Positions 1 to 32,094 of a stretch of 32,094 bases of DNA are shown piece by piece; positions within the stretch are counted from its first letter, which is position 1; every line of letters begins with the position of its first letter. The notes under the pieces are model-generated. The model searched no databases. It saw nothing but the letters and a program-made list of their open reading frames with translations, and had not been told where the DNA came from. The DNA is from a virus. The position numbers were made by a program, and so were the translations under genes. The stretch spans positions 1 through 32,094 of IMG/VR virus record IMGVR_UViG_3300044641_003119; one strand, given 5' to 3'.

Positions 1-456
1 TTTATCTATACTTCCTGTAAATGCTTCTGCTAATATATCTTCTCTTTCAGCTTTAGTTATATTTCCAGTTACAAGTTTAAGTTCAAGAGTATCAGTTCCA
101 GTTACAGTTACAGTTCCAGTTTCCATTAGTTTATCATATGATTTTGATATGTCAATCTTATCTTTTGTTTTACCTTGTCTATTATTTCTTCTACTTTCAG
201 TATAAGATTTTCTTCTTTCACTTTCATTCTTTAATTTAATATTATAGAATAATCCATCAGATAGTTTTTCAAATTTGCTGAATATTTTTATATCTGTATC
301 TTCTAATACATTCTTCAAATCTTCATCAGTAAGGAAACCTTGTTGGTGTTGTAAGCATAATAAAGTTATATACTTACCTCTTTGTTCGTAATTCATTGTA
401 AATGTTCCTGTTAGGAAATCGCTTGTGTAAAATAATACTGCTGGGTCTTTTGCCAT
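1..456 (-). CDS. Replication initiator / DUF1376-like protein (C-terminus missing)
   Basis: The start codon is at 454-456 and the frame stays open to the window edge, giving 152 residues with the C-terminus outside. The N-terminus (DPAVLFYTSDFLTGTFTM, then YEQRGKYITLLCLQHQQGFL) matches the DUF1376/replisome-organiser N-terminal domain usual in phage replication proteins: a winged-helix fold that starts near an 'FY..DF..GT..M' motif. Residues about 80-100 are basic and Ser/Arg/Asn-rich. A Thr/Gly/Val low-complexity linker follows, encoded by a period-6 DNA array. In this family the missing C-terminal part would normally load or recruit the helicase. A host-type promoter lies about 30-60 bases upstream, and the gene diverges from the SF2 helicase gene. 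The family call is from pattern only; the role in replication is inferred from the family. Confidence 0.75.
   Translation of the reverse strand, partial: MAKDPAVLFYTSDFLTGTFTMNYEQRGKYITLLCLQHQQGFLTDEDLKNVLEDTDIKIFSKFEKLSDGLFYNIKLKNESERRKSYTESRRNNRQGKTKDKIDISKSYDKLMETGTVTVTGTDTLELKLVTGNITKAEREDILAEAFTGSIDK
62..126. repeat. Degenerate period-6 array inside the initiator gene
   Basis: On the plus strand, hexamers of the type AGTTAC / AGTTCC / AAGTTC repeat about ten times. The best run (94-120) reads AGTTCC-AGTTAC-AGTTAC-AGTTCC. In the minus-strand gene it encodes a Thr-Gly/Thr-Val linker between the N-terminal domain and the missing C-terminal part. Such arrays change length easily by slippage. 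Confidence 0.6.
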
Positions 457-487
457 ACTTTTTGTTTTTAATTGTTTATAATAATAC

Positions 488-517
488 AATATACGAAATG
501 TTTTTCATATTACCAAA
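488..517 (-). promoter_or_regulatory. Bacteroidota-type promoter P1
   Basis: On the minus strand TTTG (514-517) is followed after exactly 20 bases by TATATTGT (486-493), resembling the Bacteroidota -33 TTTG / -7 TAnnTTTG promoter. The element aligns without gaps to P2 (31831-31860): both have CGTATATT, a TAATAT block just after TTTG, and the same N20 spacing. Start of transcription would be near 480, about 25 bases before the initiator-like gene. Confidence 0.65.
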
Positions 518-730
518 CATATGTTAATCATATCTTTATTGTATGTTAATAAGTATATAAATTTAGAAAAAGCATAAAATACCTAAAAAACCTCATTTTT
601 ACCCCATTTTCATAACTTATTGATAATCAACCAGTTATAATTCATTGAAAATCAACGCTTTATATGAGTATGACATATATGGTAAAAACATATGTGTAAC
701 GCATTGATACTCAATAAACAATCTTTTCAG
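518..730. other. AT-rich divergent control region, possible replication origin
   Basis: No gene is seen between the divergent initiator-like and helicase genes. The stretch is very AT-rich and repeat-rich. TATGTTAAT occurs at 520-528 and 542-550, 22 bases apart. Three TTGA-N3-TCAA palindromes lie at 620-715. ACATATATGG and ACATATGTG pairs lie near 674-695. Its place next to a replication initiator gene makes an origin or a regulator-bound switch plausible, but no DnaA-box set was recognised. No TTTG-N19-21-TAnnTTTG promoter toward the helicase was found. Confidence 0.4.
617..716. promoter_or_regulatory. Three operator-like TTGA-N3-TCAA palindromes
   Basis: Copies are ATTGATAATCAAC (619-631), ATTGAAAATCAAC (644-656) and ATTGATACTCAAT (703-715). 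Each contains the inverted repeat TTGA-N3-TCAA; the first is a perfect TTGAT-A-ATCAA. Start-to-start spacings are 25 and 59 bases. A related palindrome, GACAA-A-TTGTC, lies at 734-744. They look like binding sites of a dimeric repressor or initiator acting on the helicase promoter or an origin. Confidence 0.45.
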
Positions 731-796
731 TTTGACAAATTGTCTCTATAATTGTATGGCCAGTATCAAAAAAAGTCGTATCTTTGGGTATTCAGT

Positions 797-814
797 TGAG
801 AGAATGGACTCTCA
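797..814 (+). other. Hairpin in the helicase leader holding a candidate start codon
   Basis: TGAGAG (797-802) and CTCTCA (809-814) form a perfect 6-bp stem around the loop AATGGA. The in-frame ATG at 804 sits in the loop. This is either a translation-control hairpin or evidence that the stretch is untranslated leader and that the helicase starts later, at 834. Confidence 0.35.
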
Positions 815-833
815 CATTAAAAAAAAGTTATAT

Positions 834-2918
834 ATGAAAACTTACAAAAGTATTGTAAAAAGAAAATTATTAAAAGAGATATTTTATCAAATAGAGTTCT
901 TTGGTAAAAAGTTATGGATGAAAGCAAAGAAACCATTTGTGTTAGCAGCAGGTACATCCGCAGGTAAAACACTAACATCTTTAATTCAGTTAGAGATTTT
1001 CTATTCTATACCTGAAAATATAAAGAAAATAACACTAATCATATCTTCGTCAAAGACGGTTTTAAGAGATAACTTTGCAATTGCATTAGAGGAGTTTAAT
1101 CCTTCATTCAGTTATTATGTAGTTAGTAATAAGAAAGAATTAGAAGAAGCAATTAAGGATGGTTATCAAGTTATCGTTTGTTTACCTCAAACATTAAATA
1201 GTAATTATACTTTATTACCAAAAGTGACTAACTTTATATTGGATGAAGCACACCAATGGTATTTCAAACCAACTATTCAAAAGATTATCAAACATACAAA
1301 ACCAACTCGTCAATTATTATTAACAGGTACACCTTCTCGCTTTATTGCCAAAGGTGATGACTTTGAGTTTTACTTTGTACCTGTTATGGATTTGTATGAT
1401 AATGGTTTAGTTTCAAACATTAAGGTTGAGGTTGTATCGTCTGCATATGATTTCAAACAAACTGACTATCTTTCTGCATATGGTAATTTAAAGAGTGATA
1501 AGACAAACTCACCTACTAAATCAAAAGAGTCATTTAAGGTAGTGTGTGATGAAATGATATTGAAGTTAAGAAGTAAGTTAGGTAATAAGTATCTTGCCAA
1601 TTTAAGAGGTGCTAATAAGATTAGTGCTTTATTCAATGACTTAAAAAAGACAATTATCTTTTGTCATTCTCTAAAACAGGCAAATGCATTTTACAAAGAG
1701 CTTTCTTCTATGAAAGGATTAAACGATATGGTATTACTTTCTCATAGTCAAAACGATAAAAATAGTGAATACTTTGAAGAGTTTAGAACTAATAGTCAAT
1801 ATAAAGTATTAGTTGCAGTTGATAGAGGTAAATTAGGATATAACTTACCTGACTTATTTAATGTGGTAGACTTTACTATGACTCAATCGTTAGATATGAT
1901 TTTACAAATGATGGGTCGTATATTAAGATTGTCAAAAGAAGATAATCAAAAGATTTACTTTAAAGTTGCAACAAAGAATACAGCAGGTTATTTTGTAGAC
2001 TTAATGACTGCTGCATTATGTTTATTCAAAATGGAATGGTATTCACAATTCAATGGTAAGAATATGGGTGGTATTGAAATTCCCAAAGTGAAAACTACCA
2101 GACCTAAAACAAAAGGTAAGTCAACTCCTACAAATAAGAAAAAGCAAACACAAAGGATTGCTACATTAGAAGAATTAGGTATTCCATTAGATTTAAATTT
2201 ATTCAATCAATCTATTCTTTATTCACAAGGTGATAAGTTTAGTACTGTTGCATGGACAACATTGGATAATTGTAGAAGAGAGTTTTTTGACTTAGGAAGT
2301 TATACAAAAAGCACAGATGTTGTTTCTTTTGATGAAGCAAAAAAGATATGTAAAAAAAATAATATTAAATCTTCAACCATATATGAAGAATTTTATGAAA
2401 AAAATAAACATTTGAAAATTCCAAAATGGCCTGAAGTAACATATAAAAATGAATGGATAAGTTGGGGTGATTATTTGGGAACAGGTACAATAGCTTCAAA
2501 TGAACTTAAAAATTATAGATTATCATATAACGAAGCTAGAAATCTAATGATTAAAAATAAAATAACAAATACAAGTGAATATAAAATATTTAGGAATAAA
2601 AATGAAGAAAATAAATTAATTCTACCTGCTAATCCCGATGGTTCATATAAAAATGAATGGAGAGGATATGGTGAGTTTTTTGGAACAGGTAAAATTGCAA
2701 ATCAAAATAAAGTTTATCTATCATTACAAGAAGCTAAAGAATACCTAAATGGTATGAATTTGGACATCCATAAATGGAAAAAATATAAAAATTCAAAAGA
2801 TTTTCCAGACTTTTTGCCAAAAGATATTTATTGTGTCTATGGTAAAGATAAAAAATGGAAAGGATTAAGAGATTTATTTGGAACAGAGGATAAATGGAAT
2901 GGCCCATATAAAAAATAA
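834..2918 (+). CDS. SF2 (DEAH-type) DNA/RNA helicase with C-terminal phage-integrase repeats
   Basis: Numbered from the ATG at 834 (694 residues), the protein has Walker A GTSAGKT (40-46), motif II DEAH (137-140), motif III-like TGTPSR (164-169) and a RecA2 domain with KTIIFCHS, then QMMGRILR (motif VI, 358-365). This is a complete SF2 ATPase core, likely unwinding DNA in phage replication or recombination. After a Lys/Thr-rich linker (about 420-445) come three repeats of about 68 residues ending in LGTG/FGTG/FGTE. ATGs at 756 and 804 and a TTG at 732 are also in frame. I chose 834 because family similarity starts there, A-rich sequence precedes it, and palindromes occupy the stretch before it; this is uncertain. 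It is the only clear plus-strand gene in the window. Confidence 0.85.
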   Translation: MKTYKSIVKRKLLKEIFYQIEFFGKKLWMKAKKPFVLAAGTSAGKTLTSLIQLEIFYSIPENIKKITLIISSSKTVLRDNFAIALEEFNPSFSYYVVSNKKELEEAIKDGYQVIVCLPQTLNSNYTLLPKVTNFILDEAHQWYFKPTIQKIIKHTKPTRQLLLTGTPSRFIAKGDDFEFYFVPVMDLYDNGLVSNIKVEVVSSAYDFKQTDYLSAYGNLKSDKTNSPTKSKESFKVVCDEMILKLRSKLGNKYLANLRGANKISALFNDLKKTIIFCHSLKQANAFYKELSSMKGLNDMVLLSHSQNDKNSEYFEEFRTNSQYKVLVAVDRGKLGYNLPDLFNVVDFTMTQSLDMILQMMGRILRLSKEDNQKIYFKVATKNTAGYFVDLMTAALCLFKMEWYSQFNGKNMGGIEIPKVKTTRPKTKGKSTPTNKKKQTQRIATLEELGIPLDLNLFNQSILYSQGDKFSTVAWTTLDNCRREFFDLGSYTKSTDVVSFDEAKKICKKNNIKSSTIYEEFYEKNKHLKIPKWPEVTYKNEWISWGDYLGTGTIASNELKNYRLSYNEARNLMIKNKITNTSEYKIFRNKNEENKLILPANPDGSYKNEWRGYGEFFGTGKIANQNKVYLSLQEAKEYLNGMNLDIHKWKKYKNSKDFPDFLPKDIYCVYGKDKKWKGLRDLFGTEDKWNGPYKK
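2283..2891 (+). repeat. Three phage-integrase repeat units (PF14882-like) in the helicase C-terminus
   Basis: Three diverged protein repeats each contain '[SL]..EA[KR]', then a Lys-rich helix, 'P....Y.NEW.[SG][WY]G[DE][YF][LF]GTG'. The boundaries are at the GTG/GTE motifs (residues about 551, 619 and 686 of the 694-residue form). This matches my memory of the 'phage-integrase repeat unit' family, short repeats thought to bind DNA and found in integrases and algal or phage proteins. The DNA is more AT-rich than the helicase core, as if the tail was added. Confidence 0.6.
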
Positions 2919-2943
2919 AAATTTTGTTTGTTATCATAACTAG

Positions 2944-3006
2944 TTGTTAGGTTACTGTCATTCCTAACAACAAACCCCAGTCGTAAATGGCTGGGGTTAT
3001 TTTTTT
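2944..3006 (+). terminator. Rho-independent terminator after the helicase, with a preceding hairpin
   Basis: AACCCCAG (2973-2980) and CTGGGGTT (2991-2998) form an 8-bp GC-rich stem with a 10-nt loop, followed by a T run (3000-3006). Just upstream, TTGTTAGG (2944-2951) pairs with CCTAACAA (2963-2970). On the minus strand the main stem is followed by TTTGTTGTT, so weaker two-way termination against the converging late block is possible. Confidence 0.9.
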
Positions 3007-3072
3007 GCGTTTAAGACACTATTGGTTACTCTCCGTATATTTTCTTCACTTTGATATTTGGTGGTCTGGATT

Positions 3073-3086
3073 TAGGTTATAACCTA
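3073..3086. other. Perfect 14-bp palindrome at the end of the late block
   Basis: TAGGTTATAACCTA is perfectly self-complementary. It lies between the last late gene and the terminator of the converging helicase gene. It has no T run, so it is not a terminator by itself; a protein-binding site is possible. Confidence 0.4.
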
Positions 3087-3100
3087 TTTCCCACCTATTT

Positions 3101-3217
3101 TTATCTACCTTGTCCAACATTCTTTTTTACAGGCTTATCTTTTGGGCCTTTACCCTTTTTAGCCTTACCTTTCTTTTTAGTTTTCACTTCCTTTGCAGGT
3201 GATAATCCTTTTGCCAT
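3101..3217 (-). CDS. Small Lys-rich protein, 38 aa
   Basis: A short gene reading MAKGLSPAKEVK, then Lys/Gly-rich sequence, ending NVGQGR. About 40% of residues are Lys or Arg. It starts inside the stop of the preceding gene (TAATG overlap at 3215-3219), so translation is likely coupled. It is the last gene of the late block. No domain is recognised; the strong positive charge fits nucleic-acid binding, but that is inference. Downstream, after three stops in the same frame, the frame again reads a basic peptide (KSRPPNIKVKKIYGE, stop at 3026), so the gene could be a shortened version of a longer one. Confidence 0.6.
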   Translation of the reverse strand: MAKGLSPAKEVKTKKKGKAKKGKGPKDKPVKKNVGQGR

Positions 3218-3360
3218 TACTTACTATCTATTAAATCTTTAATGTTTGTGTTCAATTGGTTTACCATAAATGTTAAGTTCATTACTATCTCTTTAAGTTC
3301 TTCAATGTCTCTTTTAGCAGCATCCATACTTAACTCCAATTGTAATAATCTTGTTTCCAT
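3217..3360 (-). CDS. Small coiled-coil protein, 47 aa
   Basis: The protein begins METRLLQLELSMDAAKRDIE and has leucine/isoleucine at heptad-like positions nearly throughout, so a single amphipathic coiled coil is expected. Its start follows the stop of the Cys-rich gene by one base (TAATATG) and its stop overlaps the start of the Lys-rich gene by one base. Both junctions point to coupled translation within the protease unit. The function is unknown; small coiled coils in this position often help in assembly, but nothing here proves it. Confidence 0.65.
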   Translation of the reverse strand: METRLLQLELSMDAAKRDIEELKEIVMNLTFMVNQLNTNIKDLIDSK

Positions 3361-3361
3361 A

Positions 3362-3763
3362 TTAGTCAGTTATAGGGCCACCTACTACCCATGCATCGCA
3401 AGTTCTACTTGCTGCACATTTAAAATCAAATGCTTCACAATAACCCAATTGTCCTGCTTCTATACTATCCCATGCATCCTCTCCACCTATTCCTTCTGCA
3501 ATACAACTTAATATCTTTTGTGTAATATCAAAGAATACACAATTACCACATAGGGATTTCTTTGCTGCATTTATATCACCTGAATGAAATTGGTCTGCTT
3601 TTGCTTTCCAATAATCTTCATTAGTTTCATTTGGATTAAGTGGCCCGTAGTTTGCAACATCAATTGCTTTCTGTCTATTTTCTAAATTAACAGCAATATC
3701 AATAGTTGCTTCAGGACAACCTGCTTGGAATTTTATAATATTTTTACTTACTTTGTTTTCCAT
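3362..3763 (-). CDS. Seven-cysteine phage protein, possible metal or Fe-S site
   Basis: The protein has 133 residues with Cys at 16, 72, 75, 87, 109, 116 and 122. The pattern CGNC (72-75), SC87, GYC109, FKC116 and RTCDAW lies in a compact C-terminal half with Gly and aromatic residues. The middle (NEDYWKAKADQFHSGDINAAKKS) is helical and polar. I know this type as a conserved hypothetical protein of aquatic phages near structural genes. CxxC followed by spaced cysteines and 'GYC.A' is reminiscent of high-potential iron-sulfur proteins, but the extra cysteines and missing transport signal leave zinc binding equally possible. It is made from the last late unit, after the protease, so a virion-associated role is likely. 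Confidence 0.7.
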   Translation of the reverse strand: MENKVSKNIIKFQAGCPEATIDIAVNLENRQKAIDVANYGPLNPNETNEDYWKAKADQFHSGDINAAKKSLCGNCVFFDITQKILSCIAEGIGGEDAWDSIEAGQLGYCEAFDFKCAASRTCDAWVVGGPITD

Positions 3764-3766
3764 ATT

Positions 3767-4084
3767 CTATTCTTTATCGGGTATACAGTTTGGGACTTCT
3801 CTTCCTGATTCATCAGTTTTAGTACCATATTGCGTATAACCGCTCCAACATGGGTCTTCACCTGCTTCAGCCATTAAGTTGATACCTCTAAATTTAGTAT
3901 CGTATGCAACTTTAGCCATCACCTTTGATGTAGTGTCAGTTATCTTTGACATATTTTCTTTGTCCCAATATGAATAACAAATTGCAGCTGCTTGAGATTG
4001 TTCGTATCCTGCACCTACTTCTTCACCTATACAACGAGAGATAAATGTTTGTTCATCTTCTCCTTTTTTTACATTTACTGGCAT
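3767..4084 (-). CDS. Small Cys-containing phage protein with protease-associated motifs
   Basis: The start at 4084 is chosen because it follows the previous stop by one base (TAATATG); an upstream ATG at 4114 would overlap the neighbour. The 105-residue protein starts MPVNVKKGEDEQTFISRCIG and continues to AAAICYSYWD, the 'KKGE...FISRC......A.CYS.W' motif that in many phages is attached to prohead protease or portal proteins. It ends with PCWSGYTQYGTKTDESG and VPNC, another motif seen with those proteins. Cys at 18, 36, 79 and 100 could make a small metal site. Here both motifs form a free-standing protein two genes after the XkdF-type protease. The function is unknown. Confidence 0.7.
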   Translation of the reverse strand: MPVNVKKGEDEQTFISRCIGEEVGAGYEQSQAAAICYSYWDKENMSKITDTTSKVMAKVAYDTKFRGINLMAEAGEDPCWSGYTQYGTKTDESGREVPNCIPDKE

Positions 4085-4085
4085 A

Positions 4086-4409
4086 TTAATTAATTGTGTA
4101 TGTTTTACCCTCAAATCTAAATGAGGAAATATTATCGTATGTTAATGTTCTCCACCCTTCTATCGTTGTTGGTGCAACTAAATTTACCATTCCTTCTTCT
4201 GCTTTTGTTTCACTTTGGTCAGAATTAGAATAAAACTTTCCCCAATACATTTCATAAGATGCTCTATGTGTTGGTGGTATTGCAGTTCTCCATTTTACAA
4301 ACATAGGATTACCTGCTGAACTACTTTCCAACATAGATTTAAACTTTCTCATCGATACTGATGGTAAAGCAAATTTCTCTATATTCTTTATGTAAGTATT
4401 TTGGTTCAT
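4086..4409 (-). CDS. Hypothetical protein downstream of the prohead protease
   Basis: The 107-residue protein is not recognised. It has an N-terminal stretch KFALPSVSMRKFKSML that shares FALPSV with the major capsid protein N-terminus (residues 7-12 there). An Arg/Tyr/Trp-rich middle follows (THRASYEMYWGKF), and the end is predicted to be beta-rich. One-base gaps (TAATATG) join it to the protease gene before it and the small Cys gene after it. Being in the protease unit suggests a role in head assembly or maturation. Confidence 0.65.
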   Translation of the reverse strand: MNQNTYIKNIEKFALPSVSMRKFKSMLESSSAGNPMFVKWRTAIPPTHRASYEMYWGKFYSNSDQSETKAEEGMVNLVAPTTIEGWRTLTYDNISSFRFEGKTYTIN

Positions 4410-4410
4410 A

Positions 4411-5448
4411 TTATTTTAATGATGGTGCAACACTACCACTTGCTACTTCACCTGGATAAGATGATGTAATTGATGGTTGTGCTTCCGTTTCAGTTAACAA
4501 ACCCAATTCTCTTAATTTACTCTTTGCCCATCGACCACCTGCTAATCCACCCCATGCGTCTATCATTAATTTTGCACAACCATCCGAATAAGATTTAGAA
4601 ACATCTAAACTTCCTTCGTGTCTTGCTATGAATGAATGCATGCGTTTAATCGTATCAACTGAGATAGGTTCTCCCTTTGCTAATTGATTTGCTCTTTGTT
4701 TTCCAACAGGAGTTCCACAACTACCCCAACCATTCTTATTTGCATACTCTAATGCTCTTTTAGCATTATTCTTTACACCATCAGGATAGTCTGAATAAGA
4801 TTCCATCTCTACTCTTTGACCTTTACCATATCTTTTATCTTTCTTTATGATTGCTTTCAATGTAGATAAAAATACTTCTGCTTCCTCCTCTGTAAAATCT
4901 TCAATATCTTTTAATAGGATATCTTCTTTTGATGCATGAATTAAATTATGTGTGAATAATCCTTCGATGCTGAAGCCCTTGACTTTTCCAGTCTTAACAT
5001 AGTCTTTCCAAATCTTTGGGTCAGTTATTTTAAACATTCCCATCCAAGAACCATCGGGTATACCTGATAAACCATAATTATTTGACTTATCCAATTTACC
5101 TTCTTTAATCCAAGACTCAACGAGATGGACACCTTTAATACTCATGTCATGTTCTAATGTTGCTTTATCAGTATACTTTTTCATTAAGTAATTCTGTGCA
5201 ATCTTCTTAACCGTCTCTTTGGTAAAATACACATGGTATGGTTGTCCTTCCCCGTCAACTCTTAATATCTTTTTTTCTGGCAATAGTATAGGGCCCATTA
5301 ACATTTGTTGCTCGTTATCCGTTGCAGCAAACATCACTTCTTCCTTATCAAAGAATATAAAATCAGATTCGATTGCTGGACTCTCTACCAAAGAGATTGC
5401 AAACACTTCATCCTCATTATCTTCAATTTTTAATTCGTATAGTTTCAT
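4411..5448 (-). CDS. XkdF-type prohead serine protease with C-terminal phage domain
   Basis: Residues about 1-185 look like the XkdF/peptidase S78-like prohead protease. An N-terminal strand motif (FAISLVESPAIESDFIFF) is followed by a candidate catalytic His100 in TLEHD and Ser160 in KGFSIEG. It would mature the procapsid by cutting scaffold and capsid precursors. Residues about 213-315 (ESYSDYPDGVKNNAKRAL, then IKRMHSFIARHE and WGG) form a second domain found attached to many phage head proteins. The last 21 residues (325-345) match residues 10-29 of the capsid protein at 12 of 20 positions, which is unusual. The gene lies after the tape measure, some 14 kb from the capsid gene. A late element overlaps the tape-measure stop just upstream and starts this unit. 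Confidence 0.85.
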   Translation of the reverse strand: MKLYELKIEDNEDEVFAISLVESPAIESDFIFFDKEEVMFAATDNEQQMLMGPILLPEKKILRVDGEGQPYHVYFTKETVKKIAQNYLMKKYTDKATLEHDMSIKGVHLVESWIKEGKLDKSNNYGLSGIPDGSWMGMFKITDPKIWKDYVKTGKVKGFSIEGLFTHNLIHASKEDILLKDIEDFTEEEAEVFLSTLKAIIKKDKRYGKGQRVEMESYSDYPDGVKNNAKRALEYANKNGWGSCGTPVGKQRANQLAKGEPISVDTIKRMHSFIARHEGSLDVSKSYSDGCAKLMIDAWGGLAGGRWAKSKLRELGLLTETEAQPSITSSYPGEVASGSVAPSLK

Positions 5449-5453
5449 AATAA

Positions 5454-5483
5454 TAAAAACAAATTTTTGATTAAAAATAGTTA
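5454..5483 (-). promoter_or_regulatory. Late element L7 (protease unit)
   Basis: On the minus strand TAACTATTTTT starts at 5483 and TTTGTTTTTATTA follows after 9 bases. This has the same layout as L2-L4, with TTTG in place of GGTG. The TAA of the tape-measure stop is part of the element. The protease ATG lies about 10 bases after it. Confidence 0.6.
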
Positions 5484-7247
5484 TCCTGCACTAAATGTTG
5501 CTGCTCTTGTAGTTCTTCTATCTAATGCCTGTTGACTAGTTACATCTCCCGAAATTACATACGCTCTTATAGGTCTTTGTGATGCAGATATAGTTTCTCC
5601 TATTTGTTGTGTAGGATTCATACCACCAGTAGTTAATATTTGTGGTGCAGCAGTTCCTGCAACAGTCGGTGCATTTGGTATTGCTCCACTTCCTGCGGAT
5701 GTTATACTTCCTCCACCTCCACCAGCTCCTGATGATTTACTTTTACCTGCTGATAAGATTGCTGCAATTTGTGCAGCTGATGATACACCCACTGCTGCAA
5801 TTTGTAAATTAGTATTTACTTTCAATGCAGCCTTACCTGCGATACCACCTGCAACTGCTGCTTTACCTGCTGCTGCTTCTGCAATACCTAATGGTGCAGT
5901 GATTGGGTTTACTAATTTTGGTATTGCCATCAATATAGATGCATTACCTGTTGCAATTGCTTTATCGTATTCAAATTGTGCAGCTCTTGCATTTACTAAT
6001 ATCTGTCCAATAGATGATGCAGCATTGATTGCAACCTGTGCAACACCGAATGCTTTTGCCATTGCTGAACCTTGTGCAAATACATTTATTAAACTTCCAA
6101 ATATACCTGAAATATTATTTCCTAAATCAACCCATGATTGTGATACGGCCTGATTAGTTCTAAATGCTGAATCTTTTCTTTGTTCATCTAATTCCTTAAT
6201 CCTTTCGTATTGTTCCATTGAGAATTTAGCAAACTCTTCGGCATCTTTTAATCTCTTCTCTTTTTCCTTTTCATCTAACTCAGCTTGTTTAGCTAAATAC
6301 TTATCATCAATTTCTTTTAATGCATCAGCTTGTGCAGCTTTTAATTGAGTTGTATCTTCACCATATTTAGTTGCAAGAAATAATAATCTAGAATAATGTT
6401 CGTTTACCTTAAACTCTTCAGCTTCTCTTTCAGAAAGTAATTCTAACATTGCTTCTTTCTGTCCAGCCATCAATTCTTTTAACTCCTCTTCTCTTATTCT
6501 TTTCGTTTCATCCGTATGCTCTTTTAAATCTTTCTTTTGTTCTTTAAGGTTTTCCTTTTGAGTCTTAGTCATTTTCTTTTGACCTTTCTCAAATCTATCA
6601 ACTGCTGCTTCGTAGTTATCGGTAAATCCTGTTACAGATGATTTAGCATCTTCCCATGCACCTTTGAAATCTCCTTTGAATAATTTTACAACTGCCGAAC
6701 CTAACTTACCTAATGATTGGAATACCGCCGTTACTGCGGAATAAACTACCTTAAATGCTTTGGTTACATACGGCATTACATTTTGTGCTAATTCAATAAA
6801 ACCATCTATTAGAGGTTCTAATGCACCTAATACACCATTTAATGCCTGTTCGAAAAGTATAACGATTGGTTCAAACTTTTTCATTGTCTCTTCGGACTTT
6901 GATAAAGCTGCAACAAATCCTCCAATTAAAGAAACGATTAAACCAATTACAGATGCTTTCAATGCAGCATTAAATGAAGAAAATGTTTTCTCTGCATTTC
7001 TAATTGCTTTACCAAACATACCTAATGGACCTGATGCATTTTCTAAGTATCCAGCAAAATCATCTGATGTAGCTGCTGCGTCTTTAATAGCATCATCCAT
7101 ATCTCTAATTTCTTGAGATATTCTTTTGAAGTCATCACTACCTGCGGCAGTTTCTTTCAATTGCCTTTTTAATGCTTTTAAATTGGCAATAGTATTGGCA
7201 GTGTTTGCTTCTACATCAACCTTTACTTTAATCCTTTTTTCTGACAT
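5481..7247 (-). CDS. Tail tape measure protein
   Basis: The protein has 588 residues. The N-terminus is helical (EANTANTIANLKALKRQLKE). A hydrophobic segment lies at about 98-115 (ASVIGLIVSLIGGFVAAL), and another at about 125-180. Residues about 222-345 are a long, highly charged coiled coil, and the second half is Ala/Gly-rich and hydrophobic. The C-terminus (IRAYVISGDVTSQQALDRR) is the typical ending of Bacteroidota phage tape measures. The protein sets tail length and takes part in DNA ejection; at about 1.5 Å per residue it implies a tail near 90 nm, a rough inference. Its start overlaps the previous small gene by 25 bases, and element L6 precedes that pair. Confidence 0.85.
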   Translation of the reverse strand: MSEKRIKVKVDVEANTANTIANLKALKRQLKETAAGSDDFKRISQEIRDMDDAIKDAAATSDDFAGYLENASGPLGMFGKAIRNAEKTFSSFNAALKASVIGLIVSLIGGFVAALSKSEETMKKFEPIVILFEQALNGVLGALEPLIDGFIELAQNVMPYVTKAFKVVYSAVTAVFQSLGKLGSAVVKLFKGDFKGAWEDAKSSVTGFTDNYEAAVDRFEKGQKKMTKTQKENLKEQKKDLKEHTDETKRIREEELKELMAGQKEAMLELLSEREAEEFKVNEHYSRLLFLATKYGEDTTQLKAAQADALKEIDDKYLAKQAELDEKEKEKRLKDAEEFAKFSMEQYERIKELDEQRKDSAFRTNQAVSQSWVDLGNNISGIFGSLINVFAQGSAMAKAFGVAQVAINAASSIGQILVNARAAQFEYDKAIATGNASILMAIPKLVNPITAPLGIAEAAAGKAAVAGGIAGKAALKVNTNLQIAAVGVSSAAQIAAILSAGKSKSSGAGGGGGSITSAGSGAIPNAPTVAGTAAPQILTTGGMNPTQQIGETISASQRPIRAYVISGDVTSQQALDRRTTRAATFSAG

Positions 7248-7381
7248 AATCTGCGTTTAATATTTTTACCTATGTCTGAAAATGAAGAAGGTATTGCATA
7301 CTTTCCTTTTGCAATATCTACATTCTCACTTACTCCGTAAAATTGATTTGATTGTAATAAATCTATTATGGTCTTTATCAT
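7223..7381 (-). CDS. Small protein overlapping the tape-measure start, 52 aa
   Basis: Start ATG at 7379-7381, stop at 7223-7225. The sequence begins MIKTIIDLLQSNQFYGVSEN and ends with a basic tail (NIKRRLCQKKGLK). It overlaps the first 25 bases of the tape-measure gene in another frame. Element L6 lies directly upstream, so this is the first gene of that unit. There is an A6 run in the overlap (CAGAAAAAAGG), but the codon phase does not fit a standard slippery heptamer, so I read it as a separate small protein. The function is unknown; the position suggests a tail-assembly accessory. Confidence 0.6.
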   Translation of the reverse strand: MIKTIIDLLQSNQFYGVSENVDIAKGKYAIPSSFSDIGKNIKRRLCQKKGLK

Positions 7382-7386
7382 ATTGT

Positions 7387-7416
7387 AAAAACAACTTTTA
7401 TTTAATTAATAAGTTA
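7387..7416 (-). promoter_or_regulatory. Late element L6 (tape-measure unit), weaker match
   Basis: On the minus strand TAAC (7413-7416) followed by T/A-rich sequence leads to GTTGTTTTTA. The spacing is one base longer than in L2-L4, and the first box (TAACTTATTAA) is less well conserved. It includes the stop of the gene before it and ends about 6 bases before the ATG of the 52-aa gene. Confidence 0.4.
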
Positions 7417-8727
7417 TGGTGCTAACGCAGTTATCGTTCCACCAGGTGTTGTTGCGTATCCTAATCTCATAGTTGCACCACTAGTCAATCCATCATTTTT
7501 AGTTACAGTCCAAAACTTTGTAGTATTATCACTTATAATAGTTTCATATGTAGTCGAATAAACTGTTTGTCCACTACCTGAAATAGTTGTAAATGGTATA
7601 TCTAATGGACTACCACCTGAAAATTGTGCACTATCACTTGCAGTATTTCCTGATGTATTTCCACCACTATTAAACCAACTATAAACATATATCGTATTAC
7701 CAGTATTGTTTATTAATGTTCCACTTGCACTACCATTACCAGCAGTTACCGGATAAGGGAATGTTCCAGGATTATCTACTGTAAATGTTAAACTTGCAGT
7801 TGGTGGTGGAGTTGGGTCACCTACTACCGCAGTACTACCTGATATAGTAATTATGTGACCTGTTGGGAATGTTGTTGAGAATGTTATTATCGTATCACCA
7901 CTACCAGAATAAATATATTGTGTCGAACTTGTTACAGGTGTTCCATTATCTAAAATTGCTAATGTTGCAGATGCTGTTGTATATCCACCCCATACAGTTG
8001 AACCACCATCTTTACCTTCCATAACTACATCGGCAACTACTCCACCTGTCACATATTGTGTAAAGTTACCACTAAAATAATAAGGACTTCCAGATACAAT
8101 TATATTCGCATCTATGAATATACTACCTGAATTTAATTCATTTAAATTAATTGATGCAGTTGCAAAATCACCACTAGCCGTTGGTAATGGTTCAGGCTCT
8201 GGAAATACACTACTAAATGTATCACTAATAATTGGCCCTAATAATTGTAAATTACATGAACCATCTTTTAATGAATAATCGTTTATTGCACGAAGATGAT
8301 AATAGTTACCTCTAAAATTCACAATATCGTTCAATTCCATAGTAAAATAATCTTTTAATGGAATGATTGCAGAACAATTTACTAATCTTGTTGTAGGGTT
8401 GTAAAGTAAAGATATGTATGTTTCCCAATAATTTGTATAAAGACTACCTGTTGGTACTTCACCATAAGATGCTCCTTCATTATTAAAAAGTAAACTATCG
8501 CTATCTATCGTTGGAAAACTACCAGTAACAACATTATAATTGTCGAAATAAGGAAATGAGGTTTGTGCATAAGTTACACCACCAAAAGTTGCAGAACCAC
8601 TTTCTATCCAATATTGTTCACAATCAATTACTCCATTGTAAAAATAGACATGTGGTAAAACTCTTGCAGGATTATAGTTTTGGTCACTAATAAATGTAGG
8701 TATGTATATTGGTATAATTTGACTCAT
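7414..8727 (-). CDS. Tail/baseplate protein with Ser/Gly/Thr-rich C-terminal part
   Basis: The protein has 437 residues. Residues about 1-175 resemble a Bacteroidota phage tail protein module: VYFYNGVIDCEQYW, then TNYWETYISLLYNPTTRLVNC, IPLKDYFTMELNDIVNFRG and YYHLRAINDY. This looks like a domain that packs next to the preceding 670-residue protein. From about 185 on it is Ser/Thr/Gly-rich beta sequence (PTPPPTASLTFTV and similar) that looks like one or two immunoglobulin-like or fibre-type domains. It lies between the 670-residue protein and the tape-measure unit. I infer a tail-tip or baseplate protein whose variable end may be exposed; no enzymatic motif is seen. Confidence 0.65.
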   Translation of the reverse strand: MSQIIPIYIPTFISDQNYNPARVLPHVYFYNGVIDCEQYWIESGSATFGGVTYAQTSFPYFDNYNVVTGSFPTIDSDSLLFNNEGASYGEVPTGSLYTNYWETYISLLYNPTTRLVNCSAIIPLKDYFTMELNDIVNFRGNYYHLRAINDYSLKDGSCNLQLLGPIISDTFSSVFPEPEPLPTASGDFATASINLNELNSGSIFIDANIIVSGSPYYFSGNFTQYVTGGVVADVVMEGKDGGSTVWGGYTTASATLAILDNGTPVTSSTQYIYSGSGDTIITFSTTFPTGHIITISGSTAVVGDPTPPPTASLTFTVDNPGTFPYPVTAGNGSASGTLINNTGNTIYVYSWFNSGGNTSGNTASDSAQFSGGSPLDIPFTTISGSGQTVYSTTYETIISDNTTKFWTVTKNDGLTSGATMRLGYATTPGGTITALAP

Positions 8728-8738
8728 ATTATTTTATT

Positions 8739-10751
8739 TTAGCAGGAGAATATACTATCACTTCCTATTATTGCCGTTACTGGATTAACTTCAACTATTT
8801 TGGTTCCAGGTCCTGGACTAAACCACTTAAATCCAGTTACACGTGATATTGCATATTGGTCATAAAATAAAATCTGACCTGGTGTGAATTCACCATCTAG
8901 TGTATACACATCGGTTGAAATAGCAGAACTACATGCATAAATTGGATTAGGATTTGAAGTTAATTTCACATTACCTGCTAAGAATGTAGTAGGTGTTGGG
9001 TTTATATTAGAAACACTACCAGATAAACCAGTACCAGCAATTCTTATCAATGGGTCAGATGCAAATGTAGTTTTAACTTCAAATGTACCTTGTGAATAGA
9101 AATTGGTTGTATCTATGTAATATGTTTTACCATATTCTCTATTTGCAGCTTTACTGAATTGTTGAGAGATATAATCTTGGTCTAATGTATCACCAAAGTT
9201 TAGTTTATTTACTGCTAAGTTATTTGCAGGAATTACTTCAATTTTATCATCTAAATTAATGTATTGATTGAAATCTTTTACTTCACCCCTTTTATACCAT
9301 TCATTAAATGTTTCAATTATAAATTCATTAGGTTTAGTATTATTAGGATAAATTACTAAATTAAACTTCTTTTGCAATCCTAATATAAAATCAATCTGTT
9401 TGATACCCGTTGTACCATATGGCATATTAGAAGGTATATCCATCACTCTACCATCAGCTGCCTGATTTACTTCTCTAATTTCTATAAAAGATTTAGTTGT
9501 ACCTCTTGGGTCTAATGTCACAAGAGGTTGTGCAGTTGGTGGCGGATTATTTGGTGATTGTCTTATTTGAAAATAATAATTACCAGCTGGTATACTATTG
9601 AATTTGAATTGACTTCCTAATTCATATGTTGTATTGATACCGGTTGCACCTCTACTTTGTTGTAATTGGTCAAAGAAATTAATATACGATGATACAGCTT
9701 GTGTAGAATAAGGAGTTGAACTACCTGTTTCTAGCATTCTTATTTGCCATGTTCCATTCGCAGTAAGTGTACCTGGCATATTATTTACCGAGCAACTTAC
9801 ATTTATATTTATATTTAATGCACCTTTTAAGTTAGTCGTTTTCTCAACTCTATATGCACCATTTGTATAAAAGTTTTGTGGGTCGGATAACTCATTATAC
9901 CAAGGTAAAGTTGTCCAACTACCAGATGCAAGTGTTATGTCTGTCATACCACTACCTGATATTGCACCTACTTTTATTTTACCATATGTTTCCAAATCAA
10001 CACCAGCAAACTCAGGATATTTTAATGAGTTATTACAAAATAAATACATATCATTTATAAATGGTTGATTCATAAATGAAGATGTATATGTAAATCCAGC
10101 TTCTGCAAATATTGCATCTAAAACAGGTTTAACTCTAATTGCAGGTTTGAAGTTTTGAACTGTCAATGCACCATCCTGGTCATCCATACCAAATAAATTA
10201 TCTGAACCTTGTGTAAATGCATATCCACTACCATAATCTGCTAGGGGGTAAACTATATCACCATTGAAAAGATTACCACTCCAACTTGCTGAAATGTTAT
10301 CTAATGATGCAGTATGGTTATATTCTTGTAAAGAAGTTAAATCTGTTAGATATAATCTATTCGTATCTCTTGCAAAAGACGATAAAGTACCATATAAGGT
10401 AATCTCATAACTCTCAATAAACTTATTTGCAATTACATTTACTTTGTTAAGTTGTATGTAACCATCAATAAGATATATGGAATCAAAATCAACATATGCA
10501 GGTACTTTTATATTTGTTGCAAATAGAAATGGATTTTCAATACTGATATCATAAACATGTTCAAAGAATGCATTATTAACTTTTGTTCCAGGTAAAGATA
10601 TCTGACGAGTGAATGTAGCAGGTAAAACTCCTATATCAAATAAGCCTGTTACATTATTAGATATTTTTATATCCTCATCATCAAATATGTCTAATTGTGT
10701 TCCGTTTGCTATTAGTCTAAAAGTAAACGCTTGTGTACTGATTATCCCCAT
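8739..10751 (-). CDS. Large tail-tip/baseplate structural protein
   Basis: The protein has 670 residues. The N-terminus (DIFDDEDIKISNNVTGLFDI, then LPATFTRQISLPGT, NNAFFEH and IQLNKVNVIANKFIESYEITLYG) matches a large structural family of Bacteroidota phages, where a 'R.ISLPGT..N..FF.H' motif opens the protein. The middle is beta-rich with Tyr/Asn/Ser. Late motifs (KQIDFILGLQKKFNLVIYPN and FNEWYKRGEVKDFNQYI) also recur in that family. By position, between two tail proteins and before the tape-measure unit, it probably forms the tail tip or baseplate hub. Its start codon shares a base with the preceding stop (TAATG), a coupled junction. The exact role is inferred. Confidence 0.65.
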   Translation of the reverse strand: MGIISTQAFTFRLIANGTQLDIFDDEDIKISNNVTGLFDIGVLPATFTRQISLPGTKVNNAFFEHVYDISIENPFLFATNIKVPAYVDFDSIYLIDGYIQLNKVNVIANKFIESYEITLYGTLSSFARDTNRLYLTDLTSLQEYNHTASLDNISASWSGNLFNGDIVYPLADYGSGYAFTQGSDNLFGMDDQDGALTVQNFKPAIRVKPVLDAIFAEAGFTYTSSFMNQPFINDMYLFCNNSLKYPEFAGVDLETYGKIKVGAISGSGMTDITLASGSWTTLPWYNELSDPQNFYTNGAYRVEKTTNLKGALNININVSCSVNNMPGTLTANGTWQIRMLETGSSTPYSTQAVSSYINFFDQLQQSRGATGINTTYELGSQFKFNSIPAGNYYFQIRQSPNNPPPTAQPLVTLDPRGTTKSFIEIREVNQAADGRVMDIPSNMPYGTTGIKQIDFILGLQKKFNLVIYPNNTKPNEFIIETFNEWYKRGEVKDFNQYINLDDKIEVIPANNLAVNKLNFGDTLDQDYISQQFSKAANREYGKTYYIDTTNFYSQGTFEVKTTFASDPLIRIAGTGLSGSVSNINPTPTTFLAGNVKLTSNPNPIYACSSAISTDVYTLDGEFTPGQILFYDQYAISRVTGFKWFSPGPGTKIVEVNPVTAIIGSDSIFSC

Positions 10752-11917
10752 TACATAATTAATTTATAAGGTTGTCCGTATTGGAACTCAAATTGATATT
10801 GAATTAATTTATCGACTACTCCTGTTTTAAATTGAATATTTTGAGATACAATAGTCATAGGTCTTATATCGCCCGTTGATTCATTGTAAATCCAATAGAT
10901 TTCATCACTTACTAATAATTGTTTTAGAATCTCATTATAACTTTCAGGTAACCAAAATGTGTTAACTGATAAACCTTGTTTACTATCTACAATGTATGCA
11001 CTATTTGCAGTATCATAACTTTGATAAGATAATGTAGAACTTTCCCATGTACCCAATTGTGGTTGATAAGTTTTTCTTTCTGTTGTAAATGATTGTTTGC
11101 TTACCATATAGAAGTTCAACCAATCAAATTGTCCAAAACGATTTTTCCATTTGATTCTTACATTTGGATATTTTTGTTCACAATCAATATCATACCTTAT
11201 AGGAGCACCTAATGCAGCTGCACCATTGAATGGTTGAACTGTGAAATAAGTTAAGCCTGTTGTTGAAAGAGGAAAACCACTTTGAGATGGCCCTATTGGA
11301 TATTGTTGGATTTGTCCAGAAGAACTAACATTTGCAGTTAGTGTATAATCTGCGGTACCTGTATTACCTGTATAAACTATTTTTGTAGGTGTAGTTGCAC
11401 CAATATTTCCACCATACACTCCACTAACACCTCTATTATCTAAAAATGCAGATTGCGTTGCCGGCCCATCGGTTAACAATGGCCAGTATGGAGTAGTTGT
11501 TTGCATTTGTTGTCCAATAGATTCAGGAAATATTCCGTATCCATCTACTGCTTTATATGTCTCTGATTTTAAGTGAGAGCCTGTTATAAATGTACTACCT
11601 GAATTATATTGAAAATAAAAATCTACTGCAAAATACATTACATTTGAAGTATTTTGTTGTGCATAATCTGTAAGTGTTGAATTGATTATTCTATTCAAAT
11701 CAAATAAACCAACACCGACTGTATTTGGAAACTTTGCAATTGTATAATCTGCTACCGAAGAAGATGCATCTGGTGCACCTTGCCAATAATATAATTCACC
11801 CACATATTGAAATGAAGATGATGTTAATGTAGCAGTATTGCTTTCACTTAATGAAAATATAATTGGTGATTGTGCAAATGAACAACTTGCAGGAGTCTGT
11901 AATAATGATAAAGCCAT
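10751..11917 (-). CDS. Tail structural protein (Bacteroidota phage family)
   Basis: The protein has 388 residues and is beta-rich. Residues about 1-130 show a strand pattern (PIIFSLSESNTATLTSSSFQYVGELYYW) seen in phage structural proteins. Residues about 255-290 hold the recognisable block KWKNRFGQFDWLNFYMVSKQSFTTERKTY, and the end reads QYQFEFQYGQPYKLIM. The family is common in this phage group next to the large tail protein that follows here. It is the first gene of the unit started by element L5, and its stop overlaps the next start. I infer a tail or baseplate component and have no firmer function. Confidence 0.65.
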   Translation of the reverse strand: MALSLLQTPASCSFAQSPIIFSLSESNTATLTSSSFQYVGELYYWQGAPDASSSVADYTIAKFPNTVGVGLFDLNRIINSTLTDYAQQNTSNVMYFAVDFYFQYNSGSTFITGSHLKSETYKAVDGYGIFPESIGQQMQTTTPYWPLLTDGPATQSAFLDNRGVSGVYGGNIGATTPTKIVYTGNTGTADYTLTANVSSSGQIQQYPIGPSQSGFPLSTTGLTYFTVQPFNGAAALGAPIRYDIDCEQKYPNVRIKWKNRFGQFDWLNFYMVSKQSFTTERKTYQPQLGTWESSTLSYQSYDTANSAYIVDSKQGLSVNTFWLPESYNEILKQLLVSDEIYWIYNESTGDIRPMTIVSQNIQFKTGVVDKLIQYQFEFQYGQPYKLIM

Positions 11918-11932
11918 TATGTATATCGTTTA

Positions 11933-11965
11933 TATAAAAACCACCTTTTCAGTAAAAGTATGTGA
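11933..11965 (-). promoter_or_regulatory. Late element L5, weaker match
   Basis: On the minus strand TCAC (11962-11965) is followed after 17 bases by GTGGTTTTTATATAA. The second box has one extra G, and the first box differs from TAAC by one base. The second box is about 20 bases before the ATG of the gene ending at 11917. The element lies at the end of the gp10-like gene. Confidence 0.4.
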
Positions 11966-11967
11966 TA

Positions 11968-12351
11968 CTAGTACTCTGCTTCGAATTTGTCTAACTCTGA
12001 TGCTATATTTCCGATTACCATTTTATCAACCATATCCTCATAATACTGATTTAACATTGATTGAACGGTCGGGTCATTTAATGCATTATCTGCGAATGGT
12101 CTTGCATCCATTTTGTATGTACCATTATTTACATATTCACCATACTCAGCTCCGTTTGGTGCATAGTCTAATTCAATTTCAAAAGAATAGTTATCCTTTG
12201 TCTTTATCTCCTTTACCATTTTAGCAGGAGTATTTGCAGCTTTAACTTTACGAAGTAAGTTACCTGTATCGATTGCACGGGTAGGTTGTCTTTGCAAATT
12301 CAGTTGTGCAAGAGAACTAATCTGTTTTGCTATGTCTTGTAATGATGGCAT
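11968..12351 (-). CDS. HK97 gp10-like head-tail / tail completion protein
   Basis: The start at 12351 (MPSLQDIAKQISSL) is chosen because it follows the adhesin stop by one base (TAATATG); a longer frame upstream only shadows the adhesin gene. The 127-residue protein has the typical gp10 pattern. An amphipathic helix is followed by 'R.I.TGNLLRKVKA' (matching 'TG.LR.SI'), beta strands (YSFEIELDY), then YGEYVNNGTYKMDARPF, which corresponds to 'Y..YVE.GT..M.ARPF'. In HK97-like phages this family helps join head and tail. A connector and a tail terminator-like gene lie upstream in the same unit, consistent with this. Confidence 0.75.
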   Translation of the reverse strand: MPSLQDIAKQISSLAQLNLQRQPTRAIDTGNLLRKVKAANTPAKMVKEIKTKDNYSFEIELDYAPNGAEYGEYVNNGTYKMDARPFADNALNDPTVQSMLNQYYEDMVDKMVIGNIASELDKFEAEY

Positions 12352-12352
12352 A

Positions 12353-14086
12353 TTAACAACTTCCTCCTGTGCAGCTTGATTGTGGTCCTGATAAACTAAA
12401 TGTACCTGCGCCAGATGGTGTTCCTGTTCTCCAACAATAACTTCCACCTACTCTATTTGTTGAGTTTCCACTATATCCAACATATTGACCAGTAATACAA
12501 TCCAATCCACCAACAAATCCTGGTTCAGGACCTGGCCCATCTCCACCCGCAGTAAATGAATAACAATTACAACTATATGGAAATGGTGGGAATGGAGTTG
12601 GTGGTGCGTATGATGATGTGCAATAATCACCACATCCTCCAACACCTAAATCTAATAATATACCACTACCTGATGAAATAAATGGTTGAGGAACTTCTCT
12701 TGCACAAAAGTATTCAGTTGGATTTTCGTATGCAAAATTATCAGCAACAACTAATGTTCCTGCTGCATTATAATATGATGCATTACCATAAGCTCTTTCA
12801 CCACCACTACCTGTTGTAGTATTGCTATATTGATAATAATGTAAATTTGTTAATTGTGTTCCTGATGGACATGTTGCAGGTAATTGTATATCAGCTGAAC
12901 AAGTTACACTTGCAGTTATTTGAGAACCAACACCACTTATAGTTGGGTATCCACCAATTACATATGTGCATATCGAGCCAGAATTTCCAGGTGCTAAACT
13001 AGAACTTGTTAAAGTATTTACACCACATGGATAATAGGTTACTAACGCACTATTTGATGAACCGGCTCTAACGGTATATGTTCTACATTCTGTCCTTTGG
13101 TCAAAACATTTAGGTATTGCAATAATTACAACACCATTTGTTGCAGTTGTTCCTTGTGCAAAACTTAAAGTTGCACCTTGTCCACCATTACCAAATCCAG
13201 AACTTCCATTTCCATCACTTCCTTTACCCTGACGAATTGGAAATTGTTGTCCATATGCACCACCACCACCAGCTGCATAATATAAAGTTGTTCCTGTTAA
13301 ATTGTATGGTGCACCATCTCCACCATTAGATATAGTTGATGTTGCTAGAGCACCTATTGTTCCGGCACCACCGCCACCACTACCTTTCCATTGTGAGTTA
13401 CCTGTTGCTAAACATCCAGATGCATCATTACCTTGATTTGCACCATTTAATCCACCAAATCCATCAAAACCTGCTTGTATAATTGTATTTGAACCATCCT
13501 GATTGTTACAACAAACAGCACCACCTGCACTTCCTCCACTAGTTCCTTGAACTATATTACATGAATATCCTCCACCATTATTTGTTACTATATACCCACC
13601 TTTTCCTCCACCATATGCTGTTAAAACACTACTTGTAAATGGAGAATAAGGGTATGTAAAAGTAAATGTGGTATTTGAACCACTTCTACCTCCGGCGTTA
13701 CCACCACCAGTTCCAACTGAAATTGCATATGAGCCACTTGCTAATGGAAATTGGTCGTAATAAACAATACCACCTCCACCTCCACCACCAGCAGCTGTTG
13801 CATCACTTGCACCTGCATCATAATCAGCACCATACCCACCTGCACCACCACCTGCAACTAAAAATAATTTAGCTTGACCTGTGGAGCCTGATAAAACATT
13901 AAAGTCAGCAACAAAGGATGAACTAAAAGAAACCGGGTCTATTGTGTTTTGAAATTGATAGTAATCCCAAATTACACCACCTGAAACAAAACTACCAGTT
14001 GTAATAGTTCCACTACCTGTTATTGAAGTTGTTGTTACCCTAAAGCAACTTCCTTGTGTGCTAAAAAATCCTTGTGGTATATACAT
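12353..14086 (-). CDS. Gly-rich, Cys-rich tail adhesin (candidate receptor-binding protein)
   Basis: The protein has 577 residues. A short beta-rich N-terminus (about 1-70) is followed by a glycine-rich sandwich-like domain (about 72-325) with AGGGAGGYG, GGGGGGGIVYYD, GGGKGGY, GSGGGGAGTIG and AAGGGGAYG blocks, ending in GVVIIAIPKC. Glycine-rich domains of this kind are known in phage adhesins and tail fibres, where loops between polyglycine helices bind receptors. The last 250 residues hold about 14 of 20 cysteines (for example GGCGDYCTSS, YSCNCY, SSCTGGSC) plus a proline-rich stretch. This is an odd Cys-rich tip that may be metal- or disulfide-stabilised. It lies right after a trimeric fibre gene. 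The plus strand here is rich in CCACCA repeats from Gly codons. Confidence 0.65.
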   Translation of the reverse strand: MYIPQGFFSTQGSCFRVTTTSITGSGTITTGSFVSGGVIWDYYQFQNTIDPVSFSSSFVADFNVLSGSTGQAKLFLVAGGGAGGYGADYDAGASDATAAGGGGGGGIVYYDQFPLASGSYAISVGTGGGNAGGRSGSNTTFTFTYPYSPFTSSVLTAYGGGKGGYIVTNNGGGYSCNIVQGTSGGSAGGAVCCNNQDGSNTIIQAGFDGFGGLNGANQGNDASGCLATGNSQWKGSGGGGAGTIGALATSTISNGGDGAPYNLTGTTLYYAAGGGGAYGQQFPIRQGKGSDGNGSSGFGNGGQGATLSFAQGTTATNGVVIIAIPKCFDQRTECRTYTVRAGSSNSALVTYYPCGVNTLTSSSLAPGNSGSICTYVIGGYPTISGVGSQITASVTCSADIQLPATCPSGTQLTNLHYYQYSNTTTGSGGERAYGNASYYNAAGTLVVADNFAYENPTEYFCAREVPQPFISSGSGILLDLGVGGCGDYCTSSYAPPTPFPPFPYSCNCYSFTAGGDGPGPEPGFVGGLDCITGQYVGYSGNSTNRVGGSYCWRTGTPSGAGTFSLSGPQSSCTGGSC

Positions 14087-14089
14087 AAA

Positions 14090-15376
14090 TTAAATCATTG
14101 TGTTTACAGCAACTCCATATAATGTAGTACCATATGATACAAATGTTAAAATATCCTCCGCTTGTGATATTGGAGTTGGTATATATGGAAACGACTGTGG
14201 GAATTTAATATTGCTAGATAAAGTTATAGTACCATATCCTGGATTTGGTTGAAGAATTTTCAAAGATATAGTTTGTCCTGCCGTTATATTACTTGCATTT
14301 AGAAATGTATTGCTTCCTGATACTAATGTTAAAGTATAGAAATTACCCAAACTACAATCAAATGATGCAGTTTGAGAAAGTATACCTAATGAAGTTACTA
14401 TTCCATTTACCTTACCATTGAATTGCTGACTACCAGTAAATGTGTTTGAGCCAGTAGTTGCATAACTTCCAGTAAATGATGACAACCCATCTAATCTTGT
14501 ATTTGTAGATTGAGTATATGCATTAAACGAAGAAGTATTTAACTTTTGATTTATTTGATTTTGTAAGAAAGATGCAGTCTGTGTTAATTCCGCTTGAGTC
14601 GCGTAATCAGCTTGTAAGCTACTACTAAATGCTTCTAATTCATCTAATCTAAAATCAACAGATGTACTAAAAGGCCCTTCTAAATAATCTAATCTACTAT
14701 CTACTGATTGTGAATATAAAGTTACATTTCCAACACCACTTAAAGTAGATGAAGAAATATTTCCTGTTGCGGTTATATCACCACTAACAGATAAGTTTCC
14801 TAAAATACCACTAGAACCGGTCAAAGAACTGCTTCCTGACATTATAATTGTTCCGTTGAGTGTTTGTGTGTCTAAAATACTATCTCCCAAAATATTCGAC
14901 CCAGATGAGAATATAATAGATGATGATTCTATTAGTGTTACAACCTTATTTGCAAATAAGGTTCCTGAAACTATTAAATCATTTGTTAGAAACATATTAG
15001 ATGCAGTAATTGCATTTGATACTACTAAACTACCTGTTAAAGATGTTGCTCCACTTACTTCTAAATTACCATTAACTCTTACATTATCATTTATAGTTAC
15101 CTTACCTTCTATGTCGAATGTACCTGATATGATTATATTTCCATCAACATCAAAGTTTCCATTAACACTCAAATCTTCATTTACGATTATAGACTGAGAG
15201 AAGAACATATCTCCTGATGATGATATTGCAAATCCTGCATTATATCCTAAACCATCTTGAACAGTCAGATATCCCTGTGGTGCAGCTGCACCTACTGGAA
15301 AAAATGAAGTATCAGTCCCTAAATGTAATAGAGATTGATAAGATTGTGAAACATATAAATTACTTAAACTACCCAT
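14090..15376 (-). CDS. Tail fibre protein
   Basis: The protein has 428 residues. The N-terminus contains SFFPVGAAAPQGYLTVQDG. A run of short beta repeats of the 'V.G.L.VSG..' type follows (NGNFDVDGNIIISGTFDIEG), typical of trimeric beta-helix fibres. A coiled-coil stretch is rich in QSTNTRLDGL units (about 225-320). A globular C-terminal domain of about 90 residues (GNFYTLTLVSGSNTFLNASN to the end, NTMI) closes the protein. The coiled-coil motif SYATTGSNTFTGS and the C-terminal domain are shared with the 1161-residue fibre. It follows the tail terminator-like gene and precedes the Gly-rich adhesin, suggesting a fibre plus adhesin assembly. Confidence 0.75.
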   Translation of the reverse strand: MGSLSNLYVSQSYQSLLHLGTDTSFFPVGAAAPQGYLTVQDGLGYNAGFAISSSGDMFFSQSIIVNEDLSVNGNFDVDGNIIISGTFDIEGKVTINDNVRVNGNLEVSGATSLTGSLVVSNAITASNMFLTNDLIVSGTLFANKVVTLIESSSIIFSSGSNILGDSILDTQTLNGTIIMSGSSSLTGSSGILGNLSVSGDITATGNISSSTLSGVGNVTLYSQSVDSRLDYLEGPFSTSVDFRLDELEAFSSSLQADYATQAELTQTASFLQNQINQKLNTSSFNAYTQSTNTRLDGLSSFTGSYATTGSNTFTGSQQFNGKVNGIVTSLGILSQTASFDCSLGNFYTLTLVSGSNTFLNASNITAGQTISLKILQPNPGYGTITLSSNIKFPQSFPYIPTPISQAEDILTFVSYGTTLYGVAVNTMI

Positions 15377-15396
15377 TTTTATTTATTTTATTATTT

Positions 15397-16263
15397 TTAT
15401 TCATATTGCCATTCCCTAAACGCAACATCTGTTCCCTGTCCCCACTTCTCTGGTGTTGTTGACCATACTTTTGGATTAATCCACAAAATACAATTATCAC
15501 ATGTTTGATAATCTTCATATGGTAAATCTAACACTTGTAGATTAACATAATTATAATCATCTTCTCCTTCAAATGTATCCACAATTGTGAAACAACTTAA
15601 TCCTGTATAATTTTGTAATGATGGTGTCCAAACAGGAAAAGTTTTTGTTGAGAATACTTGTCCCATTGTCACCGGTTCAGCCATTACAGCTTTATATCTT
15701 TCATCAGTTACACAATTTTCAATTATATACCCACTACCGCTTGGATTAATTAAAAAAAAAAGACAACGATTTTTATCATTGTGGGTAGTTAACTCAAAGG
15801 TTGCAACCCATCCGGCCAATCCATTATTAAATTGGTCAGAGAATGCAGAACAATTTATGTCTCCGTTTATCTCAAATCCAGCAACTCCTCTTTGCGTATA
15901 CGAAGTTAAATCATTTAAGATACCCAATGTATTTGCATGAATGTCTACTACATCATCTACTCCATAAAACGGAACGGTCTGTGCATTAGTTCTATCACCA
16001 CTTTCGTTATTCTTATTTTTAATTTTATCAGCAACCGTTAACTGAATTGTATAGTTGGTTATGTTACTACCAAAATTACTTTCAGTTATTAGGATATTTC
16101 CTAATGGATACGCAGGAAACTGATTTACATCTATCTTTGTAATATCACCTTGTGTTACTGCAGCGATAGATGGATGATTACTCATTATTGTTTTGAAATA
16201 ATTCAAAGCATTGTAATAAAGAGTATAGTTTACACCTGTATTATGAACGATTTGTTGACTCAT
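15397..16263 (-). CDS. Tail terminator-like / tail completion protein
   Basis: The protein has 288 residues. Residues 1-125 carry YNALNYFKTIMSNHPSIAAVTQGDI, then FPAYPLGNILITESNFGSNITNYTIQLTVADKI, then VDIHANTLGILNDLTSYT. This is the pattern of small Bacteroidota phage proteins placed between connector and tail genes: a helix, 'HP.I..V..GD', a beta sheet and a C-terminal helix, like tail terminators. The second half (about 140-288) is an extra beta-rich part with seven Cys, including TCDNC. It lies directly after the connector gene. The terminator role is inferred from position and this pattern. Confidence 0.55.
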   Translation of the reverse strand: MSQQIVHNTGVNYTLYYNALNYFKTIMSNHPSIAAVTQGDITKIDVNQFPAYPLGNILITESNFGSNITNYTIQLTVADKIKNKNNESGDRTNAQTVPFYGVDDVVDIHANTLGILNDLTSYTQRGVAGFEINGDINCSAFSDQFNNGLAGWVATFELTTHNDKNRCLFFLINPSGSGYIIENCVTDERYKAVMAEPVTMGQVFSTKTFPVWTPSLQNYTGLSCFTIVDTFEGEDDYNYVNLQVLDLPYEDYQTCDNCILWINPKVWSTTPEKWGQGTDVAFREWQYE

Positions 16264-16268
16264 ATTTT

Positions 16269-16787
16269 TTATAATTGTATTCCACCGAAGTATTGATTAC
16301 TTTGGTCAGGATAGATTTGAGTTTGATTACCAACAGTTTCTAAGTATTGAGGTATGTTATTAGAATATGCAATTAAGTAATTCTGTAATCTCAATGCGTA
16401 GTAATCTGCATTATTCAATGCTTTATTTAAAAGATAATCAATTTCAGATTTAGCAGGTGCTATACCTTGCTCACTTTGTTGTTTAACTGCTCCATTAGAT
16501 TTAAATTGAACTGAACTGAATGGAATATATTCTACACATGCATACCACAATAAAGTATATTTAATATGGTCATCCATTAAGTCTTGATAATAAGAACTTA
16601 AAGAACTAAATGTGTTTGCAGTGATTTGTGCCTGTAAGTAATCGAATAGGACAGTTCCTAATAAATTCTTCAAGTACTTATCTTGTGCAGTTCTAACAAA
16701 CGGCAATAAAGCATCTGCATCGATTGCACCTTGCAACGGAGAGTTCTTTATAATATCGTTTCTATTTATGAATAATGCGTATGACAT
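16269..16787 (-). CDS. Head-tail connector (adaptor-like) protein
   Basis: The protein has 172 residues and is mostly helical. The motifs SPLQGAIDADALLPFVRTAQDKYLKNLLG, ALLWYACVEYIPFSSVQFKSNGAVKQQSE-like blocks and NADYYALRLQNYL match the connector family found directly after portals in Bacteroidota phages (DUF6712-like in my memory). Such proteins form the ring under the portal. The gene follows the portal by 2 bases and precedes the tail terminator-like gene by 5, an ordinary portal-connector-terminator order. The family call is by eye. Confidence 0.7.
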   Translation of the reverse strand: MSYALFINRNDIIKNSPLQGAIDADALLPFVRTAQDKYLKNLLGTVLFDYLQAQITANTFSSLSSYYQDLMDDHIKYTLLWYACVEYIPFSSVQFKSNGAVKQQSEQGIAPAKSEIDYLLNKALNNADYYALRLQNYLIAYSNNIPQYLETVGNQTQIYPDQSNQYFGGIQL

Positions 16788-16789
16788 AA

Positions 16790-18085
16790 TTATTTTTTAT
16801 ATATTTCGTATTCTTTTGAAAAGTGTGTTGGCATTGTAAACTTATCTAATGCTTCATCTTTACCTGGTATTGGTTCTAATGGAGTTTGGTCTACACTATC
16901 TTCGGTTGTAGCAGGATTTTCCATACTATCGTTAGTCTCATCTTCTACTTCTTCAATTGTCTTACCAGTTTCTTCTGCTGTTTGAGAAAGAATTACTAAT
17001 GGAGTTAATTGTTCAAAGTATAATTCAGTATCACTATATCCACCACATGCTAATGCATAATCTAAACTATTTAAAATAATGTTTTGGAAAGGTGCAATAG
17101 TCATCGTTTGTAAGATACTAAATGCAGTTTTCATTTCTTCTGATTGTGAAGAGAAACCATTGTTCTTAGTACGAATACCAAACAAGAGTGGAGATGTGAC
17201 CCTGTGCGCAACTAAAATGCGGTCCTGAGTGTATTCTGCAACATAGTCATACTTCTCATGTAAGTTTGTGATATCGATTACATCAATTGTAGGTTTAGTT
17301 GTAGGGTCATCATTGAATGATAACATAAATCTACCTGCGTTATCCGTACCTGTGAATTTAGCTTGTACTAAATCTTCAATAGTTTGTCTTTCTTCAGGTG
17401 CAGGAACTCCGTTATTGAAGTTTAACATTACTGCCGGTAAGAAACCATTAACAATATTGTTAAAGTGTAAATTTGATATCTCACCTTCTGCCATTGCTAA
17501 TTGTAAAGCAGAAACCCAATCCGGTAAAGAGTAGTAGTAAAGACCTGGACAATAATGTTTGATGTAAAGTATTTCCATCTTTTCATTAGAGGTTTCAAAT
17601 GCAGGTATTTTCTTTTTATCTCTTACCTTTCTTTGGTCGTTCCAATCAGTACAATAATAATAATTTTCAATCATTGGTGATGAACCTAACTTCTCTGCTC
17701 TTAATAATTGAACAGGTACATGGTACATCTTTTTGATTTTAGTATGTGTGTCATCCCAATAAACTTGGAATGCAGCATTACCAAATAATTTTAAATCAAA
17801 TGCAACTCTCTTAACTTCCTCTTGCGGAATCATTCTTTGTAAAGTCTCATTGAATACTTGGTCTTTGGAATATAAACCTTTACCAAATATTAAATCAGCA
17901 ATACCTTCTATGGATGCTGCATTAGTAGTAGATACATTGAAAGCAGTAGTAACTGCGTCAAAGAAGTCGTCATTGCCATACACACCAAATGGAACAAATG
18001 GATAACGAGTTTTAGTATCTTCCTGAATTATAGGAAGAGAGTTATTGTTTACATTAACTATTGAGAATTTTTGTTGTCCTTTCAT
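16790..18085 (-). CDS. Portal protein
   Basis: The protein has 431 residues. It begins with a beta-rich segment, then IADLIFGKGLYS and VAFDLKLFGNAAFQVYWD. A central part has KIKKMYHVPVQLLRAEK and MEILYIKHYCPGLYYYSLPDW, then LHFNNIVNGFLPAVMLNF. A long C-terminal helix is predicted around YTQDRILVAHRVTSPLLFGI, then EMKTAFSILQTM. This layout and the 'ILVAHRV.SPLLFGI' motif are typical of portal proteins of Bacteroidota phages. Portals form the dodecameric DNA gate at one capsid vertex. The last 60 residues are acidic (Glu/Asp/Thr-rich). Unusually the gene comes after the capsid and tail-tube genes. It starts one base after the previous stop (TAATATG). Confidence 0.8.
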   Translation of the reverse strand: MKGQQKFSIVNVNNNSLPIIQEDTKTRYPFVPFGVYGNDDFFDAVTTAFNVSTTNAASIEGIADLIFGKGLYSKDQVFNETLQRMIPQEEVKRVAFDLKLFGNAAFQVYWDDTHTKIKKMYHVPVQLLRAEKLGSSPMIENYYYCTDWNDQRKVRDKKKIPAFETSNEKMEILYIKHYCPGLYYYSLPDWVSALQLAMAEGEISNLHFNNIVNGFLPAVMLNFNNGVPAPEERQTIEDLVQAKFTGTDNAGRFMLSFNDDPTTKPTIDVIDITNLHEKYDYVAEYTQDRILVAHRVTSPLLFGIRTKNNGFSSQSEEMKTAFSILQTMTIAPFQNIILNSLDYALACGGYSDTELYFEQLTPLVILSQTAEETGKTIEEVEDETNDSMENPATTEDSVDQTPLEPIPGKDEALDKFTMPTHFSKEYEIYKK

Positions 18086-18086
18086 A

Positions 18087-18452
18087 TTAATCCATTATGA
18101 TATATTTGTTCTCGCTTTCGTGAGAAACATATTGTGTATTTTTATTTTCGTATACTGATTTATCTATTGATTGAGATGCATATACTTGTAGAGAACCATT
18201 CCAAATATCTATTGATGCACTTCCTGATTGATTATATAATACTGCACGATATTCGTCTGCAACAAATGTACCACTTATACTTGCAGTAAACGATAGTAAA
18301 CTTTCGTATGGAGTATAGGAAGCAGATGTAATAGAAGCAGTAAATGTATTTAATCCCATCATATCCGTCAAACTCATAGTAAATTCATTACTACCTGTTA
18401 TCTGTGTTCTTATCACGTATGAGTTAGACTGGCTTATGTAATATGCTAGCAT
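18087..18452 (-). CDS. Small beta-rich virion protein, 121 aa
   Basis: The sequence begins MLAYYISQSNSYVIRTQITG, continues with alternating Ser/Thr/aliphatic strands, and ends YENKNTQYVSHESENKYIIMD. It looks like one beta-sandwich domain similar to the small structural proteins that Bacteroidota phages encode beside head genes; I do not recognise a named family. It is the first gene after the double-terminator stretch and stands under the strong late element L4, just before the portal gene. A capsid decoration or fibre-base role is possible but unproven. Confidence 0.6.
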   Translation of the reverse strand: MLAYYISQSNSYVIRTQITGSNEFTMSLTDMMGLNTFTASITSASYTPYESLLSFTASISGTFVADEYRAVLYNQSGSASIDIWNGSLQVYASQSIDKSVYENKNTQYVSHESENKYIIMD

Positions 18453-18465
18453 TATCTTGATTTAT

Positions 18466-18499
18466 ATATTAAAAACACCAACTTACATAAAAATCGTTA
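18466..18499 (-). promoter_or_regulatory. Late element L4 (portal/tail unit)
   Basis: On the minus strand TAACGATTTTT (starting at 18499) and GGTGTTTTTAATA are separated by 9 bases, identical in boxes and spacing to L2. The AAC-to-GTG distance is 17 bases. It lies directly after the terminator at 18501-18531 and ends about 15 bases before the ATG at 18450-18452, so it would restart transcription after termination. Confidence 0.7.
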
Positions 18500-18500
18500 A

Positions 18501-18531
18501 ATAAAAAAACCCCACTCCGAAGAGTAGGGTT
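18501..18531 (-). terminator. Terminator with UUCG tetraloop after the tail-tube gene
   Basis: In the minus-strand RNA AACCCUACUC and GAGUGGGGUU form a 10-bp stem (one U-G pair) closed by a UUCG loop (18518-18521), followed by a U run. This is a textbook intrinsic terminator located 30-60 bases after the stop of the tail-tube gene. Confidence 0.92.
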
Positions 18532-18560
18532 AATATTTTTAGTGTTTATACCGAATGATA

Positions 18561-19124
18561 TTATGCAGGAGAACCATAAACTACTGTGTAGTTTGCAGTT
18601 AATCCACCTAATGCATTTTCCGTAGTACTTCCAGATAAGAATTGAGCAGGGAATTGTTCTTGACCTGTGAAAGTTAGAGAGTATCCGTAAAGGTCTCCTA
18701 ACGCTCCACCAGTTTGAATTGTTCCACCAGTCATATCAGCACCTTCTTTTTTACCTACTAAGAACGCATCACCATTGTTAGTCCAAACGATTATTTGAGG
18801 TCTACCATAAGCCATAAGCTTTAATTGAGTAGTCATTTCGTTTGTTAACTTCTTTAAGTTTAGAGTTAATTCTTGTGAAAAGAATGTAGTTCCGTTCTCT
18901 CTTGAAGTGTTAACAGTTTCAGTATATGCACTAGTTCCTTTCAATTCGTAGTAATACAAAATTGAGCCAGAAGGAACACCTGACAACAATCCTGAAGGAG
19001 TTGCTGTTTGAGCTGCAGTTTCTGTGAAAGAACCCGTCGTATAATTGATAAAGTAAACACCCTGTAAACCACCGATGCTTTCCTTACATACTTCGTTTCT
19101 TCCTAGAGTTAATGAACAAGGCAT
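18561..19124 (-). CDS. Major tail tube protein
   Basis: The protein has 187 residues. Conserved blocks are CKESIGGLQGVYFINY, ILYYYELKGTSAYTETVNTSRENGTTFFSQELTL, LNLKKLTNEMTTQLKLMAYGRPQIIV and GDAFLVGKKEGADMTGGTIQTGGALGDLYGYSLTFTGQE. This is the pattern of the abundant tail tube protein of Bacteroidota siphophages ('R..GT.FF.Q.L...LKK', then 'GR..I.V...G..FL.G...G...', then 'LGD..GY.LTFTG.E'). It polymerises into the tail tube. Immediately upstream is the capsid gene with its own terminator, and a second terminator follows, suggesting separate high-level transcripts for the two most abundant virion proteins. Confidence 0.8.
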   Translation of the reverse strand: MPCSLTLGRNEVCKESIGGLQGVYFINYTTGSFTETAAQTATPSGLLSGVPSGSILYYYELKGTSAYTETVNTSRENGTTFFSQELTLNLKKLTNEMTTQLKLMAYGRPQIIVWTNNGDAFLVGKKEGADMTGGTIQTGGALGDLYGYSLTFTGQEQFPAQFLSGSTTENALGGLTANYTVVYGSPA

Positions 19125-19149
19125 ATATTAATTTTTTAGTTTTGTTATT

Positions 19150-19175
19150 AAAAAAGGTGGGTGTTGAGACCCACC
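19150..19175 (-). terminator. Terminator between capsid and tail-tube genes
   Basis: On the minus strand GGTGGGT (from 19175) and ACCCACC (to 19156) form a 7-bp GC-rich stem with a 6-nt loop, followed by TTTTTT (19150-19155). It lies 14-40 bases after the capsid stop. No late element or host-type promoter is seen before the tail-tube start at 19124, so read-through must supply that gene; the hairpin probably acts as a partial terminator. Confidence 0.85.
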
Positions 19176-19189
19176 CTTTAATTATTTTT

Positions 19190-20158
19190 TTAGTAAGCTC
19201 CGTAGTATACGATGTCTTGACCAATACCGAATTGAGTACCACCTGTGTATCTCATTACAATTCTGTAATTTTGAGAACCATCAATGTTAGCCATATCCAA
19301 TACTTTTACTTCATTGTAGTCAGATAATAAACCTGTTCCGAAGAATAAGTTTGATTTTTGAGCTGCAACGATTTTAGAAGATGCCATACCTGGACACCAT
19401 ACGATTTCAATACCATTGAAGTTGAATGGTTTTTCACCCACGTTCATTTGGTTGTTCCATCCGTTTGCACCGATAGCACCACCTGCTAAAGCTTGTTGGT
19501 ATGCTTTTGCTACATCAGTAGATACATACAACAATACATCAGGCTTACCATAAACAGTATCAGGGATAGTGTTTACAACTGAATTTAATTTGTCTAACAC
19601 GTTAGCTGAAGTTACACTTCCAGAAATTACGATTGAACCACTCTTAGCTGCTAATACTGCTGTTGCACCACCTGCTGCAATTGATGCAGAGAATGCAGTT
19701 TGGAAACCACCGAACTCACCATTTGTTGAGTTAGTTCCTTGCCAAATAGATTCTTCTGTTGCTTCTGCTACTTTACCACCTACATAAGAGATTAAGAAAT
19801 CGTTGAAGTTCTTAGGAATTTCATCGAATGCAGAGAAACCTAATTGTAAAGCTTCCCATGAATCTACGAATTCTTGCTTACATAATAGTAAGTTAACTTG
19901 TAACTCTTTTGGAGTTAAAACTTGCTCAGAGATAGCTACACTACCTGAAGTTGTGAAATCACATGAAGCATCTTGTACGATACCACTCACGTCTAATTTT
20001 TGGATTACAGATTTGTACTTCACGTTTGGCATGATAGTTACAAGCTTCTTATCCAAAGTGTTTGCACTTAACAACGCTGCTGCGATGTAACCACTTGCTG
20101 CTTCACCTGCGTAGGTAGAAGTCACACTTGGTAATGCGAAATTTTGTCTTGCTTTCAT
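19190..20158 (-). CDS. Major capsid protein (HK97 fold)
   Basis: The protein has 322 residues. It starts MKARQNFALPSVTSTYAGE, followed by a helical region and a beta/alpha core with CKQEFVDSWEALQLGFSAFDEIP, NDFLISYVGGKVAEATEESIWQG, VYGKPDVLLYVSTDVAKAYQQAL, FNFNGIEIVWCPGMASSKIVAAQ and NLFFGTGLLSDYNEVKVLDM. These are features of HK97-like capsid proteins of Bacteroidota phages. No long scaffold domain is fused; the acidic gene just before it is the likely scaffold. Residues 10-29 resemble the protease C-terminus. A terminator hairpin follows at 19150. Spacing to the scaffold gene is 27 bases. Confidence 0.85.
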   Translation of the reverse strand: MKARQNFALPSVTSTYAGEAASGYIAAALLSANTLDKKLVTIMPNVKYKSVIQKLDVSGIVQDASCDFTTSGSVAISEQVLTPKELQVNLLLCKQEFVDSWEALQLGFSAFDEIPKNFNDFLISYVGGKVAEATEESIWQGTNSTNGEFGGFQTAFSASIAAGGATAVLAAKSGSIVISGSVTSANVLDKLNSVVNTIPDTVYGKPDVLLYVSTDVAKAYQQALAGGAIGANGWNNQMNVGEKPFNFNGIEIVWCPGMASSKIVAAQKSNLFFGTGLLSDYNEVKVLDMANIDGSQNYRIVMRYTGGTQFGIGQDIVYYGAY

Positions 20159-20185
20159 TTTTTTAATTTAAATGAGTTTATTAAT

Positions 20186-20908
20186 TTATTTATAAAGTTT
20201 AGATAAGAAAGAAGATTGTGCATCTTTTGATTTCTTACCATAATTTTTTCTGTTCAATTCAGTTGAGAATTTAACTGCTTCGTCTGTTGGAGCACCATCT
20301 AATTTTGGTAACTCTTCTTCTTGCATAGCAACTTCTTCGTCTACTTCTTCATCTACTGGTGGCATCATAGTCTCTTCCATCTTCATCATCTTCTTTTCCA
20401 TCTCTTCGATTCTGTAAGCCATTTTCTCCATCATCTTTTTCAATTCGATTTCGATTTCAGGCTTCTCATCTTCAGGCTTTAATTCAGCATCTTCACTTTC
20501 AGGAAGTTTTTCTACTTCATCAGTTTCTTCTGCTGCTTTTAAAGTTCCTTTTTCGATTTGACCTGGAACTTCTGGCATCTTATCATCTTCTGTGTAAGTA
20601 CCTGCTTGAGGAATGTCTTTTACTTTTTCATCAGCCATTTCTACATTCTCTCTTTCTACGATTTTACCATCTTCTGATTTTACTTTCAAAAGAGTTTCGT
20701 TACCTTCTGTATCCTTCAACATTAAGTCGTGGAAACCATTAGGTGCTGGAGTTTTAGTTCCATCTTCTGAAACTACGAATAGGTCTTCACCTACATCAAA
20801 TGTTTTTGATTCTACGATTGTTCCGTCTGCTAATTTAGCATAAGTCATTTCAACTTCGTCTGCTGATAAAAACTCAACAATCTTATTTAATACTTTTTTT
20901 GCGTTCAT
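20186..20908 (-). CDS. Capsid scaffold-like protein
   Basis: The protein has 240 residues and is strongly acidic. An N-terminal beta part (about 15-85) has motifs YAKLADGTIVESKTFDVGED, FVVSEDGTKTPAPNGFHDL and LKDTEGNETLLKVKSEDGKI. A Glu/Lys/Met-rich coiled coil (about 140-210, KKMMEKMAYRIEEMEKKMMKM) follows, and a basic C-terminus ends QSSFLSKLYK. An acidic, coiled-coil protein encoded directly before the capsid gene with a basic end fits a scaffold that contacts the capsid protein and is later removed by the protease. Element L3 is about 25 bases upstream, so scaffold and capsid form one unit. The function is inferred from architecture and position. Confidence 0.75.
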   Translation of the reverse strand: MNAKKVLNKIVEFLSADEVEMTYAKLADGTIVESKTFDVGEDLFVVSEDGTKTPAPNGFHDLMLKDTEGNETLLKVKSEDGKIVERENVEMADEKVKDIPQAGTYTEDDKMPEVPGQIEKGTLKAAEETDEVEKLPESEDAELKPEDEKPEIEIELKKMMEKMAYRIEEMEKKMMKMEETMMPPVDEEVDEEVAMQEEELPKLDGAPTDEAVKFSTELNRKNYGKKSKDAQSSFLSKLYK

Positions 20909-20928
20909 TTTATAATTGTTTGTAAGGT

Positions 20929-20957
20929 AAAAACACCTTATGTTTAAAAAATAGTTA
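20929..20957 (-). promoter_or_regulatory. Late element L3 (scaffold/capsid unit)
   Basis: On the minus strand TAACTATTTTT (from 20957) and GGTGTTTTTACC are 9 bases apart; AAC-to-GTG is 17 bases, as in L2 and L4. The second box also sits in a small hairpin, TAAGGT-GTTTTT-ACCTTA (20923-20940), absent from the other copies. The scaffold ATG is 20-30 bases downstream. Confidence 0.65.
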
Positions 20958-20968
20958 TTTTTAGTTTA

Positions 20969-21685
20969 TTATGTAATTACATTAAATCTACTTTTAAAGT
21001 AATCATAGTTTTGTGTTCTTTCTGCATCAGTTAATACTCTATTATATAATAATACGAATGGTATCTGTGCATCTGAAAATTCTAATAATCCTGATTGGTG
21101 TGTGCATAATGCAATACCTCTTGGGCCTTCACCACCACTTTCTGTTTTATTAGCTTTGAATGTATTATTTATATAATATGTGTAAAATCCAGCTGGATAA
21201 TCTCCTGTTCCATGATAATATCGCCAGTTAGTATCATTTGTACCAGTTCCTAATGGAGTGACTTGTGGGCCTGATGAGAAAAAGTTCTCTGTTGAATTAC
21301 TCCAATGTCCAAGTAACCAGTTATTATGTGCAGATAAAGTTCTTCCGTTACCCGAAGTATCCGTATATCTCGCTAAACCAATATATGTAAAATCCGAGCC
21401 AACTGCTCCTAAATTTGAACTACCTGTGGTGGGCCCTAAAACATATTGAGATGATGCTGCCGTAAATGCTAAAGTTGGAATACCAGGAGCTGTTGTAAAA
21501 GTTACACCATTATATAATGTTCCATTATTACCATTACCACTTAAATCAGTAATTGTTGACCCACTCCCTGGATACGAAGCCGATACCGATGCGTCCCAAT
21601 ATAAAACTAATCCACTAGTTACATATGTAAGTGCTGCTGCACCTACTGGGTAATTTTGATTAAATCCAAAGTTTTGAAATATCAT
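20969..21685 (-). CDS. LamG/concanavalin A-like virion protein
   Basis: The protein has 238 residues. Motifs LVLYWDASVSASYPGSGSTI, DLSGNGNNGTLYNG, PTLAFTAASSQYV, FTYIGLARY and IPFVLLYNRVLTDAERTQNYDYF are those of a laminin-G-3/concanavalin A-like lectin domain, usual in phage and cyanophage fibre-associated proteins that bind sugars. The ending 'LYNR.L...E..QNY.Y....F' closes the domain. Its ATG shares a base with the stop of the long fibre gene (TAATG). It is therefore probably a distal or lateral carbohydrate-binding part attached to that fibre. There is no signal peptide. Confidence 0.75.
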   Translation of the reverse strand: MIFQNFGFNQNYPVGAAALTYVTSGLVLYWDASVSASYPGSGSTITDLSGNGNNGTLYNGVTFTTAPGIPTLAFTAASSQYVLGPTTGSSNLGAVGSDFTYIGLARYTDTSGNGRTLSAHNNWLLGHWSNSTENFFSSGPQVTPLGTGTNDTNWRYYHGTGDYPAGFYTYYINNTFKANKTESGGEGPRGIALCTHQSGLLEFSDAQIPFVLLYNRVLTDAERTQNYDYFKSRFNVIT

Positions 21686-24600
21686 TAAATCATATTTTTT
21701 GTTGATACTACATACAAACTGCTAGAATTAACTGCAACGAAAGATAATACATCAACACTACCAGAGGTTGGAATATACGCCGACCCTGATGGTTGTTTAA
21801 CCGAACTATCAAATGTTATCAACGAGCCTGATGCAGTTGTTATTACTAATGTTGCACTTGTTCCTGGTTGTATATTTGATGGAGATATTCTTGTAGTTCC
21901 TGTTGGAATAGATAATGTAAAATAGTTACCAGTATTTAAATTCATAGATGCAGTATTGGAACTTATACTCATTGATATTACATTACCGAATGCACTACCC
22001 GTTACAACCATATTTCCAATTACAGTTAATTCAACTGCTGCAGATGAAGAAAGTATTAAACTACCCGTTATTGTAGTCGAACCACTTACATTAAGAGTTC
22101 CCTCTATGAATGCATTTGAACCACTATCTATTAAGAAACCAGTCTTTCTATTTGTATGTCCAGTACCTGTACCTATTGCGAATATTGTCTCTGCACTCTT
22201 AGCTCTATTTCCATCAACTGCGTTAAATCTACCTGAAATTACAGTACCATATGTTGCGTCTGCAGATGGAGTTGCACTACCAACAGGATTTAATGATGTA
22301 CCCGATACAATCAAACCATTACCCATTAAGTTAGTTGCAATCAAAGATGAGCTATCACCTGTTTCTTGAATAGATGCCGTTATATAAGTTCCTGCTAATA
22401 AGTTTGCAATTGAACTTTTAAGACTACTAGTTGTAGCATTAGTTCCTGCAAAATCTATTTTATGATTTACACCATATACAGTATTAATACTTGCATATGC
22501 GGTTCTGAAAGCCGATGTTGAACCAACTACTGGTACATAATTATTATTAATCGTAATACCACCATTCTGAATATTTGAAATATAACTAATAGATGATGAA
22601 TTATTATTAATATTAACCGTTGCACCAAATATAATATTAGTATTGATATTACTAGCGAAATCCAATGGAGTCACATTAGCAGTCATATTAACAGTTCCAC
22701 CTGCAAGAATGTTTTGCTGGAAGGTACATCCTGCTACCATACCTGTAAAAGGTGCTGCAGCCGTACCAAAATTCGCAGCTGCATTTAATAATAAGTTATC
22801 ATTAATATTATATGTAGATGAACTTACGGGCCCTCTAATTGTATATGCACCACCACCTATATTTCTACTCATTAATGGTGAGAATTGCATTGAAGAACTT
22901 ATTTGTGGTATTACACTTCCATTAAAGTAGTTATTAAATCCACCAATATATCTTTTAAATCCTGCGGTTGGTGCCAATGCATTTGTGAATATATTTGCAC
23001 TACCTGATATAATTGTATCTGCGGTATTATTATTTGTTTTGAATATTAAGTTTGTAGTACCTGAAGCAGATGCACTCATGTGTAAAGATGAAGATGTAAA
23101 TCCTTTCATAACCAACATTAAACTACCAGATGTGTCAGTTAGTGTTATACTATTTCCTGCTGCATCTACTAGGGTTTGGTCACCTGTGAATGTGTTACTT
23201 CCGGTTGTTGCGTAGCTACCAGTTGCTGCAATTAAACTATTTACCTTTTGGTCGTTAGATGCAGTGTATGTATTAAATGATGCACTACTTGCAAACGATG
23301 CAGTTGTTATTTCAATAGGTTGGTTGTTACCATTACCTACCCACATATATCCTGTATCTAAACCTGGTAATTGTGCAGGACCTGGGTTTAATACCAATCC
23401 TTTTCCACCATTACCACCTTTGGTTACTACTCCTAATAATTGAGTAACTGAATTACTTCCTGATGGTAAGTTGATAGACCATCCACCACCTTCTGCTACA
23501 TATATTGTTTGACCTGCTACATAGCCTGTCAAATCTATTCCTTCTATTAAACCTAATACAATTGCATTTGTTGTGTTTGCTGCTCCGATAGTTTCATTTG
23601 ATATAAATGTCACAGGCATCTTAGCCGGATTACTTGCATCTGCTTTAAATACTATTGGGTTTGCGCCTTGTGAACCACTAATGTATAATGGGTCACCTTT
23701 GGTAATGTTCTCACCTGTATAAACTACTTCAATTACTGTTGTTCCTGCACTACCACTAACATCAGGAATAACCACACCGAATGTAGTTCCGTTACCTTTT
23801 GTGAATGTTAAAGTGTTTCCACTAAATGATGCAGTAGTTAAAGATAAACTTGTAGAAGTAAATAAACTTGCAGTTGCAGCTTCTAAACTACTTACTCTTT
23901 GGTCGTTTGATTGTGTATATGCGTTAAATGATGCAGTTGTTGCAAAACTACCTGTATCTATCGTAGCTGCTACTACACTTACATTGAAAGTAGATGCATC
24001 ACCCTTTGTAAAAGTTATTGTGTTACCTACTGCTGATGCCGTTACTAAACTTAAACTAGCAGAAGTAAATAGGGATGATGTAGCTGAATTTAAATTAGTT
24101 ACAGATGTATTTAATGATGCAGTTGTTGAGTTTATATTTGTAATCGATGTGTTTACACTTGCACTATTTGTATTAAGAGCATCAATACTGATTTGTTGAG
24201 ATGCAGAACTTGCATTCAAATTACTTATTGATACTAATGCAGATGCACTAAACAATTCTAAGTTTTGTGTTTCAATTAAAAGACTTGCAGTAGTTGATTC
24301 TATATTTGTTAATCTACTATTAGTCGATGAAGTATATTGATTAAAAGATGCAGTTAATGCGTTGAACGAGCCAGTATCAGGAACATTCACCGATACAACA
24401 GCAGTTCCACCAACAACGATTGCTGATATCGCACTACCTGTAAAGTTCATAGAGAATGCATTACCTTGTGGTATACCCTCATCTAATATAGGTAATGCAA
24501 TACTTGCAGTGATACCTGTAATCTTACTACCATTACCGATAAATTCAGATGCGGATACAAATGAACTTGCACTAATAGATGTGAATGTATTAGCACCTAC

Positions 24601-25170
24601 AAATGTATTGCTACCGGTTGTTGCGTAAGAACCCGTCTTTGAGTTTAAATTATCTATTGATATCTGTTGTGATGCAGAACTTACATTCAATGCATCAATA
24701 CTAATTTGTTGAGATGCAGTATTTGCATTCAATTGAGTTACTGAACTATTTAAAGATGCAGTAGTCGTATTCAAATTATTAATCGATATCTGTGCTGATT
24801 GAGTAAATGCCTGTAATGATGCAGTTGCCTGATTTAAATTACTTATATCAGGTATACTACCCGTTGCAACAGTCACATTAAATGTAGTATTATTACCCTT
24901 TGTAAAAGTAATTACATTACCTGCGGCAGATGCAGTTATTAATAAACTTGCAGTAGTTAGAGATTGTGCTGATGCTGTAAATGCATTTATGTTTGAAATA
25001 GAATTATTCCAACTTGCACTATCTACATTGTAACCTAACTCATCAACCATAGAGTCAATCATATTTACATTGAATGCTCTTAGGATTGCAGGAGTGATTG
25101 CTCCGTTATTATTATTTGGGAAGGATTGATTATTGTCAACCTTCAATGCCTGTTTTGAAATTTCAGCCAT
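21685..25170 (-). CDS. Giant tail fibre with repeated coiled-coil units, 1161 aa
   Basis: The first 60 residues (ISKQALKVDNNQSFPNNNNG, AITPAILRAFNVNMIDSMVDELG) are the conserved virion-anchoring head of Bacteroidota phage tail fibres. After it come long Ser/Thr/Asn-rich coiled-coil repeats (SQQISIDALN units, TASLNTSVTNLN) broken by three copies of a 'TAS..GN.[IL]TFTKG..TTF.V' unit. Copies of SYATTGSNTF[TV]G follow, then a beta-rich distal half with a globular end (GNYFTLSIPTGTTRISPSN to STKNMI) that resembles the end of the 428-residue fibre. The protein is long enough for a trimeric fibre tens of nanometres long. It is followed by the overlapping LamG gene. Confidence 0.8.
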   Translation of the reverse strand: MAEISKQALKVDNNQSFPNNNNGAITPAILRAFNVNMIDSMVDELGYNVDSASWNNSISNINAFTASAQSLTTASLLITASAAGNVITFTKGNNTTFNVTVATGSIPDISNLNQATASLQAFTQSAQISINNLNTTTASLNSSVTQLNANTASQQISIDALNVSSASQQISIDNLNSKTGSYATTGSNTFVGANTFTSISASSFVSASEFIGNGSKITGITASIALPILDEGIPQGNAFSMNFTGSAISAIVVGGTAVVSVNVPDTGSFNALTASFNQYTSSTNSRLTNIESTTASLLIETQNLELFSASALVSISNLNASSASQQISIDALNTNSASVNTSITNINSTTASLNTSVTNLNSATSSLFTSASLSLVTASAVGNTITFTKGDASTFNVSVVAATIDTGSFATTASFNAYTQSNDQRVSSLEAATASLFTSTSLSLTTASFSGNTLTFTKGNGTTFGVVIPDVSGSAGTTVIEVVYTGENITKGDPLYISGSQGANPIVFKADASNPAKMPVTFISNETIGAANTTNAIVLGLIEGIDLTGYVAGQTIYVAEGGGWSINLPSGSNSVTQLLGVVTKGGNGGKGLVLNPGPAQLPGLDTGYMWVGNGNNQPIEITTASFASSASFNTYTASNDQKVNSLIAATGSYATTGSNTFTGDQTLVDAAGNSITLTDTSGSLMLVMKGFTSSSLHMSASASGTTNLIFKTNNNTADTIISGSANIFTNALAPTAGFKRYIGGFNNYFNGSVIPQISSSMQFSPLMSRNIGGGAYTIRGPVSSSTYNINDNLLLNAAANFGTAAAPFTGMVAGCTFQQNILAGGTVNMTANVTPLDFASNINTNIIFGATVNINNNSSSISYISNIQNGGITINNNYVPVVGSTSAFRTAYASINTVYGVNHKIDFAGTNATTSSLKSSIANLLAGTYITASIQETGDSSSLIATNLMGNGLIVSGTSLNPVGSATPSADATYGTVISGRFNAVDGNRAKSAETIFAIGTGTGHTNRKTGFLIDSGSNAFIEGTLNVSGSTTITGSLILSSSAAVELTVIGNMVVTGSAFGNVISMSISSNTASMNLNTGNYFTLSIPTGTTRISPSNIQPGTSATLVITTASGSLITFDSSVKQPSGSAYIPTSGSVDVLSFVAVNSSSLYVVSTKNMI

Positions 25171-25188
25171 GTTATTTTAAATTATTTA

Positions 25189-25467
25189 TTAGTCTAATAT
25201 TATGTCGAAACCTTCACTATATCCGTCTGAGAAACCGCCACCCTTTGTTCTGTTAGGAGATTGTGTTTGGCCAATTCCTTGGTTCATAAGAAAACCATTA
25301 CAACATTTTACATCGTAAGTGTTACTTTCCAAGCAAAGACACCCTTGTCTACTATTTTTAGGTGATGATAATCCTTTTGTTGGCCCTATATAGATTCCCG
25401 AATTATTCTCTCTATTGACAGAATAACGAAGGTTTCCGTTTCTACTATTGCTCCATTTACCAGACAT
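25189..25467 (-). CDS. Cys-rich small virion-associated protein, 92 aa
   Basis: The start MSGKWSNSRNGNLRYSV is chosen at 25465-25467; a longer frame would begin inside the late element. Residues about 43-66 hold QGCLCLESNTYDVKCCNGFL followed by MNQGIGQ, a Cys motif (CxC ... CC) that I recognise as recurring in small proteins next to fibre genes of Bacteroidota phages. The ends are Gly/Ser-rich and probably flexible. Element L2 lies directly upstream, so this is the first gene of the fibre unit. The function is unknown; association with the fibre base is a guess from position. Confidence 0.65.
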   Translation of the reverse strand: MSGKWSNSRNGNLRYSVNRENNSGIYIGPTKGLSSPKNSRQGCLCLESNTYDVKCCNGFLMNQGIGQTQSPNRTKGGGFSDGYSEGFDIILD

Positions 25468-25480
25468 TGAATTGTATTTT

Positions 25481-25512
25481 ATTAAAAACACCGATAAACT
25501 AAAAAATCGTTA
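25481..25512 (-). promoter_or_regulatory. Late element L2 (fibre unit)
   Basis: On the minus strand TAACGATTTTT (from 25512), 9 bases, then GGTGTTTTTAATA. Both boxes and the spacing are identical to L4, although the surrounding sequence differs. Its first three bases are the stop codon of the frameshifted chaperone reading frame. The ATG at 25465-25467 lies about 15 bases beyond the second box. Confidence 0.7.
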
Positions 25513-25784
25513 TGACATCTGCTGTTTCTTTAATGCTTCTCTATGTAATAGATTCTTTAATGTAGATTCATCCGATTTGAATGCAAGATATAATAAACAC
25601 TTCTCTAATGGTTGTTCAGTTACCCAATCTATACGGCCGTATTGCCCGTCTGCAAGTTCAATAAGCGTTTGGTAATTTCCCCACTTTTTTCCAAAATTGA
25701 TTTGATGTTGGGTGGCAGTCCCTCCACCTTCAAAGACTTCAGGGTAGCGCTCAACAAGTCCGTTAACAAATTGACAAAAAAAAA
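25510..25784 (-). CDS. -1 frameshift extension of the tail-chaperone-like gene
   Basis: A second reading frame, -1 relative to the 216-residue gene, is open from the T9 run to the stop at 25510-25512. It has no ATG, GTG or TTG before its last codons, so it can only be entered by frameshifting. Its 88 residues look like real protein (LVERYPEVFEGGG, then INFGKKWGNYQTLIELADGQ and WVTEQPLEKCLLYLAFKSDE). The 'FG.KWG.Y......L' pattern is one I know from C-terminal parts of such proteins in Bacteroidota phages. A slip on the T run gives a product of about 256 residues, alongside the 216-residue one, as with lambda G and GT. A homopolymer sequencing error is the main alternative. Confidence 0.7.
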
Positions 25785-26279
25785 CAAGGTGCCGAATTGC
25801 ACATCCATATTCACATTTAAAAATAACTTATCGTCTATGTTTCCCTTATATGCTTCTATTGTATACATATCTCCTTTCTTTTCAACGATAGGTCTATAAA
25901 GGATTGACATTATCTTTGGCCAATTATCATCGATTGTTAACTGTCCAAACTTGCTAATATCCACATATGCTCCATACGCAATCTGTGATAGGTTAGGTTC
26001 AAATCCGTATTCCTTACCATTGACCATAATTATTTTCTGCAAGGGATATTCTGTGTTATTGATAAATCCTTCTAATGCAAGTCTTACCTGATTATAATCT
26101 TCAATAGATAATGAATTGATATACTCTGCGTTTAATCCACATAAGTGAGATAACATTAAAGCAGTTTGTGCTTCTTCGTCATCTACATAGTTCTTCATAT
26201 CCTTTTGCAGGGTTAGATACTTCTTTAAACTTACACCACTCCAATCAGTTGGAACCGTAAGGGTTATTTCCTTGACCAT
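25629..26279 (-). CDS. Tail-assembly-chaperone-like protein, zero-frame product
   Basis: The 216-residue zero-frame product starts MVKEITLTVPTDWSGVSLKK, with conserved blocks LTLQKDMKNYVDDEEAQTAL, SIEDYNQVRLALEGF and YGFEPNLSQIAYGAYVDISKF. NWPKIMSILYRPIVEKKGDMY and the hydrophobic FGTLFFFVNLLTDLLSATLKSL follow. This family is common near terminase or tape-measure genes of Bacteroidota phages. The Phe-Phe-Phe codons (166-168) are the T9 slippery run. After slipping, about 88 other residues replace the last 48. By analogy with lambda G/GT the two forms would guide tape measure and tail tube assembly. Here the gene lies far from the tape measure. Its start overlaps the coiled-coil gene by 35 bases. 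Confidence 0.7.
   Translation of the reverse strand: MVKEITLTVPTDWSGVSLKKYLTLQKDMKNYVDDEEAQTALMLSHLCGLNAEYINSLSIEDYNQVRLALEGFINNTEYPLQKIIMVNGKEYGFEPNLSQIAYGAYVDISKFGQLTIDDNWPKIMSILYRPIVEKKGDMYTIEAYKGNIDDKLFLNVNMDVQFGTLFFFVNLLTDLLSATLKSLKVEGLPPNIKSILEKSGEITKRLLNLQTGNTAV
25776..25784 (-). other. Slippery T9 run, candidate -1 frameshift site
   Basis: In the minus-strand mRNA the zero frame reads UUG-UUU-UUU-UUU-GUC. U-UUU-UUU is an ideal X-XXY-YYZ heptamer for -1 slippage. The -1 frame then continues open for 88 codons. No downstream stimulatory hairpin was searched for beyond reading by eye. Confidence 0.65.
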
Positions 26280-26442
26280 ATAATAATTTTATTATGTTAC
26301 TTAATTTTCTTGTCTTTGCTTCTTCGTTTTCTAATTTTGCTTGCATCATTATCAACTGAGCAGACTTTGTATCTACTTCTTCTTGCAATGATTTAGCGTA
26401 TAGTATTAAATCTTTTATCTCTTCTTCGTTCCACGTCTGCAT
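26245..26442 (-). CDS. Small coiled-coil protein after the terminase, 65 aa
   Basis: The start MQTWNEEEIKDLILYAKSLQ at 26442 follows the terminase stop by one base (TAATATG); an upstream ATG at 26475 would overlap the terminase. Residues 5-55 form one amphipathic helix or coiled coil (EEVDTKSAQLIMMQAKLENEE), with a Gly/Asn tail. Its 3' end overlaps the chaperone-like gene by 35 bases. No family is recognised. Small coiled coils next to the terminase can be terminase accessory or head proteins; this remains unknown. Confidence 0.65.
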   Translation of the reverse strand: MQTWNEEEIKDLILYAKSLQEEVDTKSAQLIMMQAKLENEEAKTRKLSNIIKLLYGQGNNPYGSN

Positions 26443-26443
26443 A

Positions 26444-27610
26444 TTAGTATTTGTATTGTCCAATTGATATTGCATATGTTCCTTTCTTTTGTGCTTTCTG
26501 TGATAACTTCATCATACAACAATACCTCGCCGCATCTATTAAGTGGTCTAATCCACCTTCAGGGTTATCCGTTGTATATCCGTATTTGTCAGTTGCGTAT
26601 TGGTAAGCATACATCTCATTGATTAGATTCTGTGATTTATTGTGTATGAATATCTTATGGTTTTGCATTACACCTATACCAAACTTAATACTATCCTTTC
26701 CTTTTACAACAGGCTTAATATTAAATCCACTTCTATATAGTTCTTCAATTAGACGAGGTTCTGCACTATCTGCCCATATCTCTTCACTCTTGCTGATATC
26801 TAACTCTCTTAACTTATTTACTATGTCGTTTGTTACTAATCCTCTTTCGTAAAGTAACTCTTCCAAAAAGATTTTATCGCCACTTTTATAAACAGCACAA
26901 AGAGCAGTGGGGTCGCTGCTAAACCCAAAGTCAAGCCCAAAACCCACAAAGTCAGCGTCATACTCACCACATAACTCAAATTGAAAAATTGCTTTATCAT
27001 TAGGAGCAAACTCACCCTTTCCATATATTTTCCATTTCTTTTCATTCGTATGTTGTAAATCTTCAATTGCTTTAACCATTTCTTTGGAGATATAGGGATT
27101 ATCAGCATAGTTCGTAGTATATCGTTCACAATCCTGCATCTGTCTTAACCAATGATATGGTGACACCGTAGGGTTATATGCCAGTATTATCTTACCTGTT
27201 GTTCTAATACTTAGCTGAAAATAACTTTCTTCATCTATCTCTGATGCTTCGTCAATGAATAGTATGTCTGATTTTAATCCTCTTAACTTTTCAGGGTCAT
27301 CTGAGTTTATAAATTGAACTACACTATCTTGCAACTTATATGTTCTATCACTTACATTCCAATTGTCCTCATTGAATACACCTAATGATTTAACTATGTC
27401 TATGAAATCCTTTATAACAGTTCGCTTGAGTGATGGTATAGTTCTTCTAACAATAGTAATCGTTTGTTGTAGTTTCAATGCTTCTACAATAACATACTGC
27501 AAGATACCAAATGTTTTACCACTTCTCGTACCACCTATGTGATGTGTAACTCTATGCTTACTATCTAATAGATGTTCAAATGTAATCGTAGTGTTAATCT
27601 CTATGTTCAC
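26444..27610 (-). CDS. terL: Terminase large subunit
   Basis: The protein has 388 residues. The N-terminal ATPase has Walker A GGTRSGKT (26-33), Walker B ILFIDEASE (D120, E121) and the coupling motif AYNP. The C-terminal RNase H-like nuclease has acidic motifs GLDFGFSSDP (D227), WADSAEP (D281) and GLDHLIDAARY (D355/D359). This complete set defines the DNA-packaging motor and headful or cos nuclease. The gene overlaps the small subunit by 17 bases on its 5' side. The length is at the short end for the family but all motifs are present. This is the most certain call in the window. Confidence 0.95.
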   Translation of the reverse strand: MNIEINTTITFEHLLDSKHRVTHHIGGTRSGKTFGILQYVIVEALKLQQTITIVRRTIPSLKRTVIKDFIDIVKSLGVFNEDNWNVSDRTYKLQDSVVQFINSDDPEKLRGLKSDILFIDEASEIDEESYFQLSIRTTGKIILAYNPTVSPYHWLRQMQDCERYTTNYADNPYISKEMVKAIEDLQHTNEKKWKIYGKGEFAPNDKAIFQFELCGEYDADFVGFGLDFGFSSDPTALCAVYKSGDKIFLEELLYERGLVTNDIVNKLRELDISKSEEIWADSAEPRLIEELYRSGFNIKPVVKGKDSIKFGIGVMQNHKIFIHNKSQNLINEMYAYQYATDKYGYTTDNPEGGLDHLIDAARYCCMMKLSQKAQKKGTYAISIGQYKY

Positions 27611-27893
27611 TATCTGCTCTGTTTATATTAATACTTACTTGCTGTATTCTATGGTCTATCTCACCACTTATCTCCATTGATGATTTCTTTGGCACAATGT
27701 ATTCTAATAATTTCAGATAAAGCTTTGCTGCTTCTATTGGATTTTCTTTTCTTATCTTTTCAAAATCTTCTGTAATGTTATCTAATCCTTTATTAGCTAA
27801 TCTAGCAATTGCAAGTTTTGCCTGTTCGGTACTCCTATTAAGAGAACCAACCTTTCTTCCACCTAATTTATTTCCTACTTCAAACTTTGCCAT
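27594..27893 (-). CDS. terS: Terminase small subunit
   Basis: The protein has 99 residues. It begins MAKFEVGNKLGGRKVGSLNR, the 'F..GN..GG.K.G..N' opening typical of small terminase subunits in Bacteroidota phages, followed by a helical part (LAIARLANKGLDNITEDFEK) and EAAKLYLKLLEYIVPKKSS. It recognises the packaging site and regulates the large subunit. It overlaps the large-subunit gene by 17 bases, and the late element L1 stands upstream, so packaging genes form the first late unit. Confidence 0.8.
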   Translation of the reverse strand: MAKFEVGNKLGGRKVGSLNRSTEQAKLAIARLANKGLDNITEDFEKIRKENPIEAAKLYLKLLEYIVPKKSSMEISGEIDHRIQQVSININRADSEHRD

Positions 27894-27930
27894 ATTCGTT
27901 TCTTGTCGTTATTTATTCGTTTTATATACT

Positions 27931-27962
27931 ATTAAAACACTCATATGCGGTGTTTGTAGTTA
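27931..27962 (-). promoter_or_regulatory. Late element L1 (terminase unit), variant
   Basis: On the minus strand TAAC (27959-27962) is followed after 18 bases by GTGTTTTAATA. The T run is one shorter and the spacing one longer than in L2-L4, and the T-rich extension of the first box is missing. The TAA is the stop of the 31-aa membrane protein gene. The terminase small subunit starts about 40 bases downstream. Confidence 0.45.
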
Positions 27963-28055
27963 AAGGGATACAAATGTACTCCATAACAATAATAATCCAA
28001 TGGTGAGGATATATGCGACAACCAGCACTATTATTTCTTTATTCTTATTTTTCAT
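27960..28055 (-). CDS. Tiny membrane protein, 31 aa
   Basis: The start at 28053-28055 overlaps the end of the 58-aa gene (ATGAAAAATAA). The sequence MKNKNKEIIVLVVAYILTIG, then LLLLWSTFVSL, is a basic head followed by one hydrophobic span of about 22 residues, so a single-pass inner-membrane peptide with the N-terminus inside is expected. It is the last gene of the early operon before the terminase unit. It could be a holin-like or host-takeover peptide; no cell-wall hydrolase is visible nearby, so a lysis role is only a guess. Confidence 0.5.
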   Translation of the reverse strand: MKNKNKEIIVLVVAYILTIGLLLLWSTFVSL

Positions 28056-28221
28056 AATCACTTATTAATTCATATGCATACATTCCAACTGCTCTACCTC
28101 TATCATCTAATATAATTAACATACCTGCGTATTGGTCACCTTTTATAACTAATTCTTTATCTTTAATCCATGTCCAATCAAAGTTAAAGTGAGCATATCC
28201 ATAGTCTATCCTACTCTTCAT
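28045..28221 (-). CDS. Small hypothetical protein, 58 aa
   Basis: The start at 28219-28221 lies inside the end of the zinc-finger gene (11-base overlap), and the stop overlaps the start of the membrane peptide. The sequence MKSRIDYGYAHFNFDWTWIK, then a strand-rich middle (ELVIKGDQYAGMLIILDDRG), ends MYAYELISDYEK. It looks like a compact beta-rich fold. Overlaps on both sides argue for a real, translationally coupled gene. The function is unknown. Confidence 0.6.
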   Translation of the reverse strand: MKSRIDYGYAHFNFDWTWIKDKELVIKGDQYAGMLIILDDRGRAVGMYAYELISDYEK

Positions 28222-28675
28222 AGTGTCCTCTTGTATCCGGATATTCTTTCTTAATCATATTCCTAGACCTTTCTTTTTTGTCAGAGTCAGCTCGTCTATC
28301 TAATATCCATTCTAATATACCATTTTGTTTTATTTCATTTAACTGATTATCATAATGCTTTGTTATAATAGTTCTATCACCTGTCTTTCTATATTCTTTC
28401 CATGCATTACTTAATTTAGTCCGAATAGTACAAAATCTATTACTTGCTTCACTACTTCTATTGTTAAACGGATATTTCTCTTTTGGTTTCATTCCTGCCC
28501 ATTTGCCAGTTGGTATTAAACCAGTATCACCATATTTCTTTTTAGCCTCATCAAAGTTTACCTTTGCTACACACTTCTTACATCTCCAACTTGGTTTTAA
28601 TGTATGAAATGATTCACCACATAACTTACATTCTCTTTGTTCTCCTATTGTTCTATTAAATGGTTTCTTAAACAT
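28211..28675 (-). CDS. Zinc-finger protein, 154 aa
   Basis: Residues 16-35 (CKLCGESFHTLKPSWRCKKC) form a four-cysteine zinc ribbon or treble clef. The rest is basic and helical (KWAGMKPKEKYPFNNRSSEA, SNRFCTIRTKLSNAWKEYRK, LEWILDRRADSDKKERSR). It is likely a DNA- or RNA-binding protein. It overlaps the sigma-like gene by 8 bases, which fits a shared role in transcription or DNA processing, but no enzyme motif is visible. HNH-type motifs were looked for and not found. Confidence 0.65.
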   Translation of the reverse strand: MFKKPFNRTIGEQRECKLCGESFHTLKPSWRCKKCVAKVNFDEAKKKYGDTGLIPTGKWAGMKPKEKYPFNNRSSEASNRFCTIRTKLSNAWKEYRKTGDRTIITKHYDNQLNEIKQNGILEWILDRRADSDKKERSRNMIKKEYPDTRGHYEE

Positions 28676-29222
28676 CTTTAAACGGATTCTCTAATGTGCT
28701 TTCTAAATACTTTCTTATTTTCTTAACTGAAAGGAATACTGTTGACTTACTTATCTTTATATCATTTGCTACTTCATCAAGAGTTTTGTCCGACATCCAA
28801 TATAGTTCAAAGATTTTGGCTTGTGGCCACATTCTTGTTACTTTTAACTTATTCAACTCTTCTATCACTTCATTGTGTGCATTCTGCAATTCCAAATCTC
28901 TATCTACATCATATTCCTCTTCCATTACTTCTTCAGGCATCTCTTCTTTGTATACAACTCTATTCAATTTCTTTGTCTTATTAATCCATCTGCTTTCTAA
29001 AAAACGATAACAATAAAACATATTGTATGCATTACCCCAAAATATCTTTGGATTACATTTCTTATGTAAATACTCATAGAGTTCTTGTACTAAATCTTCA
29101 CCTTCTTCTTTATTTTTGGCAATCTTTGTTGCATGTTTAATTAACCAATGATTAGAATCGATATATAGATTGGTTAACCTTTCTTTACATTCATTGTATT
29201 GTATACTACCTGAATCTATCAT
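28668..29222 (-). CDS. Sigma-70-family (ECF-like) RNA polymerase sigma factor
   Basis: The protein has 184 residues. Residues 20-85 (NHWLIKHATKIAKNKEEGED, LVQELYEYLHKKCNPKIFWG, NAYNMFYCYRFLESRWINKT) have the sigma region 2 layout, with the 'A....DLVQE....L' core. A charged acidic linker (95-120) follows. Residues 135-172 (KIFELYWMSDKTLDEVANDI, KISKSTVFLSVKKIRKYL) form a region-4-type helix-turn-helix. Such two-domain proteins direct polymerase to alternative promoters. The gene lies in the early operon, just ahead of late genes that carry a shared promoter-like element with an AAC half, so it is the best candidate to read that element. The binding is inferred, not shown. Confidence 0.7.
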   Translation of the reverse strand: MIDSGSIQYNECKERLTNLYIDSNHWLIKHATKIAKNKEEGEDLVQELYEYLHKKCNPKIFWGNAYNMFYCYRFLESRWINKTKKLNRVVYKEEMPEEVMEEEYDVDRDLELQNAHNEVIEELNKLKVTRMWPQAKIFELYWMSDKTLDEVANDIKISKSTVFLSVKKIRKYLESTLENPFKDV

Positions 29223-29435
29223 TTACTTATTCTTTACATAATCATGAAGAAAGTCAACTGCTCTTTTCCAATGTGCCCCACTACTGCCGCACATACAAGG
29301 TTGCGGTTCTCTTTCACCTCTTATATGATTAAATGTATTCCAAACATAGTGTGCCTTATCTTCTGGCAATCTAGTTGTAATTTGACTTAATATACCTTTT
29401 AGTTCTTGCAATTGTACTTCGGTTAATTCATTCAT
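29223..29435 (-). CDS. Small conserved phage protein with CxC motif, 70 aa
   Basis: A helical N-terminus (NELTEVQLQELKGILSQITT) is followed by a C-terminal block PCMCGSSGAHWKRAVDFLHD. The 'C.CG..G..WK.AVD.L' pattern recurs in small Bacteroidota phage proteins I have seen and may bind metal with too few ligands for one subunit alone, so it may act as a dimer. The stop is directly followed by the start of the sigma-like gene (TAAATG), and the start follows the previous stop by one base. No function is known. Confidence 0.65.
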   Translation of the reverse strand: MNELTEVQLQELKGILSQITTRLPEDKAHYVWNTFNHIRGEREPQPCMCGSSGAHWKRAVDFLHDYVKNK

Positions 29436-29436
29436 A

Positions 29437-29694
29437 TTATTTAAATGATTTTAGTTTAGGTAATTCAACACTCTTTTGTTCTGGTGTTTGTTGTCTAATA
29501 GGATTTTGTAAGTTTAAGAATGGTTTTAGTTGTTGGATGTTAGGATGGTTGCCTGGAAATCCAATGGCCATACTTGCTAAAATTAAAATCATATCGTTTA
29601 CTGATGTCATTTTTGACCAGTCTACCATATAGATTGAATTCTCATCTACTAATTGTTCTTGTTCTTTTGGTGGTTGTGCGTAACTAACTCCCAT
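29437..29694 (-). CDS. Hypothetical protein, 85 aa
   Basis: The protein begins MGVSYAQPPKEQEQLVDENS, has a hydrophobic helix (MTSVNDMILILASMAIGF) that is amphipathic rather than clearly membrane-spanning, and a proline- and glutamine-rich tail ending LPKLKSFK. It is joined to the 70-aa gene by a one-base gap. I do not recognise it. Confidence 0.6.
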   Translation of the reverse strand: MGVSYAQPPKEQEQLVDENSIYMVDWSKMTSVNDMILILASMAIGFPGNHPNIQQLKPFLNLQNPIRQQTPEQKSVELPKLKSFK

Positions 29695-29718
29695 AATTTT
29701 TATTTATTGTTTTTTAAT

Positions 29719-30339
29719 TTATTTAATTGTTCCGTTCCAAAATTGTGTATCTCTATCTCTAATATCTCTAACACTCATGTCGTCAGATGAAGTAGACATA
29801 CGGGTTTCTATCTTAAATCCTCTTAATTGTAATATAGGATTATGCCATGCATGTATTAAGTTATCACCATACCAAATCTTTAATTCGTTTGGTATGTCTC
29901 TCCATTTAGATTTATGAAAAGAAAATAGACATCCCCATCCACCAAAGTTATTTTGATTGGTATATTGTTCTATTCTTACATCGGTTGATTCTGTTAATTC
30001 ATAATTTTCAGAATGAGCACCAATGTATCCATAATCTACAAGCGGAGTTAGTTGTGTGATATAATTAAAATACTCATCTACATTGAAAATAATATCATCA
30101 TTACTGATTGTGATATTATCATAGTTAGATAACTTAACTCCTTTATTCCAAGCTGGGTTTACATATGTGTTAGTCTCTTCTTTTATATGTACTAACTTAT
30201 CCATTACTATATCTTTTGTTGGTGCATTATCAATTAAAATAATTTCATCTACATAGTCCGATTTGGAATATCTTTCTAATAATTCCATTGTGTATTCACT
30301 TTTCCATATTGTTGGTATGATTACAGAGAATTTTTCCAT
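29719..30339 (-). CDS. Glycosyltransferase family 2-like protein
   Basis: The protein has 206 residues. FSVIIPTIWKSEYTMELLER (4-23), DEIILIDNAP (31-40), NPAWNKGVKL (61-70) and ITISNDDIIF (76-85) follow the GT-A order: nucleotide-sugar binding start, first Asp motif, 'N.G' region and a DxD-like 'SNDD'. A later acidic or aromatic block (NFGGWGCLFSFHKSKWRDIP) fits the acceptor side. It would transfer a sugar from a nucleotide donor to an unknown acceptor. It overlaps the methyltransferase gene by 19 bases, so the two enzymes are probably made together. The protein lacks a membrane segment. The acceptor may be phage DNA, a virion protein or a host surface sugar. Confidence 0.75.
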   Translation of the reverse strand: MEKFSVIIPTIWKSEYTMELLERYSKSDYVDEIILIDNAPTKDIVMDKLVHIKEETNTYVNPAWNKGVKLSNYDNITISNDDIIFNVDEYFNYITQLTPLVDYGYIGAHSENYELTESTDVRIEQYTNQNNFGGWGCLFSFHKSKWRDIPNELKIWYGDNLIHAWHNPILQLRGFKIETRMSTSSDDMSVRDIRDRDTQFWNGTIK

Positions 30340-30914
30340 TGGTCTATTGATTTAATATTTAATAATTCGTGTCTAAGTAATTCATAGTTTTCCCAATCTA
30401 AATCGATTTGATTTTCAAAACCAACATTGTCAGCATTAAGTCTAATACATCCAATTCCCCAGTCTGTATCTATTGTTGATATATCTAATCCATTATTTGC
30501 TTTAATGTCAACAATGGACTTCCAAACATCACCTGTCCACTCTCTACCATTATCTTCATGTGTCGTTTGATATTCTGCAGTTGGTAAACAATCATGCACT
30601 AATATAGTTCCATTGTCTGAAAGATGTTTAAGTGAGTTAAGAATATCTGCAAGACATTGTTCTCTAGTATGTAATCCATCAATAAAAATTATGTCATACT
30701 TAACATTCTCTTCTAATGATTTGAAAAACATATCTGATGTTAATTCAACAATACTTTTTTGTAATAAGTCTACAACTGGATAAGGTTCTACTCCTGTTTT
30801 GTATTCTGCATTTACCTTAAAGAAATTAGATTCTGGATACTGAACACCTATCTCTAAATAAGATTTGTATTTGTATTTTTCTATTAAATAATTTATTATA
30901 TCAGTTCTATTCAT
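30321..30914 (-). CDS. Class I SAM-dependent methyltransferase
   Basis: The protein has 197 residues. Motif I YLEIGV (19-24) binds SAM, then TGVEPYP (40-46) holds the acidic residue that contacts the ribose. YDIIFIDGLHTREQCLADIL (73-92) and GTILVHDCLP (102-111) complete a methyltransferase-24-like fold, common next to sugar-modifying enzymes. It overlaps the glycosyltransferase gene by 19 bases and the 58-aa gene by 8 bases. The substrate is unknown; sugar O-methylation after transfer by the neighbour is a reasonable inference. No DNA-methylase DPPY-type motif is seen. Confidence 0.8.
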   Translation of the reverse strand: MNRTDIINYLIEKYKYKSYLEIGVQYPESNFFKVNAEYKTGVEPYPVVDLLQKSIVELTSDMFFKSLEENVKYDIIFIDGLHTREQCLADILNSLKHLSDNGTILVHDCLPTAEYQTTHEDNGREWTGDVWKSIVDIKANNGLDISTIDTDWGIGCIRLNADNVGFENQIDLDWENYELLRHELLNIKSIDQWKNSL

Positions 30915-31083
30915 TTATTGTAATAATTTGTTTTACAAGGCCATCTTCACCTACTAATACTCTAAACAAATCTCTTTCTGATTTAGGTTGGTTTGTTGGT
31001 TTACCTTCTGCGTAATTATTTTCTTGTTTAATCTTATCGTATTCCGATTTGATTTGTTCATCTCTTGTTTGTTCGTTGTTCAT
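30907..31083 (-). CDS. Small charged protein, 58 aa
   Basis: The start at 31081-31083 and stop at 30907-30909 give MNNEQTRDEQIKSEYDKIKQ, then ENNYAEGKPTNQPKSERDLF and RVLVGEDGLVKQIITINE. It has a charged helix followed by a short beta hairpin-like end. It starts 4 bases after the stop of the CGCC gene and overlaps the methyltransferase start by 8 bases (ATGAATAG), a typical coupled junction. The function is unknown. Confidence 0.6.
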   Translation of the reverse strand: MNNEQTRDEQIKSEYDKIKQENNYAEGKPTNQPKSERDLFRVLVGEDGLVKQIITINE

Positions 31084-31087
31084 ATTA

Positions 31088-31282
31088 TTATAATTTAATC
31101 ATTCCACATTGACCATCGTAGTCTTTGTTCGTTAATCTATTTAACCATTCTTTTCTCTCGCAGCAACCACACGACTGATATCCCATTTGTTTTGCAATAA
31201 AAACTGCAATACGACCACCAAATCCAAAACTGATACAATGTATCAATGCTTCTGCGTAGTCTCCTAATTTAATCCATTTCAT
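31088..31282 (-). CDS. Small CGCC-motif phage protein, 64 aa
   Basis: The protein reads MKWIKLGDYAEALIHCISFG, then FGGRIAVFIAKQMGYQSCGC and CERKEWLNRL. A 'LGD......H..S.G.G.R.A..IAK..GY..CGCCER...LN' layout is a recurring small protein of phages. The Cys cluster (CGCC plus C16 and C59) may bind zinc. It follows the GIY-YIG gene by one base (TAATATG). The function is unknown. Confidence 0.65.
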   Translation of the reverse strand: MKWIKLGDYAEALIHCISFGFGGRIAVFIAKQMGYQSCGCCERKEWLNRLTNKDYDGQCGMIKL

Positions 31283-31283
31283 A

Positions 31284-31808
31284 TTAATTTTTTTTATTTA
31301 AACTTATATTTTGAGCTTTGTTTAAAGTAATGAATGCAGACTCTAATTCTTTTAATTGATTTCTTGTTAAGCCAGGACATTCTTTTACTACTTTAAATTC
31401 GTGATTATCAATGCCAAATTTATCGAATGAATCATGTAATAATCCTAATCTGTCTCTCTTACCTTCTGATGCTCTCCTATAATGTCTCCTGTGTTCATTT
31501 AATCTAACTATGAAATGCATCATACTCATACCAATATATTGAAATCCATCAGGGTTTTTAATTGAATATATAATTGGTGTTTTATCTGCCTTTCTGTATC
31601 TTTTAACATAGTCAATAAAAGTATCCCAATTTTTATCCTGCCACTGCTTATGATGTGTTGGATTTATTTCAGTTCGGAATTTTAGATTTGTTTCTTTGTT
31701 GCATTCCTTACATTGATACTGCAATCCACCTTTGTTTGATTTACATTTACTGAATTGATTTGTGTCTTTTGATTTGTGACACCTGTTGCATTGTTTTTGA
31801 TTTGCCAT
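31284..31808 (-). CDS. GIY-YIG endonuclease with N-terminal zinc finger
   Basis: The protein has 174 residues. Cys 7, 10, 33 and 36 (CNRC and CKEC) make a treble-clef-like zinc finger for DNA binding. Residues 78-156 hold a GIY-YIG nuclease core: IIYSIKNPDGFQYIG (79-93, where IYS stands for GIY), catalytic Arg102 in IVRLNEHRRHY, 'L..SFDKFG...F....', and Glu in QLKELESAFI (about 153-155). Such stand-alone enzymes are often homing nucleases in phages and can also act on host or rival DNA. It is the first gene of the early operon, 23 bases after P2. The start region, AAGATGGCA, is complementary to the loop of the upstream RNA candidate. Confidence 0.75.
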   Translation of the reverse strand: MANQKQCNRCHKSKDTNQFSKCKSNKGGLQYQCKECNKETNLKFRTEINPTHHKQWQDKNWDTFIDYVKRYRKADKTPIIYSIKNPDGFQYIGMSMMHFIVRLNEHRRHYRRASEGKRDRLGLLHDSFDKFGIDNHEFKVVKECPGLTRNQLKELESAFITLNKAQNISLNKKN

Positions 31809-31830
31809 CTTTTATGTTTTGTGTTTATGT

Positions 31831-31860
31831 AATATACGACTAATTTCTGATATTAACAAA
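31831..31860 (-). promoter_or_regulatory. Bacteroidota-type promoter P2 (early operon)
   Basis: On the minus strand TTTG (31857-31860), 20 bases, then TATATTAC (to 31829). It matches P1 in spacing, in the TAATAT block after TTTG and in the CG before TATATT. It stands between the terminator at 31890 and the GIY-YIG start, so the early operon has its own promoter. Confidence 0.6.
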
Positions 31861-31889
31861 TATAAATATCATTTTTATTTTCAAACGCA

Positions 31890-31930
31890 TAAAAAGAGCC
31901 GAAGAAGATGGCACTCTAAACTTCGGCTCT
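31890..31930 (-). terminator. Intrinsic terminator of the RNA candidate
   Basis: AGAGCCGAAG and CTTCGGCTCT (31921-31930 with 31895-31904) form a perfect 10-bp stem with a 16-nt loop. TTTTT (31890-31894) follows in the minus-strand RNA. The long loop is unusual for a terminator. Confidence 0.9.
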
Positions 31931-32016
31931 ATAATATGTTGAACAGGAACTTTATAATGTAATGCTAAATAGCGATAAAGTATTTTTTAATCCTGTCTTT
32001 TATAAGAACATATTAT
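31890..32016 (-). ncRNA. Candidate structured small RNA, about 127 nt
   Basis: No open reading frame of note exists between promoter P3 and the terminator, yet the stretch is full of nested complementary arms. ATAATATGTT/AACATATTAT (32007-32016 with 31931-31940) is a perfect 10-bp closing stem that begins about where transcription should start. Inside it ACAGGA/TCCTGT (31943-31948 with 31991-31996) and ACTTTAT/ATAAAGT (31949-31955 with 31975-31981) are stacked with a one-sided 9-nt bulge. GCT/AGC (31964-31966 with 31971-31973) forms the tip with a 4-nt loop. A hairpin terminator ends it. It is not a tRNA: there is no T-arm or anticodon arm. Confidence 0.6.
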
Positions 32017-32020
32017 GTTT

Positions 32021-32052
32021 CAAATATAGTAAAATTATTTTACATCTCCAAA
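32021..32052 (-). promoter_or_regulatory. Bacteroidota-type promoter P3 (RNA candidate)
   Basis: On the minus strand TTTG (32049-32052), 20 bases, then TATATTTG (32021-32028), a perfect match to TTTG / TAnnTTTG with the same spacing as P1 and P2. The -33 box lies in the 3' end of the truncated gene. Expected start of transcription is near 32016, the first base of the closing stem. Confidence 0.75.
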
Positions 32053-32094
32053 TAAATTATCAAACTTATTTAATAATTCTTTTTGTTCTTTATC
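32035..32094 (-). CDS. C-terminal end of a truncated gene
   Basis: The last 19 residues of a minus-strand gene (DKEQKELLNKFDNLFGDVK, stop at 32035-32037) enter from the right edge. They are helical and charged. The frame is clean but too short to name the family. Its 3' end carries the -33 box of promoter P3. Confidence 0.55.
   Translation of the reverse strand, partial: DKEQKELLNKFDNLFGDVK

Follow-up and report, generated by a model that had tools for sequence, protein, structure and literature searches.

A new family of structured phage RNAs with a terminator loop that matches the start region of a neighboring endonuclease gene

The DNA analyzed here (the window) spans 32,094 bases and is a virus record. 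Its host is probably a member of the Bacteroidota, since the nearest relatives of its terminase among named phages are Flavobacterium phages (36%). A small RNA (sRNA) locus lies between the stop of an upstream gene (32035) and the start of a homing-type endonuclease gene (31808). All of its elements are on the minus strand, which the original prediction had left unstated. The locus has the look of a compact regulatory unit of the phage.

The sRNA promoter (32021..32052, minus) is a perfect match to the Bacteroidota type, with TTTG (32052-32049) separated by 20 nucleotides from TATATTTG (32028-32021) and with the -33 box inside the 3' end of the upstream gene. The original prediction had placed a perfect TTTG-N20 promoter here and had taken the -33/-7 form to be that of Bacteroidota, which agrees with the published consensus of TTTG/TANNTTTG (PMC6847099). 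TTTG-N20-TATATT occurs only twice in the whole window, at this promoter and at a second promoter at 31860. Transcription is predicted to start at about 32018-32016 and, judging from promoter, terminator and fold, to yield a small RNA of about 126-128 nt (31891..32018, minus). Across the family, 27 of 33 loci have TTTG-N18-22-TAnnTT ahead of the RNA, compared with a background of 0.11 per stretch of equal length; a perfect consensus promoter just upstream was absent from the other six. Four loci without an adjacent promoter (L018 at 4302, L011 at 3888, L097 and L068) have TTTGGAAATATCA..AAAAAGTTGTAACTT some 86-102 nt upstream of the RNA, which suggests a longer transcript in those phages. A scan for E. 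coli-type promoters and terminators was uninformative for Bacteroidota. Own promoter and intrinsic terminator are both present in the DNA, and we infer that the sRNA forms an independent transcription unit, as had been proposed.

Folding and covariance-model alignment delimited a conserved core, P1-P4 (31931..32016, minus). The predicted closing stem P1 has 10 bp (32016-32007/31940-31931) and begins at the expected first base, as anticipated. It encloses two inner stems of 7 bp each, P2 (31997-31991/31948-31942) and P3 (31981-31975/31955-31949), and a small tip, P4, with a 3-bp stem (31973-31971/31966-31964) and a 4-nt loop. The nested arms and the tip were as originally described; of the inner stems, given as 6 and 7 bp, the 7-bp stem stands as P3 and the 6-bp stem does not, P2 having 7 bp. 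Between P2 and P3, fold and family alignment leave an unpaired bulge on the 5' side, UUAAAAAAU (31990-31982). No other unpaired part of the RNA is as conserved as this bulge, UUAAnnnAAU (window 31982-31990, minus). After the core comes the strong intrinsic terminator that had also been described originally (31891..31930, minus), with a 10-bp stem (31930-31921/31904-31895), a 16-nt loop (31920-31905) and a UUUU run (31894-31891), ending at 31891. The folding energy of the minus-strand RNA was -34 kcal/mol, compared with -19.8 ± 3.5 kcal/mol for dinucleotide shuffles (z = -4.1), and none of 200 shuffles was as stable as the real RNA.

The gene-free stretch, put at about 127 nt in the original prediction, measures about 126 nt. 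The longest ATG frame within the RNA has 19 codons and lies on the opposite strand, and when a conserved reading frame was looked for across the interval, none was common to the homologs. No tRNA or tmRNA was detected, and Rfam gave no match at the gathering threshold and nothing credible at a relaxed one, in line with the earlier view that this is not a tRNA, tmRNA, 6S RNA or known riboswitch. Readings as a 6S-like, packaging-RNA-like or CRISPR-related element were dropped, as the matching features were absent.

Relatives were fetched through the adjacent endonuclease, a downstream sigma-like protein, the upstream gene, an endonuclease profile and an HNH family met in the process; all family loci come from metagenomic contigs. 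The first homolog, L002, has the RNA in the same position and with the same fold as the window, with quite different stem sequences. Ten relatives were used to build a covariance model for the P1-P4 core, and its matches, down to an E value of about 0.02, placed the RNA at more than 30 distinct loci in related phages. In a 32-sequence alignment fitted to the structure by this model, two-sided compensatory changes were seen in 24 of 27 base pairs (128 such cells), and standard pairs filled 92.8% of pair cells. P4, for example, occurs as GCU/AGC, GCC/GGC and GGC/GCC. The covariation score was 0.458; shuffles scored 0.155 ± 0.012, and no slid register scored above 0.115. Seventeen sequences folded singly gave largely the same helices. 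Covariation in related phages had been put forward as a check on the prediction of a structured small RNA, and the prediction came through it strongly. Because two-sided changes reach nearly all pairs and the score stands so far above the shifted controls, we conclude from these alignments that the RNA is a genuine structured RNA; it has no Rfam relative and is a new family.

A first motif scan returned one true homolog and four chance matches. A looser 19-base scan returned 76 further loci, mostly chance, among which the covariance model matched two, both on already-known contigs, showing that the model is specific. One weak model match (L023, 3190-3315, minus) has its own terminator and lies on the strand opposite to the neighboring genes; no matching gene start was found near it. 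DNA searches of named phages with the window RNA returned only chance matches and promoter fragments, as did searches with L040. The GIY-YIG protein had no match in named phages, the upstream gene had one remote match, and the searches run gave no cultured phage carrying the RNA.

The gene following the RNA in the window encodes a 174-aa protein with a zinc finger and a GIY-YIG-like domain (31284..31808, minus), matching PHROG 314, homing endonuclease (1.1e-10). Within its family, one of seven members had a weak Pfam GIY-YIG match. Other phages have in its place either a shorter GIY-YIG protein or an HNH protein of one of two types (HNH_3). The homing-type class is thus assigned from PHROG matches in the window and from HNH_3 and weak GIY-YIG Pfam matches in relatives, with activity predicted. 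Because unrelated endonuclease types follow the RNA across phages, the endonuclease has been exchanged while the RNA stayed; of homing, such exchange of genes was all that was seen at the site. No related endonuclease was found in bacterial genomes.

Extra HNH endonuclease genes were also observed on either side of the sRNA (L038, 3236-3967; L021, between 3746 and 4316), insertions that make the site look like a hotspot for genes of this kind. In nearly all relatives the endonuclease gene is followed by one for a 64-aa protein (window 31088-31282, minus) that carries a conserved CGCC..R..WLN motif and matches no Pfam or PHROG family.

A second promoter, TTTG-N20-TATATTAC (31829..31860, minus), lies between the terminator and the endonuclease gene, which it would serve. 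Nearly every locus has the same order of RNA, promoter close to TTTGGTAATATCAG...TCGTATATTAC and endonuclease gene, and the downstream promoter was present in 27 of 33 loci (background 0.11 per stretch). These data bear on a possible leader role of the RNA for the endonuclease operon, either as a riboswitch or as a transcription attenuator, the latter being an alternative raised at the outset. Promoter, folded domain, terminator and gene do follow one another as in a leader. However, a conserved promoter of the gene's own follows the terminator, the genes behind the RNA are exchanged endonucleases of unrelated families, no Rfam riboswitch matched, and no alternative anti-terminator pairing was seen in the window RNA, whose minimum-energy and centroid structures agree. 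We regard a leader of this kind as very improbable.

In the second promoter not only the boxes but also the spacer between them is conserved (TTTGGTAATATCA......TCGTATATTAC, window 31829-31860, minus), and similar copies precede other genes in relatives (L002 at 3499, L011 at 4201, L021 at 2972, L025 at 3153 and L034 at 1680); the exact motif was not found in bacterial genomes. Such promoters may form a class specific to the phages, with a site for an activator. A few genes downstream of the sRNA locus, ahead of the terminase genes, lies a gene for an RNA polymerase sigma factor-like protein (PHROG 1740, 1.2e-8; window 28668-29222, minus), and this protein might read the conserved promoters.

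A likely function for the RNA is suggested by a feature absent from the original prediction, complementarity between the terminator loop and the start of the endonuclease gene. In the window the loop seed UGCCAUCUU (31905..31913, minus) pairs perfectly with AAGAUGGCA (31811-31803), which spans the start codon (AUG at 31808). The 9-mer AAGATGGCA occurs once on the window coding strand. When the 36 gene starts of the window were ranked by their match to the loop, the endonuclease came first, and the second-ranked gene (27594-27893) had a 6-nt match. The predicted fold leaves six bases of the loop, UGCCAU, unpaired essentially all the time. Unconstrained cofolding did not predict the loop-target interaction, standard cofolding being unable to form hairpin-loop kisses.

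Across the family the terminator stem varies freely, while the loop keeps a motif close to UGYCAUY. In nearly every locus this motif is reverse-complementary to the start region of the endonuclease behind it; the seed is 6-10 nt long. Loop and target change together, in the pairs UGCCAUCGG/CCGAUGGCA, CCAUCUUA/UAAGAUGG, UUUGCCAAU/AUUGGCAAA, UAGUCAUU/AAUGACUA, GUCAUAUU/AAUAUGAC and UCAUACU/AGUAUGA, and between phages UGUCAUU/AAUGACA switches to UGCUAUU/AAUAGCA. The clearest contrast is between L034 and L073, which have near-identical loops and leaders with a two-base difference on each side (UUUUUUGUCAUUCG to UUUUUUGCUAUUCG and AAAAUGACAA to AAAAUAGCAA). The change removes the AUG, and the gene start has moved further down. 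In L043, L073 and L089 the target AAUAGCAA contains no start codon, yet it matches the altered loop UUGCUAUU, and in L030, L055 and L056 the AUG in the target is out of frame with the gene. Because the target lacks an AUG in phages such as L073 and has one out of frame in those three, start-codon conservation cannot explain the match. Loop-target matches were weak in L045, L078, L052, L068 and L011.

The mean perfect run between loop and target was 7.97 nt for own partners and 6.36 ± 0.24 nt for swapped ones (permutation 0/20,000). With one locus per unique loop the values were 7.5 and 6.02 ± 0.26 nt (permutation 0/100,000). With about 100 nt between them, loop and target can pass on together through inheritance or recombination, and these tests therefore remove relatedness only partly. 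In a loop-target alignment anchored on the loop motif and the start region, with unusual rows anchored by hand, 90.8% of cells were paired, six of eight pairs had two-sided changes, and the score was 0.295 compared with at most 0.129 when slid. Mapped onto a tree of the endonuclease protein, the loop trait and the target trait each show five changes, and these fall in the same rows; only two contrasts are well supported, and five are too few for a formal test. Together these comparisons show that loop and target co-vary between phages, with relatedness only partly controlled.

The RNA might instead act mainly on other targets, whether host or phage RNAs or a protein binding the core and the UUAAnnnAAU bulge, with the match to the endonuclease start being a secondary or self-limiting interaction. 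Core and bulge show far more conservation than an antisense loop would call for. AUGACA and AUGGCA starts are also common, so that the seed could match several mRNAs, that of gene 27594-27893 for example. Against this, in 18 of 32 loci the best target within the locus is the endonuclease start, where about three would be expected, and the loop tracks unusual changes of the endonuclease start region alone. We consider a main role on other targets unlikely.

Our preferred reading, to which we give a probability of about 0.6, is that a self-standing sRNA represses translation of the adjacent endonuclease by pairing of its loop with the start region, probably in trans. The sRNA would be made from its own promoter and end at the intrinsic terminator, with the P1-P4 hairpin as a conserved scaffold, perhaps for stability or protein binding. 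The seed of about 6-10 nt in the terminator loop would then pair with the translation-start region of an endonuclease mRNA that begins at the second promoter. With the start paired in this way, ribosomes would be shut out and little of the selfish endonuclease would be made. Flavobacterium mRNAs have no Shine-Dalgarno sequence and initiation depends on an unpaired start region; in F. johnsoniae, start-region pairing tunes translation (PMC6847099). Because initiation on such mRNAs needs an unstructured start, pairing at this position should block it. The sequence itself shows the fold, the promoters, the terminator and the loop-target complementarity with its co-variation, whereas transcription, a trans mode of action and an effect that is repressive, not activating, are inferred. 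The antisense role alone would not seem to explain the conserved core.

The same pairing could operate in cis. After read-through of the terminator, the loop would pair with the start region about 80-110 nt downstream and stop translation, so that the endonuclease would be translated only from mRNAs begun at the second promoter. The complementarity data fit this equally well, and loop and target are always near each other on the same strand. In T4-type phages, hairpins at the start region hold down I-TevI, Aeh1 mobE and, by implication, T4 segB (PMC3014915). As in our locus, RNA pairing at the start restrains a phage homing endonuclease, but those hairpins form within the mRNA, whereas here the complement is in the loop of a separate RNA with its own promoter and terminator. 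A cis block would have no need of a strong terminator and a dedicated sRNA promoter, nor of a P1-P4 fold that is conserved though it lies outside the loop-start pairing. An endonuclease gene inserted in L038 moves the matching start to about 800 nt away without loss of the match, though the insertion may be recent. A block in cis is the main rival, possible but clearly less probable. We favor action in trans because the sRNA has its own promoter and a strong terminator and the gene has a second promoter.

Lambda OOP and P22 sar are phage antisense RNAs with their own promoter and terminator, transcribed from the strand opposite their targets and with long perfect complementarity to them. The RNA described here resembles them as a small, independent phage unit predicted to repress a neighboring gene by base pairing. 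It differs in lying on the same strand beside its target, with a loop seed of 6-10 nt kept by compensatory change. An exposed hairpin-loop seed aimed at a start region is known from the RNAI/CopA type in plasmids and the SprX/RNAIII type in staphylococci; the present RNA shares this feature, but it has no such Rfam match and its predicted target is a single adjacent phage gene. A review of phage sRNAs describes CfrI of cyanophage S-PM2, an antisense transcript between psbA and an endonuclease gene with a proposed role in intron mobility (PMC12197685). CfrI is alike in being a phage RNA linked to a homing endonuclease gene. We know of no structure common to CfrI and the window RNA. The mechanism would thus be of a known kind, that of an antisense sRNA, in a new RNA family. 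Our literature search, of incomplete coverage, found no description of such an RNA, only cis hairpins for this class of target, and no phage-encoded small RNAs in Bacteroidota phages. To our knowledge few phage-encoded small RNAs are known at all.

The locus adds a new RNA family that covaries strongly and whose predicted target is specific and itself backed by covariation between two molecules. It points to phages using RNA to keep their own mobile endonucleases in check. More tentatively, at somewhat under even odds, the resident trans-acting sRNA may be a dedicated silencer of whichever endonuclease fills the site, its loop being retuned as the starts change. If that is true, it would amount to a truce, struck through RNA, between a virus and the parasites it carries.
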